DNA of 64,000 nucleotides from an uncultured Opitutales bacterium (GCA_944389885.1 CALXNZ010000005.1:62001-126000), one strand, 5' to 3'. Counted from the stretch's first letter, positions 1 through 64,000 are shown. Numbers and translations: made by a program. Notes: generated from the letters alone by a model not told the origin.

Positions 1-965
1 TGTCGCGGTACTTCTCCAAGGCGCGATTCAACGGCATCGGCGACATCTTTTACAATGCGGTCGCACAATTTTCCAACGTGCATTTTCAACCACATCGCAG
101 TGGGGGTATCGGACCGGTAATCGTTAGCGCCGTATGCGTCTATTCTGCCATTTTCAAGCAGCATATCGTTCTGGGCGAACTCGTCTTTCTTGTGCGGAGT
201 ATATACGGCAAACGCTTTGCCTCCGCCCCGCCGAACCACTGAAAATACCGGAACATCGCTGGGGCCATCGGCTATGTATATCATGTTGCGTATCGGTATG
301 CGCCTGTCCTCGGGGCGTATGCGGGCGTTTACATTTATGGCGGGATTCTTGTTAGTGCCTTTATTTATTTCAAAAATGAAGCGGGTCTTTATGGTGTTGT
401 CAACTATCACCCCTATCTGGTTTATCTGGGTCGAGAGCGCTCCCATATCGAATTCGGGCTGCCGCGAAAAATACGGAGGGAAAGGCTCCTCGACAAACTC
501 GCATCCGAATATTCCGTCCACATACGGCGCTATTTTTGAGCCGCGTATCATTTCGGCGAGACCGGTGCTTACTATGTAGTGTTCCAGTTTTATGTCGAGT
601 TTGCGGTAGGCGTCTTCGGAGCGCGTGACGGCTTTTAACTCTTCAAATAATTCAGGTATGCCGTCGCAAAACTCCAGCCTCGAGCCGAGTTGCCTTAGCT
701 TTGCATTGCTCAGGCCCTTCATATATCCGCTCTTCACAAAACTGAGAAGATGGTTCAAGTAAACGGTTTCGGGAGAAACATTGATGCCGCGTTTGGCGTA
801 TAAATCCGGCAACATATTTACTTCCCGCCAAAAGAGTTTTTCGTCTATGCCGTATTCGGCGAATATGGGGGTCTGCATATAGCCCTTGATAAGTGTCTTG
901 TCGAAGTCCCAAATACAGGCTATTATATGTCTGTCCCTTAGAGATGTGTCTTGCCCCTCGTTCAT
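1..965 (-). CDS. HAD-family phosphatase, C-terminus cut by left window edge
   Basis: The frame is open from an ATG at 965 through to position 1 with no stop, so the 3' end of the gene lies outside the window (about 321 codons visible). The N-terminus carries the HAD nucleophile motif DFDKT at residues 20-24. A later segment, [12 protein letters not shown], matches the HAD motif that supplies the Mg-binding aspartates. The gap between these two motifs leaves room for a cap domain. This supports a cytoplasmic Mg-dependent phosphatase; the substrate cannot be told. No signal peptide is seen. The gene lies downstream of eno on the same strand, with the eno terminator in between, so it probably has its own promoter in the 85 bases before its start. 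Confidence 0.8.
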
Positions 966-1049
966 AACGCGAATATTTACGATTTTTTACTTGCCCGCAA
1001 TATTTTAATTTTGTCTGTGTAATGCCTCCATATCCATATATATTCAAAT

Positions 1050-1075
1050 AAAAAAAGGAGAGGGATTCCTCTCCT
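1050..1075 (-). terminator. Rho-independent terminator of eno
   Basis: An 8-bp inverted repeat (AGGAGAGG / CCTCTCCT) with a 4-base loop, followed on the minus strand by a run of T. It starts about 22 bases after the eno stop codon. Confidence 0.85.
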
Positions 1076-1097
1076 AAAGCGGCGCATATGGCGCATT

Positions 1098-2453
<1,356 letters not shown>

Positions 2454-2645
2454 TTAAATCATCTTAAAAAATTCCGCAATCATCAATCGCTGTCGGCAGT
2501 CGGAAAAAATGGCTTGAAAGTCGTGGAGGGTATGATAACAATGTCTTTGTCATAGAGGATATTGTCCGATTCGTCCGCGCAGGATTGCTGTCCGCATATC
2601 ATGTGCGCGAGGAGGCTTTAACAAACTAAAAAAAAGGTTATAATT

Positions 2646-3833
2646 ATGTCAAAAAGACCGTTAAATGTAGGTTTAGTTGGCGGAGGTTGCGGGGCTTTTA
2701 TCGCCCAGCCGCACCAGAAAGCTATCCATTCCGACGGCACAAGGCGTGTCGTTGCCGCAGCTTTGCACCCAGATCCAAAGATCGCCATGGAGGAGGCCGA
2801 AAAATGGCCATACCCCATAAAGGGTTATCCCTCCTATGTGGAAATGATAGAAGATCAAAAGAATCTTCCGGAATCCGAGAGGCTTGATTATATCCTCATT
2901 GTCACTCCTAATTTCGTGCATTTTGATCCGGCTATGAAAGCCATAGAGGCGGGAATTCCTGTAATGTGCGAAAAACCCCTTACAGTAAGCCTCGAACAAG
3001 CCGACCAGATTGTAGCGGCAGCCACTGCAAAAGGATTGCCATTTGCGGTGGCCCACACCTATCTCGGGCATTGGTCGTCGTGGTTCTCGCGCTTTGTTGT
3101 CACGAGCGGCTTGCTGGGGGATATCCGTTGGGTGGATTCTTCATACATGCAGGGCTGGCTCGCAAAGAAAATCGAAAAAGGAGGCGGCGAGAGTGGAGCC
3201 GACTGGCGCACCGACCCCAAGCGTTCGGGAGCTTCGCTCTGCGGCGGCGATATAGGCACCCATGCGCTGATGCAGCTGCGCTTTGTCACCGATATGGACG
3301 TTGTCAAAGTTTCGGCGCATTTGGAAAATTTTGTCAAGGGGCGCCTGCTCGACGACCACTTTACAACGTATTGCGAGCTTTCCAATGGGGGCAAGGCTCT
3401 CGTAAGGGCTTCTCAGATATGCATAGGCCATAAGAACGATCTCTCTATAGAAGTTGTGGGGACCAAAGGCACTTTGGTGTGGCGTCAGGAAGAGCCGGAG
3501 AAGGTTGTAATCATGCTTGCCGGCCAGCCCGATAGGGTTTACTGGAGGGGCGATGTCCAGCCCAACGACGGTTTCCTGAAAGACGTCCCGGAATGGCTTC
3601 TCAAAGAGCCTAAGATTCCGTCTGGTCACCCGGAGGGATTCCACGACGCCTATGCGCGCCTGCATCGTGAATTTGAAAAAGACATTCGCGCATGGAAGGA
3701 AGGAAAGCCGTTCTCATATGACCACGATCGCTATGCGACCGTTCTTGACGGAAGAATGGGATTGGCGTTCATTGATGCGGCCCTTAAAAGCAGCTCTAAT
3801 GGAGGAGCTTGGGAGCCTGTCAAATTGAAATAA
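2646..3833 (+). CDS. Gfo/Idh/MocA family NAD(P)-dependent oxidoreductase
   Basis: A 395-residue cytoplasmic dehydrogenase-like protein. The N-terminal Rossmann fold begins VGLVGGGCGAFIAQPHQKAI. The family's catalytic lysine motif is MCEKPLT near residue 110, followed by the alpha/beta domain that binds a sugar or cyclitol substrate. A GDIGTHAL segment matches the conserved GxH region of the family. The substrate cannot be inferred. The gene stands alone, with AAGG upstream of the ATG and a strong terminator after it. Verrucomicrobial and planctomycete genomes often carry many such paralogues; three more are in this window. Confidence 0.9.
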   Translation: MSKRPLNVGLVGGGCGAFIAQPHQKAIHSDGTRRVVAAALHPDPKIAMEEAEKWPYPIKGYPSYVEMIEDQKNLPESERLDYILIVTPNFVHFDPAMKAIEAGIPVMCEKPLTVSLEQADQIVAAATAKGLPFAVAHTYLGHWSSWFSRFVVTSGLLGDIRWVDSSYMQGWLAKKIEKGGGESGADWRTDPKRSGASLCGGDIGTHALMQLRFVTDMDVVKVSAHLENFVKGRLLDDHFTTYCELSNGGKALVRASQICIGHKNDLSIEVVGTKGTLVWRQEEPEKVVIMLAGQPDRVYWRGDVQPNDGFLKDVPEWLLKEPKIPSGHPEGFHDAYARLHREFEKDIRAWKEGKPFSYDHDRYATVLDGRMGLAFIDAALKSSSNGGAWEPVKLK

Positions 3834-3852
3834 GCTTCCTATTGCAAATAAA

Positions 3853-3886
3853 AAGGCCGCAGGGTTATACTTGCGGCCTTTTTTGT
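3853..3886 (+). terminator. Rho-independent terminator after the Gfo/Idh gene
   Basis: Inverted repeat AAGGCCGCA / TGCGGCCTT with a loop of about ten bases, then a T-run, about 20 bases after the stop codon at 3833. Confidence 0.9.
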
Positions 3887-3933
3887 TGTTAAATTAGAAT
3901 CGGTTATGACAATTTTTCAATATGCTTCTAACA

Positions 3934-5424
3934 CTATTGGCTTACTTCTTTGGGAGTGTATTCGTAAACGTTTACAGTCTTGCCGTTTATGGACACCGTT
4001 TTCGGGCCCGATTCCTCTATAGTATAGTCGACCCCAATTACTCCGAATCCCTTGAAACGCAAGAGGTTTAATTGCCTTATACTTTGTCCCGCCATGACAG
4101 TGATGGACGAGGAGAGTCTGTAAATAGAGTAAACGTGGTCTTCGTTTGGAACATAATTGCGGAATTCAAGGCACGACAAATTCGGATCCATGCTTTCGCG
4201 ATTCTCGTAGCCGGAGAGTGTCTTTACTTCCCTAAAACAGAAGTATTGTTCGCCTCCAGCTCCGAAGTCCACTATACCGCGTACTCCCAATTTTTTTAAC
4301 ACTGTGTTATTGCCGTTGTAGAGTTCGTCATTTTGCAGATATACTATTTGGAGGCGTTCGCTGAATCCGTTGAGATTTAGCACGCCCGCAGTTATGGGTT
4401 CCGTTTCGACAGGGTCGGTATGCATGTACCGCGGGGTTTTGTACGCAAGATTTACGTCGTCGGCAATTTGCTCGTTTCCAAGCAATGTCACCATACCTCT
4501 TCTTGTTATAGAGAAAATTGAGCCGCTTATAGCCTGAGCTCCGCCGGTTTTTCCGAGATAAAGGTTTATAAAAAAAACGGTAAAATATGCCTCGTTAGTT
4601 TCGTCGCCGAGTAGATAGACATTTCCGTGGGCCCAAGTCTGGGCGGGTTCGTTTGCACTATAGTCTGTGTAGTCATGGGATTGAAATGTCACGTCCCACT
4701 TATTCGTTATTTTTGAATAAACGATTATATCTCCGCCTTCAAAACCCCTATTACCGTCAGAATTTCTGCGTGAGACATAGAAGTTTATGGTATTCTTGGC
4801 TTTGTCTGTCGTGTCGGCAACTTTTATATATCGCTTTTTGTCGGGGTTGCTTACAAATGTCAGAGAGCTATCCGATACATTTTCTATATTAAATGTACGT
4901 GGAGCGTAGTCGTTGGCGAATTCTATATTGGCGTCTATTTTCATTTCAACGCCGGTTGATGATTTTGCTATTGCAGTTATCCAAGTTGACTGCCTGAAGG
5001 GTTGGAAGTCCCATTTATTAAACGTAAGCTTGGCGTTTTCTCCTCCAGTGACGGTGTTTATAGTATTATTTCCGCTTAGGCTTATTATGGATATTTGACG
5101 CTCTTCATTGCCCAAATCCATAGCGGCGTTTACATATTCCCAACCGCGGTTGCCATAACAACCGGCGTTCCAATTAACCATGTAAACGTAGTCGGCGGCG
5201 GCGGGAATCGAAGCGGCTCTCGTCTCCAGACGGTTGTAATAATCGGGATTTGTGCCGTCGTAGTTCAAATCGCTGCGCGTGGCCCAATTTTCCACATTGC
5301 TGAAATGTTTGTCTGCTCCATCGGCATTCATTCCCCTACAAAAGTAGAGATTTCTGTGCTCTTGTGCAAAGCAGCTCAATGTTGCAGAAAATACCGCCAG
5401 AAAAAATAGAAAATGGATTTTCAT
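3934..5424 (-). CDS. Secreted protein of unknown function, 496 aa
   Basis: Not recognised. The first 20 residues form a clear Sec signal peptide (MKIHFLFFLAVFSATLSCFA, cleavage probably before QEH). The mature part is rich in Asn, Thr, Ser and Tyr with alternating short hydrophobic strands, which suggests an all-beta, extracellular or outer-membrane-attached protein. Segments such as LTFNKWDF and GVLNLNGFSERLQIVYL resemble the repeated beta strands of verrucomicrobial autotransporter-like proteins. There is no PEP-CTERM tail and no obvious catalytic motif. It diverges from the glycosidase-like gene at 5629, so a role in glycan binding at the cell surface is possible, but that is inference. 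Confidence 0.7.
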   Translation of the reverse strand: MKIHFLFFLAVFSATLSCFAQEHRNLYFCRGMNADGADKHFSNVENWATRSDLNYDGTNPDYYNRLETRAASIPAAADYVYMVNWNAGCYGNRGWEYVNAAMDLGNEERQISIISLSGNNTINTVTGGENAKLTFNKWDFQPFRQSTWITAIAKSSTGVEMKIDANIEFANDYAPRTFNIENVSDSSLTFVSNPDKKRYIKVADTTDKAKNTINFYVSRRNSDGNRGFEGGDIIVYSKITNKWDVTFQSHDYTDYSANEPAQTWAHGNVYLLGDETNEAYFTVFFINLYLGKTGGAQAISGSIFSITRRGMVTLLGNEQIADDVNLAYKTPRYMHTDPVETEPITAGVLNLNGFSERLQIVYLQNDELYNGNNTVLKKLGVRGIVDFGAGGEQYFCFREVKTLSGYENRESMDPNLSCLEFRNYVPNEDHVYSIYRLSSSITVMAGQSIRQLNLLRFKGFGVIGVDYTIEESGPKTVSINGKTVNVYEYTPKEVSQ

Positions 5425-5628
5425 TTGTTTTTAGGGTAGTGAAAATGTCTGAAACTTTGTCATAAATTCTTTTCTCTTTTACAGACTTGTCAAACAATTA
5501 CTGTTTTACTTGGGATTGATTCTCCGACTTTTTTCTTGTTTTGGAATTTTGCAGTGTTTAAAGATATTATATGTCTTTGCCAAATTCTTATTTGGCGATA
5601 CCTTATCCGCCTTTCCAAATTCAGCGTT

Positions 5629-7425
5629 ATGAAACTATCGTTTTTCTTTTTATTGGCATTTGTTTATTCCTTATCGGCGTTTTGCGTGGAGCGCGCAGAC
5701 TTAATAGTAAAACTTAAAGACGGTTCCACTGTAAAAAAAGTGTTTGATGCTGTCGAGATTGAAAAAAATACGAGGCGCATTTCTGTGCCTAAATCTGCTA
5801 TACCCGAAGGGTTTGAATGGTTTGAGATTATTGCTGACAACGCGTGGGCAAAAAATGGAGAGCAAGGGTTCTGGATTTTCGGCAGGGGTGAAATGGGAAC
5901 TTTTAGATTAAACGAAGGAGCCTATATGAATAGGGAGGCTCAGATTCCTATTTACGGAATGAGAACTCCCCGCGAAACTTTTTTGGCTGTTGTACGGGGA
6001 ATGCAGATGGACATGAAGATGTGCGTGGACGTCAAAGACGGTATATACAGAATTAGGCCACGGTGGAATTTTAGAAATATGGGTTATGCTCCGTACGAAG
6101 ACATCATAATAGACTTTATTTCACTTTTTGGGGAAGACGCGAATTATTCAGGAATGGGTAGGGCGTACCGCAAGATGCAGCTGGAAAGCGGCAAATTTAA
6201 GGCTTTTAAGGAGCGTATGAAAGATAATCGCGCTCTTAGGCAAATAGCAACAGCCATGCCGCATAGGATAGAGCCGCACGCCGTCATAACGGGCATGCGG
6301 GGTAAGAAAGTATCGGATTCTTTGGATTTAAAACCCGAAGATGTCGCTGGAAAGGCAAAGCCGATTTTGACATTTTCAAACGCCAAAAAATTTGTAGATG
6401 CCTTCAAGGCGGCGGGAATGGACGATGTCCATTTTATAGACGCGGGCTGGCAGTGCGGCGGCTATGACGGTAGATGCCCGCAGATTTTGCCAATAGAGGA
6501 ATGTTTGGGAGGGGAATCTGCCCTGAAGGAGTTTGTCAAGTACACGAAGGGCTTGGGGTATCAAATATGTTCTAATTCAAACCACACCGATGCCTATACA
6601 TGTTCGGATATGTGGAACGAAGACTATATATGCAAAAGATATGACGGATCTTTGTTCAGGGTTTGCGTTTTAAACGGCGGAAACATGTATTATGTATGCA
6701 CAAAACGCATTCTCGAGCTCTTTGTAATTAAACAGCTTGAGGAAACCCGCAAGCTTGGATACGAAGGCGTGCTTTATATCGACGTCTTCAGCGCGCGCCC
6801 CCCGGATCAGTGTTTCGATTCAAGGCATGCGGCAACCCGCAGGGAACAGGCCGATGCCCAAAATAAAATTCTTGAATATGCGCGCAAAATTTTTGGAGGG
6901 GCTGCAAGCGAGTGCGGCTATGAGCATTGTCTGCACAATCTCGATTTTGTGAATTATTTGGGCAGGCACATGTTGTACGGGGAAGGATTTGGAGACAAGA
7001 ATATCGCAAAGTGTTCATATTTTGAAGACAAGCCAAAGTACAATAGCTTGATAGACCGCATAGCCCCTCTTTGGGAAATAGTGTACCACGGCATCGTGCT
7101 GAGCAATCCCGATAAGTTTACGCAGGGATACAGGCCAAAAGGCTCCACAAATTTTCTCAGGCTTGTGGAATTCGGAGGGCGTCCAATATTTTATTCGGCG
7201 GCATATTCCCCGCAGGCTATAGCTAAATATAAAGAAATGTACGACGCATTTCAGCCCCTAAAGCATCTCCAGTTGGAATTTATCGAGGAGAACAAATCCC
7301 TCGATGAGGACGTCTATATTACGCGCTTCGGAAACGGAGAGGAGATTGTGGTCAATTACTCCATGAAGCCGTTTAAGTACAGGGAAAAATATGTGCCGCC
7401 GAGAGATTATTTATTGTTTAAATAG
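5629..7425 (+). CDS. Secreted glycosidase-like protein (resembles DUF5696 / TIM-barrel glycosidases)
   Basis: The frame opens at 5536, but the ATG at 5629 starts a typical signal peptide (MKLSFFFLLAFVYSLSAFC), giving 598 residues. An N-terminal beta-rich part of about 200 residues is followed by a probable (beta/alpha)8 barrel. Barrel-like motifs include HFIDAGWQCGGYDG (Asp271), YIDVFS (Asp385) and SECGYEH (Glu428). These acids at strand ends are what a retaining glycosidase would use. The closest family I can recall is DUF5696, related to GH clans acting on alpha-galactosides and alpha-GalNAc. The assignment and the catalytic residues are inference. Export to the periplasm or outside is likely. 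It diverges from another secreted protein gene. Confidence 0.6.
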   Translation: MKLSFFFLLAFVYSLSAFCVERADLIVKLKDGSTVKKVFDAVEIEKNTRRISVPKSAIPEGFEWFEIIADNAWAKNGEQGFWIFGRGEMGTFRLNEGAYMNREAQIPIYGMRTPRETFLAVVRGMQMDMKMCVDVKDGIYRIRPRWNFRNMGYAPYEDIIIDFISLFGEDANYSGMGRAYRKMQLESGKFKAFKERMKDNRALRQIATAMPHRIEPHAVITGMRGKKVSDSLDLKPEDVAGKAKPILTFSNAKKFVDAFKAAGMDDVHFIDAGWQCGGYDGRCPQILPIEECLGGESALKEFVKYTKGLGYQICSNSNHTDAYTCSDMWNEDYICKRYDGSLFRVCVLNGGNMYYVCTKRILELFVIKQLEETRKLGYEGVLYIDVFSARPPDQCFDSRHAATRREQADAQNKILEYARKIFGGAASECGYEHCLHNLDFVNYLGRHMLYGEGFGDKNIAKCSYFEDKPKYNSLIDRIAPLWEIVYHGIVLSNPDKFTQGYRPKGSTNFLRLVEFGGRPIFYSAAYSPQAIAKYKEMYDAFQPLKHLQLEFIEENKSLDEDVYITRFGNGEEIVVNYSMKPFKYREKYVPPRDYLLFK

Positions 7426-7531
7426 ACTTTTTTGCGGGGAAATATGAAAATTGCGGCGAAAGTTTTAAATTTTCGGGCGCAGGCGACGGCTGAGCGGGCA
7501 ATAGTTTGATATTTTTATATCAACCATTATG

Positions 7532-7563
7532 AAAAAAGAGCGGAATGTCAATTTCCGCTCTTT
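7532..7563 (-). terminator. Terminator of the ECF sigma factor gene
   Basis: A perfect 11-bp inverted repeat (AAAGAGCGGAA / TTCCGCTCTTT) with a 7-base loop and a T-run on the minus strand. It lies 33 bases after the stop of the sigma gene. The plus-strand side has only a short T-run, so it may also slow transcription from the gene at 5629. Confidence 0.85.
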
Positions 7564-7596
7564 GTCGAAATATAAAAATTTTGGACGATAATCTCT

Positions 7597-8190
7597 CTAT
7601 TTCATCTTTTCCAGCTCGGCCCTGAGGAATTCTCTGGCCCTGGAAAGGCGGCTCTTCACCGTTCCCACGCTTATGCCGAGCTTTTGGGCGATGTCTTCAT
7701 AGCTCATGTCGGCTTCGTTGCGGAGCTTCAAAACGTCGCCGTACTTCGGGGGAAGAGCGGCTATGGCTTTGGGCAAAAGGCTCATGAATTCCGCCGAAGC
7801 ATGCTCGTCGGCCGGAGACATGGAATCCGACGGTATTATTTCCGAAAACGTGAGAGCAGTTTCATCGCTTACAGGCATATCCAGAGATATGGACTCCGCC
7901 CTCTTGCGGCGCCACCAATACCAGTGCTTATTGCGGGCAAGGTTTGTGGCTATGTGGTAGAGCCATGTGGAAATGGAGCAATCTCCCCTAAAACTTGAAA
8001 TGCTCTTGCGCGCCCGCAGGAATGTGTCTTGGGCAACCTCTTCGGCGTCTTGCCTGTTGGAAAGCAGGCTGTTGGCGCGGTTGAATATTTTTTCCCAATG
8101 GCTGCTTACCAATTCTCCGAAAGCGGCATCGTCACCCTCTCTGAGGCGGCTAAGCATGTCGTCTGAACAGATTTCTTTCTGGTTAGGCAT
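7597..8190 (-). CDS. ECF-type RNA polymerase sigma-70 factor
   Basis: A 197-residue sigma factor with region 2 at about residues 25-95 (AEEVAQDTFLRARKSI and STWLYHIATNLARN) and region 4 at about 145-190. Region 4 shows a helix-turn-helix, YEDIAQKLGISVGTVKSRLS. Regions 1 and 3 are absent, as in the ECF group. No anti-sigma gene follows; the gene ends at its own terminator. It is transcribed divergently from the GTPase/GAP1 operon with 144 bases between the two starts, so control of that operon by this sigma factor is possible but not shown. It could equally be a general ECF of the SigE/CarQ type. Confidence 0.93.
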   Translation of the reverse strand: MPNQKEICSDDMLSRLREGDDAAFGELVSSHWEKIFNRANSLLSNRQDAEEVAQDTFLRARKSISSFRGDCSISTWLYHIATNLARNKHWYWWRRKRAESISLDMPVSDETALTFSEIIPSDSMSPADEHASAEFMSLLPKAIAALPPKYGDVLKLRNEADMSYEDIAQKLGISVGTVKSRLSRAREFLRAELEKMK

Positions 8191-8334
8191 AAATGTCGTC
8201 TTTCTTTTCTCTTGATTTAATTAGACCTTATCTAAGGCTTTTCGTTCAATTTTTTCTTTCCGCCTTATTCTATCGTCAAAATGTGCCGAAAATTTTAAAA
8301 AAAAGTTTGCCAACAGGGAGATTTAAGGCGATAA

Positions 8335-10089
8335 TTGGACAAAACTGGATTTATGTTTGCCTTCAAAAAAACAAAGAAAGACAAGAACTTTGTCGCACTG
8401 TTTAACTGTCTCGACGCTTCAATCCAAAAAACCGAGATATTCCCGACGGAAATTTCGTCTTTTGAAAATGTGCCGTTGAGAATAGACGGAGCTCCGTTGT
8501 TGTGCGAAATTGTTAAAGATAGAGGAAAACTCATGCTCGTCCCAAAAGAAGCCGACGGCGTTCTCGTTAATGGAGCGCCGCTTTCGGCTCCGATAGAATT
8601 GGACGATATCCTGACTTTTCAGTACAAAGGCAAGCTGTTCTATCTCATAGGTTCCCAAGAAATGCTCGAACGGGCGCAGGCCATAGACATTTCAAAATGG
8701 CTCGTGTTCTTCGCGGAGACCGGAAAAATAGAGGACGAGGTCGCTTTCCCGCGCATTAAAAATTCCGTCTATAAGAGGGGTCTCAACGGGGTGGGCTTGG
8801 CTATATGCCCCAAAAATTTTGAATACGGATTTCTATTCTCGCAGGTTTTTGGCGACGGCATCGCAGATGAAAATGCGGCATTGGTGGCGCCAAATCTCTC
8901 TGAATCGACCGTCGCGGCGACTTGCCCGTTATGCTGGCTGAAGTTCGACGTCGGGGACGCCCTAAGCATAGCCGTCCACGAAAGCTTGCGCGGCGATCCC
9001 GTACTGGGGCCGGACGAAATGCTGCGCTTCCTCCCGACCGTGTTCAACAACGACGGCATACCGTTGGATCCCGCGGGAATGCCCGCCCCGGATATAGCGT
9101 GTCCGCACTGCCGCAAGAAACTTCCGCCTAACTACTTGGAGCTCGATCAGAAAATATTTTCGATAGTAGGGGCTCCGAGTTCCGGGAAGTCGTATTACCT
9201 GAGCGTTCTCATTCACGAACTTCAAGATAGCCTGTACAGGAATTTCGGCATTATTTTTAAAGACTTGGATCCCTCGGGGAACATGTTGCTGACGCAGATG
9301 AAGAACAGGCTCTTTTCCGCTTCAAAACCCGAAGACGCAATACTCGCCAAGACTGCCCTTGAAGGGGCGATGTACGAACGCTATCCACGATTCGGGAAAA
9401 TGGTGGCCCTTCCAAAGCCCATGACATACTCGCTTTCGCACGACGGCTGCGAAGATACGTCAGTGATATTTTACGACAACGCCGGCGAACATTTTGAACC
9501 CGGGCTCGATATAGAGGAATCGCCGGGGGCAATGCATGTGGCGAGTTCCGCGGCGATATTCTTCCTTTTCGACCCTGCGTCGAACCGAAACTTCAAACGC
9601 GCTCTTACCGGCTATCCCGATCCCCAGTTGACAATAGGCGGAAGGTTGGACCAGCAAGACACCATACTCTCTGAGATGGAAGTCCGCATAAAGCGAATGT
9701 TAGGTCTTGAATCATCAAAGCGCGTGGATACGCCTATGGTCTTTATAATAGGCAAATGCGACATCTGGCAGCATCTGCTGGAATCTCCGCTTGAGCCTGT
9801 GGTGATAGACGGGAAACTCGACCTGAAAGCCGTCGATCGCAACAGCGAAAAATTGCGCAAGTTCTTGTCGGGTCTCGACTCTGCGGTGGTGGCTGCCTCC
9901 CAGGGGATAAGCAACAACGTGAAATTTTTTGCGGTGAGCGCCCTCGGACATTCTCCTGTTATGATAGAATCGGGAGAATGCGCGGGAAAAATCGCGCCGA
10001 TACCCCAGAAACTAAATCCGATAAACGTGGACATACCCACGATATGGGCGCTGTCGCAAGTCACTGACATGATACCTCTGGCGGAATAA
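8335..10089 (+). CDS. FHA-like / zinc-ribbon / P-loop GTPase-like protein (DO-GTPase2-like)
   Basis: 584 residues from a TTG start at 8335, chosen because AAGGCG lies about 6 bases upstream. The ATG at 8353 has no ribosome binding site. Residues 1-110 look like a divergent FHA beta sandwich (VNGAPLSAPIELDDILTF). Four cysteines, C197-P-L-C200 and C256-P-H-C259, form a split zinc ribbon. The P-loop domain follows: Walker A GAPSSGKS at 279-286, a DNAGE switch/Walker B-like motif at 381-385, and a base-specificity motif GKCD at 473-476. This order fits the DO-GTPase2 family of predicted GTPase-centred conflict/signalling systems. Nucleotide preference is inferred. The next gene starts 5 bases later and encodes the family's usual partner, a GAP1-N2 protein. 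Confidence 0.7.
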   Translation: MDKTGFMFAFKKTKKDKNFVALFNCLDASIQKTEIFPTEISSFENVPLRIDGAPLLCEIVKDRGKLMLVPKEADGVLVNGAPLSAPIELDDILTFQYKGKLFYLIGSQEMLERAQAIDISKWLVFFAETGKIEDEVAFPRIKNSVYKRGLNGVGLAICPKNFEYGFLFSQVFGDGIADENAALVAPNLSESTVAATCPLCWLKFDVGDALSIAVHESLRGDPVLGPDEMLRFLPTVFNNDGIPLDPAGMPAPDIACPHCRKKLPPNYLELDQKIFSIVGAPSSGKSYYLSVLIHELQDSLYRNFGIIFKDLDPSGNMLLTQMKNRLFSASKPEDAILAKTALEGAMYERYPRFGKMVALPKPMTYSLSHDGCEDTSVIFYDNAGEHFEPGLDIEESPGAMHVASSAAIFFLFDPASNRNFKRALTGYPDPQLTIGGRLDQQDTILSEMEVRIKRMLGLESSKRVDTPMVFIIGKCDIWQHLLESPLEPVVIDGKLDLKAVDRNSEKLRKFLSGLDSAVVAASQGISNNVKFFAVSALGHSPVMIESGECAGKIAPIPQKLNPINVDIPTIWALSQVTDMIPLAE

Positions 10090-10094
10090 CAGAC

Positions 10095-11396
10095 ATGGCG
10101 TTCCAACTCGTATATACAAGCTATCCGGTTTCCTTATCCGTGGGGCGCAGCGGGTTTTCGACTGTGGCGCGATCTTCCGATATGCCGGAAAAGCTTGTAG
10201 TGAAAGTTGAAAAATGCGGAATCTACGATTCGCGCGCGCCTATAATATATTCCCATAGAATAGTGGAGGCAAACGGCGGGAAATGGCACGTCCTGAGCAG
10301 GGTTTGCGATTCCGGAACAGATTATACAAATCGCAACAACTACATAGCCCACCATTTGGTCATTTCCTCCGAGGAGGCTATGAAACTTGAAGTTGTGTCT
10401 GCGGATATACTCTTGAACTGGGGCGGATGGAGGGATTCCTGGAATGAGGAGCCGAAATATTTGCCGGAAGTAGATTTGTCGGGATTGGCGCGAACCTCCC
10501 GTCTGCCCGCGTCGAAATGGGCTGCAATTTTTGGAGACGCCGGTTGCGCGGCTATTTTGGAAAATTCTCCGGCTTGGATTAGGGCTGAGCCTTCCGACTC
10601 CAAAAGGCTCCTTGAACTATTTGGAGAAAGTCTCTGCGTGTTTTTTAACATTGGGGATTCGTGGCAGGCCACTTATACGACTTTCTTTTGTCCCGGAGAC
10701 AGCCCGCAAGATTTCATGTGGCGCGCGATACCTTTTGTTCCGGACCAGGGCGTATGTGCGGATTTGGTTTCCGGAAAATGCGTTTTTCCGCATGGGCGTC
10801 CGGCCGATTATGCCCGCACTGGAATTCTCACCAATACCGAGCGCTTAAACTTGAAAGTTTCAAAACCCCTGAAAATAGAAAGAAAATATAGGGTTGTTGA
10901 AACGCAAAACAAAAAAACTTCAAATATTGTCACGGCGGCACTAATTGTATCGATTTTATTTTTATTGACAGCAATAGGGGTCTTGGCGGCGATACTGTTT
11001 TCTGGTTCTTCCTCGCCGTCCGCAGGGGAACCTCTTGAATCGTTGGAACCGTCTAATATCTCCCAAAATACTTCATATGGCGCAAATTCCATTTCGGGGT
11101 TAAAGAGTAAAATAGCCTCGCTGATTGAGTCCGGAGATGTTATGACGGCTCTCTCGCTGTGGGATTCTTCGCCATTGGCCGCAAATGATCCGCATTATAG
11201 AATGTCGCTATTGAGTTCTGCGGGGAGGACCGTTGACAAACTTTTATTGTCGGCGGAAGAATTGCTTGGAAATTCCGATTTGGCGGGGACCCGCCGCGAT
11301 TTATATATAGCCGAAAGAATATTGCAATGCGAGGAAATCCCGCGCAGGGCCGACAGGCTTAAAAATTTAAACACACTTAAGGACAAGATAAAATGA
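10095..11396 (+). CDS. GAP1-N2 domain protein with transmembrane anchor (GTPase-associated protein)
   Basis: 433 residues. The N-terminal 135 residues match the GAP1-N2 pattern: YTS at 7-9, GFSTVARS at 20-27, GGKWHVLSRV, and the hallmark DYTNRNNYIAHH at 76-87. The middle part, to about residue 260, is consistent with a short GAP1-M-like region. One membrane helix spans about residues 278-303. The C-terminal 130 residues are soluble and helical and look TPR-like. GAP1 proteins are named for their link to DO-GTPases; their biochemical role is not established. The stop codon overlaps the next ATG (ATGA), so translation of the two is coupled. Membrane anchoring suggests the complex sits at the inner membrane. 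Confidence 0.7.
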   Translation: MAFQLVYTSYPVSLSVGRSGFSTVARSSDMPEKLVVKVEKCGIYDSRAPIIYSHRIVEANGGKWHVLSRVCDSGTDYTNRNNYIAHHLVISSEEAMKLEVVSADILLNWGGWRDSWNEEPKYLPEVDLSGLARTSRLPASKWAAIFGDAGCAAILENSPAWIRAEPSDSKRLLELFGESLCVFFNIGDSWQATYTTFFCPGDSPQDFMWRAIPFVPDQGVCADLVSGKCVFPHGRPADYARTGILTNTERLNLKVSKPLKIERKYRVVETQNKKTSNIVTAALIVSILFLLTAIGVLAAILFSGSSSPSAGEPLESLEPSNISQNTSYGANSISGLKSKIASLIESGDVMTALSLWDSSPLAANDPHYRMSLLSSAGRTVDKLLLSAEELLGNSDLAGTRRDLYIAERILQCEEIPRRADRLKNLNTLKDKIK

Positions 11397-14149
11397 CACC
11401 GCAACTGGTAATATTGAAAATACAGTCTCTTTTAGCGCGTCGTTCCGAGATGAGCTTTATGGATAGGCGCGCTCTGGCAATGGAGTATTCGAGATTATGC
11501 GCCCAAGTGCAGTCGGATCTTGAGCATTGCGTGGCCATGATAAAGTCTGGGCGCGAATATGCGGCTCTTCAGGTGGCAGAGTCTTCGGGACTATTGGACG
11601 CTATAAATGTTCTCACATTTGCGGAGCTTCCGGCGTGGCGGGAATTTTGCGAGGTCAACGACTATCCGATGACCCAGCCGTTCGACGAGACTCAAGTTGG
11701 GCTTGTAATGGGCTTGTATTCACGAGGCATAACCCAGGCGCATCCGCTTTATCGAGATTATCGCAGGGCTATGCGCCTGCACAGGTTCGACGAGGCGCTC
11801 GGCGTAATACGCACTATAACGCGCATAAATTCATATGACGCCGAAGCGAGATCTGAATATGCGCGCTTGCGCAAGTTTGTAGCCAACAAGAAATTAGACG
11901 TCCTTTTGAGGGCTCTCCGCGAATCCGACGAGGAAAAGGTCGCGCGTTTGTGCGACGAGTTGGAGCCGGAGGCGGAAATAATTTCCGACGATCCTGTGTG
12001 GCAGGAGGCTCTGTCTTTTAGGAAAAAAGCCGTATCGAAATTGAACGCCCAGGATTGTTCCAAAATAATATCTGAGTTGAAAAATCTCGACGTAGATAGC
12101 GATTGGGAGCGCGCGATAGAGCTCATATCGGAGTTTAATATGAAGAAGGGGGATTTTACTCCGGCTTCCGATATAGAATTTGCGGATTCCGTTTTATCAA
12201 AATCTGCGGAGATACAAAACCGCAAGCTTACCGAAGAGCGCTCCGCGCGCGCCTGCAACGCGATAGCGGCTCTCTTGGAAAATCCGCAGGGCTCTCGCAG
12301 GGAGCGAATAAAAACTCTTGAGAGTCTGATTTCGGAGGCGGGGGAGGGCATCTCTCCGACCCTCGAAAAACGGGCTAAATCCAAAATAATTGCGATGAAA
12401 ATAGCCCAAAGAATAGCGTTTTGGACGGTATTCGGGGCTTCCGCTGCGGCTGTATTGGCGGTTTGCGGGTTTATATGGTTCACGCACGCACAGAACGAAC
12501 GCCGCAAGATAACACTTGCGGCGGAGGCGGAACTTTCTTCTATAGAGTCGCTCGACAGCTATTCGGCTTTGTCGCGCCGCATAGCGGATTTTGAAAAAAT
12601 ATACGCCAGCATACTGTCAGAGCCTTCCATAGCCTCGCGTCTTTCTGCGGCCAAGCAGACCGTGGAAGAATTGGGGGTGAAACTTGGGAATCTGGAGAAG
12701 AAATTGGCCTCGTTTGAAAAATTGGAATGGAACAAGCTCGCCTCCGCGGATCTCCTAGCTTCGCGCAAGGATTTAAGCGAATTTGAAAAATCGCTGAAGG
12801 CGGCGCCGCGCCGTGAATCGCTGCCTTTTGACGAACGCATATCGGCTCTTGCAAAACGCGCAAATTCCGCGGTGTCGGAAAGGAAACGCGAGATATCGCG
12901 CGAATTTCGCGCATTGCTCGACTCATTTAAAGCCGAGGTTTCTAAATATGTTTCCGGGGGCAAACCCAACGCCGCATTGGAATCTAAAATAGATTCTATT
13001 AGAGCCGCCATGTCCAATTTAGTTTCCGACGAACTCTCCGAACTCAGGCCTTCCGCCTCCGATGTGGCGGCCTATGGAGACGCCGCGGTAAAAATGGACG
13101 AAGCTTCGTCAAAGTTTGAGGCCAAATCGGCATTGGAGTCGGCATTGGCTTCGGCGAGAACTCCTGCGGATTATGTAAAGGCCCTTACAAATCTAAAAAA
13201 TAGCGCGTCGGTTTCGGCGTCTGAAGTTTCCCGCATAACTGCCGCGGCATTGGAGTCGGAAAATATCTCGCCGGCTTTTCTCTCTCAGTTCGGTTCTCCG
13301 CTATTGGCTTCCGCGCCAACCTCTAATATTCCCTTTTCAAAGGGAGTTCTTCCCCCAAATCCCATGTTTGACAACGTCTATAAATATCTCAAGGGAGGAA
13401 ATTCCGTTGTCTATACGTCCGGGAAGGTATCGGAACGCACCCAGAAATGGGAGGGAGGCTCTGAAATAATGCAGGAGGCAAACCAAATAGGTTTGGGCGG
13501 AAAAATAAGCAAATCGGTCTATCGCCTAAATAATACGCGCGGCCGCGCCCCGCGCGGAGAAATACTCACAGGAGGCAATTTGTCGGCGGAGTCGGAGCTC
13601 GCGGCTTCCGCGGCAAAAATCGCATCGGATAAATCGCTTATAGCGGCTTTAGATTTTGTTCGGGCTTCCAATGTGGATCCGGTTTTTAAGGCTTTGATTG
13701 AACGCGCAATATTCCGCAAAATGGAGGCGAATCCCGCAGAGTCGGGATTGCTGTATTCGCCTTCGGCCGCGGCTCATAAGAGTAAACTCGACAAAGTCGC
13801 TGGAGCCCTCTTTGACTATTCGTGGGTGTTTGAAAATCCATCGCGCCGCAATCTTATAAAGAGTGAATTATATTCGGGCCAATTTAAGCCGTATGCCGAT
13901 GAGGCTGAGCGCATGCGCAGGGCTGTCGGCATCGCGAAGGGAAAAATGCCCAAGTTTATAGGCTATGTAGACGCCTCGGGAACCAATAGGCTTTTTGCAA
14001 AGCCCACCGGAGCCATTTGGGCCATAGATGGCGCAACCGGCAAATTGTCACTCTTGGGCAATAATAAGCCGGCGCCTTATTCTCCGATATTCTCGGAGCA
14101 GGCGAGCTTTTCGGAAATCCTTAAACAGGCGGAATCCGCAAAGAAATGA
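11393..14149 (+). CDS. Large membrane-anchored coiled-coil protein of the GTPase operon, unknown family
   Basis: Not recognised as a named family. 918 residues, almost all helical. Residues 1-330 form a soluble helical, repeat-like region. One hydrophobic helix lies at about 341-363 (FWTVFGASAAAVLAVCGFIW). Residues 370-640 are a long charged, heptad-like stretch rich in Ala, Ser, Glu, Lys and Arg. The C-terminal 260 residues are more globular and end in a small beta-containing unit (GFVDASGTNRL-like and GAIWAIDGATGKL). The single membrane helix puts the coiled coil on one side of the membrane and the repeat region on the other. It overlaps both neighbours by ATGA, so it belongs to the same complex or pathway as the GTPase and GAP1-N2 proteins. 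Start 11393 is fixed by that overlap. Confidence 0.65.
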   Translation: MTPQLVILKIQSLLARRSEMSFMDRRALAMEYSRLCAQVQSDLEHCVAMIKSGREYAALQVAESSGLLDAINVLTFAELPAWREFCEVNDYPMTQPFDETQVGLVMGLYSRGITQAHPLYRDYRRAMRLHRFDEALGVIRTITRINSYDAEARSEYARLRKFVANKKLDVLLRALRESDEEKVARLCDELEPEAEIISDDPVWQEALSFRKKAVSKLNAQDCSKIISELKNLDVDSDWERAIELISEFNMKKGDFTPASDIEFADSVLSKSAEIQNRKLTEERSARACNAIAALLENPQGSRRERIKTLESLISEAGEGISPTLEKRAKSKIIAMKIAQRIAFWTVFGASAAAVLAVCGFIWFTHAQNERRKITLAAEAELSSIESLDSYSALSRRIADFEKIYASILSEPSIASRLSAAKQTVEELGVKLGNLEKKLASFEKLEWNKLASADLLASRKDLSEFEKSLKAAPRRESLPFDERISALAKRANSAVSERKREISREFRALLDSFKAEVSKYVSGGKPNAALESKIDSIRAAMSNLVSDELSELRPSASDVAAYGDAAVKMDEASSKFEAKSALESALASARTPADYVKALTNLKNSASVSASEVSRITAAALESENISPAFLSQFGSPLLASAPTSNIPFSKGVLPPNPMFDNVYKYLKGGNSVVYTSGKVSERTQKWEGGSEIMQEANQIGLGGKISKSVYRLNNTRGRAPRGEILTGGNLSAESELAASAAKIASDKSLIAALDFVRASNVDPVFKALIERAIFRKMEANPAESGLLYSPSAAAHKSKLDKVAGALFDYSWVFENPSRRNLIKSELYSGQFKPYADEAERMRRAVGIAKGKMPKFIGYVDASGTNRLFAKPTGAIWAIDGATGKLSLLGNNKPAPYSPIFSEQASFSEILKQAESAKK

Positions 14150-14640
14150 CATCGTTTAAACTCAGATGGAAAGGCCGCGTAAGCGGCCCGTTTACCATTG
14201 ATGCGATTCGTGAAATGCTCGCAGACGGTCGCATAGGGTTGATGTATCAGATTGAATTGCATTCGGGGAAATGGATATTCTTGAAGGATTTTCCGTTGGA
14301 TAATCCCGCGGTTCCAAATTTAAATCCTCTTGAATCTCGGGAACCGGAAATGCAAGATATTGACGATTGCGCCCTCAGCCAAGAATTGCAAACCGATGGC
14401 AAGAAAGAGTCAAAATCGGAAGACAGGTCGGATAGCGACGCAATGACTTATCTTTTGTACGCACTTTGCGGGGCTTCGTTTCTATCTCCTTTTATATGCG
14501 CGGCCTCGCTCGCATTGGCGGGGGCTTTCTATTCGCAGGGACGGCGCTCTACGGCCTTTGGAACGGCGGCTCTGTCATTGGTTATGGGGGTCTCGGGGTG
14601 GCTCTTCTTTAAGTTTTTGTATCCGATAATTTCCGCATAG
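14146..14640 (+). CDS. GYF_2 domain membrane protein
   Basis: 164 residues. The N-terminal 55 residues match the bacterial GYF_2 domain: an early tryptophan, the GPFTIDAIREMLADGRI segment, and a later aromatic GKWIFLKDF. GYF_2 domains are thought to bind peptides, often proline-rich ones. A charged linker (residues 60-95) leads to two membrane helices near the C-terminus (GASFLSPFICAASLALAGAF and TAALSLVMGVSGWLFF). The start overlaps the stop of the 918-residue protein gene (ATGA), so this is the fourth gene of the GTPase operon. It may recruit or tether the other members at the inner membrane, which is inference. Confidence 0.75.
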   Translation: MTSFKLRWKGRVSGPFTIDAIREMLADGRIGLMYQIELHSGKWIFLKDFPLDNPAVPNLNPLESREPEMQDIDDCALSQELQTDGKKESKSEDRSDSDAMTYLLYALCGASFLSPFICAASLALAGAFYSQGRRSTAFGTAALSLVMGVSGWLFFKFLYPIISA

Positions 14641-14699
14641 ATATTGCCTAAAATCGAAAAAGATTGCCATTTTTTTGAGGGTGTTCTTTTATCGGGCAA

Positions 14700-15533
14700 G
14701 TGTCAGAAAAGATAAAAGTGCTATTTGTGGTAAACCGCACAAAAAAAAATGCGGAGGAAATCGCGTCGAGGTTGTCGGGCGTCGCGGCAGGCGCGGGCTT
14801 TGATGCGGAAATATGCGATACATTTCCCTTGTCCGACGCATGCTTTGCAGGCAAAGATATTTGCTGCGTCATAGGCGGCGACGGCACCATACTTTCCTGC
14901 GTTCCCCATTTGGTCCGGCATTCACTGCCGGTGTTCGGGATAAATCTCGGCAAGCTGGGCTTTTTGGCCACCTACAGCGACGATATAGGCGATTCCGAAT
15001 TCCTCTCTCTAATATCCGGAGGCGGGCGCGTGCTTGAAAGGGCCTTGCTGGAGGCGAGAGTGGGAGACAAATCCTATGTGGCATTGAACGATTTTGTAAT
15101 TAAGGATTCGCGCCGGGACGGAATATCAAACCTGCGCATACGCGCCGATTCCGAATTTATCGCCGACTATTTGGGGGACGGCCTCATATTTTCAACTCCC
15201 ACAGGCTCCACCGCATACAATCTTTCGGCGGGAGGGCCGATTATACATCCCAAAGCCCGTGCCTTTGTGATGACCCCCATATGTCCGCACACTCTCAGCA
15301 ACAGGAGCCTAATATACGATTGCGGCGCGCAGATAAAAGTGACGAGCGCCGGTGGCGGAGCCATTCTAATGGCCGACGGTACGGAGGTGGCGGCCCTTCC
15401 AGAGGGCGGCGAAATAAGAATATCCATGCCTAATCTATCCCTGAATTTTATACGTCTGCGCGGGCATTCGCATTTCAGCATTTTGAGGAATAAACTCGGT
15501 TGGGCTGAAGATCCCCGGCATATGCAACCTTGA
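14700..15533 (+). CDS. nadK: NAD kinase
   Basis: Phosphorylates NAD to NADP. 277 residues from a GTG start at 14700. The diagnostic GGDGT motif (CVIGGDGTILS) lies near residue 60. The conserved nucleotide-binding stretch GDGLIFSTPTGSTAYNLSAG is complete. The gene lies 59 bases after the GTPase operon and could be read through from it, since only a weak hairpin is visible in between. Its function is housekeeping and need not relate to that operon. Cytoplasmic, full length. Confidence 0.95.
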   Translation: MSEKIKVLFVVNRTKKNAEEIASRLSGVAAGAGFDAEICDTFPLSDACFAGKDICCVIGGDGTILSCVPHLVRHSLPVFGINLGKLGFLATYSDDIGDSEFLSLISGGGRVLERALLEARVGDKSYVALNDFVIKDSRRDGISNLRIRADSEFIADYLGDGLIFSTPTGSTAYNLSAGGPIIHPKARAFVMTPICPHTLSNRSLIYDCGAQIKVTSAGGGAILMADGTEVAALPEGGEIRISMPNLSLNFIRLRGHSHFSILRNKLGWAEDPRHMQP

Positions 15534-15554
15534 TAGCTCTAAAATATCGATAAA

Positions 15555-16961
15555 ATGCAAACGCAAAACCAGTCAATAGTTAAGCGGCTAAAATATTTCT
15601 TCGGATATGGCCTATGGGAGACTCCAAGCTCCGAGTTAAAGGGCGCGAATTTGATTTTTACGAGTCTCTTGCGCGTTATCGTTTCGACGGTAAACGGCAT
15701 AATTAAGAATAGGATTCTCGTGCAGGCGTCATCGCTTTCATACGCCACGCTTTTGGCGATAGGCCCCATATTGGCAATCACAATATTGTTTTCTTCAATG
15801 TTCTTTAGGGATAAGGGAGAGCATTTTGTATATGAAAAAATAATGGACGCCGCGGTGTTTGTTATGCCCGCTATGAGCGAAATGATGTCGCAGCACTCCC
15901 AAAAGACGGAACTTGGGAATTCGGTTCAGCCGGAGATAAACCCGAAAGTTCTCGCGTTCATAGACAAGATTTCAAAAGGCGGGTCATCGGCGGGGGCAAT
16001 AGGAATCGCCACTATGATATTCACTTGTCTCCTGCTCTGCATAAATATGGAGACTGCGTTTAACTATATTTGGGGCGTCCACAAAGGCAGAAATTGGGTG
16101 GATAGAATCGTATTTTATTTTGCGCTTATATTTTTCGGCTCCGTGGGAACAATATTCGGAATGACCTTTCTGGCGACCTCGCAGCTGTCGTCGATGATTG
16201 ACTGGATACCTTTCTTGTCGGAATATGCTTCGTGGCTGACCTATCTTCTCGGAATGGGCGCCATGACGATGGTTTTGGCGTTCTTTTATAAGTTTATACC
16301 GTGCGTAAAAGTAAAATGGCACGCGGCGCTGGTGGGGGGCGTAATTATAATGCTGCTTTTGATGCTGAACAATAAAATGTCCTTCATCTACATAAGCTAC
16401 ATCGTCAAACAGCAGAGTTTTTACGGATATTTTGCGATTGTGGCCGTGGCTATGTTCAGCCTTTACATATTTTGGCTTTTTATACTGTCCGGAGGGCAAA
16501 TTACTTACGCGGTCCAATATGTGGAATTTTTATCGGACGACGCCGCATGGCTCAAGACGGGAGACAGAACGCGCTCGTTTATCGCGCTTGCCGTTTACGG
16601 CAAGATATCCGCCGCTTTTTACGGCGGCGGGACTGCCCCGACTTCGGAATCCTTGAGCACAGATCTGCGCATGCCGCAGGTATCCATAGGTGAGTCGCTG
16701 AATTGGCTTCTCGAAAAAAATCTCATATGCTCCACCGAAAATTCCAACCCCGACGACGATTCCGTTTATTATAAGCCGTCTATTTCTCCCGACTCAATAA
16801 CTCTTGCCGAATTCTTTAAGAGGCTCGGCACAAATCCCGACGACACTTTGACCGTGGGAAGGCTGTCGGCGGAGGATTCGATAGTGGGCAAGGCTATGGA
16901 GTCGCTTGAAGTCTATGCCCGCTCCGACATAGCTTCAAAAACCATAAGGGAATTGATATAA
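15555..16961 (+). CDS. YihY/BrkB family inner-membrane protein
   Basis: 468 residues. An N-terminal soluble stretch is followed by the YihY signature region (ASSLSYATLLAIGPILAITI) and about six membrane helices to residue 320. The C-terminal 150 residues are cytoplasmic and resemble a winged-helix-like extension, common in the longer members. The family was once annotated as ribonuclease BN, which is wrong for this protein; its real role is unknown and possibly transport. The stop TAA shares a base with the pdxH ATG (TAATG), so the two are translationally coupled. Confidence 0.88.
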   Translation: MQTQNQSIVKRLKYFFGYGLWETPSSELKGANLIFTSLLRVIVSTVNGIIKNRILVQASSLSYATLLAIGPILAITILFSSMFFRDKGEHFVYEKIMDAAVFVMPAMSEMMSQHSQKTELGNSVQPEINPKVLAFIDKISKGGSSAGAIGIATMIFTCLLLCINMETAFNYIWGVHKGRNWVDRIVFYFALIFFGSVGTIFGMTFLATSQLSSMIDWIPFLSEYASWLTYLLGMGAMTMVLAFFYKFIPCVKVKWHAALVGGVIIMLLLMLNNKMSFIYISYIVKQQSFYGYFAIVAVAMFSLYIFWLFILSGGQITYAVQYVEFLSDDAAWLKTGDRTRSFIALAVYGKISAAFYGGGTAPTSESLSTDLRMPQVSIGESLNWLLEKNLICSTENSNPDDDSVYYKPSISPDSITLAEFFKRLGTNPDDTLTVGRLSAEDSIVGKAMESLEVYARSDIASKTIRELI

Positions 16962-17599
16962 TGGATCTCTTTGAATTTAGAAACGAGTATCTCAAGGGGG
17001 GCCTCGAAAGGCGGGATTTAGACGACAATCCCTTTAAACAATTTGGGAAATGGTTCGACCATGCCTGCGAATGCAAAGTCAAGGAGCCCAACGCAATGGC
17101 GCTCTCGACTGTGGATTCCGCCGGCGCGCCCAGTTCGCGCATTGTCTTGTTGAAATCGTGGGGCGAGGACGGCTTCGTGTTTTACACAAACTACACCAGC
17201 AAAAAAGCCCGGGATATATCCCAAAATAATAAGGTAAGCCTTCTATTTGTATGGATTGATCTCGAGAGGCAACTGCGCATAGACGGCGCCGCCGAAAAGG
17301 TATCGGCGGCGGAATCCTTGAGATACTTCTTAAGCAGGCCGTTCGGCAGTAGAATAGGGGCGTGGGTATCGCACCAGAGCTCTATCATCACGTCGCGCTC
17401 CTTGCTTGAAATGCAATTCGATAAAATGAAGCGCAAATTCGCCGACGGGAAAATTCCGCTTCCAGATTTTTGGGGAGGATATAAGGTTGTGCCGTCAAGG
17501 TTTGAATTCTGGCAGGGCCGCGAAAATAGGCTTCACGACAGGTTTGAATACAAGCTCGATGAAAACGGCATATGGCAGATATCGCGTCTGGCGCCTTAG
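16961..17599 (+). CDS. pdxH: Pyridoxamine 5'-phosphate oxidase
   Basis: FMN-dependent enzyme of vitamin B6 salvage; oxidises pyridoxamine 5'-phosphate and pyridoxine 5'-phosphate to pyridoxal 5'-phosphate. 212 residues, the normal length. Signatures include ALSTVDSAGAPSSRIVLLK, the FMN-contact FYTNYTSKKARDI, SHQSS near residue 140, and a C-terminal EFWQGRENRLHDRFEY followed by W and LAP at the end, as in E. coli PdxH. Its start overlaps the stop of the BrkB-family gene by one base. Cytoplasmic dimer by family knowledge. Confidence 0.96.
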   Translation: MDLFEFRNEYLKGGLERRDLDDNPFKQFGKWFDHACECKVKEPNAMALSTVDSAGAPSSRIVLLKSWGEDGFVFYTNYTSKKARDISQNNKVSLLFVWIDLERQLRIDGAAEKVSAAESLRYFLSRPFGSRIGAWVSHQSSIITSRSLLEMQFDKMKRKFADGKIPLPDFWGGYKVVPSRFEFWQGRENRLHDRFEYKLDENGIWQISRLAP

Positions 17600-17603
17600 C
17601 CGT

Positions 17604-18242
17604 TTAACGCCCTGCCTCAAGAATTTTTATTACGGAGCCGGGATTGGAAAAATCCGTTATTACAGCGTCGGCAATCGGCCGCAGCAAGTCTGGCGACAGG
17701 CTTGAAGACACTCCGACTACATACATTTCGGCGGCTTTGCCGGCCATTATTCCGGTAATGGCGTCTTCAAATACCGCACAATTTCGGGGGAGACTGTTAA
17801 GGCGGCTTGCCCCAAGCAGATAACATTGCGGATTCGGTTTCCCAAATTCTACGTCATGCGAAGTCACTATTGTGTCGAAATATTTTCCTATTCCCGTCTG
17901 CGATAATGCCCGCTCTATCTTTTTGGGAGGCGAGCTTGTCACGAGCCCAGCCTTATAAGAGCGCTCTTTTATCAATCTTATAAAATCCAAAGCTCCGGGT
18001 ACTTGAGGAAAGCTCATTTTGCTTTCAAAGTCTGCGAGCGATTTTTCGCACTTGTTTATTTCCTCAGCTGAAATTCCCGCGAAATATTCTTCAAATATAT
18101 TTTTTAGGGTTCTCCCTTTTAGCTTTTTGGCAAAGTCTGAATCGCCAAAATAAAAGAGCCCCTGCCTATTCCAAAAAATATCATATTGCGGCTCCGTATC
18201 GAATATCACTCCGTCGAAGTCGAACAGCACTGTATCTATCAT
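17604..18242 (-). CDS. HAD-family sugar phosphatase / beta-phosphoglucomutase-like
   Basis: The frame is open up to 18335, but the ATG at 18242 begins MIDTVLFDFDGVIFDTEPQ, the standard N-terminus of the family, giving 212 residues. Motif I is DFDGV with both aspartates. Motif II is VTSSPP around residue 110. Motif III is a lysine in GKPNPQCYLLG. Motif IV is FEDAITGIMAGKAAEM. A helical cap between motifs I and II places it with the beta-PGMT / sugar-phosphate phosphatases. It is divergent from the D-lyxose isomerase gene and shares the regulatory region at about 18.3 kb, so a role in the same sugar pathway is plausible. It converges with pdxH, only 4 bases apart. Confidence 0.88.
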   Translation of the reverse strand: MIDTVLFDFDGVIFDTEPQYDIFWNRQGLFYFGDSDFAKKLKGRTLKNIFEEYFAGISAEEINKCEKSLADFESKMSFPQVPGALDFIRLIKERSYKAGLVTSSPPKKIERALSQTGIGKYFDTIVTSHDVEFGKPNPQCYLLGASRLNSLPRNCAVFEDAITGIMAGKAAEMYVVGVSSSLSPDLLRPIADAVITDFSNPGSVIKILEAGR

Positions 18243-18326
18243 TTTGACGAGGCTATTTTTCGCGATTCTTTTGTCAAGGCAATCCGCGGTTTCATCGCAT
18301 TGATACAAGCGCGCCGCGCTTTTGCG

Positions 18327-18362
18327 TTGACACATTCCTAAAATTGGATAAAACGTTTTATC
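18327..18362 (+). promoter_or_regulatory. Promoter with a perfect LacI-type palindromic operator
   Basis: A consensus -35 hexamer TTGACA at 18327-18332 is followed by the perfect 16-bp palindrome GATAAAACGTTTTATC at 18347-18362. A -10-like TAAAAC starts 16 bases after the -35, so the palindrome covers the -10. The central CG flanked by A/T-rich arms is the usual layout of LacI-family operators. It sits between a HAD gene (minus) and the D-lyxose isomerase gene (plus) and could repress either one. Confidence 0.65.
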
Positions 18363-18473
18363 GAAAATATGGGTGCTCCTATTTATTTTCTCCGGACGGC
18401 TTGTCGGGTTTGCATTTCAGACTGCGACAATATTTAGGTTGGAGAAAATCTTAAAGTGAAAGGAATGGAAAAG

Positions 18474-19043
18474 ATGAAAAGATCTCAGATAAATGAAATG
18501 TGCGCGGAGGCGAAAGGCGTCTTTGAGAAGTGCGGTTGGACTCTTCCGCCCGAACCCCGTTGGGATTTTACGGATTTTGGCAAAAATGACATAGCCAATG
18601 CGGCTCTTGTTCTTGTAAACCTTGCCGAAGAAAAAGAATATTGCGAAAAACTTATGTATGCAAGGCCTTGGCAGTGGACGCCCTGCCATGCGCATAAATT
18701 AAAGCAGGAGGATATAATTTGCAGAAGCGGTAAATTTCTAATAAGGGTTTGGGATTCCGCGCGGCTTGAAGACGGGGTAAAAATATTCTTAAAAATAAAC
18801 GGGCGCCCCACCGGACTTGTGAGCGGGACCGACATATTTATACCCGCTGGGAGCAGAATCACCCTTACTCCTGGGATATACCACGAGTTCACTCCGGTCG
18901 AGAAGGATACGGTAATAGGCGAGGTTTCCACCGCAAACGACGATTCAAACGACAATTTTTTTGTTGATCCCGATATAGGGCGTTTCCCCGGTGTGGAGGA
19001 GGACGTTCCTTCCGAATTTCTGCTTGTGTCCGATGTGAAATGA
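18474..19043 (+). CDS. D-lyxose/D-mannose ketol-isomerase
   Basis: Cupin-fold, Mn-dependent sugar isomerase that interconverts D-lyxose with D-xylulose and D-mannose with D-fructose. 189 residues from the ATG at 18474 (MKRSQINEMC), which matches the start of the E. coli family member and follows GGAATGGAAAAG. An in-frame GTG at 18456 is less likely. The metal-binding cupin motif is visible as CHAHKLKQEDI, with a second His in PGIYHEF. The C-terminal STANDDSNDNFFVD and GRFPGVEEDVP segments are hallmarks of the family. It is preceded by a perfect operator-like palindrome, so it is likely repressed without substrate. Confidence 0.9.
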   Translation: MKRSQINEMCAEAKGVFEKCGWTLPPEPRWDFTDFGKNDIANAALVLVNLAEEKEYCEKLMYARPWQWTPCHAHKLKQEDIICRSGKFLIRVWDSARLEDGVKIFLKINGRPTGLVSGTDIFIPAGSRITLTPGIYHEFTPVEKDTVIGEVSTANDDSNDNFFVDPDIGRFPGVEEDVPSEFLLVSDVK

Positions 19044-19051
19044 TTGAAAAG

Positions 19052-19804
19052 TTATTCGTCTGCTTTTTTCGCGGAAGTTTTTTCAATCAGATTTTGCAGT
19101 GTTCCGATTTGCTTTTTTAATATTGGGACCAGGGGGGAGTCCTTTTCCGTCTCTCCCAAAATTTTTTCGAGTATTTCCTTGGCTTGGGCAAATTTACCGT
19201 TTCGCTCGAGAACCGCCGCGTAAATGCGGCGCGAGAATACCGACGGGTCAGGGACGGAGACTACTTTTGCATAACATTCCTCGGCGAGTTTGAAGTCGCC
19301 TATGGATATGGCGATTTGCCCCTTTTGCAATATGAGTTCGGTATTATTAGGGAGTCTGGTTAGGGCCTTGTCCAGGAATTTTATGGCTTGAATGCCTTGC
19401 CGGCGTTTTACGGCGGCTTGGCGGGAGGGATCGGAAGTCCCGAGTTTGCGAAGTATCCAGTGGGGGGTGTCGAAGGCGATTATTCCTGCGCCGAAACGCC
19501 AGTAGAATACGCTGTCGGGATCGAGCGTGGTGGCGAGGTCTATTGCGGATACGCAGCCGCTGAGATCCTGCCTTTCCCAATCAATATAACCTTTTATCCA
19601 TACGAAGTCCGCCAAAAGCGTGCGGTATCCGCCGAGCATAGCGAATGCAATGCCGGCCCCGCAATTTTGCGGAATGACTGAATCCGACTTGGAGTCGGAA
19701 ACTTTTGCGGCATCCAGCAGGGGGCGTGTAAACAGCCCGATTATTGCGAAACCTGTGAGAATCGCTATCGCGCATAATGTGATTTTTGCGATTCTAAAAA
19801 ACAT
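19052..19804 (-). CDS. TPR-type membrane protein coupled to ABC exporter
   Basis: 250 residues from the ATG at 19804; the frame extends 63 bases further upstream, but 19804 overlaps the stop of the permease gene (TAATG), which fixes the start. One N-terminal membrane helix (ITLCAIAILTGFAIIGLF) is followed by a periplasmic-looking helical domain. Residues about 130-235 contain TPR-like repeats (AIKFLDKALTRLPNN and LAEECYAKVVSVPD). The family has no function I can name. Being third in a coupled operon with an ATPase and an ABC-2 permease, it is probably an accessory part of that exporter. Confidence 0.78.
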   Translation of the reverse strand: MFFRIAKITLCAIAILTGFAIIGLFTRPLLDAAKVSDSKSDSVIPQNCGAGIAFAMLGGYRTLLADFVWIKGYIDWERQDLSGCVSAIDLATTLDPDSVFYWRFGAGIIAFDTPHWILRKLGTSDPSRQAAVKRRQGIQAIKFLDKALTRLPNNTELILQKGQIAISIGDFKLAEECYAKVVSVPDPSVFSRRIYAAVLERNGKFAQAKEILEKILGETEKDSPLVPILKKQIGTLQNLIEKTSAKKADE

Positions 19805-20604
19805 TAAAATTCCCTCTTGGAGAAAAGCCATGAAGCCAGCCCGCAACATGCGGCAATATATACGCATGAGTACGCGATTGTGGCGGCGAAAGTCATGGCG
19901 TTTACGCCGGCGAATGCAAATAGTTCGGACTTGGCAAAAATTTCAAAATTTGGAAGAATGTATCCGGTAAGTTGGGTTGCGAGATTTTCGTCCGACCCAA
20001 ACCATATGTTTGCAGATCTCGCCATAGTGGCAGCCAGAACCATAAATGACGTTATGACCGAGAACATTAGGGAGCTTGAGGCCGCGCATATCGCGCATGC
20101 CACCGAGGCAACCGTTGCAAGTTTAAACCATTGTATGAGCGCCCAGCAGGCTATTCCGCTCCAGCTTGGATTTAGGAGGCCTTCAGGAATTTTCCCGCCG
20201 GCGCGTTCTATAATTTCAAACTCAGTTATCGCGAGCATAAGGCATGTCACCGCAGTGACTATTATTGCGAAGACAGCGAGAGCCCCGCACACGCCCAAGA
20301 GCTTCCCGAAAGCTAATTGCACAAAATTTACGGGTTTTGAGAGCAAAGTTATTATAGTGCGGTTGTCCAGTTCCGAATGTATCAGCTGGCAAGTTGCTGT
20401 CACTGCAATGAGGGCCCCGAAGAAAGTCATGGCTCCGGATCCAAAATCGAATACAAACTTTAACTTTTCGTGTCCCAAGTCGAAACGCAGCATGTATTTT
20501 GAAAGACCCGCGAGAATTGCCGCTATGAATACTATCAAAAGCAGCAATTTTTGGCGCATTGCGTCCCTGAATGTATTTGAGGCTATCAAGAGAGCGTTTC
20601 TCAT
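19804..20604 (-). CDS. ABC-2 type transporter permease
   Basis: 266 residues with about six hydrophobic helices and the N-terminal pattern of ABC-2 exporter permeases (SNTFRDAMRQKLLLLIVF), followed by the typical HSELDNRTIITLLSKPV segment of this group. It works with the ATPase encoded immediately upstream. The ATG overlaps the TGA of that gene (ATGA), and its own stop overlaps the start of the TPR protein gene. The substrate is unknown. No substrate-binding protein is encoded nearby, in keeping with an export role. Confidence 0.9.
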   Translation of the reverse strand: MRNALLIASNTFRDAMRQKLLLLIVFIAAILAGLSKYMLRFDLGHEKLKFVFDFGSGAMTFFGALIAVTATCQLIHSELDNRTIITLLSKPVNFVQLAFGKLLGVCGALAVFAIIVTAVTCLMLAITEFEIIERAGGKIPEGLLNPSWSGIACWALIQWFKLATVASVACAICAASSSLMFSVITSFMVLAATMARSANIWFGSDENLATQLTGYILPNFEIFAKSELFAFAGVNAMTFAATIAYSCVYIAACCGLASWLFSKREF

Positions 20605-21437
20605 CTTACAACCTTTCTAAAGTATTTTTCCAACGGTATTCCGCCTTTGCCGGCGGCTTTTGCGGAAACTCCCATGGATTCGGCGTAATCGCTTATCTTT
20701 TTTATCTTGTCGCCGTCGGCTCCGTCGAGTTCAAGTATGGTGCGCTTTCCGCGTTCGAGCAGGGAATCGAGATTCCCGGAGGCGGCTATTTTGCCTTGTG
20801 AAAGTATTGCGACGTCGGTGCAGAGCGATTCCACCTCGCTCATTATATGCGAAGACATCAACACCGTCTTGCCTTCGCCGCGCAACCTCCTTATGCTGTC
20901 GGCCATATCTGCGGCTCCTATGGGATCCAATCCGGACGCGGGCTCGTCGAGAATCACCAAATCGGGATTGTGCACAGTGGCTTGAGCCAATCCAACGCGT
21001 TGAACCATGCCTTTGGAGTACAGGCCTATCCGCCTGTCGGCGGCGTCGCCCAGCCCGACAAGTTCCAATGCTCTGCGGGCGGCAGAGGCGGCGTCGCGGC
21101 GGGCCATTCCGCAGAGTTCAGCGGATAGCCGCACCATTTCAAATCCCGTCAGAAACTTATAGAAATAGGGGGCTTCCGGAAGGTAGCCTATTCTTTTGCG
21201 CAGTTGTGGGGAAACTTTCTTGCCGAATACAAGGCAGAGCCCGGAATTTTGGCGCGACAAGCCCAGAAGAATTTTTATAGCAGTGCTTTTCCCGGCTCCA
21301 TTGGGGCCCAAAAGCCCGAATATGGAACCCTCCGGAACTTGTAAGTCTATTCCGTCAAGGGCGAGTATCCCAAGCCCCCGTATGCCGCTGCCATAGTATT
21401 TGCGAAGTTCTTTTATTTCTATAATATATTGAGGCAT
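20601..21437 (-). CDS. ABC transporter ATP-binding protein (exporter type)
   Basis: 278 residues. Walker A is GPNGAGKST, the Q-loop lies near YLPEAPYFYKF, the signature is YSKGMVQRVGLAQ, Walker B is LVILDEPASGLDP, and the switch histidine is in SSHIMSEVE. The C-terminal 60 residues follow the pattern of ABC-2 drug/lipid exporter ATPases (CcmA/NatA group). It is the first gene of a three-gene coupled operon with the permease and the TPR protein. The acylphosphatase gene lies just upstream on the same strand, 21 bases away, and may be co-transcribed. Confidence 0.94.
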   Translation of the reverse strand: MPQYIIEIKELRKYYGSGIRGLGILALDGIDLQVPEGSIFGLLGPNGAGKSTAIKILLGLSRQNSGLCLVFGKKVSPQLRKRIGYLPEAPYFYKFLTGFEMVRLSAELCGMARRDAASAARRALELVGLGDAADRRIGLYSKGMVQRVGLAQATVHNPDLVILDEPASGLDPIGAADMADSIRRLRGEGKTVLMSSHIMSEVESLCTDVAILSQGKIAASGNLDSLLERGKRTILELDGADGDKIKKISDYAESMGVSAKAAGKGGIPLEKYFRKVVR

Positions 21438-21458
21438 TGCTACTTATGCTTGCAGGAT

Positions 21459-21740
21459 TTACATCAGCATCGAGAACCCTTTTGGAGAGCTATCTACATA
21501 GTCTTCACGTTCGGTTTTGTTCCTTATAAAATCGGCCATTACCTTTGATACATCGTCGACAAATTCGCGAACTTGAGTCTTATCGCCCACAGCGGACAGT
21601 CTCACCCTGCCGTCGTCGAGGTTTTCGACCGTGCCTGCGACGTCGTATCCCTTTGCGATTTCGACGGTTTTATATCTGAATCCGACACCTTGGACGTGTC
21701 CGTCAAACCACACTTGAAGCCTATATTTAGAGTGAGCCAT
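21459..21740 (-). CDS. acyP: Acylphosphatase
   Basis: Hydrolyses acyl phosphates such as carbamoyl phosphate and 1,3-bisphosphoglycerate. 93 residues, the family's usual size. The signature GHVQGVGFR supplies the catalytic arginine (Arg22), and GTVENLDDGRV supplies the catalytic asparagine (Asn40). Cytoplasmic. It lies 21 bases upstream of the ABC exporter ATPase gene on the same strand. Confidence 0.95.
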   Translation of the reverse strand: MAHSKYRLQVWFDGHVQGVGFRYKTVEIAKGYDVAGTVENLDDGRVRLSAVGDKTQVREFVDDVSKVMADFIRNKTEREDYVDSSPKGFSMLM

Positions 21741-21899
21741 ATTTTTGTCTGAAGTGTTTTTTACAATATCGCATAAAGGTGGTCTGCGGGCAACTTTTTT
21801 TTAATGCGCCAATATAATAAGGTTGAAACTTTGGAACCAATCGTTTTTGAATTTGTCAGAAGGGAACGGAAAATTGTTCCAAATGTAAAAAGAAAGTTT

Positions 21900-22640
21900 A
21901 TGGATATGATGAAAAAACCACTAGCTCTTTTGGGAGCGTTTCTTTTAGCCGGGTCCGTGTTTGCGGAATCGGAAGGCGACTATATCAAGACCTTTGGTCA
22001 GCTCATGTACGAGAGAAACGGAATGATGGAGTTGAACCTCACTCCCGCCGAGCTCGAGCTCTTTATTCAGGGCATGAGGGACGCCCAGGCAGGCAAGCCG
22101 TTGCCGGAGAATATCCAGCAAATGGGGCCAAAAATGTTCGATTATCTCCGCACCCGCGCGGAAAAGAACATGAAGATAGCCGCTGAAAAATCAGAGGCCG
22201 AAGCCGCCGCGTTCTGGAAGGAACTCGAGAAAAAAACCAACGTCAATAAAACTCCTTCCGGGCTTGCCTATGAAATTGTGAAGGAAGGCGACGGAAAATT
22301 TCCTTCGGAGAATTCCGATGTGAAAATTAAATATACCGGAAAGCTCATTAACGGCAAGGTGTTTGATTCCACCGATTTGCATGGAGGCGAACCAGCGGAA
22401 TTCAATCTCTCCAAGGTGATTCCGGGATTTAGGGAAGGGCTGCAGAAAATATCCAAAGGCGGAAAGGCGATTCTCTACATTCCCGCCGCCCTCGCATATA
22501 AAGACCAGCCGAATCCGGAGATTCCACCGAACTCGACTCTGATTTTTGATGTGGAGCTGTTGGATGTAAAAGACGGTCCCGCCCAGCCTCCTGCACCGGT
22601 AAAGGCGGAAGCTCCGAAACCTGCACCGGAAAAGAAATAG
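21900..22640 (+). CDS. Exported FKBP-type peptidyl-prolyl isomerase
   Basis: 246 residues from the ATG at 21900. The frame opens at 21804, but 21900 follows AAAGAAAG and gives a proper signal peptide (KKPLALLGAFLLAGSVFA). Residues 25-110 form a helical dimerisation domain of the FkpA/Mip type. The FKBP catalytic domain follows: IKYTGKLINGKVFDST, then VIPGFREGLQKISKGGK and IPPNSTLIFDVELLDV. It ends in a Pro/Ala/Lys-rich tail. A periplasmic or surface folding catalyst for exported proteins is likely. It has its own terminator. Confidence 0.93.
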   Translation: MDMMKKPLALLGAFLLAGSVFAESEGDYIKTFGQLMYERNGMMELNLTPAELELFIQGMRDAQAGKPLPENIQQMGPKMFDYLRTRAEKNMKIAAEKSEAEAAAFWKELEKKTNVNKTPSGLAYEIVKEGDGKFPSENSDVKIKYTGKLINGKVFDSTDLHGGEPAEFNLSKVIPGFREGLQKISKGGKAILYIPAALAYKDQPNPEIPPNSTLIFDVELLDVKDGPAQPPAPVKAEAPKPAPEKK

Positions 22641-22666
22641 ATTCCAAGTTCCTAATATGTAATTTG

Positions 22667-22697
22667 AAGGCTACGCGATGTCGCGTAGCCTTTTTAT
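22667..22697 (+). terminator. Terminator of the FKBP gene
   Basis: Long inverted repeat AAGGCTACGCGA / TCGCGTAGCCTT followed by TTTTAT. The stem closes with the inner bases in the loop. It starts 27 bases after the stop codon. Confidence 0.9.
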
Positions 22698-22802
22698 ATG
22701 AAGTAAGAGATACATACATTTTTTTAGTTTGACTAATCAAGGCTAAAGTTTTTTTTAGTATTATAGAAATGGTTATGTTATAAATATTTACTTTATGGTA
22801 AT

Positions 22803-24488
22803 ATGAATGTTTTAGGCAGGCACTTTTTACTTATATCACTTATATCTGGAGGATCGTATGCCTTTGCTGATTACTGGGCAACATTTACCGCAGATACAAA
22901 TTCGTCATATTATGTTTCCCAGCCGGAGTATGCGCAGACCTCTGGCGGCGGGGATCCATCTGGCAAATTGTACTTTGGGATAAATTCCGCAAACAAGACT
23001 CTTACTATAGATGAGGATTTTAGGGTACACAAGTTTTTGGTCAGAACTTTGGATTCTTCAAATAATGTCCCAATAGAATCCATTACCATAGATATAAACG
23101 AGGGGAAGACATTTTCACTTGAAGAGATTCCCCAAGAGGGTCCCAGTAGTACAGTTTCCCATACGGGAGATTTTACATATTACGTTAAAGGAGCCGGTAC
23201 TTTTAATTTTGTAAATGGCGAGACTTTTGCAAGTGTCTATAAATATGATGGCGAAATTTCAGAGGAGAATCTTGTTTTGGCGAATTTAACCTGGGATTTT
23301 ACCGCCCTTGAAAGCGAAGTTGCTTTTAATGGTACAATGAACTTGAAAGCCGGGAATACGTTGAAGTTTGACAAAGTAAATACAAACGGAAAATCAATAA
23401 ATTTGAGCGATGCGGTATTCATAGCCAAAGAGCTTAATTTAGGGGGTGGAAATGCATCTACTTTCACTCTTACAGGGGCGTCGGAACTTACGGTTGAATC
23501 AATGAATAATGGGACGGAGGAAAAAGCCTATTTTAACAGCATTACCGCAAGCGATACTTCTAAAGTTAATATTACAGGTGGAAATATCGTATTTGGGGCA
23601 GGCACGATTACGGCAAATGATTCTTCCGAGATAAATATCAGCATAGGTGTTGAGGGTAACAATAAGAATTGGACTACTCCGTTAGTTATTAACGATAACG
23701 CAACCGTAAGGATTTCCAAGAACGTCACCGGAGCTTTTCACAATATGCGCATCCATATGAATGGAAGCGGCACAACCCTTGAAGTTAATACTCTTGGAAC
23801 CATGGATATTCTTGAAATGGATATGGTTGACGGCTCTACCGCAAATTTGACGACTTCTGTATTGGATTTCTATGCTCACAATAACTATGAAAATATTTGG
23901 GGCAACGGGGGATCCGGGGTAAATGTATCCGTAAATGGGACTTTTCAAATCAAAAACGGAGCCCTACTGACTATCGGGGCAAATTCAAAAGTAAAACTTT
24001 CCACTTCAACTATAAATCTTCTGGGGACTCTCACCTTGAACGGGGGAAATATTTTTACCAACCAGAGTGGGGAAGCCGCCCAAGCGGATTGCATAAATAT
24101 AAATTTTAACGGCTCCGCAAATTCCCTAATCCTCAATGCCGATAACTCTTTTTACGGCCTAAAATTTGGAGCTTCAAATATTGTCGGGAAAATTACCCTT
24201 AACGGCAATTCATTCTCCTTTGAGACCCTCTCTTCCTCAGACGGATCATATATACTGTTTACAGATTTTGAAGAAGGTAAAGTTTTCCACTACGGTTTTG
24301 ACGTGCTCGAAGAAAATGATGACGGCTCGCTGAAATATTTTAAAGCGGACGACGGAATGGGTGGGCTTGATAATTTGTATGTTCTCGATAACGGGTATCT
24401 GACCCTTAATATACCCGAACCTTCAACTTATGCGATTCTGTTCGGAATTATATCGTTGGGTGTTGTTCTTGCGCGCAGGCGCAAGTAA
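22803..24488 (+). CDS. PEP-CTERM surface protein, autotransporter-like beta-repeat
   Basis: 561 residues. A signal peptide (first ~22 residues, ending GSYAFA) is followed by a long Asn/Thr/Ser-rich region with repeated short beta strands, such as LNLGGGNASTFTLTGAS and LGTLTLNGGNIF, typical of a beta-solenoid. The C-terminus has the sorting signal PEPSTYAILFGIISLGVVL followed by ARRRK: PEP motif, hydrophobic helix, basic tail. This sends the protein to an exosortase, which is not in this window. It is probably displayed on the surface or in the extracellular matrix. No enzyme motif is seen. It stands alone between two hairpins. Confidence 0.88.
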   Translation: MNVLGRHFLLISLISGGSYAFADYWATFTADTNSSYYVSQPEYAQTSGGGDPSGKLYFGINSANKTLTIDEDFRVHKFLVRTLDSSNNVPIESITIDINEGKTFSLEEIPQEGPSSTVSHTGDFTYYVKGAGTFNFVNGETFASVYKYDGEISEENLVLANLTWDFTALESEVAFNGTMNLKAGNTLKFDKVNTNGKSINLSDAVFIAKELNLGGGNASTFTLTGASELTVESMNNGTEEKAYFNSITASDTSKVNITGGNIVFGAGTITANDSSEINISIGVEGNNKNWTTPLVINDNATVRISKNVTGAFHNMRIHMNGSGTTLEVNTLGTMDILEMDMVDGSTANLTTSVLDFYAHNNYENIWGNGGSGVNVSVNGTFQIKNGALLTIGANSKVKLSTSTINLLGTLTLNGGNIFTNQSGEAAQADCININFNGSANSLILNADNSFYGLKFGASNIVGKITLNGNSFSFETLSSSDGSYILFTDFEEGKVFHYGFDVLEENDDGSLKYFKADDGMGGLDNLYVLDNGYLTLNIPEPSTYAILFGIISLGVVLARRRK

Positions 24489-24524
24489 TAATTGCGCAAA
24501 TTATATCCCTAAAAATTTGCTTAA

Positions 24525-24548
24525 AGCGCCGCCAATTTTGGCGGCGCT
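24525..24548 (+). terminator. Candidate terminator after the PEP-CTERM gene
   Basis: Perfect 9-bp inverted repeat AGCGCCGCC / GGCGGCGCT with a 6-base loop, 37 bases after the stop codon. The downstream T-run is weak (AATGTTTGTG), so it may be an inefficient terminator or an RNA 3' end structure. Confidence 0.55.
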
Positions 24549-24748
24549 AATGTTTGTGTTAAATTGAAAAAAATATCTGACGACAATTTTAAAAGAATTA
24601 ACTTCTGCCGTATCTTTTTTTGTTTTTGCTTGACTGTTTGAACATTATCCGAATCTTATATTTTAAAGTATTCGATTTGTGCTGAGACCTTATAAGGTCG
24701 TCAAAAATTTGGCAGTTTTGTGTAGTTCATAAACTAAATTTTGTTGCG

Positions 24749-25555
24749 ATGAAATTTTTTGAGAAACGGCGAAACGGAAATAAATTCGGAATTACAATCT
24801 TAGGAATACCCTTTAACTTTACAATAAAGACAAAACGTACGCCTTCTGAAAAGATGCCAGAGGAGTATCGGGACTTGTTTACTCTTGGTGGTAGAATTCC
24901 CGTATTGGATTATTATATCGATGAAACTTTTAATTTTATACGCTGTAAAAAATTCAAAATGAAATCCTATAATGAGGTTTTCGATAAACTTTCCAAAGGA
25001 GTATTTCCATATTACGGCAAAACCATAAATTATATAATGGATGCTTTGCGCAAGTATCCCATAAAGGGCAAGAGCGTTTGCGTGTTTGGGTCAATAGCGG
25101 TGAATTGCGACGCTATTTCAATCTTTAACGGCGCTGAAAGTGTAGTAATTTTAGAATATAATCCAGTTAAGTCAGAGCACCCAAAAGTTAGGTGTATGTC
25201 TTATGTAGAGTATGAAAATAATGGAATTAAATGCGATGTAGGAATATCGGTATCGTCTTTTGAGCACGACGGGTTGACCCGATATGGAGATCCTATAAAC
25301 CCGTACGGCGACTTGCAGACAATGCAAAAAGTGAAAAATCTTATCAAGAAGGACGGACTTCTTTATTTGTCGGTACCAGTCGGTCCAGATGCAGTTTGTT
25401 GGACAGCCCATCGCATATACGGTAAGATACGCCTTCCAATGCTTCTTGAAGGTTGGAAGCTCTTAGAATCTTTCGGATTTGACGAATCAATACTTGAAGG
25501 GGAACCTTCAATACATTATGTTGATCAGCCAGTTTTTGTATTGAAGAATATTTGA
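24749..25555 (+). CDS. DUF268 family protein (polysaccharide-locus methyltransferase-like)
   Basis: 268 residues matching the DUF268 pattern: a Rossmann-like core with VCVFGSIAVNCDAIS, then SSFEHDGLTRYGDPINPYGD, LIKKDGLLYLSVPVGPDAVC, HRIYGKIRLP and GWKLLESFGFDE. The fold resembles an S-adenosylmethionine-dependent methyltransferase, but function is not established. Homologues are common in surface-polysaccharide loci. Here it stands alone between a PEP-CTERM gene and carA. The gene reads AT-richer than its neighbours, which may point to horizontal transfer. No signal peptide. Confidence 0.82.
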   Translation: MKFFEKRRNGNKFGITILGIPFNFTIKTKRTPSEKMPEEYRDLFTLGGRIPVLDYYIDETFNFIRCKKFKMKSYNEVFDKLSKGVFPYYGKTINYIMDALRKYPIKGKSVCVFGSIAVNCDAISIFNGAESVVILEYNPVKSEHPKVRCMSYVEYENNGIKCDVGISVSSFEHDGLTRYGDPINPYGDLQTMQKVKNLIKKDGLLYLSVPVGPDAVCWTAHRIYGKIRLPMLLEGWKLLESFGFDESILEGEPSIHYVDQPVFVLKNI

Positions 25556-25664
25556 TGCCGTTGAGATGTTCCTTCCAATTTTTTCAGGGTTTTACGGCTT
25601 TGATTCGACCAAAAAAAGATTGCAATCGATACAAATGGTGCCGTAATTCCGAAAAATTTTAAGT

Positions 25665-26822
25665 ATGAATAATGACCGTAGAGCAATTCTTGCCTTAGAG
25701 GACGGCAGTGTCTATAAAGGCCGGGCATTCGGAGCGTCAAAAACGGTTGTGGGAGAAGCCGTTTTCAATACGTCCATGACCGGCTATCAGGAAGTTCTTA
25801 CGGATCCCTCCTACTTCGGGCAGATAGTGGCGATGACCGCCGTGGAAATCGGGAATTATGGAGTAAATCCGGACGATGCGGAATCGGACGGGATTAAGGT
25901 CGCGGGATTTGTAGTGCGCGAGCTAAGTCCTATTGCAAGCTCATGGCGGAGCCAAATGGAACTTGGGGAATATCTGGAAAATGGTGGCGTCCCCGGAATA
26001 AGCGGCGTGGATACGCGGGCAATTACTAAGAAAATCCGCTCAGCGGGAGCTATGAAAGCGTGCCTCTCCACCGAAGATATATCTCCCGAAGAAGCCATCG
26101 AAAGGGCACGCTCATGGACGGGACTCGTGGGCGTGGATTATGTCAAGGAAGTGACTCGCAAAGCTCGGGAATCTTTTCCCTTTGACGATTCTTGCAAGCC
26201 GTTTACTGTTGTGGGAACATCGCTTTACGGTTCAGAGCGTAAGATGCCGCTGTTTAAATGTGCGGCTGTCGATTACGGCGCAAAGAAATCGATATTCAAG
26301 AAATTGTCCTTCCACGGTTTTGATGTGACAGTCTTTCCGGCTACTGTTTCGGCGGAAGAAATACTTGAATTCAAACCGGATTGTCTCTTTTTATCCAACG
26401 GTCCCGGAGATCCGTCGGCCGTGCCTTATGCCCATGAATGTGTGGGAAAACTAATCCATAGCCTGCCTACTTTTGGCATATGTTTTGGGCATCAAGTATT
26501 GGCGCATGCCATTGGCGCGCATACTTATAAATTGAAGTTTGGACATAGAGGGGGGAATCAACCCGTTAAGAACCTTGAAACAGGAAGGGTCTATATTACC
26601 GCGCAAAACCACGGCTTTGCGGCCGACGCAAAGAGCGTGGAAAATGCCGGCGGAATAATTACGGAAATAAATCTCAACGACGATACCGTAGAGGGATTAA
26701 GGCACAAAGATTTGCCGCTGTTTTCGGTGCAGTACCACCCTGAGGCGGCTCCCGGCCCAAACGACGCCGATGTGCTGTTCAGGGAATTTTACGACATGAC
26801 TAAAAAGGTGTTGGGGGCATAA
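25665..26822 (+). CDS. carA: Carbamoyl-phosphate synthase small subunit
   Basis: Glutamine amidotransferase subunit that supplies ammonia to CarB for arginine and pyrimidine synthesis. 385 residues. The N-terminal CarA domain shows ALEDGSVYKGRAFGA and TSMTGYQEVLTDPSY. The class I amidotransferase domain carries the catalytic cysteine (Cys273) in FGICFGHQ and the His/Glu pair in QYHPEAAPGP. The large subunit gene carB is not in the window, so the two subunits are encoded apart or carB lies elsewhere. Full length. Confidence 0.97.
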   Translation: MNNDRRAILALEDGSVYKGRAFGASKTVVGEAVFNTSMTGYQEVLTDPSYFGQIVAMTAVEIGNYGVNPDDAESDGIKVAGFVVRELSPIASSWRSQMELGEYLENGGVPGISGVDTRAITKKIRSAGAMKACLSTEDISPEEAIERARSWTGLVGVDYVKEVTRKARESFPFDDSCKPFTVVGTSLYGSERKMPLFKCAAVDYGAKKSIFKKLSFHGFDVTVFPATVSAEEILEFKPDCLFLSNGPGDPSAVPYAHECVGKLIHSLPTFGICFGHQVLAHAIGAHTYKLKFGHRGGNQPVKNLETGRVYITAQNHGFAADAKSVENAGGIITEINLNDDTVEGLRHKDLPLFSVQYHPEAAPGPNDADVLFREFYDMTKKVLGA

Positions 26823-26990
26823 CTTGATTTATTTGATTTTTTGAGAAGAAAAAGCTTGCAATCGCAAAAGGGAGGTTCCTAATTGTTGGAAAATTATTGA
26901 GATGGCATCTATTTTCAACAGCTTTTATTATTACTTTACCGGCGTGACCTCTTAGCGTTCGGAGAGTGGTTGTTGTATTTGCTCCTCAAT

Positions 26991-27031
26991 AAAAAAAGAC
27001 CGGACGCGGAAAAGCGGCCGGTCTTTTTTTT
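26991..27031 (+). terminator. Strong hairpin with T-run, possibly bidirectional
   Basis: Inverted repeat GACCGG / CCGGTC with an inner CGC/GCG pair, flanked by seven A on the left and seven T on the right, so it can terminate transcription on both strands. It lies about 170 bases after the carA stop and 22 bases before the next start, leaving an unexplained transcribed-looking stretch in between. Confidence 0.85.
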
Positions 27032-27052
27032 GAAAAATTCCAATCGAAAAAA

Positions 27053-28048
27053 ATGAATGCTACAATGAATAACTCAAACGCGTCCCGCAGATGGGTCGGA
27101 TACAGAAAAGAAATAAAAGTCGTGGATTGTACTATCCGCGACGGCGGGCTGATGAATTCCAGCCGCTTTGAAGACGGAACAGTGCGCGCGGTTTACGACG
27201 CCTGTGCGGATTCAGGAATAGATTATATGGAGTTCGGCTATAAGAACAGCTCGAAGATTTTTTCTCCGGACAAATACGGGGCGTGGCGCTTTTGCAAAGA
27301 GGACGACTTGTTCCGCGTAATAGGCGACAACAAGCGCGACATAAAGCTTGCCGCTATGGCCGACGCCGAAAAGTCGGATTATAAGAATGACATTCTTCCA
27401 AGAGAAAAGAGTCCGCTCGACCTTATAAGAGTTGCCTGCTATATACACCAGATTCCGCTGGCATTGGATATGATAAAGCATTGCAAAGATATGGGATACG
27501 AGGTGACCGTGAATCTGATGGCGGTCTCGACCGTGCGCGAGGCCGAACTCGACGACGGTTTGGAAATGCTGGGCGGAAGCGAAGCCAGCGCAATCTATCT
27601 TGTGGACAGTTTCGGCTCTCTGTACAGCGAGCAGATACGCTACATGATGGCGAAGTACATGAGAGTTGCCCATGAAACCGGGAAAGAGGTTGGCATACAT
27701 GCCCATAATAACTTGCAGCTTGCGTTCGCAAATACAATAGAGGCGATAATAAGCGGGGCAAACATGGTTGACGGAACGCTTGCCGGGCTTGGCAGGGGAG
27801 CCGGAAATTGCCCGATAGAATTGCTGGTGGGTTTTCTGCACAATCCAAAATACAGGGCAAGGCCGCTTTTAGAGTGCATAGAAAAGGAAATCGAGCCTAT
27901 GCGCGCAAAACTTGGCTGGGGATTCGACTATCCGTATATGGTGACCGGTTTCCTGAATAGGCACCCCAAGAGCGCCATGGAATTCAATGAATCCGACAAG
28001 CGCGGCCAAATTGTCAGATTCTACGACGATATGTTGAGCAGCATGTAA
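27053..28048 (+). CDS. HMGL/DRE-TIM family aldolase-like enzyme
   Basis: 331 residues. The DRE-TIM metallolyase barrel is clear: VVDCTIRDGGLMN carries the metal-binding Asp and catalytic Arg, YMEFGYKN follows, and VGIHAHNNLQLAFANT carries the two metal-binding histidines. VDGTLAGLGRGAGNC matches the glycine-rich end of the barrel. The family includes 4-hydroxy-2-oxovalerate aldolase and isopropylmalate synthase. This short form lacks the C-terminal communication domain of the aldolase and the LeuA regulatory domain. Proteins of this type also occur near surface-sugar genes. The substrate is not known. Its own terminator follows. Confidence 0.85.
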   Translation: MNATMNNSNASRRWVGYRKEIKVVDCTIRDGGLMNSSRFEDGTVRAVYDACADSGIDYMEFGYKNSSKIFSPDKYGAWRFCKEDDLFRVIGDNKRDIKLAAMADAEKSDYKNDILPREKSPLDLIRVACYIHQIPLALDMIKHCKDMGYEVTVNLMAVSTVREAELDDGLEMLGGSEASAIYLVDSFGSLYSEQIRYMMAKYMRVAHETGKEVGIHAHNNLQLAFANTIEAIISGANMVDGTLAGLGRGAGNCPIELLVGFLHNPKYRARPLLECIEKEIEPMRAKLGWGFDYPYMVTGFLNRHPKSAMEFNESDKRGQIVRFYDDMLSSM

Positions 28049-28055
28049 TTCGTTC

Positions 28056-28087
28056 GGGGGCTTGCCGAGGCAAGCCCCCTTGTTTTG
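28056..28087 (+). terminator. Terminator of the DRE-TIM enzyme gene
   Basis: Inverted repeat GGGGGCTTGCC / GGCAAGCCCCC closing on a tight loop, followed by TTGTTTTG, seven bases after the stop. Confidence 0.88.
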
Positions 28088-28243
28088 TCCGGGAGTTGCC
28101 GCGGAATGTAGGTTTGTAGTTTTTTAAACCGAAAAACTGAAGGGCCGGTAATTTATGCAAAATAAAAAATCCAAAAAAGAATTTGACAAAGATACGTCTT
28201 TAATATTCCTTACTCCCTTTCAATTTTAATAAACCAATCAGAT

Positions 28244-28498
28244 ATGGCACTCAGAATCAGATTACAGAGGCACGGCTCCGTGCACAATCCAATGTATAGG
28301 CTCGTTGTGGCCGAAAGCACTTCAAGCCGCAATGGTAAATTTGTGGAGAACCTCGGACTGTACAATCCTCGCGTGCGCGGAAAGGACGTAGAAACCCAAA
28401 TAAACCTTGAGCGCGCCGACTACTGGCTAAGCGTAGGGGCCCAACCCACGGATACCGCAAAAACGGTAATTAAAAAGGCCCGCGCAGCAAAGGCTTAA
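28244..28498 (+). CDS. rpsP: 30S ribosomal protein S16
   Basis: 84 residues starting MALRIRLQRHGSVHNPMYRL, with the family's VAESTSSRNGKFVENLG and the C-terminal VGAQPTDTAKTVIKKA. It is the first gene of the conserved rpsP-trmD-rplS cluster. The usual rimM gene between rpsP and trmD is absent, and a hairpin with a T-run takes that place. Confidence 0.98.
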   Translation: MALRIRLQRHGSVHNPMYRLVVAESTSSRNGKFVENLGLYNPRVRGKDVETQINLERADYWLSVGAQPTDTAKTVIKKARAAKA

Positions 28499-28526
28499 TT
28501 GGCTTTGCGCGGCAAATGTTTTTTCG

Positions 28527-28555
28527 ACCCGTTGTCCGAGAACAGCGGGTTTTTT
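28527..28555 (+). terminator. Terminator or attenuator between rpsP and trmD
   Basis: Stem ACCCGTTGT / ACAGCGGGT (one G-U pair) with a 6-base loop, followed by a run of six T. It lies 28 bases after the rpsP stop and just before trmD, so it probably lets more S16 than TrmD and L19 be made. Confidence 0.75.
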
Positions 28556-28571
28556 GTTAAGGGATAAAATT

Positions 28572-29264
28572 GTGGATCCAAAGCTTAAAATAGACTTCCT
28601 TACGCTTTTCCCAAAAATGCTCGACGGTTTTTTGTCGGAGAGCATGCTTGGGCGCGCCCAGAAGTCTGGAATATTGGAGTTCGGAGTTCACGATATCCGC
28701 AAATGGGCCACCTCAAAGCACAAAAATGTCGATGACAGGCCTTTTGGCGGGGGCCCGGGAATGCTCATGATGCCCGAACCCGTATTTGCGGCCATAGAGG
28801 CTGTGCAAACTGAGGGCTGCACCAGAATCTACATGTGCCCCGACGGCGAGAAACTCTCCCCGAAAATGGCCGCGGAACTCGCAAAAAAACGGCATCTTGT
28901 AATCTTGAGCGGCCATTATGAAGGCATAGACCAGCGCATACGCGACACCCTTATCGATATGGAAGTTTCCATAGGAGATTACGTTCTGACAAACGGAACT
29001 TTGCCCGCGGCGGTGTTGGCGGATTGCGTGTCGAGATATGTCCCGGGCGTATTGGGTGAAGAAAATTCCTTGACGTCGGACTCATTTAACGGCAATCTGC
29101 TTAGCTTTCCACAATATACCAGACCGCAAAATTTTAGGGGCATGGAAGTCCCGGAAGTCTTGATGTCCGGCAATCACGCTGAAATAGAGCGTTGGAGAAG
29201 ACAGCAGCAGATTGAAAAAACCCGCGTCCGCCGCAGCGATATTATGGAAAAAAAGGATATTTAA
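28572..29264 (+). CDS. trmD: tRNA (guanine-N1-)-methyltransferase
   Basis: Methylates G37 of tRNAs reading CNN codons, preventing frameshifts. The GTG at 28572 is taken as start because AAGGGA lies about 7 bases upstream; the earlier in-frame TTG at 28554 is inside the T-run of the hairpin. That gives 230 residues. SPOUT knot signatures include [29 protein letters not shown] and [19 protein letters not shown]. The C-terminal [16 protein letters not shown] is typical. The rplS gene follows after 14 bases. Confidence 0.97.
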
Positions 29265-29278
29265 AAGAGGACAAAACA

Positions 29279-29632
29279 ATGAATCAGGAATTGTTGAAAG
29301 AAATAACGAAAGACCAAATAAAGGCCGATATCGTCAATTTCAAGGTCGGCGACGGCGTGCGCGTGCATACTAAAGTCCGCGAAGGCGACAAAGAGAGAAT
29401 CCAGGTTTTCGCCGGTATAGTCATAGCCAGAAAGGGCAGCGGAATCCACGAAACATTTACTGTCCGCCGCATATCCTACGGAGAAGGCGTGGAGCGCGTA
29501 TTCCCGATAAATTCCCCCAATATCGCAAAGATAGAAGTGGATCGCGAATCGGTTCCAATGAGGGCTCGCCTCTACTATCTCCGCGACAGGGTCGGCAAAG
29601 AGGCCTCCAAGGTCAAGGAAAAGAGAGTATAA
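29279..29632 (+). CDS. rplS: 50S ribosomal protein L19
   Basis: 117 residues, with the family's [39 protein letters not shown] and [16 protein letters not shown], then the C-terminal [15 protein letters not shown]. The ribosome binding site AAGAGGAC is 5 bases upstream of the ATG. Last gene of the rpsP-trmD-rplS cluster; a terminator follows. Confidence 0.98.
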
Positions 29633-29702
29633 CTCTTTTGCAATCGCGGTGCAAATCAAAGCCGCCCTATTCACGGGCGTGCGGATATGCGCTTGAAATT
29701 AT

Positions 29703-29730
29703 GGGAAAGTCTAAGGCTTTCCCTTTTTTT
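29703..29730 (+). terminator. Terminator of rplS
   Basis: Inverted repeat GGGAAAG / CTTTCCC with a 7-base loop, followed by a run of seven T, about 70 bases after the rplS stop. Confidence 0.88.
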
Positions 29731-29787
29731 GTAATTTTGATTTTGAAATACGGGGGTGCCAACCGTATTTAATATTTTTTTAACAAT

Positions 29788-29818
29788 AAAAAAGCGCGGA
29801 ATATATTTTCCGCGCTTT
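29788..29818 (-). terminator. Terminator of the GH110-like gene
   Basis: Perfect 11-bp inverted repeat AAAGCGCGGAA / TTCCGCGCTTT with a 6-base loop; on the minus strand it runs into six T. It starts 25 bases after the stop at 29843. Confidence 0.9.
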
Positions 29819-29842
29819 GTATTTTAATTAGCTCCAAAAATC

Positions 29843-32188
29843 TCAATCTTCTCCGAGGTCTATATTGCGCACGACCTTATTTCCCTGGACTATTATATTC
29901 TTGGTTGATTCTTTGTCTATTAGAACTCCAAGTTTGGGCGTGTTGGGGCTCTTGAGAAATTTGTTGTTGACTATCTTTATATCGGAGGAGTGCGTTATAT
30001 AGAATTGCCCGCGGTATGGGAGAGGATTGTTGCGCGGCGTCTCGTTTATAAATGTGTTCTTTAAAAACGTCACCTTGCCGGCCGAACCCATCGTGGTCAC
30101 CATTCCGAAAGTGTCCTTAAAGGTGTTCGACTCAAACAAAATATTATTCAGAATGGGATATGTGGTCTGTTCCCTCGAGGGGTCCCGCTTCAAATAGGTG
30201 CCTATAAATATGTCTCTGGCGTATCCCATTGTCTTTACATCGAGGGGGTTAGATGTGTCGAATATATTATTGCGTATGACGACGTTTTCCACTCCGAACC
30301 CTTCACACCAAATGTTGGTGGTATAGCCCGTCTCTATTTTTATGGCGCCCATTTCGTTGTGCTTGAACCGGCAATTTTCTATTGTGACGTCGCGGGCGAG
30401 TATGAGTATGCCCCTGGCGCGGTTGTGGTGGAAATAGCAGTCGCGCACTATAATATTGCGGGTGTCATAAGTCTTGTCGAAAAGTATGAAATTATTTCTG
30501 GGAACATCGGGCAGCTCGGAATTGAAAAATATTTCGTAATTGCCGTCGGGGAGTTTTTTGGCGTGGGAGCGGGCAGAGAAAAATCCCGTCGGGGAATAGT
30601 CGGATTTTCTGAATTCGATTATTGCGCCGTCCGAACCGTAATTGTGACGCGATATTATAGATTTCGGGGAGTTCTTTTTGCCGTATGAAGAACAGTCGTG
30701 GAAGTTTATGCAATCGTCGGCGCCCTGCGAGAAATCGCAGTTTATAAGCTTAATATAGCCGCAGGAACGGGCGACGTGCAGGTGGTCGGCAGTGCAGGTT
30801 ATCACATTTTTGGGCCTGTCTTCGGGGCGTATTATTCTGACTCTGTCGAACAGGGTGTATTTCTGCGTCCCCGACATTACAAATGCGTGTCCGGTGCATG
30901 ACCATACGGTGAAATTGCGCAATGTCATATGCTTATTGGAGGACATCGTCATATTGTTCATGTCGTAGTAATAGTGCTGCATGCGATAATACTGCCCGGG
31001 TTGAAGGCGTATTTCGTGCTTATATTTGCCGTAAATTCTTATGACGTTGTCGGCGGGCCATTCCACTTTTGGCTTGTCTTGCCCCGTGCGGAATTCGTAG
31101 CCGAGTGTCAGCCCGTTTTCGATTCCGACGGCGCTTTCTTTAGTGTCCCAACAGGACAGAGTTGCGGCCCGCAGATATCCGCCGTGTTGCGGATGTTTTT
31201 TGTAGTCCACAAATTCATAGTCCACAGAAAACTCTTCGGGATTGTCGGAATAGTTTACATTCTTTACCCTTACTATGCTTGCGAGGGGTTCTTTGTCCCA
31301 GTCCCAATCGACGTTTAAGTTCTGTATCAAAATGCGTTCGTTGTCGCTGACGACAAAGCTGCAGCCGTATTTCTTGCGGTAGATGAAAGTGGCGTTGTTG
31401 CCTTCAAATGTGAAGTCTCTCATGCCCGATATATTTATGCTGCCGTTGCCAAGATAGTATTTGGCGTCTTTTTCAAACACGAGCTTAGCGGCGTTCTTTT
31501 CTTTGCAATAATCTATGGCAGCCTGTATGGATTTCACTTCCAAGGGCTTGTCGGGAACTATGCCGAATTTCTTGGCATCGACGATTTCTCCGTTCGGATT
31601 GTTGGGTTGTTCAACGTCGAATTCTTTTGCCCCTGTGGGGAGCGTTTCCCTGTCGATTCTATAGCGTTTCTTATTGGCTCCTATGGGAATGAATTCTTCG
31701 CCGAGCCCCTCTTCTATGGTGAAGCTGTCAACATTTATTTTTACGGAGTCATGCCCTATAAAATGTATGGCGTGATCGGCGGCGTCGTCCGGGGCGGTAA
31801 AGGAAACTCGCACGGGCATCTTGCCGTCGGTCGGAGGAATGTTTGACTTAAAAGAGTCGTCAAGGCCGTCGTTCCTGTGTATGCTGCGCCCTATGAAATG
31901 GAGGTAGCATGAGTCTTCAGCCCCGATGACCTCCACGTTGAAGCGTATCGTATATTGGCCTTTGGGTTTAAATTGTCCGGCCGGAATGGTAAGGCATGTC
32001 GTCCACCCCTTGCGCCCTGTAGTGTCGAGCTGGGCGCTTTTCCCGTCGGGGGCTATTTTGGCGTGGTTTGAATTGATATTCAGATCTTTGGCGCCGAAAC
32101 CACTAAACAGTATGTCTCCGTCTGCGGCGAACAAAGAATAGGCAAGGAATATATGCACTAAAAATATCAGGTGTTTTAATTTTATCAT
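29843..32188 (-). CDS. Secreted beta-helix glycosidase, GH110-like (alpha-1,3-galactosidase family)
   Basis: 781 residues from the ATG at 32188; the frame extends to 32245, but 32188 starts a good signal peptide (KHLIFLVHIFLAYSLFA). Residues 25-190 form an N-terminal beta domain. The rest is a right-handed parallel beta-helix that begins VDAKKFGIVPDKP. Features recalled from GH110 are HYYYDMNNMTM, CTGHAFVMSG, ITCTADHLHVARSCGY and CDFSQGADDCINFHDCSS. The Asp pair 491-492 is the likely catalytic site. GH110 enzymes remove alpha-1,3-linked galactose from glycans such as blood group B and linear B antigens. The specificity here is inference; a different beta-helix glycosidase remains possible. 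Confidence 0.7.
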   Translation of the reverse strand: MIKLKHLIFLVHIFLAYSLFAADGDILFSGFGAKDLNINSNHAKIAPDGKSAQLDTTGRKGWTTCLTIPAGQFKPKGQYTIRFNVEVIGAEDSCYLHFIGRSIHRNDGLDDSFKSNIPPTDGKMPVRVSFTAPDDAADHAIHFIGHDSVKINVDSFTIEEGLGEEFIPIGANKKRYRIDRETLPTGAKEFDVEQPNNPNGEIVDAKKFGIVPDKPLEVKSIQAAIDYCKEKNAAKLVFEKDAKYYLGNGSINISGMRDFTFEGNNATFIYRKKYGCSFVVSDNERILIQNLNVDWDWDKEPLASIVRVKNVNYSDNPEEFSVDYEFVDYKKHPQHGGYLRAATLSCWDTKESAVGIENGLTLGYEFRTGQDKPKVEWPADNVIRIYGKYKHEIRLQPGQYYRMQHYYYDMNNMTMSSNKHMTLRNFTVWSCTGHAFVMSGTQKYTLFDRVRIIRPEDRPKNVITCTADHLHVARSCGYIKLINCDFSQGADDCINFHDCSSYGKKNSPKSIISRHNYGSDGAIIEFRKSDYSPTGFFSARSHAKKLPDGNYEIFFNSELPDVPRNNFILFDKTYDTRNIIVRDCYFHHNRARGILILARDVTIENCRFKHNEMGAIKIETGYTTNIWCEGFGVENVVIRNNIFDTSNPLDVKTMGYARDIFIGTYLKRDPSREQTTYPILNNILFESNTFKDTFGMVTTMGSAGKVTFLKNTFINETPRNNPLPYRGQFYITHSSDIKIVNNKFLKSPNTPKLGVLIDKESTKNIIVQGNKVVRNIDLGED

Positions 32189-32345
32189 AAATGTATAAAT
32201 GATTGTTGCATTATATATAATCCCAACACCGCATGATTTCTCCATGTAGCATTGCCGGATGTGGATTTCGGTTTTAGAGAACTTGAGGTTTATTGCAAGA
32301 ATTTTATTGAAAGGGAGGGAAGTTTTGTCGAGAATTTTAATAAGT

Positions 32346-33206
32346 ATGAAATTTCTTGCGAAGTTAGCTTTATGTTTTTTGCCTTTTTTGGCTTGTTATG
32401 CAGGGCATTATGAAGACTTGTTGAAAAAGGCTCAGAGCGGCGACGCTGCCGCCCAGAACGAGCTGGGTGAATATCTTGCCAGCGGAGGACACGGAGAAAT
32501 TCAGGTAAACCACGAGTATGCGGCGATATGGTGGCAGGAAGCCATTAAAAATGGCAGCATAAGGGCCCTTACAAATTACGGTTGTGCTTTATATGTCGGC
32601 AGCGGAGTTCCACGCAACGAGCCGCAAGCCATTACTTATTGGACGGAAGCTGCAAAGAGGGGCGACCCTGAGGCTCAATATTTCTTGGGAAGTGCCTATT
32701 GCAACGGGCTGGGAGTAATGAGAGATTATCCTACGGCAGTCTTTTGGTGGGACAGGTCGGCAAAACAGGGCAACCATAGGGCTCAAAATAATCTCGCTTT
32801 TGCGTACGCCAAAGGTCAAGGTGTTGATAAGGATTTGAAAAAGGCCTTTTCTTTATGGAAAGAATCAGCTGAGAGCGGTAATTTAGTTGCGCAGAATTAT
32901 TTGGGGCTATGCTATTTCACCGGGGACGGCGTTGAAAAAGACGAAGTGAAGGCCGTAGCCATATGGACCAACGCAGCGGAAAACGGGAATGTAGAAGCCT
33001 TGAGACATCTTGGAATATGCTATTCTACGGGAAAGGGGATAAGCAAAGATATGAACAAGGCGTTCGCATGCTTTTCTAAGGCCGCGCGGGCTGGGGACAA
33101 GGAGGCGGCTAAATATGCCGAAGAATTGAGAATAGACCTCACTTCCCCGTCTTCGGATACCGCCAAACAAAAAGAACAGGAAGTTGCGCCGGCAAAAAAG
33201 AATTGA
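32346..33206 (+). CDS. Sel1-repeat (TPR-like) secreted protein
   Basis: 286 residues from the ATG at 32346, which begins a signal peptide (FLAKLALCFLPFLACYA); the frame is open from 32259. About six Sel1-like repeats of 36 residues follow, with the pattern A-x-x-W-W/Y-x-x-A-A-x-x-G-x-x-x-A-Q (for example AAKRGDPEAQYFLGSAYCNG). Sel1 repeats form helical scaffolds for protein-protein contacts. Periplasmic location is likely. Its 3' end overlaps the region just upstream of purC (34 bases between stop and start), so co-transcription is possible. Confidence 0.88.
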   Translation: MKFLAKLALCFLPFLACYAGHYEDLLKKAQSGDAAAQNELGEYLASGGHGEIQVNHEYAAIWWQEAIKNGSIRALTNYGCALYVGSGVPRNEPQAITYWTEAAKRGDPEAQYFLGSAYCNGLGVMRDYPTAVFWWDRSAKQGNHRAQNNLAFAYAKGQGVDKDLKKAFSLWKESAESGNLVAQNYLGLCYFTGDGVEKDEVKAVAIWTNAAENGNVEALRHLGICYSTGKGISKDMNKAFACFSKAARAGDKEAAKYAEELRIDLTSPSSDTAKQKEQEVAPAKKN

Positions 33207-33240
33207 TTTTTTCGGACATAGGTACAAGAGTCGGTTGGAT

Positions 33241-34137
33241 ATGAAATTTAATCTTCCAAAACAGGCTCTGATGTCGGTCGAGGGGCTTCCATTTAAAAAG
33301 GTTTCCCAGGGTAAAGTTCGCGAAAATTTTGATTTGGGCGACGAACTCTTAATTGTGGCTACGGATAGGATTTCGGCTTTCGACGTTGTTATGCCGAACG
33401 GCGTTCCCGGAAAGGGGATATTGCTTACCCAAATAAGTTTGTGGTGGTTTGAGCAGGCGGCAAAAATAATGCCCACACATTTGGCCGATAACCATTCCGC
33501 CCGCGTTCGAGAACTTTTAAAGGATTTTCCGGAACTTGTAGAGCGCTCGATGATAGTAAAAAAACTCAAGCCTATGCCCGTCGAAGCGATAGCGCGAGGC
33601 TATCTGGCCGGAAGCGGCTGGAAAGAATACAAAGAGACCGGAAAATTATTTGAGTTCGCATTGCCCGGCGGAATGAAGGAATCGCAAAAGCTTCCCGAAC
33701 CGCTATTTACCCCGACCACCAAAGCCTCGGAAGGGCACGATATGCCGATAACCAACGAGGAATGCGCTAAAATTTTGGGAGAAAAGGTATTCGATACAAT
33801 CAAATCGGCTAGCCTGAAACTTTATGACATGGGCTCCAAGAAAGCCGCCGAATGCGGAATAATACTCGCCGATACAAAATTTGAATTCGGTACGGACGAC
33901 TCCGGTAAAATTTATCTTATAGACGAGGTCTTGACTCCGGATTCGTCGCGCTATTGGCCCGCCGATAAATACGAGGTGGGGCGTTCCCAGCCTTCGTATG
34001 ACAAACAGTATGTCCGCGATTGGCTCGAGACTCTCGATTGGAACAAGCGCGCTCCGGGGCCGGTTCTTCCTCCCGAGGTCGTGGCAAATACAATAAAATG
34101 TTATTCCGAGGCTCTCGATAAACTTATGGGAGAATAG
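33241..34137 (+). CDS. purC: Phosphoribosylaminoimidazole-succinocarboxamide synthase
   Basis: Purine synthesis enzyme that joins aspartate to CAIR. 298 residues from the ATG at 33241 (the frame opens at 33184). Motifs include QGKVRENFDLGDELLIVATD, RISAFDVVMPNGVPGKG, the signature EAIARGYLAGSGWKEY, and LIDEVLTPDSSRYWP for the second signature. The longer form without a fused PurE matches the SAICAR synthases of yeast type (about 300 residues). Cytoplasmic and complete. Confidence 0.97.
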   Translation: MKFNLPKQALMSVEGLPFKKVSQGKVRENFDLGDELLIVATDRISAFDVVMPNGVPGKGILLTQISLWWFEQAAKIMPTHLADNHSARVRELLKDFPELVERSMIVKKLKPMPVEAIARGYLAGSGWKEYKETGKLFEFALPGGMKESQKLPEPLFTPTTKASEGHDMPITNEECAKILGEKVFDTIKSASLKLYDMGSKKAAECGIILADTKFEFGTDDSGKIYLIDEVLTPDSSRYWPADKYEVGRSQPSYDKQYVRDWLETLDWNKRAPGPVLPPEVVANTIKCYSEALDKLMGE

Positions 34138-34217
34138 GGCAAGCGTCATCGTGGCTTGTAGTTCTAAGCGTTAAAAGGTGTACATTTGCTGAAAAAGAAA
34201 AATTTTAGTTTATCGGA

Positions 34218-34718
34218 ATGGCGGATTGGCAGATAAAACCCATGTCGAAGAAATCGGCTGCGAGCGGCGCGGACATTAAACCCGGCGACAATGTGGTGTG
34301 CGCGGTGTTCATAGACGAACTCGGAAATCTCGACAGAATGGATTTTCTCAAAGGAGAGTTTGAGCCTTCCGCAATAAAGGGAACACTGGTCGGCAAGTGG
34401 GAGAGGGTCGTAAGCCAGAATCCGGAGGAAGACGAGAGGGAGGCCCGGAGAATCGCGCTCGCGGGTTCCGAAGATTTCTTTATCTCATTGTTTGACGAAG
34501 CGTCAAATGTCGTCGCCGATGAGCTTGACGCGGTGAAGCAAATCCTCGCCCTTTTATTGGAGCGCAAGCGGATATTGAAACCTTTGGGGCGCCCCATAGG
34601 CGGAGTGCAACGCTACGTCCATATTGCGTCCAAGCGCGAATTTAGGGTTCCTCAAAGGGAACTGGAAGCTGAAGTTGTGGTAAAAGTGCAAAATCAAATA
34701 GGGAGTTTGTTGATATGA
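34218..34718 (+). CDS. Conserved-looking protein of unknown function, 166 aa
   Basis: Not recognised as a named family. No signal peptide. Residues 15-65 contain a beta-rich segment (GDNVVCAVFIDELGNLDRMD) and residues 75-165 a mixed region with a helix (DEASNVVADELDAVKQILAL) followed by a GRPIGGVQRYVHIASKREF strand pair. The order suggests a small cytoplasmic alpha/beta protein. It overlaps the following lipoprotein gene start by a few bases (ATGA), so the two are translated together and may share a role. An internal ATG (residue 9) is an alternative start. Confidence 0.7.
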   Translation: MADWQIKPMSKKSAASGADIKPGDNVVCAVFIDELGNLDRMDFLKGEFEPSAIKGTLVGKWERVVSQNPEEDEREARRIALAGSEDFFISLFDEASNVVADELDAVKQILALLLERKRILKPLGRPIGGVQRYVHIASKREFRVPQRELEAEVVVKVQNQIGSLLI

Positions 34719-35227
34719 AAAATATATGTTTAAAAGTCGCGGCCGCTCTGGCTTTGTGCGTCAGCCTTGCTTCGTGTTCGGAAGATGAGGATATGACTTT
34801 GCTAACATTCCATTCCGCGACGTCGAGGGGCATAATATCTGATCTTTCGCGCACCTCGATAACGCTTCCTGTGAGCGGCGTGGAAACAATATATGAGAAC
34901 GAGCAGTTTATGTACAGCGGCGACATATCCCAAGTGGATTTGGCGCAAGTTAAATTGCCCGACGGCTCCCCTCTGACGGTTTTTATGTTTACCTGCAACG
35001 ACAGGGGCAAGCGCAGATTGTACACTGCAACTGCCTCAAACATGGGAGGTTCAATCGTGGTATTGTACGGAGGAAAGCCTCTGGCGTTTCGCAAAATAGA
35101 CGTTGTGATATCGGACGGAATATTATTGGCCGTTCCGGAACTTCCCGAAGGTACGGACTTGTTCAAGGAGTTGGAAAAGATACGCGAGTCTGTAAAAAAT
35201 GTGAACGAATACAAAAAGGACTTGTAA
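34715..35227 (+). CDS. Lipoprotein with a SecD-P1-like domain, unknown function
   Basis: 170 residues. The lipobox ALCVSLASC gives lipidation at Cys22, so the mature protein is anchored to a membrane. Residues 85-150 (TCNDRGKRRLYTAT, then GGSIVVLYGGKPLAFRKI) resemble the periplasmic P1 head segment of SecD, where a strand LDGK is followed by a variable loop; this likeness is weak and is inference. It is coupled to the preceding 166-residue protein gene and is followed, 24 bases on, by an M23 peptidase, so a cell-envelope role is plausible. Confidence 0.75.
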   Translation: MKNICLKVAAALALCVSLASCSEDEDMTLLTFHSATSRGIISDLSRTSITLPVSGVETIYENEQFMYSGDISQVDLAQVKLPDGSPLTVFMFTCNDRGKRRLYTATASNMGGSIVVLYGGKPLAFRKIDVVISDGILLAVPELPEGTDLFKELEKIRESVKNVNEYKKDL

Positions 35228-35251
35228 ATTTGCATATTCGCGGAGGCGGGA

Positions 35252-36244
35252 ATGCCGAAATTTACATGGATATCGATATTTTTGGTTTTTTGTCTCGGCC
35301 ATGCCGCGAGCGGTCAGCTCGTTTGGCCCACAGAATCAAAAGCTTTTGCGCAGGGGAAGCCGCGTTCTGAATTTATCCAGCCTACTGTAAGCGGAGTTCC
35401 AAAGAGCGGAGAATTCGGCGATGTAAGAAATAATGGATACCGCTTCCATGAAGGGATAGATATAAAGCCAGTCCGCAAAAACCGCAAGGGCGAACCTTTG
35501 GACGATATTTATGCGGCGATGGACGGAAGAGTGGCAATGGTAAACCGTATCGCCGGCAATAGCAGCTACGGCAGATATGTGGTTTTGGTGCATCCGCATT
35601 TGGATGTTGAAATATATACGCTATATGCGCATCTTGCTGAGGTGGACGCCTCTATTGTTAAGGGGATTGAAGTCAAATCAGGTAGCAGGCTTGGCAAAAT
35701 GGGCAGGAGTGCTACCTATGCGATAGGGCGGGCGCAGGCTCATCTCCACTTTGAGGTCGGATTGCGACTGAGCGATTCCTTCGATAAATGGTATAGGACC
35801 CAAAAGTATAAGGAAAAAAACTTTTTTGGGAATTATAACGGCATGAATCTTATAGGCTTTGACCCTTTGGATTTCTATGAGGCCGCAAAAGAAAATCGCC
35901 TAAAAAGAGGCATAGCCGGATACCTTGATAGCTTGCCGACCGCCCTTGTTGTGAGGATATATACTCGTTCCACGCCGCAGTTCGTTAAGATATATCCCAA
36001 CCTTGTCTACCAGAACGGGAACGATTGCGGCTGGGATATCCATTTTACATGGTACGGACTGCCCAAGAAATTTGAACGAATAAAAGATCCGCGCTTGGGC
36101 GCAAAAGAGGGCGACGTTGAAATATTGAAATACGATGCGGGTCAGCTAAAACGCAAGTGTCGTAAAATGATGAAAATAGACAAGAAGGGGCAGTGCGTTC
36201 CCACCCGCGACTTAATAAGCACATTGCGAAAAATATTTTTGTAA
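35252..36244 (+). CDS. M23-family metallopeptidase (LytM/endopeptidase)
   Basis: 330 residues, with an N-terminal signal peptide (TWISIFLVFCLGHAASG). The M23 zinc ligands are visible: His66 and Asp70 in RFHEGID, and His166 in HLHFEVG (with His164 as the catalytic partner). The conserved YTLYAHL segment lies between them. This family cuts peptidoglycan cross-links in the periplasm. The C-terminal 130 residues are a separate unknown domain. Co-linear with the lipoprotein gene upstream. Confidence 0.92.
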   Translation: MPKFTWISIFLVFCLGHAASGQLVWPTESKAFAQGKPRSEFIQPTVSGVPKSGEFGDVRNNGYRFHEGIDIKPVRKNRKGEPLDDIYAAMDGRVAMVNRIAGNSSYGRYVVLVHPHLDVEIYTLYAHLAEVDASIVKGIEVKSGSRLGKMGRSATYAIGRAQAHLHFEVGLRLSDSFDKWYRTQKYKEKNFFGNYNGMNLIGFDPLDFYEAAKENRLKRGIAGYLDSLPTALVVRIYTRSTPQFVKIYPNLVYQNGNDCGWDIHFTWYGLPKKFERIKDPRLGAKEGDVEILKYDAGQLKRKCRKMMKIDKKGQCVPTRDLISTLRKIFL

Positions 36245-36293
36245 AAAAAACTTTACTTTAACCAAATAAGAATTAACCTCTCTATCAACTACT

Positions 36294-37136
36294 ATGAATA
36301 TGAAAAAAACCTCTATCCTTTTAGTTTCTGTTATCCTCGCGGCGTCGTCTGCGTTTGCGTGGAGTAAAAAGAGCGAAAACACCGGCAATCTCGGCCGTAT
36401 GTATATGTCTATAGCTGGCGGAGTTCAAATGAACAAAGCCACTATGAGCAGCGGTGTAATCCCCCCGGCGGGAGCAAAGTCGGATCCAACCTCAACACCC
36501 ACTGGCGCCGATGCAAGTTTTGTTATAAACGCCCCCATATTTAAACCCGGCGTAAACGCCTTCAAAAATATTAAATGGGCCGGTGTCGATGGTCAGGTGT
36601 TCTTTGATTATAACTATAGCGGTGAATACAAAGCCAATTATGTTTCTGGCGTCTCCACCACTACCGAACTTTCCAATACTTCATACAGCGTTGGCGCAGC
36701 GTTGATTCCATATCTCAACTTTGATATAGATCTTCCTTTCCTTCAGGCTGTAAAACCATTCGGTATGGGATTTGTGGCGTTTGAATGGTCCGATACCAAT
36801 GCCACTTCTACTCTGCCCTATCTCGACGGATTGAGCGACAGCTACAGCGCGTTTAAATACGGCGTTGGCGCAGGCGTCGAATTTGTCATTCTCGACGAGC
36901 TCTCCTTTACACCTTATTGGAAATGGGTTTGCAGCACTCATGATTCCGCTCCGTGCGTACAGCATGTCGGCGCAGAGCTTGCCTATTGGTTCACTGATCA
37001 ATTCTGCGTAAGCGTGTTCTGGAATCATTCTTTCGGCGGAGTCAGCACCTCTGACTTCGATGGTGACTATTACAGCCTTGACATGAAACATGGCGACATT
37101 ATCGGCGCTAAATTCAAGATTGGTTTCATGAGATAG
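36294..37136 (+). CDS. Outer-membrane beta-barrel protein (small porin-like)
   Basis: 280 residues. Signal peptide (SILLVSVILAASSAFA), then an alternating pattern of amphipathic beta strands, such as QVFFDYNYSGEYKANYV, FGMGFVAFEWSDTN and CVSVFWNHSFGGV. The size and the strand spacing suggest an 8- to 10-stranded barrel of the OmpW/OmpX type. The last residues (IIGAKFKIGFMR) form the final strand but end in Arg rather than the usual aromatic. No transport substrate can be named. A strong terminator follows. Confidence 0.8.
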   Translation: MNMKKTSILLVSVILAASSAFAWSKKSENTGNLGRMYMSIAGGVQMNKATMSSGVIPPAGAKSDPTSTPTGADASFVINAPIFKPGVNAFKNIKWAGVDGQVFFDYNYSGEYKANYVSGVSTTTELSNTSYSVGAALIPYLNFDIDLPFLQAVKPFGMGFVAFEWSDTNATSTLPYLDGLSDSYSAFKYGVGAGVEFVILDELSFTPYWKWVCSTHDSAPCVQHVGAELAYWFTDQFCVSVFWNHSFGGVSTSDFDGDYYSLDMKHGDIIGAKFKIGFMR

Positions 37137-37148
37137 TCTTTGAATTTG

Positions 37149-37182
37149 AAAAAAAGCGGGAGATAATCTCCCGCTTTTTTTT
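37149..37182 (+). terminator. Terminator of the outer-membrane barrel gene
   Basis: Inverted repeat AAAAGCGGGAGA / TCTCCCGCTTTT with a 3-base loop, then further T residues, 13 bases after the stop. Confidence 0.93.
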
Positions 37183-37261
37183 ATGGTATGAGCAATCCGA
37201 TTGTAAAATGGCGGAAACGTAATATTAAAATAAGCGCATTAGGGAGCTATAGGAGGAGAAT

Positions 37262-38389
37262 ATGTTGAGTATTAGAAGTATTATAATAGTTGCGTGCGTG
37301 ATATCTTCTTCGATATTGTTGGCGGAGCCAAAGATTTCATTCATAAAGAAGCACGCGAATCCTCCGGACATAATTCTGAAAGAACCTCCGATGCTTGAGG
37401 ATTCAAACTCATTTTCGATTCTACTTTTGGGGGATCCTCAAAGCTATATAAAGTTCGGCTTCAACCAACCGGTGTTTGAACTGATGACTGCATGGTGCGC
37501 GGCACAGAAAGAGAAATTAAACGTTAAGACGGTGCTTTGTACAGGAGACTTGGTAGAGCAAAACGATATTGTCTTGTCATGCGGGGGCAATCTTTATCCC
37601 GGCCAAAATTGCGGGAACCAATCGAGTTCCTCCCAGTGGGAGGCTGTTTCAAGGGCATTTGAACGATTAGACAATGTATATTCGTATATTTTGGCTACGG
37701 GTAATCACGACTATGGCTATGATTCTTCTGAAAACCGCAGAACGCAATTTTGCGAATATTTTGACGTCTCACGCAATAATATACAATGGAGGGAGCATCT
37801 GATATCGGCATTTCCCAACTCTATGGGTAGGGCTTCGCTTGAGAATGCCGCATTTGGGTTTATTGACGGGAAATGGGGAAAAATCATAGTAATCTCATTG
37901 GAATTTTCTCCGCGCGACGCCGTTTTAAATTGGGCAAAAAAGCTCTGCTTAAGCAAGGAATTTTCGGATAGCAAAGTTATCGTGCTTACCCATTCAATAT
38001 TAGATACGAAAGGGGACTTTCTACAAAGGGAGAAATATGCAGCGGCGGAAAATTCCGGATATGAGATCTTTGAAAAATTCATGAGAGAATGTCCGAATGT
38101 GAAATTGGCTATATGCGGACATTCGGGGAACGAGAATACGATGGCGTCTTTTAGGGTGGAGAAACGTTTAGACGGCGGGAATTTGCCCATAATGATGTTC
38201 AATCCCCAGGCCATTTCCGGTTGGAATGGCAATGGAGGGGACGGTTGGCTGCGCATTTTGGAATTTAAGCCTGATGGGAAAACCATATCTGTAAAAACTT
38301 ATTCTCCGTTCTTTGCGTTCTCTAAGAAGACTGAACACCTTGCATGGGAAAAATCTCCCGAACATAGATTCGATATCACAATAGATTGA
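37262..38389 (+). CDS. Secreted calcineurin-like metallophosphoesterase
   Basis: 375 residues with an N-terminal signal peptide (SIIIVACVISSSILLAEP). The metal-binding motifs of the calcineurin superfamily are present in order: LLLGDPQSY (Asp), VLCTGDLVEQND (GD), LATGNHDYGYD (GNHD), VLTHSILD (His) and LAICGHSGN (GH). This supports a periplasmic or extracellular phosphoesterase. The substrate is unknown. A strong Shine-Dalgarno (AGGAGG) precedes the ATG. It stands alone. Confidence 0.92.
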   Translation: MLSIRSIIIVACVISSSILLAEPKISFIKKHANPPDIILKEPPMLEDSNSFSILLLGDPQSYIKFGFNQPVFELMTAWCAAQKEKLNVKTVLCTGDLVEQNDIVLSCGGNLYPGQNCGNQSSSSQWEAVSRAFERLDNVYSYILATGNHDYGYDSSENRRTQFCEYFDVSRNNIQWREHLISAFPNSMGRASLENAAFGFIDGKWGKIIVISLEFSPRDAVLNWAKKLCLSKEFSDSKVIVLTHSILDTKGDFLQREKYAAAENSGYEIFEKFMRECPNVKLAICGHSGNENTMASFRVEKRLDGGNLPIMMFNPQAISGWNGNGGDGWLRILEFKPDGKTISVKTYSPFFAFSKKTEHLAWEKSPEHRFDITID

Positions 38390-38674
38390 TAAAAAGAAAG
38401 TCTTAATGGAACTTAGACAATGCGGGGATTAGTCTGCAATTTCAAGTCGCATTGAAATCGATTTGGTGGAGTTATTGCGCGCGGTTTTCTTGTTGGCATA
38501 GAACTTTTATATAGATGCAGAAGCCGAACTTTGGTCGGAAATGCCTAAAATATTGAAAATAAAAGGCCATAAACAGGAAAATATTTACTTCTGAAGCAAA
38601 TGGTGAAAATCTGTCTGGACAATATATGGCTATTGGTTTTAAACCGTTCAGAGATAAGGACGCCGTAGGTTAAA

Positions 38675-39463
38675 ATGGAAGTCATAATATGCAAAGATTC
38701 TCGCGAAGCTTCAATTAAGGCTGCCCGCCTGGTAGAACATCAAGTAAGATCAAAGCCCAGATCCGTACTCGGCTTGGCTACTGGAGCCACGCCTTTGGGA
38801 CTGTATGGAGAACTTGTGCGAATGCATCGGGAAGATGCCCTTGATTTCTCAAAGGTGACGACTTTCAATCTCGACGAATATCTCGGACTTCCCCCTTCAG
38901 ACGAGCGCAGTTATAGATATTTCATGTATTCCAATTTTTTTGATAAGGTAAATATTCCCGAAGAAAATATAAACATTCCCGACGGAATGGCCGAAGACGT
39001 TGTAAGGCATTGTGCCGATTATGAATATAGAATAAAGCGGGCGGGCGGAATAGATATACAAATTCTTGGAATAGGGGTTGACGGGCACATAGGCTTTAAC
39101 GAGCCGTCATCGTCTTTCACCTCGCGTACCCGCATAAAGACGCTCGCCCCTCAAACCATAAAAGATAATTCCAGATTTTTTGGAGGAGACGAATCGAAAG
39201 TTCCGGAACATGTAATTACGATGGGAATAGGCACTGTCATGGAGTCGCGCATGTGCGTTTTGATGGCATTTGGGGAAAGCAAGGCCGATGCGGTGTCAGC
39301 TTGTGTTGAGGGGGGAATCTCGATAGTTTGTCCGGCGAGTGTTTTACAGTTGCATCCCAATGCAAAAATAATTGTGGACGAGGCCGCTGCCGGAAAATTA
39401 AAATTGGCGGACTATTATAAATGGGTGTATTCAAAAAAACCGTCGTGGCAAGTTGACATCTAA
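38675..39463 (+). CDS. nagB: Glucosamine-6-phosphate deaminase
   Basis: Converts glucosamine 6-phosphate to fructose 6-phosphate and ammonia. 262 residues. The signatures are GLATGATPLGLYGELVRM, VTTFNLDEYLGL and the catalytic GIGVDGHIGFNEP; the phosphate-binding residues are in the first of these. Full length and cytoplasmic. It is the first gene of a set of three with a Gfo/Idh oxidoreductase and a PIG-L deacetylase, all on the plus strand with about 35-base gaps, suggesting amino-sugar catabolism. Confidence 0.95.
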   Translation: MEVIICKDSREASIKAARLVEHQVRSKPRSVLGLATGATPLGLYGELVRMHREDALDFSKVTTFNLDEYLGLPPSDERSYRYFMYSNFFDKVNIPEENINIPDGMAEDVVRHCADYEYRIKRAGGIDIQILGIGVDGHIGFNEPSSSFTSRTRIKTLAPQTIKDNSRFFGGDESKVPEHVITMGIGTVMESRMCVLMAFGESKADAVSACVEGGISIVCPASVLQLHPNAKIIVDEAAAGKLKLADYYKWVYSKKPSWQVDI

Positions 39464-39498
39464 ACGGGCTTGGCTATTTTTTAATAAAAGGAGAAGCA

Positions 39499-40572
39499 AT
39501 GAAAAAAATTAAAGTATTGGTGGTAGGTTGCGGCAATATGGGGTCGTCGCATGCAAGGGCGTATGATAAATTAGAGGAATTCGATTTGTGCGGCATCGTG
39601 GACGCCCGTCCCGAGGCGGTGTCAGCTTTTAATGAGAGCGTTGGAAAAAACTATGCGCATTTTTCCGATTTTGGAATTGCGCTGTCGGCCACAAATCCCG
39701 ACGCCGTGGCTATATGCACATACCCCGATACCCATGAACAGCTTGCCGTAATGGCGATGTTGCGCGGTTGCCATGTATTTGTGGAAAAACCGATAGCGGC
39801 CACTGTGGACGGAGCACGCAGGGTCGCCGAATTCGCAAAACGCTTAAATAAAAAAGTGGTTGTCGGATATATATTGAGGCACCACCCGTCGTGGATAAAA
39901 TTTATCGAAGTTGCCAAAACTCTCGGAAAGCCTCTCGTAATGAGAATGAATCTCAACCAGCAATCGCATGGCAAGGCGTGGGAAGTGCATAAGCACCTTT
40001 TAAACGCCCTGACTCCTATAGTGGATTGCGGAGTCCACTATATAGACGTAATGTGCCAGATGACGGCTGCAAAACCCGTGCGGGTCAGCGGAATTTCCGC
40101 AAATTTATCGGATGAATTGCCGTCTGATAAGCGCAACTACGGGCAGCTTCAGGTATCGTTTGAAGATGGTTCAGTGGGGTGGTATGAGGCCGGCTGGGGC
40201 CCTATGATGTCCACAAACGCTTTTTTTGTAAAAGACGTGATAGGGCCGAAAGGCTGTGCGTCAATCTGTGCAGATAAAGCGTCGTCCGACGACAAGTCGG
40301 ACGATGTCGGGTCTCACACAAAAACCGAAAAAATACGCGTCCACTTTTCCGATACAAATTCAAATGGAGATTTTTCCAAACCCGATGAATGGATAGACAA
40401 TGCCGACGAACCCACTCATGACGATCTATGTGTTCGCGAACAGCTTTTCTTATACAACGCGATTGTCGAAGACAAGGATCTTTCGCAGCACATAAACGAC
40501 GCCATAAACAGTTTGGCGGTAGCTCTTGCCGCCGACGAGTCGGCGCGAACAGGAAAGACAGTCGAACTTTAA
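39499..40572 (+). CDS. Gfo/Idh/MocA family oxidoreductase in amino-sugar cluster
   Basis: 357 residues. Rossmann motif VLVVGCGNMGSSHARAYDKL at the start, then FVEKPIAATVDGARRV with the catalytic lysine near residue 100, and GVHYIDVMCQM as the family's conserved GxH region. The ribosome binding site AAAGGAGAAG is strong. It lies between nagB and a PIG-L deacetylase gene, so the substrate may be an amino sugar or a derivative. The exact reaction is unknown. Confidence 0.9.
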   Translation: MKKIKVLVVGCGNMGSSHARAYDKLEEFDLCGIVDARPEAVSAFNESVGKNYAHFSDFGIALSATNPDAVAICTYPDTHEQLAVMAMLRGCHVFVEKPIAATVDGARRVAEFAKRLNKKVVVGYILRHHPSWIKFIEVAKTLGKPLVMRMNLNQQSHGKAWEVHKHLLNALTPIVDCGVHYIDVMCQMTAAKPVRVSGISANLSDELPSDKRNYGQLQVSFEDGSVGWYEAGWGPMMSTNAFFVKDVIGPKGCASICADKASSDDKSDDVGSHTKTEKIRVHFSDTNSNGDFSKPDEWIDNADEPTHDDLCVREQLFLYNAIVEDKDLSQHINDAINSLAVALAADESARTGKTVEL

Positions 40573-40605
40573 AATTCCTTGTCTTCGCAAATCGCTATTT
40601 TTTTC

Positions 40606-41469
40606 ATGGAATCATATATAGATTACGTCCAATCAATGGAGAATCTTTCCCGCGAGGCTGCCGCTATTCCGCTTAGGGAAGGCGGGGACCTTGCGGAACT
40701 TTGCGCGCTGGAGCGTGGGAAACGCTTCGGGAAAGTGCTTGTGTTTTCCCCGCATCCCGACGACGAATGTATAGTGGGATTGCTTCCGTTGCGCCTCATG
40801 TCGGAGGCTGGGGCAGAAGTTGTGGACGTGGCGATAACTCTCGGGTCGAAAATGGAGCGCAGGGCCGAACGCTTGGCGGAACTCGGCAAGGCGTGCGGCT
40901 TCCTGCGCTGGAGTTTAAAGTTCGGCAGAGAAGGGGCGTATGAAAACATAAATCCCATTTCCCGCGACTCCGATAGAGCGTCGTGGACAAAAAAGGCGGA
41001 GGAAATTGCGTCTTTAATTTTGGCGGAGCGTCCGCGTTTATTGCTCCTGCCGCATAGCGCAGATTGGAACGCCACCCACAAAGGCACTTCATTGTTGGTT
41101 TATGATGCCCTTGAAATCCTCGGCTCTGAGTTTACAGGATTTGTGGTCGAGACCGAATATTGGGGATCCTTCGATAAGGCAAACCTTATGGTGGAGGCTT
41201 CTCCCAGACATATCGCCGCGCTTATGGAAGCTCTGGCAAAACATGTCGGGGAGGTCAGCCGCAACGATTATCATTTGCGCCTTCCCGCATGGATGTCGGA
41301 TAATGTTCGCCGCGGAGCGGAGCTCGTTGGGGGACAGGGCGGGGCGGCTCCCCATTTCGCGTTCGCCTGCCTTTATAACGTCCGCAGGTTGTCGGGCGGC
41401 AAATGGGAGGATCCCTTCGGCAAGGGAGTTTTTATACCCGTTGACCTTTCTGCGGATTCTGTATTCTAA
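40606..41469 (+). CDS. PIG-L / LmbE family deacetylase
   Basis: 287 residues from the ATG at 40606; the frame also opens at a TTG (40579) with no clear ribosome site. The zinc motif of the family, HPDDE, is at residues 50-54 (FSPHPDDE), with a second part in LLLPHSADWNATHKG that supplies the third ligand. These enzymes remove acetyl groups from N-acetylglucosamine moieties. It is third in the nagB cluster, which fits a role making glucosamine from an acetylated substrate. Cytoplasmic by sequence. It converges with a beta-helix gene 9 bases away. Confidence 0.9.
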   Translation: MESYIDYVQSMENLSREAAAIPLREGGDLAELCALERGKRFGKVLVFSPHPDDECIVGLLPLRLMSEAGAEVVDVAITLGSKMERRAERLAELGKACGFLRWSLKFGREGAYENINPISRDSDRASWTKKAEEIASLILAERPRLLLLPHSADWNATHKGTSLLVYDALEILGSEFTGFVVETEYWGSFDKANLMVEASPRHIAALMEALAKHVGEVSRNDYHLRLPAWMSDNVRRGAELVGGQGGAAPHFAFACLYNVRRLSGGKWEDPFGKGVFIPVDLSADSVF

Positions 41470-41478
41470 ATATTCGCC

Positions 41479-42924
41479 TCAATCCAAGGGCGAATTCGAT
41501 TCCAGAATCGCGTTCTTGCACGACTTTATGTCCGCAAATTTTTCCGTTAATGATTTTTCGTACGAGCAACCGGAAATTCTGAGGTTTGAGACATCGTCAG
41601 CAACAAATGCGGAGCGGCGCTCCTCGCCGTTCCAATATCTTATTGTCAGGTTTTCAAAGCTTATCGACGAAGCGTGCCTTGCATAGAATGCGGAGGCGGG
41701 AAGTATGGTGCCGTACATCTTGGAACTCGGATAATTCTTTTCTTTTTCTCCTACAGCGCTTTTCATGGCATTCTCTAACTTGTCTTTGGGGGCGCCGGCT
41801 TTCAGATGGAAAATTGAATCGCTTATCCTGACATTTTCAAGAGTATGGGCGGGAAGGGAAGTTATGCTGCTTGCAATCCAGCTTTCAGATTTTGCTGTAA
41901 TGCCCCTAATGAGAATATTTCTCATAGAACTTTTGAGCTCGTCCGATACTCCGCGGTTGCGGTGGCCAACCCTAATGGCTATTGGCGTATGGCAATCTCC
42001 GATTGTTAGGTTGGATATGTTGACGTTTTCCACGAGCCCTCCGTCAACCGCGCAGAGCATTATGCCTGTTCCCATTGCGATTTCTGGAGTCAGCCCGTAT
42101 TTTTCTATCCAAGCTTTGCGCTCTTCATAGAAGATGCGCCACACTTTGCATTTTTTTACCGCGCAGTTTGAAATATTTACGTTTCTTATGTTCCCCAAAG
42201 TTTCAGTCCCTATTTTCAAGGCGCTTGCGCCGGAGGATACTATGCAATTTGTAATAACGACACTCTCAACTTGAGAATCAGACTTCGTCGCCTTTAGTAC
42301 GATAGCGTCGTCGAATGAGTCTATTTGGCAGTCTGAAATTACGACGTTAGAAGATTCTATATCGAAGCCGTCGTTATTGTAGTTGGAGTGCGAAAACACT
42401 CTAACCTTATGGATTAAGGCGCCGTCACATTTAAATAAAAATAAAGTCCACGCCGCCGGAGCGGTAAGAAAAATATTTTCTATGCGTATGTTTTTTGACT
42501 TGTCAAAGCGTATGAGCATTGGCCGATTGGGCGCGGAATCCCTAATCTCAAATTCAGCCCCGGTGCCGTCTATTGTCCCGGCTCCGGTTATTCCTATGTT
42601 TTCGACGGATTCCGCATATATCAGGGCTCTTTTGTAGAGAGGAGATTTCAATCCCTTGAGAGTGGCGCCAAACGGTATATTTAATGTCACTCCGCTCTTC
42701 ATATTGAGGGTCGCAGATAGATAGACTCCGTTCTTGTCGAAAACCACTTCGCCTCCTCCAGATGAGGAACAGGCGTCTATTGCTTTTTGGAGGGCAGCCG
42801 TGTTGTCGGTCTTGCCGTCTGCCGCCGCCCCGAAGTTCGATACATTAAAAGTTTCCGACGAAGCTGTCGCGGAGAATGCGCAGAAAATCAATATGCCGTA
42901 TATTTGTGTAAAGATGCTCTTCAT
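41479..42924 (-). CDS. Secreted GH28-like beta-helix glycosidase
   Basis: 481 residues with a signal peptide (QIYGILIFCAFSATASS). The mature part starts FNVSNFGAAADGKTDNTAAL, the usual opening of GH28 pectin-type enzymes, and then forms a parallel beta-helix. Of the GH28 active site, NNDGFD (Asp185) and FDDAI (Asp205, Asp206) are present. The usual GHG is replaced by SSGASALKIGTET, and RIK by IRVGHRN. This subset of GH28 is likely to act on something other than plain polygalacturonan. It converges with the deacetylase gene; no terminator is visible between them. Confidence 0.82.
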   Translation of the reverse strand: MKSIFTQIYGILIFCAFSATASSETFNVSNFGAAADGKTDNTAALQKAIDACSSSGGGEVVFDKNGVYLSATLNMKSGVTLNIPFGATLKGLKSPLYKRALIYAESVENIGITGAGTIDGTGAEFEIRDSAPNRPMLIRFDKSKNIRIENIFLTAPAAWTLFLFKCDGALIHKVRVFSHSNYNNDGFDIESSNVVISDCQIDSFDDAIVLKATKSDSQVESVVITNCIVSSGASALKIGTETLGNIRNVNISNCAVKKCKVWRIFYEERKAWIEKYGLTPEIAMGTGIMLCAVDGGLVENVNISNLTIGDCHTPIAIRVGHRNRGVSDELKSSMRNILIRGITAKSESWIASSITSLPAHTLENVRISDSIFHLKAGAPKDKLENAMKSAVGEKEKNYPSSKMYGTILPASAFYARHASSISFENLTIRYWNGEERRSAFVADDVSNLRISGCSYEKSLTEKFADIKSCKNAILESNSPLD

Positions 42925-43022
42925 ATTTAATCCGTGAAAAATTCCGCTTGGAGTTAAGGTTCGAGTATTCCCATAGTATGGCTTCGGGAAAATATGTGCC
43001 GGCGCTTGTTTTCATTAAAAAA

Positions 43023-43068
43023 CAAAAAACGCGGCTCTTTAGATTAGGTTTAAAAAGCCGCGTTTTTT
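43023..43068 (-). terminator. Terminator of the TIM-barrel lipoprotein gene
   Basis: Perfect 13-bp inverted repeat AAAAAACGCGGCT / AGCCGCGTTTTTT. On the minus strand it ends in six T, 16 bases after the stop at 43084; the plus strand also has a T-run, so it may work both ways. Confidence 0.93.
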
Positions 43069-43083
43069 AAGGGAAAGCAGCTG

Positions 43084-43920
43084 TTAGTTGGCGCGCAAGT
43101 ACTCCGCGCATTTTGCCACCGACGGCAGCGGATTGTCCCATTCGGCTTCGTATTCAATTATATAATATCCGTCGAAGCCCTGTCTGTCGAGTTCGGCGAG
43201 AATGCCTTTCATATCGAGCTGCCCGGTGCCGAACGGCACGCACTGGTTCTTGGGATTGCCAAACTCTTTCTGGTCTTTTATGTGGACGGCCTTTATTTTG
43301 CCTTCGAGAATTTTGTAGCCGTAAACGGTGTCTATTCCCGCGCGCGACCAGTGTCCGTTGTCCGGGCAGGCATAGATGTGGGAGTAGGGCGCTATCATGT
43401 TCTTTACGACATTTGGATCGTAGTAATTATTGTTCTTATTGTCGCGGGCATGGTTGTGTATGGCCATTTCAACACCGTATTCTGCGCAATATTTTTCCCA
43501 TGCCGGCATTTGGCTTGCGGGGGCCTCTGTCAGCAGAAGCGGGATTCCCATTTCTTTCGCAAAAGCGCATAATTCTTTAACTCCGGCTTCGTCCTTGGCT
43601 CCGGTGACCCCGAAACTCACAATCTTGCAGCCGTTATCCGCAATCAGCTTTTTAAGAAAGGCTTTTTGCTCTGCGTTCATCTTCGGCGATATCCTCAACT
43701 TGGGATATTTCTTGCTTATGTCCTGTCCGGCGGTCAACCCGAGATTTGTAATGCCTGCGCTCTTCAGCATCGGTATGGATTCCTCGAGAGTGAAAAGCCT
43801 GAATGTGTACATCTGCACGGCTACTTTGCGCTCGGGCTTCGCCGCGCAGACATCTGTATTTGAGGAGCAGCACCCAGCGAGTATAAGTGCCGAAATAAAA
43901 TATAAAATAAGCTTCTTCAT
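43084..43920 (-). CDS. Sugar phosphate isomerase/epimerase-like lipoprotein (xylose isomerase-like TIM barrel)
   Basis: 278 residues from the ATG at 43920 (the frame is open to 43956). The N-terminus is a lipoprotein signal, KKLILYFISALILAGCC, with a lipobox cysteine. The mature part is an AP-endonuclease-2/xylose isomerase TIM barrel: VAVQMYTFRLFTLEESI, GITNLGLTAGQD, YGVEMAIHNHARDN, ACPDNGHWSRAG, VHIKDQ and YYIIEYE. The His, Asp and Glu residues at these strand ends fit a metal site. Exported members of this family are seen in Verrucomicrobiota and Bacteroidota. The substrate is unknown. Confidence 0.85.
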   Translation of the reverse strand: MKKLILYFISALILAGCCSSNTDVCAAKPERKVAVQMYTFRLFTLEESIPMLKSAGITNLGLTAGQDISKKYPKLRISPKMNAEQKAFLKKLIADNGCKIVSFGVTGAKDEAGVKELCAFAKEMGIPLLLTEAPASQMPAWEKYCAEYGVEMAIHNHARDNKNNNYYDPNVVKNMIAPYSHIYACPDNGHWSRAGIDTVYGYKILEGKIKAVHIKDQKEFGNPKNQCVPFGTGQLDMKGILAELDRQGFDGYYIIEYEAEWDNPLPSVAKCAEYLRAN

Positions 43921-43975
43921 ACGTTTGAGTAAAATTTTTATTGATGTGTTTTGCAAGTCAAAAGGCTAAACTCTT

Positions 43976-45487
43976 TTAGGCTCCGTTTAAATCCGCAGCC
44001 GGATTCTGGTTCTTTGAGCCGTCTTCGGGGAGCAATAATGGCGGAACTGCATCTTTGTCCAGCTCCTTGTCAATCATGTCCTCAGGAGTCCATCCTCCGC
44101 CGAGAGCTTTATACAAAACTATCATATAATCTATGAAAAGGCGGCGGGTTGTGATTTGGTTTTGCTCTGCTGAAAGCAGGCTCCTCTGGGTGTCGAGTAA
44201 ATCGAGAAATTCTATTTCGCCTTCGGTATAGAGTACCGACGAAAGCTCAAAGGCCTTGCGTTGATTTTCAACTATGCGCGACATATAGTCTATGCGCTCT
44301 CTCTCCTTTATTGCCGCTACGAGATTGTCTTCAACTTCCTGCAAGGCCTGCAGTACAGTTTTCTTCCATGTTATGCTTTGGGTTTGAGCCAGGGCATGGC
44401 TTTGCTCGACATTATAGTATGTTTTGCCGGCTTGGAATATATTCCAAGATACGTTGGGCCCAACTGACCATGATCCGTATTTGTTTCTTGCTATGTCCCC
44501 GATTTCTGGCGCCGCGTATGAAACAGATCCGGTAATGTAGAAACGCGGATAGTAGTCGGCTTCCGCGTATCCTATTTCGGCAACGGCCGCGTGCAGGGCG
44601 TATTCGGCTGAAATGACGTCCGGACGGCGCTTTACCAATTCCGCAGGAACGCTGGTCGGCACGAATTTCTCAAATTCAGGCAAGGGCTTTGGCTGCGACA
44701 ACTCCTCAACAAGAGAATTTGGATTCAAGCCCAATAGGAATTCTATCGCGTGTCTGGCCTGCGCAAGGCTGCTCTCAAGTTGCGGTATCTCGGACGATGT
44801 CGTCTCTACTTGGGCCGCCGCCCTTACAACGTCGAGTTGCGATACAAATCCGTTAGCCTTGCGCTGCTTGGTTATATTGTAGGTTTTCTTTTGGGTGTTC
44901 AGATTGTTTTTTGTGATTATAATCTGCTGTTGCAGCGCGCGGTATTGGAAATAATTTCTGGCGACCTCCGCCGCAACAGAAATGCGGGTGGCGCACTTGT
45001 CGGCAAGCGAGGCTTTGTAGGTCTCTATGGCGGATTCAACGCTCCTGCGCGTTCCCCCGAATATGTCTATTTCCCAGCTGGCGTTTGCGCCCGCTCCATA
45101 ATAGACGTGCGAACCTCCCATGCCGTCAGACGATCTGTCTGTCAGGTCGGCGTTTATGTCTATTGTCGGAAACAGACCGCTTTGGGTTATCCCGACCCCG
45201 GCTCTTGTCTGGCGGATTTTCGCCATTGCCAACTCGAGATCGGGGTTGCCCTCGAATGCCCTCTCTATGAGGCTTACGAGTTGATCGTCTCCAAAGAGTT
45301 TCCACCATTGTGAAAGTTCTTCGGGAGAGATTCCCCTATCTTTATCGAGATGGGCTTCCGCGTCCCCGTTGCCCTCCCACGATTTTGGGGCGTCGTACTT
45401 CGGAGCCTCAAAATCCGGGCCAACGGCGCATCCGCATAGGGCCAGTACCGCAAATGCGTATAGAAAACGTCTTTTTATATTATTCAT
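43976..45487 (-). CDS. Outer-membrane efflux lipoprotein (NodT/OprM family)
   Basis: 503 residues. Lipobox near ALCGCAVGPDF, so it is anchored to the outer membrane. Two OEP repeats with long coiled-coil helices form the trimeric TolC-like channel (typical segment QTRAGVGITQSGLFPTIDIN, then NPDLELAMAKI). It completes the tripartite exporter encoded just upstream. Its start lies 8 bases inside the MacB permease gene. Confidence 0.94.
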   Translation of the reverse strand: MNNIKRRFLYAFAVLALCGCAVGPDFEAPKYDAPKSWEGNGDAEAHLDKDRGISPEELSQWWKLFGDDQLVSLIERAFEGNPDLELAMAKIRQTRAGVGITQSGLFPTIDINADLTDRSSDGMGGSHVYYGAGANASWEIDIFGGTRRSVESAIETYKASLADKCATRISVAAEVARNYFQYRALQQQIIITKNNLNTQKKTYNITKQRKANGFVSQLDVVRAAAQVETTSSEIPQLESSLAQARHAIEFLLGLNPNSLVEELSQPKPLPEFEKFVPTSVPAELVKRRPDVISAEYALHAAVAEIGYAEADYYPRFYITGSVSYAAPEIGDIARNKYGSWSVGPNVSWNIFQAGKTYYNVEQSHALAQTQSITWKKTVLQALQEVEDNLVAAIKERERIDYMSRIVENQRKAFELSSVLYTEGEIEFLDLLDTQRSLLSAEQNQITTRRLFIDYMIVLYKALGGGWTPEDMIDKELDKDAVPPLLLPEDGSKNQNPAADLNGA

Positions 45488-46838
45488 AGCGCAAAGCCTC
45501 TATTGGGTCGAGCCGGGCGGCTTTCCATGCGGGATAGTAGCCGAATACAACTCCTACGAGCGCCGATACCCCGACCGACAGCGCAATCGCCGAATACGAA
45601 AGCGACACCGGCCAACCCATAAATTTAGATAATGCAAGCGAAGTCCCGTGGCCTACAAGGATTCCCACGATTCCCCCAAATATGCAGATTACTATGGATT
45701 CTATGAGAAATTGGCGCAGTATGTCTCTGGCGCGCGCCCCTACCGCCATTCTCAGCCCTATTTCCCGCGTGCGTTCCGTCACGGACACCAACATTATGTT
45801 CATTATGCCCACTCCCCCCACAACGAGCGAAACAAAGGCCACGCATAGAAGCAGGTTTGTGGTGGTCTTTGTCTGCTGGGTTAAAAAGTTTGTAAACTCC
45901 GCCATAGTGCGTATATTGAAGTCGTCGGTGACGTCCGGGGCGAGCCTGTGGGTCTCGCGCAGGCTCGCGGATACTTCCTCGACAGCCTTGTAGAGGTCTT
46001 CCTGGCTTTTTGCCTCCACAACGAGGCTGTCCACATTCGCAAAACGCACCGGAGGCATGTTTGAATTTGATACGGGCGGATAAAGGCTTACGCCCTCGGT
46101 ATATGTTGAAGAAGCAGTGGTGGTGCTTGTGGTGGTTGTCGTCGTCGAACTTGACGCAGATGTGACAGAGGTGGAGCCGGCCCCTTTTAACCTGGCCTTC
46201 ACGGAAGTCCAAGGCGCTATCACGCAGTCGTCTTGGTCCATGCCCATCATATTCGCCCCTTTTGCCTTCAACACGCCTATTATCTTAAATACGACATTCT
46301 GTATCCGCAGGCCTTTTCCCACCGGATTTTCTCCGTCGAATAATTCGCGAACTATGGTTGCCCCAATAAGGCAGACTTTGGCTCCCCTGTCAACTTGCCT
46401 CTGGTTTATCGGCTCTCCCTCCTCGATTTCCCATCCTGAGATTTCAAGATAATCCGCGCTCACACCGTTTATGGAGAACGGACTCCAGTTCTTGCCCCCG
46501 TAGATTATTTGGCCGCGGACGGATACTATTGGAGATACTCGCGCCACGCTGTCGCAATTCTTCATTATGCCCTCGACATCAGTCATGGTGAGATTGGCCC
46601 TCGCGCCCGCGCCAGTGCTTACGCCGCCGCGCACGATTGTTCCGGGCCATACCCGTATGGTGTTTACCCCCATGGAGGCTACGCTGTTTTGCAGGGCTTT
46701 TTGCGCTCCCGCTCCCACTTCCATCAAGGCTATTACGGCGGCTATGCCTATCACTATACCCAATGTAGTGAGGAAGGTTCGGGTGGGATTTCTGCATATG
46801 GCCTTTACGGCGTTCTTTAATACCCTAAATTTTCTCAT
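45480..46838 (-). CDS. MacB-type ABC transporter permease
   Basis: 452 residues. FtsX/MacB topology: one N-terminal membrane helix, a large periplasmic domain of about 240 residues, then three C-terminal helices. Family segments include RNPTRTFLTTLGIVIGIAA, VNIMLVSV-like and EIGLRMAVGARARDILRQF. The periplasmic domain contains a long Ser/Thr run (TSVTSASSSTTTTTTSTTTA) around residue 235, an unusual low-complexity insert. It works with the ATPase and MacA-like adaptor encoded upstream. The start overlaps the ATPase stop by ATGA. Confidence 0.94.
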   Translation of the reverse strand: MRKFRVLKNAVKAICRNPTRTFLTTLGIVIGIAAVIALMEVGAGAQKALQNSVASMGVNTIRVWPGTIVRGGVSTGAGARANLTMTDVEGIMKNCDSVARVSPIVSVRGQIIYGGKNWSPFSINGVSADYLEISGWEIEEGEPINQRQVDRGAKVCLIGATIVRELFDGENPVGKGLRIQNVVFKIIGVLKAKGANMMGMDQDDCVIAPWTSVKARLKGAGSTSVTSASSSTTTTTTSTTTASSTYTEGVSLYPPVSNSNMPPVRFANVDSLVVEAKSQEDLYKAVEEVSASLRETHRLAPDVTDDFNIRTMAEFTNFLTQQTKTTTNLLLCVAFVSLVVGGVGIMNIMLVSVTERTREIGLRMAVGARARDILRQFLIESIVICIFGGIVGILVGHGTSLALSKFMGWPVSLSYSAIALSVGVSALVGVVFGYYPAWKAARLDPIEALRYE

Positions 46839-47536
46839 CTCGTAGGCTCCAATATGACGTCGTCGGCTATTTCGCCGTCCACGAGCTTTATTATGCGTTT
46901 AGCCCTGTGCGCTACGTCCGGTTCGTGCGTGACAAGTATTATAGTGACATGTTCGTTGGCGTTTATTTCGCGGAAAATATCGAGAATTTCGTCGCTCATA
47001 TGGGAGTCGAGATTTCCCGTAGGCTCGTCAGCAAATAGTATTTGGGGCTTGTTTACCAATGCGCGGGCTATGGCAACGCGCTGTTGTTGCCCGCCGGACA
47101 GCCTTGAAGGCTCATGGTCCATTCTATCGCCAAGCCCAACGCGTTCCAACATCGCTTTTCCAGCCTCAACCATTTCCTTCTCCGACATGTGCGAGGCCGT
47201 GTATCCGAGCGGCATTATCACATTTTCCAATGCCGAAGTTCGCGCGAGCAGATTGAAATTTTGGAAAACGAAACCTATCTTGCGGTTGCGCACCATGGCG
47301 CGGGCGTCGTTGTCGAGTTTTGACACTTCCGCGCCGTCGAGCCAATACTCTCCGGAGGTCGGGCGGTCGAGGCAACCGAGTATATTCATTAGCGTGCTCT
47401 TCCCGGAACCCGAAACTCCCGTTAAAGCGAGCATCTCGCCTTTTTCTGCCTTCAAAGAGAGCCCTTTTAGCACGGGCAGGAGAATATCGCCCATTACATA
47501 GGTCTTTTTGATGTCTTTAAGCTCTATGAGGCTCAT
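46835..47536 (-). CDS. MacB/LolD-type ABC transporter ATPase
   Basis: 233 residues. Walker A GVSGSGKST, signature LSGGQQQRVAIARAL, Walker B ILFADEPTGNLD, and the switch His in VTHEPDVA. The length and the SGSGKST form match the LolD/MacB/FtsE group, which moves substrates by mechanotransmission rather than through the membrane. It is encoded apart from the permease, unlike E. coli MacB where the two are fused. Overlaps the permease gene by ATGA. Confidence 0.95.
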   Translation of the reverse strand: MSLIELKDIKKTYVMGDILLPVLKGLSLKAEKGEMLALTGVSGSGKSTLMNILGCLDRPTSGEYWLDGAEVSKLDNDARAMVRNRKIGFVFQNFNLLARTSALENVIMPLGYTASHMSEKEMVEAGKAMLERVGLGDRMDHEPSRLSGGQQQRVAIARALVNKPQILFADEPTGNLDSHMSDEILDIFREINANEHVTIILVTHEPDVAHRAKRIIKLVDGEIADDVILEPTR

Positions 47537-47545
47537 TTGCGGAAT

Positions 47546-48847
47546 TTATTTCTTTTGGGGAGTGGTGTTGTTCCCGCTTTTCCTTCTGGCGGGCATCTTT
47601 GGCATGAAGGGATTTGCCCCTCCAGACGAACTGCTCAGCGACGTCTCTATGCCTGTGACAACTTCGTCTCCAAGTTTGAGGCCATTCTTTATTTCCGTAA
47701 AAGTTCCGTCGGTAATCCCTGTCTCGACAATTACCGGACGCACTTTGTCGCCGTCTCTCACCCATACTTTTCTTCCGTCGGGGAGATTTGCCATGTCGAC
47801 TTTCTCAGATATGTATTTTCCGTCCGGCTTCCAGCGCAGCGCGGCGTTTGGAACCGCCGGAGAGTCTTTGACGCGTTTGACTTCAAAGTTTAGATTTGCG
47901 GTGAGATAGGGCAGCAATCTTCCGTTTGAATTGTCTGTTTGAACCTCCACTACATACGTCACAACATTTTGCGACATCGTGGCGTTGAGGCGTATCTTGC
48001 CGACTTTCCCTTCAAACTTCTCATTCGGGAATGCGTCCACCGTGAATTCAACGGGCTGGTCCACATATATGCTGCCTATGTCGGCTTCGTTTACCGATGC
48101 CCAGACTTCCATCTTTTTCAGGTCCTTGGCTATTAAAAATAGAGAACTGGCGCTCATGTTCGACACAACGGTCTGTCCAACATTTACTATTCGGTCTATT
48201 ATAACTCCGTTTACGGGAGCTTTTATAACGCAGTATTCAAGGTTGCGTTCGGCAACCTTCAGGGCGGCTTCGGCTTGCGATATCTCCGCGTCGGCCTGCG
48301 ATATTTGAGCTTTGGCCACGTCTATCTGGGCGCTCGCCTGCTCCCACGCGGATAGGTATTCATCGTACGAGGCTTGCGACAGAGCTTCGCTTACTCCCAA
48401 ACGCTTTGCCCTCGACCAGTCGCGTTCCGCCTGTTTCAAATTCGTCTGGCATAGAATTAGATTGGCCTGCGCTTGGGCCTTTGTGGCCTTTGCCTGTTCG
48501 AGTTTTGCCTTGGCTTCGCGCAAGTCAGATTGAGGTATCTCATCGTCTATAAGCGCTATTATGTCGCCTTCGGCTATCTCCGAACCGTAATCCACCTCTT
48601 TGCCCGCCTTGTCTTTCCCAAAGGCCACAATTTCTCCGGAAACGCGGGCTCCAACATCGACCAGGTCTTCCGGCTCAACCGTTCCGGTGGCTTCTATGCT
48701 CACTACAATATCGCGTTTCTCTATATTGGCGGTTTTGTAGTTCACGCCTGATACTCCAGCCGATGCGAATGCATATTTGTAAACGGCAAAAGCTATTGCG
48801 GCCACTACTGCAAGCGCCGCCAATTTCTTTATCGTGGATTTTTTCAT
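47546..48847 (-). CDS. MacA-like periplasmic adaptor protein
   Basis: 433 residues. N-terminal membrane helix (LAALAVVAAIAFAVYKYAFA), a barrel-sandwich hybrid domain (VSIEATGTVEPEDLVDVGAR), an alpha-helical hairpin of about 100 residues (LEQAKATKAQAQANLILCQ), a return beta strand (VIKAPVNGVIIDRIVNVG) and membrane-proximal domains. It links the MacB-like pump to the NodT channel. First gene of the exporter set; the ATPase follows after 9 bases. The tail ends in a Ser/Gly/Lys-rich stretch. Confidence 0.95.
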   Translation of the reverse strand: MKKSTIKKLAALAVVAAIAFAVYKYAFASAGVSGVNYKTANIEKRDIVVSIEATGTVEPEDLVDVGARVSGEIVAFGKDKAGKEVDYGSEIAEGDIIALIDDEIPQSDLREAKAKLEQAKATKAQAQANLILCQTNLKQAERDWSRAKRLGVSEALSQASYDEYLSAWEQASAQIDVAKAQISQADAEISQAEAALKVAERNLEYCVIKAPVNGVIIDRIVNVGQTVVSNMSASSLFLIAKDLKKMEVWASVNEADIGSIYVDQPVEFTVDAFPNEKFEGKVGKIRLNATMSQNVVTYVVEVQTDNSNGRLLPYLTANLNFEVKRVKDSPAVPNAALRWKPDGKYISEKVDMANLPDGRKVWVRDGDKVRPVIVETGITDGTFTEIKNGLKLGDEVVTGIETSLSSSSGGANPFMPKMPARRKSGNNTTPQKK

Positions 48848-48896
48848 TTTCCTCCGTCTTTTGAATATGTGTGTAATAAAATAAATATAAAACGCT

Positions 48897-49442
48897 TTAT
48901 TTTGCGTCTTGTTTCAAATTTTCGGATTTGCGGAATATCCCCATCAAATCGCGGTTTATGCCTCCGGAATCAAGACCATAGCCTACTGCGAAAAAATTGT
49001 CCACAACAAAACACACAAAATCTGCGGATACCGGTTTTGATATGCCGTTGTCCTTATCCAACAGAAAACATGTGTAGATTTTGCGGGCTCCCGAATGCCG
49101 CAAGAGATCTATGGCGAACTTTGCGGTCGCTCCAGTGTCGAGAATATCGTCTATCAGCAGGACGTGGCTATTGGCAATCCGGCACATGCCTCCTATGAGG
49201 CGGGGTTTATCGGGTTTGCCGTCTGCTCCGTAAGAGCTTATCTTTATGGAATGCACGTCGCATGGAGTTGCAATGTTCTGCAAGATGTCTGCGGCTATAT
49301 ATTTCGCGCCTTCGCGCAGCCACACTATAGAAATACTTTTCACGCCGTCCGACAATAGGCGGGCGTCTATTGCGCGGGCAACTTCCTTGACCCTATTCTT
49401 TATCGAGTCGGGACCGATTACAATTTCCAGGTTTTCCGGCAT
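48897..49442 (-). CDS. hpt: Hypoxanthine-guanine-type phosphoribosyltransferase
   Basis: 181 residues. The PRPP-binding motif VLLIDDILDTGATAKF is clear, and the fold is the class I phosphoribosyltransferase. VWLREGAKYIAADI near residue 45 and the C-terminal VVDNFFAVGYGLDSGGINRD match the HPRT hood region. It salvages hypoxanthine and guanine to IMP and GMP. It lies between a small Cys-rich protein gene and the exporter operon, all on the minus strand. Confidence 0.9.
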   Translation of the reverse strand: MPENLEIVIGPDSIKNRVKEVARAIDARLLSDGVKSISIVWLREGAKYIAADILQNIATPCDVHSIKISSYGADGKPDKPRLIGGMCRIANSHVLLIDDILDTGATAKFAIDLLRHSGARKIYTCFLLDKDNGISKPVSADFVCFVVDNFFAVGYGLDSGGINRDLMGIFRKSENLKQDAK

Positions 49443-49478
49443 CTTATTATGGATTCCACAATGGGGCTGGATTAAAAA

Positions 49479-49799
49479 CTATTTTAAGCGCGATGCGACT
49501 ATTTCAGCGGCTATACGCACGCAATCTTCGCACGGCGTCTTAAATTTTGCCTTTATTTCTTTGCAACGGGTGTCGCCGACCCTCTTTGAGAATTCTTCTT
49601 CGACGGAATAGTCGTTGGGGCAAAGTTGTTTAGCCGCAAAAAGAGCTCCGCATATGCCTTCGGGAGCGCGGCCTCCGCTGTTGGCCTTTAGCCATTCCGA
49701 CTTTTGCGCATCCATCTCCGCAAAGGCCGCATAGACGGTTTGGGCGCATGTTAAGGGCTTGCGAAATTCGCTCGCAGCTTTTGATATTCTCTTATCCAT
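49479..49799 (-). CDS. C_GCAxxG_C_C family redox-type protein
   Basis: 106 residues. The family's spaced cysteines are present: Cys18 in LTCAQTVY, Cys50 in GRAPEGICGALFAA, Cys60, Cys79 in DTRCKEI, and Cys90/Cys93 in PCEDCVRIAAE. The first G-C of the name motif is changed to G-I-C. Members are predicted redox or metal-binding proteins of unknown role. Eight bases separate it from rph upstream, and it may be co-transcribed with rph and hpt. Confidence 0.85.
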   Translation of the reverse strand: MDKRISKAASEFRKPLTCAQTVYAAFAEMDAQKSEWLKANSGGRAPEGICGALFAAKQLCPNDYSVEEEFSKRVGDTRCKEIKAKFKTPCEDCVRIAAEIVASRLK

Positions 49800-49807
49800 A
49801 TCTTATC

Positions 49808-50551
49808 CTATTTTTTTAACGCGGATTCTATCGCGCGCTCCTGCAAAATTCGTATTTTTTCTATCCCCCCGCGCGCAAGATTTAAGAGCGCAAGCAAGTC
49901 GGACTCCTCAAATACGGACTCCTCTCCGCCGCACTGAATTTCAACGAGCTTTCCCGAACCAGTCATTACTATGTTCGCGTCAACGTCTGCGGCGCAGTCT
50001 TCTTGATAAGGCAGGTCGAGCAGCTTTTTGCCGTCGAGAAGTCCCGCGCTCACAGCAGCCACCGAGTCTAAAAATGGGTCTGCCGATATTTCTCCTGAGG
50101 CTATAAATTTTGAAACCGCTATTTTTGCGGCGACGTACGCTCCGCTTATCGAAGCCGTGCGAGTGCCTCCGTCCGCCTGAAGGACGTCGCAATCTATGAG
50201 CAGGCTGTATCCGGGGATTTTAGACAGATCCGCCACGGCCCTCAGAGAGCGGCCTATAAGCCTTTGAATTTCCACGGAGCGCCCGTCCGTCTTTCCCGAA
50301 GATGGACGCGGCTTTCTTGTTAGCGTAGAGTATGGCAGCATTGAATATTCGGCGGTCATCCAACCTTTTTGCGGTTCGAGGCCGTTCATCCATGATGGAA
50401 TTTTCTTTTCCAAGCATGCAGCGCATATTACTTTTGTGTTTCCGAATATTGCCAATACTGATCCCGCAGCATTCGGGGCTATACCCGTCTCAAAACTTAT
50501 GGGGCGCAGTTCGTCGCATCTTCTTCCGTCGAATCTCAATTCATTTTCCAT
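49808..50551 (-). CDS. rph: Ribonuclease PH
   Basis: Phosphorolytic 3'-5' exoribonuclease that trims tRNA 3' ends. 247 residues. The N-terminal RFDGRRCDELRPISFETG, the MLPYSTLTRKPRPSS active-site region, EIQRLIGRSLRAV, and DCDVLQADGGTRTASISGAY are the family signatures. Complete and cytoplasmic. It is divergent from the HAD phosphatase gene at 50654 with about 100 bases between the starts. Confidence 0.96.
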   Translation of the reverse strand: MENELRFDGRRCDELRPISFETGIAPNAAGSVLAIFGNTKVICAACLEKKIPSWMNGLEPQKGWMTAEYSMLPYSTLTRKPRPSSGKTDGRSVEIQRLIGRSLRAVADLSKIPGYSLLIDCDVLQADGGTRTASISGAYVAAKIAVSKFIASGEISADPFLDSVAAVSAGLLDGKKLLDLPYQEDCAADVDANIVMTGSGKLVEIQCGGEESVFEESDLLALLNLARGGIEKIRILQERAIESALKK

Positions 50552-50653
50552 GATTCGAAGTTTGTATCCGCAAAGCGTTTACGCCAACAAAATTTTTGTA
50601 AAATTTTAGACTTTAAAATTACTCGGCTTTTTGTTTGGCTTCTGCCGTTTTTT

Positions 50654-51313
50654 ATGAGAAAGGACGCCGCTTTTATATTCGACTTTGACGGAACTCTTGC
50701 AGATTCGCTTCCGGCTATTTGCAAAGCTTTGGTTAAAACATACGAGAACTTTGGACTCGTGTCCCCGGGAATCGACGAGTTCATCTCCAGATTCGGCGCA
50801 ACTGAATACGGCATCTTGAAATCTCTCAATCCCGACAAAGGCGACGCTATGTACGATGAATTTATGCGCCAGTACGCCTTGCTTACAGATGCCATGGCTC
50901 CGCGGCCTTTCGATGGCGTTGTGGAAATGTTGGGCGCATTGAAAAAGTCGGGAATCCGCATGGCTCTCGTGACGGGCAAAAGCCTCGCGAGTACTTATTA
51001 CGCCCTCGGAAAGTACAATCTCGATACCTACTTTGACTATGTTGGAGTAGGGGGCGATACTGGCAGCGTTAAGACTTTGCGAATATCTACCGCAATTAAA
51101 CGCTGGGAAATTTCGCCGGATAATGTCTATTATGTAGGAGACAGCCCCATGGATGTTGACGATGCCAAAAGGGCTGGGGTTCATGCGATATCAGCCGCAT
51201 GGGCGGGCGGAAGGTTTTCCAAAGAGATTGTCGGGAAAAATCCCGAAATGATTTTCGGGGATATTAAAACTTTTAAACTCTGGCTCGCAGAGAAATTTGG
51301 TGTCAATTTTTAG
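50654..51313 (+). CDS. HAD-family hydrolase, phosphoglycolate phosphatase-like
   Basis: 219 residues. Motif I DFDGTLADS, motif II MALVTGKS, motif III lysine around TLRIST-AIKRWE, motif IV YYVGDSPMDVDDAKRAG. The helical cap lies between motifs I and II, as in phosphoglycolate phosphatase and pyrophosphatase PpaX-type enzymes. The substrate is not fixed by sequence. It is followed, after 102 bases, by the squalene-hopene cyclase gene on the same strand. Confidence 0.9.
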   Translation: MRKDAAFIFDFDGTLADSLPAICKALVKTYENFGLVSPGIDEFISRFGATEYGILKSLNPDKGDAMYDEFMRQYALLTDAMAPRPFDGVVEMLGALKKSGIRMALVTGKSLASTYYALGKYNLDTYFDYVGVGGDTGSVKTLRISTAIKRWEISPDNVYYVGDSPMDVDDAKRAGVHAISAAWAGGRFSKEIVGKNPEMIFGDIKTFKLWLAEKFGVNF

Positions 51314-51415
51314 TTGGCGGTTTATAGGACACTTTATTGCGAATAATTTTCATGTTCAATAAAATGTTGACTATTTTATGCCGACCGAGAGAATAAATCG
51401 CCAAAGTTTATTATC

Positions 51416-53455
51416 ATGGATACCGCAAACACCAATAAAGAGTCCGCAGTTTTAGCGGACGCAAAACGCAATTTTAGAAAGACAATCCGTAGCGCAATAG
51501 ATTGGATTAGAGTACGGCAGGCCGACGACGGCATATGGAACGGTCCCATAGAGACAAATTGCTGCATGGAGGCCCAGTGGATTCTGGCGATGTATTTTAT
51601 AGACTTTGAAGATCCCAAGAAGGAGCGGGTTCTTCAGTATATACTTGACAGGCAGCGCGAAGACGGTTCGTGGGACGTCTATTACGGATCTGAACAAGGA
51701 GATATAAACACTACTTTGGAATGTTATTTTGCTCTTAGAGTCAGCGGATTTGACCCGGACGACCCCGTTCTTGCCAAGGCGAGAAAGTGGCTGCTGGACA
51801 ATAAGTGGATTGAGCGCATAAGAGTTTTTACAAAATATTGGTTGGCGCTATTCGGGCAGTGGCCGTGGGCGCATACCCCCGTGCTTCCTCCTGAATTGAT
51901 GTTTCTTCCCAAATGGTGCCCATTTAACTTTTACGACTTTGCGGCTTGGGCGCGCTCCACTATGATGCCGATAGCAATCCTTACGGCGCGCAGGCCCATA
52001 AAAGAACTTCCCGAACATCTCCAGCTTGACGAATTGTTTCCGGAAGGGCGCGAAAAGGCGGATTATCGCATGCCCCGCAAGAACGAGAGCTTCTTGAGTT
52101 GGGACAACTTCTTCATGAAGCTCGACCACATGATGCACGCATACAATCGCTCTCCCATAAAACCTTTCCGCGAGAGCGCTATAAAACTTATACTGCAATG
52201 GCTGCTTGAGCACCAAGACGAGGACGGCGCATGGGGCGGAATCCAGCCGCCCTGGATATACGCGATAATAGTGATGAAAATCGAGGGGTTCGCCTTGGAT
52301 CAGATAAATATGTCGAGGGCCATAGACGCGTTTAATCTCCATTGGCAAGTCAGGCGCGGGGAAGGTACTATGCTGCAGGCCAGCGAAAGCCCAATATGGG
52401 ATACCTTCTTGACCATGACCGCCCTTATAGATGCTGGCGAGACTCCCGGGTCGTGTCCGGAGTTGTTGAAGGCTCTTGATTACGTTCTCTCTAAAGAAAA
52501 TCGCTATTACGGGGACTGGTCTGTAAAGGTTGGCAGGAATGTTGAGCCGAGCGGTTGGGCTTTCCAGCGTGCCAACAATTACTATCCAGATGTTGACGAC
52601 GCCGCTATCGCGATAATTACTCTGAAAAAAATACAAAAACTTCTTCCGAGAGAAGGCGCGCGGGCCTATCGCGTGGATGCGGCAATACGCCGTTGCATAA
52701 ATTGGCTGCTGGCAATGCAGTGTTCAAATGGCGGTTGGGGAGCCTTCGATAAAGACAACAACAGGGCGGTTGTCACAAAAATTCCCTTCTGCGATTTCGG
52801 AGAAGTGCTCGATCCTCCAAGCGCCGACGTCACCGCGCATGTGGTGGAGGCTTTGGCTATGTGCGGATTTTCCCGCAATCACCCCGCTATGGCGCGCGCT
52901 CTTGAGTTTATATATAAAGAACAGGAGGACGACGGAAGCTGGTTCGGGCGCTGGGGGGTAAATTATATATACGGCACATGGTCTGTCCTGCCGGCTCTCA
53001 TCGCCGTTGGCGACACAAAGGAAACTCCCTGCGTGCGGAAGGCTCTTGAATGGTTGGCGTCAAAACAGAACGCCGACGGCGGTTGGGGCGAGAGCATAGC
53101 ATCTTATATGGAGCCTAAATATTCTGGCACGGGAATACCTTCTACGGCTTCGCAGACGGCTTGGGCAATTATCGCTTTTCTTGCGGCAAAAGATAGAAAT
53201 TACGACGAGACTATTGCGCGCGGCTGCGAATTTTTGAGCAGGACCCAGCGCTCCGATGGAACTTGGGACGAGCCTTATTATACTGGAACCGGATTCCCGG
53301 GTTATGGATTGGGCGCGAAAGTCGATCTTCGCGCTGGAGCTACTTTGCCGCAGGGCAAAGAGCTGGCCCGCGGCTTTATGCTGAATTATAATTGGTATCG
53401 CCACTATTTCCCGATTACCGCACTCGGCAGGGCTGAGAAGTATTTTAAGCAATGA
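51416..53455 (+). CDS. shc: Squalene-hopene cyclase
   Basis: Cyclises squalene to hopene/hopanol, the first step to hopanoid lipids; a monotopic membrane protein. 679 residues. The catalytic DXDD motif is DVDD at residues 392-395. Several QW repeats are visible (QREDGSWDVYYGS, QCSNGGWGAFD, EQEDDGSWFGRWGV, QNADGGWGES, QRSDGTWDE), spread over both alpha-barrel domains. It is full length. No other hopanoid genes (hpnC/D/E for squalene) are in the window, so they must lie elsewhere. Confidence 0.97.
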   Translation: MDTANTNKESAVLADAKRNFRKTIRSAIDWIRVRQADDGIWNGPIETNCCMEAQWILAMYFIDFEDPKKERVLQYILDRQREDGSWDVYYGSEQGDINTTLECYFALRVSGFDPDDPVLAKARKWLLDNKWIERIRVFTKYWLALFGQWPWAHTPVLPPELMFLPKWCPFNFYDFAAWARSTMMPIAILTARRPIKELPEHLQLDELFPEGREKADYRMPRKNESFLSWDNFFMKLDHMMHAYNRSPIKPFRESAIKLILQWLLEHQDEDGAWGGIQPPWIYAIIVMKIEGFALDQINMSRAIDAFNLHWQVRRGEGTMLQASESPIWDTFLTMTALIDAGETPGSCPELLKALDYVLSKENRYYGDWSVKVGRNVEPSGWAFQRANNYYPDVDDAAIAIITLKKIQKLLPREGARAYRVDAAIRRCINWLLAMQCSNGGWGAFDKDNNRAVVTKIPFCDFGEVLDPPSADVTAHVVEALAMCGFSRNHPAMARALEFIYKEQEDDGSWFGRWGVNYIYGTWSVLPALIAVGDTKETPCVRKALEWLASKQNADGGWGESIASYMEPKYSGTGIPSTASQTAWAIIAFLAAKDRNYDETIARGCEFLSRTQRSDGTWDEPYYTGTGFPGYGLGAKVDLRAGATLPQGKELARGFMLNYNWYRHYFPITALGRAEKYFKQ

Positions 53456-53525
53456 TTCGAGATAGGCTATATATACGCATGGGCGCGCAGCCTTTGGAGG
53501 TGGCGCGCTTTATGTTTTTTATGTT

Positions 53526-53633
53526 ATGAAAATAAGGTGGGCGAAATTGGGAATGCCGGAGTGTTCCTTGGAGATGGCGCGGCGGCAGAAAATGCTCGAC
53601 AGAAGATTGGCTAACCGTAAGTATGCACGCTAA
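53526..53633 (+). CDS. Possible small basic protein, 35 aa
   Basis: A 36-codon frame ending two bases before the sugar transferase start. The peptide (KIRWAKLGMPECSLEMARRQ onward) has 35 residues, many basic, with no signal peptide. A shorter 16-residue frame at 53479-53529 overlaps its start by ATGA. There is no clear ribosome binding site, so expression is uncertain; it may be a leader or a chance frame. Confidence 0.3.
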   Translation: MKIRWAKLGMPECSLEMARRQKMLDRRLANRKYAR

Positions 53634-53635
53634 AA

Positions 53636-54304
53636 ATGCCGACTCATGAGCCTATGAGATTGTATCCACATATAAAACGCCTTATGGACATTGTCCTATC
53701 GCTGTTTTTTTTGGCGCTGTTTATGCCGGTGATTATCTTGGAATACATTCTCGTCAGAATCTTCATCTCAAAGCAGGCTATTTTTGTGCAGGAGCGCGGA
53801 GGAATCAATTTTTCAGTAATAAAGGTTTATAAATTTAAGACAATGTTGGACAAGTTTGACAGGCGCGGAAACGCCCTCCCTGACAAATACAGACTTTCCA
53901 AAATAGGCAATGTGCTTCGCAAGCTCAGTATAGACGAGCTGTTGCAGTTTTTTAACGTGTTGAAGGGGGATATGTCTATAATAGGGCCGCGCCCGCTCAT
54001 ACTTAGCCAGATTGAGCAGCTGCCTGAAAAATACAAGGTGAGAAGCCGCGTGCGCCCCGGCATAACCGGTCTGGCCCAGGTAAACGGCAGAAATTCCCTA
54101 ACTTTCAGCAGAAAATACGAATACGATATCGAATACGTGAAGAATTATTCTTTCGCGATGGACATGAAAATACTCTGGAAAACGATATTCGTAGTATTCT
54201 CCATGAAGGATAATCCCATTACAACTCCGGTTAAAGAACTTGACGATATACGCGTCCAGAAAAATTGCGGGGACTCAAAACCGGAAAAATCCCACAGAAA
54301 ATAA
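53636..54304 (+). CDS. Bacterial sugar transferase (polyprenyl-phosphate glycosyl-1-phosphate transferase)
   Basis: 222 residues. One N-terminal hydrophobic re-entrant helix (IVLSLFFLALFMPVIILEYI) leads to the catalytic domain of the PglC/WcaJ family: KVYKFKTMLD, LRKLSIDELLQFFNVLKGDM, SIIGPRPL, RPGITGLAQVNGRN and YDIEYVKNYSF. The DE pair in SIDEL is the catalytic acid pair. It starts surface polysaccharide or glycan synthesis by loading a sugar phosphate on undecaprenyl phosphate. The family's long N-terminal CoA-like domain is absent. It lies after shc on the same strand. Confidence 0.92.
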   Translation: MPTHEPMRLYPHIKRLMDIVLSLFFLALFMPVIILEYILVRIFISKQAIFVQERGGINFSVIKVYKFKTMLDKFDRRGNALPDKYRLSKIGNVLRKLSIDELLQFFNVLKGDMSIIGPRPLILSQIEQLPEKYKVRSRVRPGITGLAQVNGRNSLTFSRKYEYDIEYVKNYSFAMDMKILWKTIFVVFSMKDNPITTPVKELDDIRVQKNCGDSKPEKSHRK

Positions 54305-54321
54305 TCGAATTTAACGGGAAA

Positions 54322-55320
54322 TTATTTCTGCCCGCTTTTTAGGCTGCTCTTGCGTATTATCAATTCACCCTCTATATTGGCCACGTAAGGTTCGGGATTG
54401 TCGATTATCGTCTTAAAGCACCTCTGGGCGAAAATTTTTATAGGCTGACGGAATGACGTTATGGCGGGTATGTATGTAGCAGCTGCAGGAATGTCGTCAT
54501 AGCCGATTACGACAATATCGTCTGGGACGCGGATTCCGTTTTCCCACATGGTGCGAATCACGCCCATGGCGATGGTGTCGGTGGCGCATACTATGGCGTG
54601 CGGCAGGCTTTCATGGCCTTTAGACAACAATTCTCTGGCGCATATGGTCCCGGTCTTAAAATCGCTTGCATTGTGTTGTAATTCGAGAGCTTGCAGGTCG
54701 CATTTAAATTCGGACGCAGCGGAAATAAAAGTGTTCCGCCTGAGTTCCTGCGCGGGCAGATCCCTGGCTATAAATTTTATTTTTGAGAGTTTTAAGTCGT
54801 TTACGAGGTGGTTGAGAATTTTGCGCATGGCGTCGGCCTCGTCTATGGAAATCGTCAACTTTAGGTTTTGATGTTCGCCGTGCCCTATGCGCGTTATGGG
54901 TATTTCTTTAAAAGCGTCCGTCCACGACAAGTCGCCGTAGCTGCCAAGAATTATTATTCCGTCGACAAAATGCTTGTATAAGGGAAGCAAATCGGATTCC
55001 TCGGGCTTGCGGTTCAGAAATCCCACAAGCAAAACCGAATAGTTGTTGTCGTGGGCAAGCTGTTGAATCTCGTTTATCAACAGGGCAAAGTAGGGATCGT
55101 GAAAGTCGTAGACAACAACGCCTATTGTGCGGCTCTTCTTGCCTTTTAGCACCAAGGCAGCGGGGCTCGGCACATAGTTGAGCTCCTTTGCCACGCGTAT
55201 TATATCTTCTATCTTCTTTGGGTGTACCCCTATTTTATGCGCCTGGCCGGACAACACTCTCGACACCAGCGAAGTGGAAACTCCTATGCGTTTTGCTATA
55301 TCTTTTTGGGTGACTTTCAT
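54322..55320 (-). CDS. LacI-family transcriptional regulator
   Basis: 332 residues from the ATG at 55320 (MKVTQKDIAKRIGVS); an in-frame TTG at 55353 adds 11 residues and cannot be ruled out. The helix-turn-helix is KDIAKRIGVSTSLVSRVLSG, and the hinge helix PSPAALVLKGKKSRTIGVV carries the leucine that inserts at the operator's central CG. The effector domain is the periplasmic-binding-protein type. It is divergent from uxaC with 143 bases between the starts. A matching operator lies in the uxaC promoter, so it probably represses the glucuronate operon and is released by a sugar acid. Confidence 0.93.
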   Translation of the reverse strand: MKVTQKDIAKRIGVSTSLVSRVLSGQAHKIGVHPKKIEDIIRVAKELNYVPSPAALVLKGKKSRTIGVVVYDFHDPYFALLINEIQQLAHDNNYSVLLVGFLNRKPEESDLLPLYKHFVDGIIILGSYGDLSWTDAFKEIPITRIGHGEHQNLKLTISIDEADAMRKILNHLVNDLKLSKIKFIARDLPAQELRRNTFISAASEFKCDLQALELQHNASDFKTGTICARELLSKGHESLPHAIVCATDTIAMGVIRTMWENGIRVPDDIVVIGYDDIPAAATYIPAITSFRQPIKIFAQRCFKTIIDNPEPYVANIEGELIIRKSSLKSGQK

Positions 55321-55426
55321 CGAGGGAATAAAAAGGTTGATTTCTTCACTCAAGATTTGTTATTGTTGCTCAACTTTTATGCAAGCAGTTTCTGCAAATT
55401 TTGTGCGGTAGAATTTCAAAAATTGC

Positions 55427-55455
55427 TTGACCCATACTCAAACGATTGAGATTAT
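55427..55455 (+). promoter_or_regulatory. uxaC promoter with LacI-type operator in the spacer
   Basis: TTGACC at 55427-55432, a 17-base spacer, and GATTAT at 55450-55455. The spacer holds the near-palindrome CTCAAACGATTGAG (55437-55450, one mismatched pair, central CG). A transcript would start about 2 bases before the uxaC ATG at 55464, and no ribosome binding site is visible, so the mRNA may be leaderless. Confidence 0.6.
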
Positions 55456-55463
55456 AAGTTAAA

Positions 55464-56864
55464 ATGGAAAAATTTATAAATGACGACTTCCTGTTGGAGG
55501 ACGATTATTCAAAACGCCTCTACCATGAATATGCGGAGAAATTGCCCTTAATAGATTATCATTGCCACCTTGATCCCGAAGAAATAGCTGGAGATAAGAA
55601 GTGGGATAATATAACTCAGATATGGCTTGGTGGTGACCATTATAAATGGCGCGCCATGCGCAGCGACGGCGTGCCGGAAAAATATTGCACCGGAGACGCT
55701 CCCGACCGCGAAAAATTCCAAAAATTTGCCGAGGCAATGCCTCGAATGCTTCGCAATCCAATGTACCATTGGTGCCATTTGGAGCTTGCGCGCTACTTCG
55801 GCATAGACGATGTTTTATTGGACGGCAATACCGCCGAGGAGGTATGGAATAGGGCAAATGCGGCTCTTAAAGACTTGAGCGCGAAATCGCTCATGAAGAT
55901 GAGCAATGTAGAAGCCGTATGTACTACCGACGATCCCACTTCCGATTTGTCCGCCCATAAGCGCATATCCGAGAGCGGCTTTGAGATATCCGTGCGGCCC
56001 ACATTCCGCCCAGATAAAGCCTTTGCAATAGAAAACCACGAAGAATATATCGCTTATTTGGAAAAACTGGAGAAATCCGCAGGAATAGAAATACGCTCTT
56101 ACGACGATCTTCTCACTGCGTTAAAACGCAGGCACGATTATTTTAACGCCCACGGGTGCCGACTTTCCGACTACGGAGTCTCTACTATATGGTTTAAAAA
56201 CGCCTTCTACTACGAAATAGAGGATACTTTTAAAAAGGCGACTTCCAGCAGCGAGCAAATAGCCGCGGACGAAATATTGGCTTTTAAGTCGGCTCTCTTG
56301 CTTGAGTGCGCCGCCATGGATTACGACAGCGGCTGGACGCGCCAAATACATATAGGGCCCATGCGCAATACAAATAGCCGCATGTTTGCGGAGTTGGGCC
56401 CGGATAGCGGATTCGATTCCATAGGGGAATCGAACTATGCGGAGCCGTTGGCTAAACATTTGGATAACTTGAACAGCGCCGGCAAACTCGGGAAAACCGT
56501 TCTCTACAACATCAACCCAAAAGATACCGACATGCTTGCTTCAATGCTTGGAAATTTCCAAAATTCGGACTTTGCCGGAAAAATTCAGCTCGGAAGCGGC
56601 TGGTGGTTCATGGACAATATGGACGGCATGCGCAGGCAGCTCGAAGCGGTTTCGCAGATGTCTTTGCTGGGGAGATTCGTGGGAATGCTCACCGATTCCC
56701 GCTCGTTCCTGTCGTACACGCGGCACGAATATTTCCGCAGGATTTTATGTTCCATACTCGGCTCGGAGATGCGCAGGGGAATTCTTCCTAAGGACTTCGA
56801 CTTGGTAGGAAAACTTGTATCCGACGTTTCGTACGGCAACGCGAAATCGTATTTCGGTTTATAA
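55464..56864 (+). CDS. uxaC: Glucuronate isomerase
   Basis: Isomerises D-glucuronate to D-fructuronate (and D-galacturonate to D-tagaturonate). 466 residues, the usual length. Signatures include LPLIDYHCHLDPEEIA with the metal-binding His-x-His, AVCTTDDPTSDL, and GWTRQIHIGPMRNTNSRMF. The end, SDVSYGNAKSYFGL, is typical. First gene of a six-gene operon for hexuronate use, controlled from the LacI operator directly upstream. Confidence 0.97.
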   Translation: MEKFINDDFLLEDDYSKRLYHEYAEKLPLIDYHCHLDPEEIAGDKKWDNITQIWLGGDHYKWRAMRSDGVPEKYCTGDAPDREKFQKFAEAMPRMLRNPMYHWCHLELARYFGIDDVLLDGNTAEEVWNRANAALKDLSAKSLMKMSNVEAVCTTDDPTSDLSAHKRISESGFEISVRPTFRPDKAFAIENHEEYIAYLEKLEKSAGIEIRSYDDLLTALKRRHDYFNAHGCRLSDYGVSTIWFKNAFYYEIEDTFKKATSSSEQIAADEILAFKSALLLECAAMDYDSGWTRQIHIGPMRNTNSRMFAELGPDSGFDSIGESNYAEPLAKHLDNLNSAGKLGKTVLYNINPKDTDMLASMLGNFQNSDFAGKIQLGSGWWFMDNMDGMRRQLEAVSQMSLLGRFVGMLTDSRSFLSYTRHEYFRRILCSILGSEMRRGILPKDFDLVGKLVSDVSYGNAKSYFGL

Positions 56865-56941
56865 TCCGCTCCCTGAAACTCCTATTGTTCAAGGGCGCAG
56901 ATAGCACAATCATCTCAATTATAGAATGAAAGGACTCAAAA

Positions 56942-58090
56942 ATGGTTAGAATAGCGGTAGTGGGGTTGGGCCCTATAGGTTCACTGCATGTGGACAATAT
57001 TTTGGGGGGTAAAATTGCCGGAGCAACTTTGGCGGCTGTCTGCGAACAGCGCCCGGTAAACGATCCGAAATTCGACGGGGTCAAAATTTACAAAGATTTG
57101 GACGAAATGCTCAAAGCCAAGGACGAGTTTGACGCTGTAATAGTGTCCACTCCGTCTTTCACCCATTATCCCATGGCTAAAAAATGCCTCGAGGCGGGAT
57201 TCCATACGCTTGTGGAAAAACCTATGGCCCTTTGCACTGCCGACGCGGAGGACATCGCCCAAACCGCAAGGCGCAGCGGCAAAATTTGCGCGGTGATGTT
57301 GAACCAGCGCACGACCCCCCTCTACGCCAGAATAAAAGAACTTGTGTCGTCGGGAGAAATAGGCGAGGTAAACCGCGTCTCTTGGACAATGTCTAACTGG
57401 TATCGCCCGGATATATATTTTACGTCGAGTCCGTGGCGCGGAACTTGGAAGGGTGAAGCGGGCGGTGTTCTAATAAACCAGTCCATACACAATATAGATA
57501 TTTGGGCGTGGGTTTTCGGAATGCCCAAGACCGTGAGGGCGTGGTGCAAATATGGAAGGTATCACAATATAGAGGTCGAGGACGAAGTGACATGCGTGAT
57601 GCAGCTTCAAAACGGGGCAAATGCGACTTTTGTGACTTCCACCGGAGAATATCCCGGAGCCAACCGCCTCCTCATAGCCGGAGACAAGGCGTTTATATTG
57701 GCTGAAAACGACAAACTCTCAATCACCCGCTATAAAGACGGCTCCTTGAGCAAATATACCCACGATACAAAATATGTCTTCGGTTCGCCGGATACCGAAA
57801 CATCGGAGGAGTCTTTTAACGACAAAGGTTCGCAGCACGTAGGGGTAGTAGAGAATTTTGTGTCGGCGATAAGGGGTGACGGAAGGCTCGACTATACCGC
57901 TTCCGAAGGCAAAAAATCTCTCGCAATGGCGAATGCCATGCTAATGTCGTCGTGGTTGGGAAGAGACGTGGAGATGCCTTTTGACGACGTCGAATACAAA
58001 CGGCTTCTCGACGAGAAAATTGCAGGATCGAGGTTGCGCGAAAATCCCAAGACGGATTTCATCATAGACTTCAAAAAATCGTTCAAATAG
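56942..58090 (+). CDS. Gfo/Idh/MocA oxidoreductase of the glucuronate operon (1)
   Basis: 382 residues. Rossmann start IAVVGLGPIGSLHVDNIL, catalytic motif LVEKPMALC near residue 100, and the GGVLINQSIHNIDIWAWVFG segment with the family's conserved His. It has a good ribosome site (AAAGGACTC). Being second in the uxaC operon suggests it oxidises a uronic acid, a uronide or a cleaved glycoside, but the exact step is unknown. The next gene, a second Gfo/Idh, starts 4 bases later. Confidence 0.9.
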   Translation: MVRIAVVGLGPIGSLHVDNILGGKIAGATLAAVCEQRPVNDPKFDGVKIYKDLDEMLKAKDEFDAVIVSTPSFTHYPMAKKCLEAGFHTLVEKPMALCTADAEDIAQTARRSGKICAVMLNQRTTPLYARIKELVSSGEIGEVNRVSWTMSNWYRPDIYFTSSPWRGTWKGEAGGVLINQSIHNIDIWAWVFGMPKTVRAWCKYGRYHNIEVEDEVTCVMQLQNGANATFVTSTGEYPGANRLLIAGDKAFILAENDKLSITRYKDGSLSKYTHDTKYVFGSPDTETSEESFNDKGSQHVGVVENFVSAIRGDGRLDYTASEGKKSLAMANAMLMSSWLGRDVEMPFDDVEYKRLLDEKIAGSRLRENPKTDFIIDFKKSFK

Positions 58091-58094
58091 AAAA

Positions 58095-59177
58095 ATGTCC
58101 AAGCACGGAACCGGTTACGACTACGTCCCGGACGGTGCCGCCGTTGAACGCGCCGTCGCCGAGGGTGAACTGAAATTTGCCGCCGCCGGCCTCGACCACG
58201 GGCACATATACGCGCAAACGCAGGGCTTGCTCAATGTAGGCGCCGAGTGCAAGTGGGTATGGGATCCCGACGAAGCCAAGGTAAAAAAATTCTTGGAGAG
58301 ATTCCCGGATGTGGCAGTTGCAGACTCTTTGGAGCGCATACTTGGGGATTCTGAAATAAAACTTGTCGCAAATGCCTCAGTAAACTCGCATAGGTTCGGG
58401 GTCGGAAAAAAAGTTTTGTTGTCGGGCAAGGACTTTTTTGTGGACAAACCTCCGTTTACGACGCTCTCCCAGCTGGAGGAGGCTCGCGGATTGGTTGCAG
58501 CCACCGGGCGCAAGTACATGCCTTATTACGCTGAGCGCGTGCACAACGAAGCCGCGGAATACGCCGGACAACTGATAAAAGACGGTAAAATCGGCAGAGT
58601 TTTGCAGGTGCTGATTCTGGCGCCGCACCGCCTTTCAAAGTTCGCAAGGCCGGATTGGTTCTTTAATCGCGCCGAATACGGAGGGATACTTTGCGATATC
58701 GGTTCGCATCAATTCGAGCAGTTTCTGGAATTTTCAGGTTCCGACTCCGCTGTGATAAAATCGGCGCGAGTGGCGAATATGAACAATCCGGATACGCCCG
58801 GCCTGCAGGATTTCGGTGAGGCTCTTGTGGAGCTGTCGAGCGGGGCTTCCGGGTATTGCAGGGTGGATTGGTTTACACCTGACGGGCTTCCCGTTTGGGG
58901 TGACGGCAGAACTTTTATTCTGGGTACGGAGGGATACATAGAAATAAGAAAGTACATAGATTATTCGGTGGAGGGGAATCCTCCGCAGACACTCTATTGG
59001 TGTGACGGCAAAGATGTTAAAAGAGTGGATTGTCTGGGTATGGGCTTCCCGTTCTTTTCTAAATTTGCGCGCGATGTCGTTGACCGCACTGAAACGGCTA
59101 TGACTCAGAAACACGCTTTCGCCGCGGCGGAACTTGCTCTGTTGGCCCAAAAGGCCGCCGAGGAATCCGCGGGTTAA
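58095..59177 (+). CDS. Gfo/Idh/MocA oxidoreductase of the glucuronate operon (2)
   Basis: 360 residues, of the more divergent branch. The Rossmann part begins about residue 27 (FAAAGLDHGHIYAQTQGL) and has a changed glycine motif. The catalytic motif is FFVDKPPFTTL in place of EKP, still with the lysine. GGILCDIGSHQFEQFLEFSG is the family's conserved region. It lies 4 bases after the other Gfo/Idh, so the two are likely made together, possibly as a pair. Confidence 0.85.
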   Translation: MSKHGTGYDYVPDGAAVERAVAEGELKFAAAGLDHGHIYAQTQGLLNVGAECKWVWDPDEAKVKKFLERFPDVAVADSLERILGDSEIKLVANASVNSHRFGVGKKVLLSGKDFFVDKPPFTTLSQLEEARGLVAATGRKYMPYYAERVHNEAAEYAGQLIKDGKIGRVLQVLILAPHRLSKFARPDWFFNRAEYGGILCDIGSHQFEQFLEFSGSDSAVIKSARVANMNNPDTPGLQDFGEALVELSSGASGYCRVDWFTPDGLPVWGDGRTFILGTEGYIEIRKYIDYSVEGNPPQTLYWCDGKDVKRVDCLGMGFPFFSKFARDVVDRTETAMTQKHAFAAAELALLAQKAAEESAG

Positions 59178-59224
59178 CAAGCTATTATTAAAACATAAAA
59201 TAACTTAAAATATCTTAATGCCAT

Positions 59225-60958
59225 ATGGAAACAAAACTTGAAAACCCACAGCTTGAAGTCCAGCGCCAGCAGATTGTAGCGGCGAGAAAAAAAGGAATTT
59301 TACCCACTTTGGGGGTGTTCGCAAAGTTCTCCGGCCCGGGGTGGCTGCAGAGCGCAACAACTCTCGGAGGGGGCTCTTTGGCGTCCGCCTTGTACCTTGG
59401 GGTTCTCGGGGGGTTCGGGTTTATGTGGCTCCAGCCTTTTGCAATGATATTGGGCATAATAATGCTCGCGGCGATATCCTATGTGACTCTTTCAATATCT
59501 GCCCGGCCTATGGTCGAGGTAAATAAACAGATAAGCCCGCTGCTTGGCTACGGTTGGGCGATAGGTTCGCTCTTGGCATGTCTGGTGTTTGCGTGGCCCC
59601 AGTTCGCGCTTGGGGTTGCGGCCGTCACGCAGAATATTACGGTTGCGCACGGCCCTGTAAGTCTGGCAGAGGAGGTCATTATAACGGCGGTTTTCTTTGC
59701 TGTGGCTATGGCAATGGTTGTAATGTATTCCATAGGTGGCAAGGGGGTAAAATTCTTTGAGCGCATAATAAAGCTTTCGGTTGCAACTATAGTTGTCTGC
59801 TTTTTCGGCGTGGTGGCGTGCCTAACCTTTACTGGGGAAATAAGTTGGGCCGGGGTTATGGCGGGTTTTGTTCCCGATTTCTCAATCCTATCAAGGCCGT
59901 CGGCCGATTTTATGGAGTACATAGACAAGCTCTCGGCCGGTGGAAAAACATTCTGGAGCAATATGATAGTTTCTCAACAGCGCGATGTGGTAATTTCGGC
60001 TGCAGCAATGGCTGTCGGGATAAATATGACTTTTCTCTTCCCTTATTCAATGTTGAAAAAAGGCTGGAACAAGGATTTTAGAGGCTTGGCGATTTTCGAC
60101 CTTTCAACGGGGCTTTTTATACCATTCCTGATTGCGACGTCCTGCATAGTGATTGCTTCGGCGTCGCAATTCCACGCTAAACCCGCGGACGGCTTGGCGG
60201 AATCTAAAATGGTCGCGGGAGCTTTAGTTCCTGCTGTTGTGGAGGGAAAAGAATTGGCGCCGGCAAGGAATCTTATTCCTGGATACATAGAGCTTCTCGA
60301 TAAACGCATATGCGATAAGGACGGCATATCGCCTCAAGAGTTCTCAAAACTTTCAGTGGAAGCTAAAGACAATGCCCGCAACTCTTTGGATATGCAGGAG
60401 CGCCTCATGGCCGCTATGCTTGTTAAGCGCGACGCCTCAAATTTGTCGGAGACGCTCGAGCCACTCGTGGGCGAAACTGCGGCCCGATACATATTCGGTT
60501 TTGGCGTGCTCGGCATGGCGATAAACGCAGTGTTGATGAATATGCTAATTTGCGGACTATGCTTTGCGGAGGTTCTCGGCAAGAAAGGGGCGGCTTGGAA
60601 CATAGCCGGCTCAATGCTCATAGCGTTAAGCGCGATAGCTTCGGTATTCTTCAAGGGCGCGAGAATGTGGCTTGTCATATATGCTGGCGTAATAGCGGCG
60701 GTCTTATTGCCCATAGCGTACGGGGCATTCTTCCTCATAATGAACAACCGCAGAATTTTGGGAGAAAACGCCCCAAAGGGCGTTGGGCGGCTGGTATGGA
60801 ACATTTTGATGGCGTGCTCTCTCATAGCAAGTTCTGTCGCCAGTATTTGGGTTTTGTACAACAAAATCGGATTGGTGGGACCCGTTATATTCTTCGCGTT
60901 CTTGGTGTTGGCTTTGATATCCTACGCGCTGAAACAGCGCTCCGCCGCAAAAAAGTAA
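59225..60958 (+). CDS. NRAMP-related transporter lacking the metal-binding motifs
   Basis: 577 residues with about 11-12 membrane helices. The N-terminal FSGPGWLQSATTLGGGSLAS (residues 36-54) aligns with TM1 of NRAMP transporters, but the metal-binding DPGN is replaced by TLGGG. In TM6, the MPH motif is replaced by VGINMTFLFPYS (264-275). A soluble loop of about 100 residues lies between about residues 310 and 420. The family is SLC11-like; without the metal ligands, metal transport is unlikely. Its place in a glucuronate operon with no other transporter makes a sugar acid a possible substrate, which is inference. Confidence 0.8.
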   Translation: METKLENPQLEVQRQQIVAARKKGILPTLGVFAKFSGPGWLQSATTLGGGSLASALYLGVLGGFGFMWLQPFAMILGIIMLAAISYVTLSISARPMVEVNKQISPLLGYGWAIGSLLACLVFAWPQFALGVAAVTQNITVAHGPVSLAEEVIITAVFFAVAMAMVVMYSIGGKGVKFFERIIKLSVATIVVCFFGVVACLTFTGEISWAGVMAGFVPDFSILSRPSADFMEYIDKLSAGGKTFWSNMIVSQQRDVVISAAAMAVGINMTFLFPYSMLKKGWNKDFRGLAIFDLSTGLFIPFLIATSCIVIASASQFHAKPADGLAESKMVAGALVPAVVEGKELAPARNLIPGYIELLDKRICDKDGISPQEFSKLSVEAKDNARNSLDMQERLMAAMLVKRDASNLSETLEPLVGETAARYIFGFGVLGMAINAVLMNMLICGLCFAEVLGKKGAAWNIAGSMLIALSAIASVFFKGARMWLVIYAGVIAAVLLPIAYGAFFLIMNNRRILGENAPKGVGRLVWNILMACSLIASSVASIWVLYNKIGLVGPVIFFAFLVLALISYALKQRSAAKK

Positions 60959-60974
60959 TATTATTGCATTTGAA

Positions 60975-61793
60975 ATGAAAAATAAATTATTCGATATAAC
61001 CGACAAGGTCATAGTGGTAAGCGGAGCCACCGGCGTGCTCGCCGGCGGAGTTGCCCGCTACCTTGCCGACAACGGAGCGCGCGTAGTGTTCTTGGGCAGA
61101 AACGCCCAGAAACTCGAAGAAGCCGGGCGCTTTTTAGAAGCCAATGGATACGACGGCCTCGTGTGCTCTTGCGACGTCTTGGACAGGACCGCAGTGGAGG
61201 TTGTGAGGGAATCTGTCTTAAAGCGTTGGGGCAGGGTTGACGTACTGGTAAACGGAGCCGGCGGCAATATGGCCGGGGCTGTGATACAGCCGGATCAGAG
61301 CTTTTTCGATCTTGATGTCGAGGCTTGGAATTCGGTATTTTCCTTGAATCTCCGCGGGACATTGATTCCGACATTGGTATTCGGAAAATGCTTTGAGTCC
61401 GAAAAGAAGGGTTGTATTGTGAATTTTTCGTCGATGTCGGCGCAGCAGGTCATAACGCGCGTATTGGGCTATTCCAACGCAAAGGCGGCGGTTGACAATT
61501 TGACTAAATGGCTTGCGGTGGAGTTTGCGAAGAAAATCGGCGAGGGCGTGCGCGTAAATGCGGTAGCTCCGGGCTTTTTTATAAGCGAACAAAATAGGAC
61601 GCTCTTGACCAATCCCGACGGCTCGTTGACTTCTCGCGGCCACGATATAATAAAGAATACGCCGTTCGGCAGATTCGGCGAATCGGAAGAAGTGTGCGGC
61701 GCAGTCCACTACCTGTGTTCCGATGCCTCCAAATTCGTGACTGGAACGGTGCTCGCAATAGACGGCGGGTTCTCCTGCTTTTCGGGGGTTTAG
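60975..61793 (+). CDS. SDR oxidoreductase, probable D-mannonate/fructuronate reductase
   Basis: 272 residues. The NAD-binding glycine motif is GATGVLAGGVARYL, the NAG-type motif is VNGAGGN, and the catalytic residues are Ser (FSSMSAQQ) and the YSNAK Tyr/Lys pair near residue 160. The end carries VLAIDGGFSCFSG. In the order uxaC, SDR, uxuA, the missing step is fructuronate to mannonate, so this SDR probably replaces the classical UxuB, which belongs to another family. Confidence 0.88.
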   Translation: MKNKLFDITDKVIVVSGATGVLAGGVARYLADNGARVVFLGRNAQKLEEAGRFLEANGYDGLVCSCDVLDRTAVEVVRESVLKRWGRVDVLVNGAGGNMAGAVIQPDQSFFDLDVEAWNSVFSLNLRGTLIPTLVFGKCFESEKKGCIVNFSSMSAQQVITRVLGYSNAKAAVDNLTKWLAVEFAKKIGEGVRVNAVAPGFFISEQNRTLLTNPDGSLTSRGHDIIKNTPFGRFGESEEVCGAVHYLCSDASKFVTGTVLAIDGGFSCFSGV

Positions 61794-61820
61794 ATTCGGC
61801 TTTTCAGATGGGAGGTTTCT

Positions 61821-63023
61821 ATGCTCCAAATGTTGAAGGAAGGTTTCAGGTGGTACGGGGACAAGGATTGCGTGCCGTTGTCGCATATACGCCAGAGCGG
61901 GGCTCAAAGCGTATTTAGCTCGCTTCACGACATACCTTACGGAGAAGTGTGGCCCGTGGAGGCTATAAAATCGCATCAGGAGAAAATCGCGAAATACGGC
62001 CTTGAATGGGATACGGTGGAGTCAGTGCCGGTCTCGGAGGACATAAAATTGCGCAAAGGGGACTATTTGCGCCACATTGAAAATTACAAACAAACCATAC
62101 GCAATCTCGCCGAGTGCGGCATAAAAAACATCATATATAATTTTATGCCCGTACTCGATTGGATCCGCACTGATTTGCATTATCTTCTTCCCGACGGCTC
62201 CCGATGCCTGCGCTTCGACCCTGTCCAATTTGCGGCTTTCGACCTTTTTATACTCGAAAGGGAATCTGCAAAATCGGAGTATTCTGCGGATATGCAAAGC
62301 AAGGCCCGGAAGTTCTTCGACTCCCTCGGCGCGGCTCAAAAAAAATCTTTTGAAAGGTCAATAATAGACGTCTTTCCCGGTTGTAAAATGGGCTTGGAGA
62401 TAGAAGATGTTCGCAAGATGTTGTCTAAATACGACGGTATCGACGCGCCAAAACTTAAGGAGCATCTCTACCTTTTCCTAAAAGAGGTTGCGCCCGTAGC
62501 GGAAGAATGCGGCTCAATATTGGCGATACATCCGGACGATCCGCCTTTTGCTGTATTGGGATTGCCGCGCATAGCCTCGCGCCTTGAGGATTTCCAGGAA
62601 TTGTTTGAGGCATGTCCGTCAAAAGCCAATACAATATGTTTTTGCACGGGTTCGCTGAGCGCCGGGATTCAGAATAAGCTCGACGATATGGCCGTAAAGC
62701 TCGCCGACAGAATTTATATTGCCCATTTGCGCAGTACTCAGGTAGAGCCCGACGGCAGCTTTTTTGAAGCAGGACATTTGGAGGGTAGGGTTCCTATGGC
62801 GCGCGTGGTGAACACGCTTCTTAAAATTCAGGAAAAGCGTCTGGCCTCTGGGGGCAATCGCATAGTATTTCGTCCCGACCATGGCCGCGAAATGGCTGAC
62901 GATTTGCAAAAACCTCCCGCGGATAATCCCGGCTATTCCTATATAGGGCGCATGAAAGGTCTTGCCGAAATACGCGGTCTTGAGCGCGGAATTATAGCCG
63001 CTTCCGACGGAACTTTGTCTTAG
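61821..63023 (+). CDS. uxuA: Mannonate dehydratase
   Basis: Dehydrates D-mannonate to 2-keto-3-deoxygluconate. 400 residues. The family segments are FRWYGDKDCVPLSHIRQSG, LHDIPYGEVW, NLAECGIKNIIYNFMPVLDW, AIHPDDPPFAVLGLPRI, and FLRSTQ-like IAHLRSTQVEPDG. The start ATG follows GGGAGG. It is the last gene of the operon, with a terminator right after. KdgK and KdgA, which finish the pathway, are not in the window. Confidence 0.97.
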   Translation: MLQMLKEGFRWYGDKDCVPLSHIRQSGAQSVFSSLHDIPYGEVWPVEAIKSHQEKIAKYGLEWDTVESVPVSEDIKLRKGDYLRHIENYKQTIRNLAECGIKNIIYNFMPVLDWIRTDLHYLLPDGSRCLRFDPVQFAAFDLFILERESAKSEYSADMQSKARKFFDSLGAAQKKSFERSIIDVFPGCKMGLEIEDVRKMLSKYDGIDAPKLKEHLYLFLKEVAPVAEECGSILAIHPDDPPFAVLGLPRIASRLEDFQELFEACPSKANTICFCTGSLSAGIQNKLDDMAVKLADRIYIAHLRSTQVEPDGSFFEAGHLEGRVPMARVVNTLLKIQEKRLASGGNRIVFRPDHGREMADDLQKPPADNPGYSYIGRMKGLAEIRGLERGIIAASDGTLS

Positions 63024-63042
63024 AGATTTCTATCCGGAAAAT

Positions 63043-63081
63043 AAAAAGCGCGCAATTCTTAAATGAATGCGCGTTTTTTTT
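63043..63081 (+). terminator. Terminator of the glucuronate operon
   Basis: Stem CGCGCA / TGCGCG flanked by A and T runs that extend the pairing, ending in seven T, 20 bases after the uxuA stop. Confidence 0.85.
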
Positions 63082-63113
63082 GATATGCCGCATTGATTCT
63101 CTCTTGTAATTAT

Positions 63114-63144
63114 AAAAAAAAGAGCGCGGTAGAATCCCGTGCTC
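63114..63144 (-). terminator. Terminator of the small protein gene at 63154
   Basis: Stem GAGCGCGG / CCGTGCTC with one mismatch; on the minus strand it runs into eight T. It begins 10 bases after the stop codon. Confidence 0.75.
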
Positions 63145-63153
63145 CTCGAATTT

Positions 63154-63378
63154 TTACGCCCTTCGTATTTTCTTCCGCGAGGCGCGCCATTTGTCGCGGT
63201 GCTTCATAATCCAGTCGAGAAGGGCTCGTTCATATCCGATATCGTGGCCGGCTTTTTCAGATTCAAGCCATTTGTGCCTTAAGATTTCCTCGCGTTCGGC
63301 CAGAAATTCTTGATATACGCTGGAACGCTGAATAGGCATCTCCGCAACTTCGGATTCTGCTAATTTACGCCTTTTCAT
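63154..63378 (-). CDS. Small conserved-looking basic protein, 74 aa
   Basis: 74 residues, not recognised as a named family. Charged and helical, rich in Arg, Lys and Glu, with an aromatic core (EILRHKWLESEKAGHDIGY and ALLDWIMKHRDKWRASRK). No signal peptide or membrane helix. It has its own terminator and no ribosome binding site that stands out. It may bind nucleic acid or the ribosome, but there is no direct evidence. Confidence 0.65.
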   Translation of the reverse strand: MKRRKLAESEVAEMPIQRSSVYQEFLAEREEILRHKWLESEKAGHDIGYERALLDWIMKHRDKWRASRKKIRRA

Positions 63379-64000
63379 ACTAAGTGCTTATTAAATTATC
63401 TAAAGTTTGGTAAATAGTTTTTTTCAGGCAAGCAAATTTCGCTTTCAGGTTTTTTGTCTTGCAAGATTTATTTTGTTCCATGCGCAATGGCTCCGCTTTT
63501 GCGGCCTTAGTTTTGACGCGCATGGATTGGCATCGGGATTTTTCATTTTTTCACATTCGTAGATATTATATGTTATTTTACTGTAATAAAATTTTTTATA
63601 TTATTAAATAATTCTATGCAAAATTCGCATCTTTTCCAGAGAATGGCCTGCCGCAGGGCGTTTTTTATAGGCGATATTCCGTTTTGCGGGCTTTAAATAT
63701 GCAACAGCGTCCAGAAGTCGCGCAGGAAAGATAATTCTTTATGACGGGGAAACGCCATTCAAAGGAGATTGCAATTAGAGTTTTGCGTAGATTGGATTTC
63801 TGTAAAAAGAAATGCGGCATAGATTTTATATTGACAGTGTTTTTTTTAGAGATTGGGCTTCAAAAAAAATAAAAATTTTATTTAAGTAAAAAATAAACTA
63901 CCGATAAAATATGGGCCGGCAGTTTGCAGGAGGGTATGCGGAATACCGCATAAATAAAGGAATTAGAGCTCTTTTATGAGGCGTGCGGGGTTTCGCATAA
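63379..64000. other. AT-rich region without a clear gene
   Basis: No convincing protein gene. A small frame lies at 63741-63872, listed separately. A hairpin TATGCGG / CCGCATA lies at 63935-63952, and TGCG / CGCA at 63984-63997 repeats part of it. The long A/T runs suggest an intergenic regulatory region leading to a gene beyond the right edge. Confidence 0.5.
63741..63872 (+). CDS. Possible small protein, 43 aa
   Basis: A 43-codon frame with AGGAAAG about 10 bases upstream of the ATG. The peptide starts TGKRHSKEIAIRVLRRLDFC, is basic at the N-terminus and hydrophobic in the middle (DFILTVFFLEIGL). It lies in AT-rich DNA and may be a chance frame. Confidence 0.22.
   Translation: MTGKRHSKEIAIRVLRRLDFCKKKCGIDFILTVFFLEIGLQKK

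Follow-up and report, generated by a model that had tools for sequence, protein, structure and literature searches.

What does the four-gene operon in this stretch of the genome of an uncultured gut Opitutales bacterium do, and is it a system that has not been described before? The window (i.e., the whole 64,000-nucleotide stretch of DNA that was analyzed) carries four open reading frames on the plus strand (8335-10089, 10095-11396, 11393-14149, and 14146-14640), separated by a 5-base gap and then by two ATGA overlaps of 4 bases, which confirms the spacing of 5, -4, and -4 bases given in the original prediction. The operon and its divergent neighbor comprise the following features:

7597-8190, minus strand: ECF sigma factor gene (197 aa; Pfam Sigma70_r4_2, 8.6e-18, and r2, 4.9e-12)
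8222-8250, minus strand: ECF-type promoter-like element before the sigma gene, TTGAAC-17-GTCTAA
8307-8335, plus strand: sigma-70-like operon promoter, TTGCCA-17-GATAAT (consensus match only)
8353-10089, plus strand, probable start: GTPase gene of the DO-GTPase2 type (584 aa when TTG 8335 is taken as the start)
10095-11396, plus strand: GAP1-N2 gene (433 aa)
11393-14149, plus strand: bitopic scaffold gene (918 aa, no known family)
14146-14640, plus strand: gene for a GYF_2-like domain with a membrane hairpin (164 aa)

The GTPase gene probably starts at ATG 8353 rather than at TTG 8335, because Met7 (numbered from TTG 8335, as are all GTPase residues below) is nearly invariant among homologs and because the promoter overlaps the TTG and would put the transcription start downstream of it. 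The chance expectation of the TTGCCA-17-GATAAT element in the window is 0.06. No Rfam RNA was detected between positions 7000 and 16000.

The first protein carries the predicted motifs GAPSSGKS, DNAGE (381-385), and GKCD (473-476), and the catalytic G1, G3 (DNAGE), and G4 (GKCD) letters, as well as the DxxGE pattern, are invariant in an alignment of 19 homologs. The window protein itself scores 19.9 bits against the DO-GTPase2 Pfam model, below the cut-off of 27, and the model is matched by all 19 aligned GTPases (best E value, 9e-7). These matches in the relatives, together with a TRAFAC-type fold, bear out the DO-GTPase2 identity, and nothing placed the protein outside the DO-GTPase families. 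An AlphaFold2 model built from the 19-sequence alignment (mean pLDDT, 83) consists of four parts, namely, an FHA-like domain, a GYF-like segment, a zinc ribbon, and the GTPase domain. When the GTPase and GAP1 profiles were searched against the sequences of solved structures, nothing informative was returned; the predicted folds, in contrast, could be compared with profit. The modeled GTPase domain (270-584) is of the TRAFAC type, with YcjX as its best structural match (Z 14.3 over 246 residues), followed by Arl/Rab proteins (Z 12 to 13), Rag/Gtr (12.6), and MglA (11.8). The zinc ribbon (CPLC at 197-200 and CPHC at 256-259, invariant in the 19 sequences) is one split ribbon, not clearly two. 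A GYF-like domain at about 118-165 is predicted from the alignment of this segment with the plain GYF_2-like segments of relatives (L169, L173, L172, and L058). The FHA-like domain (residues about 12-107) resembles EmbR (Z 12.3; rmsd, 2.1; 95 residues). The residues by which canonical FHA domains read phosphopeptides, GR and S..H, are missing from it, and its segment ISSFENVPLRIDGAPLLCEI stands where L166 has IGRAANNDIVIPDNSVSSLHA. Canonical FHA domains are found in some relatives, including L166 (Pfam, 4e-12), which has GR and S..H, and L169, which also has these residues. Because the window domain has lost them, an ordinary phosphothreonine reading is unlikely, and the earlier proposal that the GTPase senses a phosphorylated signal is not supported, even though the domain itself is present.

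The 918-aa third protein matches no Pfam family and is conserved across families (23 sequences aligned). It proved to be a one-pass protein, as predicted, with a membrane helix at ~343-365 flanked by helical parts, of which the C-terminal one is long. The N-terminal part is probably cytosolic, since Lys/Arg-rich residues precede the helix, and the long C-terminal part is probably periplasmic. The coiled coil proposed for this protein receives at most mild support, from a crude heptad test (33 windows versus 5.5 in shuffles, for which the maximum was 24). In the fourth protein, a GYF_2-like domain at about 1-50 is followed by a predicted C-terminal membrane hairpin. The window copy scores 15.9 bits against the GYF_2 model, below the cut-off of 25.8, and the assignment is carried by relatives (8 of 17 fourth-gene proteins match; best E value, 6e-12). 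A strict hydropathy cut-off gives one membrane helix in the GYF protein, whereas most relatives have the two that were claimed. The predicted helices in the GAP1, scaffold, and GYF proteins agree with the proposed membrane location, and a putative four-protein complex is plausible.

The GAP1-N2 and GTPase genes were found in 18 of the 19 genomes of the family, with the core locus single-copy in each; the sole genome without either gene (G009) is a one-contig genome of the same genus. GAP1-N2 is missing from most genomes of the order and of the phylum, being carried by 43 of 177 and 49 of 289, respectively. In the phylum sample, GAP1-N2 lies directly downstream at 47 of the 54 long GTPase places, and the scaffold gene is present at 36. 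We also compiled 80 named loci from Opitutales and Opitutae metagenome-assembled genomes, termite-gut Puniceicoccales, Chthoniobacteraceae, and Spartobacteria, 75 of which have GAP1, 63 the GTPase-GAP1-scaffold series, and 51 all four genes; part of the shortfall is due to contig ends. The gene order is also found in other families and classes. The four genes recur together in dozens of genomes, and thus the arrangement is not due to chance, and the survey did not contradict the expectation that they are kept together. GTPase distances follow RpoB distances (Mantel r, 0.48; 0 of 2,000 permutations; 26 genomes), which is consistent with mainly vertical descent of the GTPase, although an r of 0.48 indicates loosely vertical descent and is not proof. 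Partial versions were also seen. Two loci of family f19 (genus g37; L071 and L073) encode a GAP1-N2 protein of ~470 aa with one transmembrane (TM) helix, with no GTPase or scaffold detected beside it, and five termite-gut Puniceicoccales loci (L136, L138, L139, L141, and L145) have the GTPase with no GAP1 or scaffold detected nearby. In G006, an apparent open frame of 13,583 codons that covers GAP1 is explained by a run of N bases and was discarded as a giant fusion.

Our preferred reading, to which we give an even chance of being correct, is that the operon is a chromosomally fixed inner-membrane GTPase switch with a scaffold, serving the envelope and not primarily immunity. The locus looks like standing cell machinery rather than an optional defense system, since the genes stay together in relatives, at times next to proton-motor-like genes. 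In relatives outside families f1 and f19, a MotA/TolQ/ExbB protein (A5; PF01618, 1e-8 to 5e-11, above the cut-off) is encoded downstream of the GYF gene, followed by two one-TM proteins (A6 and A7) whose helix starts at an invariant Asp. A6 and A7 are mutually homologous (hhalign, 97%, 1e-10). TolR, ExbD, and MotB models did not match them by sequence, giving coiled-coil noise only, and they are called TolR-like here because of their position, their single N-terminal TM helix with the invariant Asp, and their mutual homology. These partners carry the motifs FFAFQDIIT and LLLDTMCNTFGG, have no Pfam model, and represent a possible new stator family. In the sampled genomes, the A5 family occurs at 23 places, 19 of them within the GTPase operon, and all 22 genomes with this family also have the GTPase (hypergeometric, 3e-19, a value that ignores relatedness). 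Loci with A5 and one or two partners include L164, L154, L167, L172, L173, and L059 to L061, as well as L142, L150, L151, L155, L156, and L168. The phylum survey also turned up another class of MotA_ExbB proteins, which are larger (450- to 530-codon frames; 115 to 215 bits to the A5 profile; e.g., G240, G343, and G404) and occur mostly in genomes without the GTPase.

Family f54 has a different extension. There, the operon is followed by a PilM-like gene (PilM_2, 6e-16 in L166, 1.4e-9 in L170, and weak in L175) and by a PilO-like gene that falls below the cut-off. The three loci run from GTPase, GAP1-N2, and scaffold to the PilM-like protein (~600 aa, one TM helix), the PilO-like protein, and another one-TM protein. 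In the window's own family, no ExbB or PilM gene is linked to the operon, and in the window's genome no recognizable A5 to A7 motor genes occur elsewhere, the six MotA_ExbB places looking ordinary; the motor link may therefore not apply here.

The explanation that ranks second, and that we regard as unlikely, is that defense is the main role, i.e., that the operon is a conflict (antiphage or abortive-infection) system in which the GTPase and GAP1 would set a threshold and the membrane proteins would be the effectors, breaching the membrane when the cell is infected. Kaur et al. propose a conflict role for DO-GTPase/GAP1 systems, and the core pair is the one that they describe (PMC7159879). The window's genome also contains a second DO-GTPase locus (L157:4494-14615; G000:C1:202493-212614), which encodes a distant GTPase (603 aa; 37% identity to relatives), a 1,567-aa protein whose N-terminal part is trypsin-like and whose C-terminal part is scaffold-like, and, divergently, a 1,184-aa TIR protein (Pfam TIR_2, 4e-14; PADLOC ThsB-like, 1.6e-6), and which is a candidate conflict system by its gene set. 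Outputs moreover differ among families (trypsin, ExbB, and PilM), as effectors do; in L173, GYF is fused to trypsin, a combination that Kaur et al. note for planctomycetes. The window locus nevertheless fits the conflict setting assumed in the original prediction poorly, because it is single-copy and nearly universal in its family, unlike patchy defense genes. The second locus, present in 1 of the 19 family genomes, shows how an accessory version looks, and the contrast between the fixed operon and this patchy, trypsin- and TIR-bearing paralog points to another role for the former. The four window proteins contain neither a nuclease, protease, or TIR domain nor any further domain of a toxic kind, and none of the four is matched by PADLOC models, including those for Zorya. 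ExbB-type channels also occur in the Zorya defense system, which is made up of the MotA-like ZorA and ZorB with ZorCD or ZorE; the relatives' ExbB matches ZorA weakly (3.6e-6), and its partners match no ZorB model.

Slightly less probable than defense is an envelope-stress module, in which the ECF sigma factor and a one-TM anti-sigma-like partner would monitor the GTPase/scaffold machine or signal what state it is in. The sigma gene is divergent from the operon at 55 of the 80 named loci and is linked to it in families f1, f19, and f23, and in most relatives it is followed by an anti-sigma-like gene (157 to 173 aa, one TM helix; zf-HC2 match weak, E value of 0.04). An ECF-type promoter lies ahead of the sigma gene in f1: the element in the window's genome was matched as TTGAACGAAAAGCCTTAGATAAGGTCTAA at G000:C5:70221-70249 (minus strand), and a similar TGAAAC-N-GTCTA occurs in nine f1 loci, a pattern that suggests autoregulation of the sigma gene. 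In addition, a DO-GTPase is reported next to some PSP operons and is predicted to act in membrane stress (PMC11237479). Against such a module, many families have the operon with no sigma gene, the operon's own promoter is sigma-70-like and not of the ECF type, and the window's anti-sigma-like gene is not adjacent to the sigma gene, the nearest homolog (44%) being at G000:C11:47151-47465. A regulon based on the ECF promoter was considered and rejected, as the genome-wide pattern search gave 5 hits versus 3 in the control.

The GAP1-N2 identity of the second protein is secure (Pfam, 71.3 bits, 1.1e-19; cut-off, 24), and the predicted hallmark DYTNRNNYIAHH (76-87) is present, with catalytic letters invariant over 23 homologs. 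The protein is predicted to comprise a longin/DENN-like cytosolic part (1-258), the single membrane helix that had been predicted (~280-302), and a helical C-terminal part that is probably periplasmic. There was no Pfam match to GAP1-M or GAP1-C; the middle domain is modeled to ~258, and the C-terminal part consists of the TM helix and further helices. In the predicted model (pLDDT, 87), strands 2-10 and 20-27, helix 32-41, and strands 51-59, 62-75, and 81-91, followed by helices, give the order b-b-a-b-b-b-a-a, which is that of longin domains. TagF, whose target in type VI secretion is an FHA protein, was the sole Foldseek match at an E value of <0.001, spanning residues 1-254. By VIA-align, residues 1-135 resemble a Lokiarchaeal longin (Z 7.7), GATOR1 chains (7.0 to 7.4), FLCN (6.7), and Lst4 (6.6), and residues 1-258 resemble DENND10 (7.0) and TagF (6.3); these longin/DENN values (6.2 to 7.7) are middling, since VIA-align scores below Z 8 may reflect merely a common arrangement, and one PAS domain (6.7 against 1-135) is level with the longin matches. 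Evidence from Arg80 is independent of the fold scores. Of 109 distinct GAP1-N2 domains, 104 have Arg at position 80 (four have a gap and one has Gly), which the model places in the loop joining strands 4 and 5. DENN GAPs are proposed to be marked by an Arg in the longin subdomain that lies between b4 and b5 and is their arginine finger (PMC12803157). Because the near-invariant Arg80 occupies this position, GAP1 may be a true GTPase-activating protein, with R80 as its candidate arginine finger. We consider it improbable, and the least likely of the alternatives, that GAP1 is instead a TagF-like inhibitor or an exchange factor, as many DENN proteins are (PMC3521125), holding the FHA-GTPase at the membrane and blocking assembly until a signal arrives, as the TagF match and its link to an FHA protein might suggest, because neither activity needs the conserved Arg in the b4-b5 loop.

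If the operon is an envelope-serving switch, the GTP-bound DO-GTPase would use its FHA-like and GYF-like domains to dock at the membrane on the scaffold and the GYF protein, and GAP1, as a bacterial longin/DENN-like protein, would supply the Arg80 finger, speed hydrolysis, and release the GTPase, which has Glu in the place of the catalytic Gln of Ras. This cycle would control the assembly or activity of an envelope-spanning structure. The output in many relatives would probably be a proton channel of the MotA/TolQ/ExbB kind together with its two TolR-like partners, all of which the operon itself encodes, and in another family the PilM/PilO-like platform. Since no output gene is linked in the window lineage, the output there may be either the scaffold or a generic ExbB/TolR/pilus system at another place in the genome. 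The likely role would be in envelope or surface machinery (adhesion, motility-like movement, or envelope maintenance), that is, in housekeeping and not defense. A broader proposal is tentative, and we judge it considerably less probable than the switch itself: GAP1-N2 would be a bacterial longin/DENN-type arginine-finger GAP in an undescribed, Verrucomicrobiota-wide class of GTPase-controlled, proton-motive-force-driven envelope machines, in which the FHA-GYF-GTPase, GAP1-N2, and scaffold form the switch and the outputs are ExbB/TolR-like or PilM/PilO-like, in parallel with MglA/MglB and Agl-Glt of Myxococcus, the window holding a reduced core.

The placing of DO-GTPase/GAP1 systems among conflict systems is one for which we found no experiments. 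A nearly universal, single-copy version, linked in relatives to ExbB/TolR-like and pilus-platform genes, suggests envelope machinery as the role of some members of the family. With the predicted fold and the invariant Arg, one residue is enough to probe whether "GTPase-associated protein 1" activates a GTPase; if it does, GAP1 would add a bacterial branch to the longin/DENN regulators, most of which are known from eukaryotes and Asgard archaea.

Among known proteins, YcjX (DUF463) is closest to the GTPase domain as a whole; to our knowledge, it has no FHA, GYF, or zinc ribbon part and lies outside any such operon. GAP1 is comparable to the longin/DENN GAPs (NPRL2 in GATOR1, FLCN, and Avl9) and to TagF of type VI secretion in the predicted fold of residues 1-135 (longin) and 1-258 (DENN-like and TagF-like) and in the invariant Arg of the b4-b5 loop. 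It differs from those GAPs in being bacterial and membrane anchored, its GAP activity is putative, and it has no detectable sequence similarity to them. The MglA/MglB and Agl-Glt systems of Myxococcus xanthus are similar in their working only, as a membrane switch GTPase with a longin/roadblock-type partner. GltJ carries zinc ribbon and GYF domains. Further points of likeness are an FHA protein (GltG), one TolQ and two TolR homologs (Agl) (PMC3169522), and a large helical/TPR scaffold (GltI). No sequence homology was seen between the two; MglA, a small GTPase, is built of other domains and is resembled by the window domain only as a TRAFAC fold, and no linked TolQ/TolR set of the A5 to A7 type is found in the window's genome, which sets the operon apart from Agl-Glt.

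The closest known systems are those of Kaur et al. 2020 (PMC7159879), who described the DO-GTPase2/GAP1-N2 pair, so that the core pair was already known. They also record the pair in Verrucomicrobiae, as well as versions in planctomycetes that are joined to GYF domains and have trypsin or TM-rich regions, and the view of the locus as an undescribed system is thus not supported. The window operon shares with these systems a GTPase with a zinc ribbon and a Walker-B Glu, a GAP1-N2 directly downstream with a C-terminal TM helix, a GYF/TM partner, and the verrucomicrobial setting. It differs in having no FNIII-repeat protein (no FNIII match in the four proteins) and no recognizable effector; of the variable effector components of those systems (tubulin, HSP70, kinase, SLATT, trypsin, and GYF), it carries a GYF_2-like domain with its hairpin and nothing enzymatic or toxic. 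The FHA-like domain on the GTPase, the conserved 918-aa scaffold gene, the linkages to ECF sigma, ExbB/TolR-like, and PilM/PilO-like genes, and the longin/DENN reading of GAP1 do not appear in the passages of that paper that were consulted, and, compared with the systems described there, the window locus is not accessory but single-copy and nearly universal in its family.
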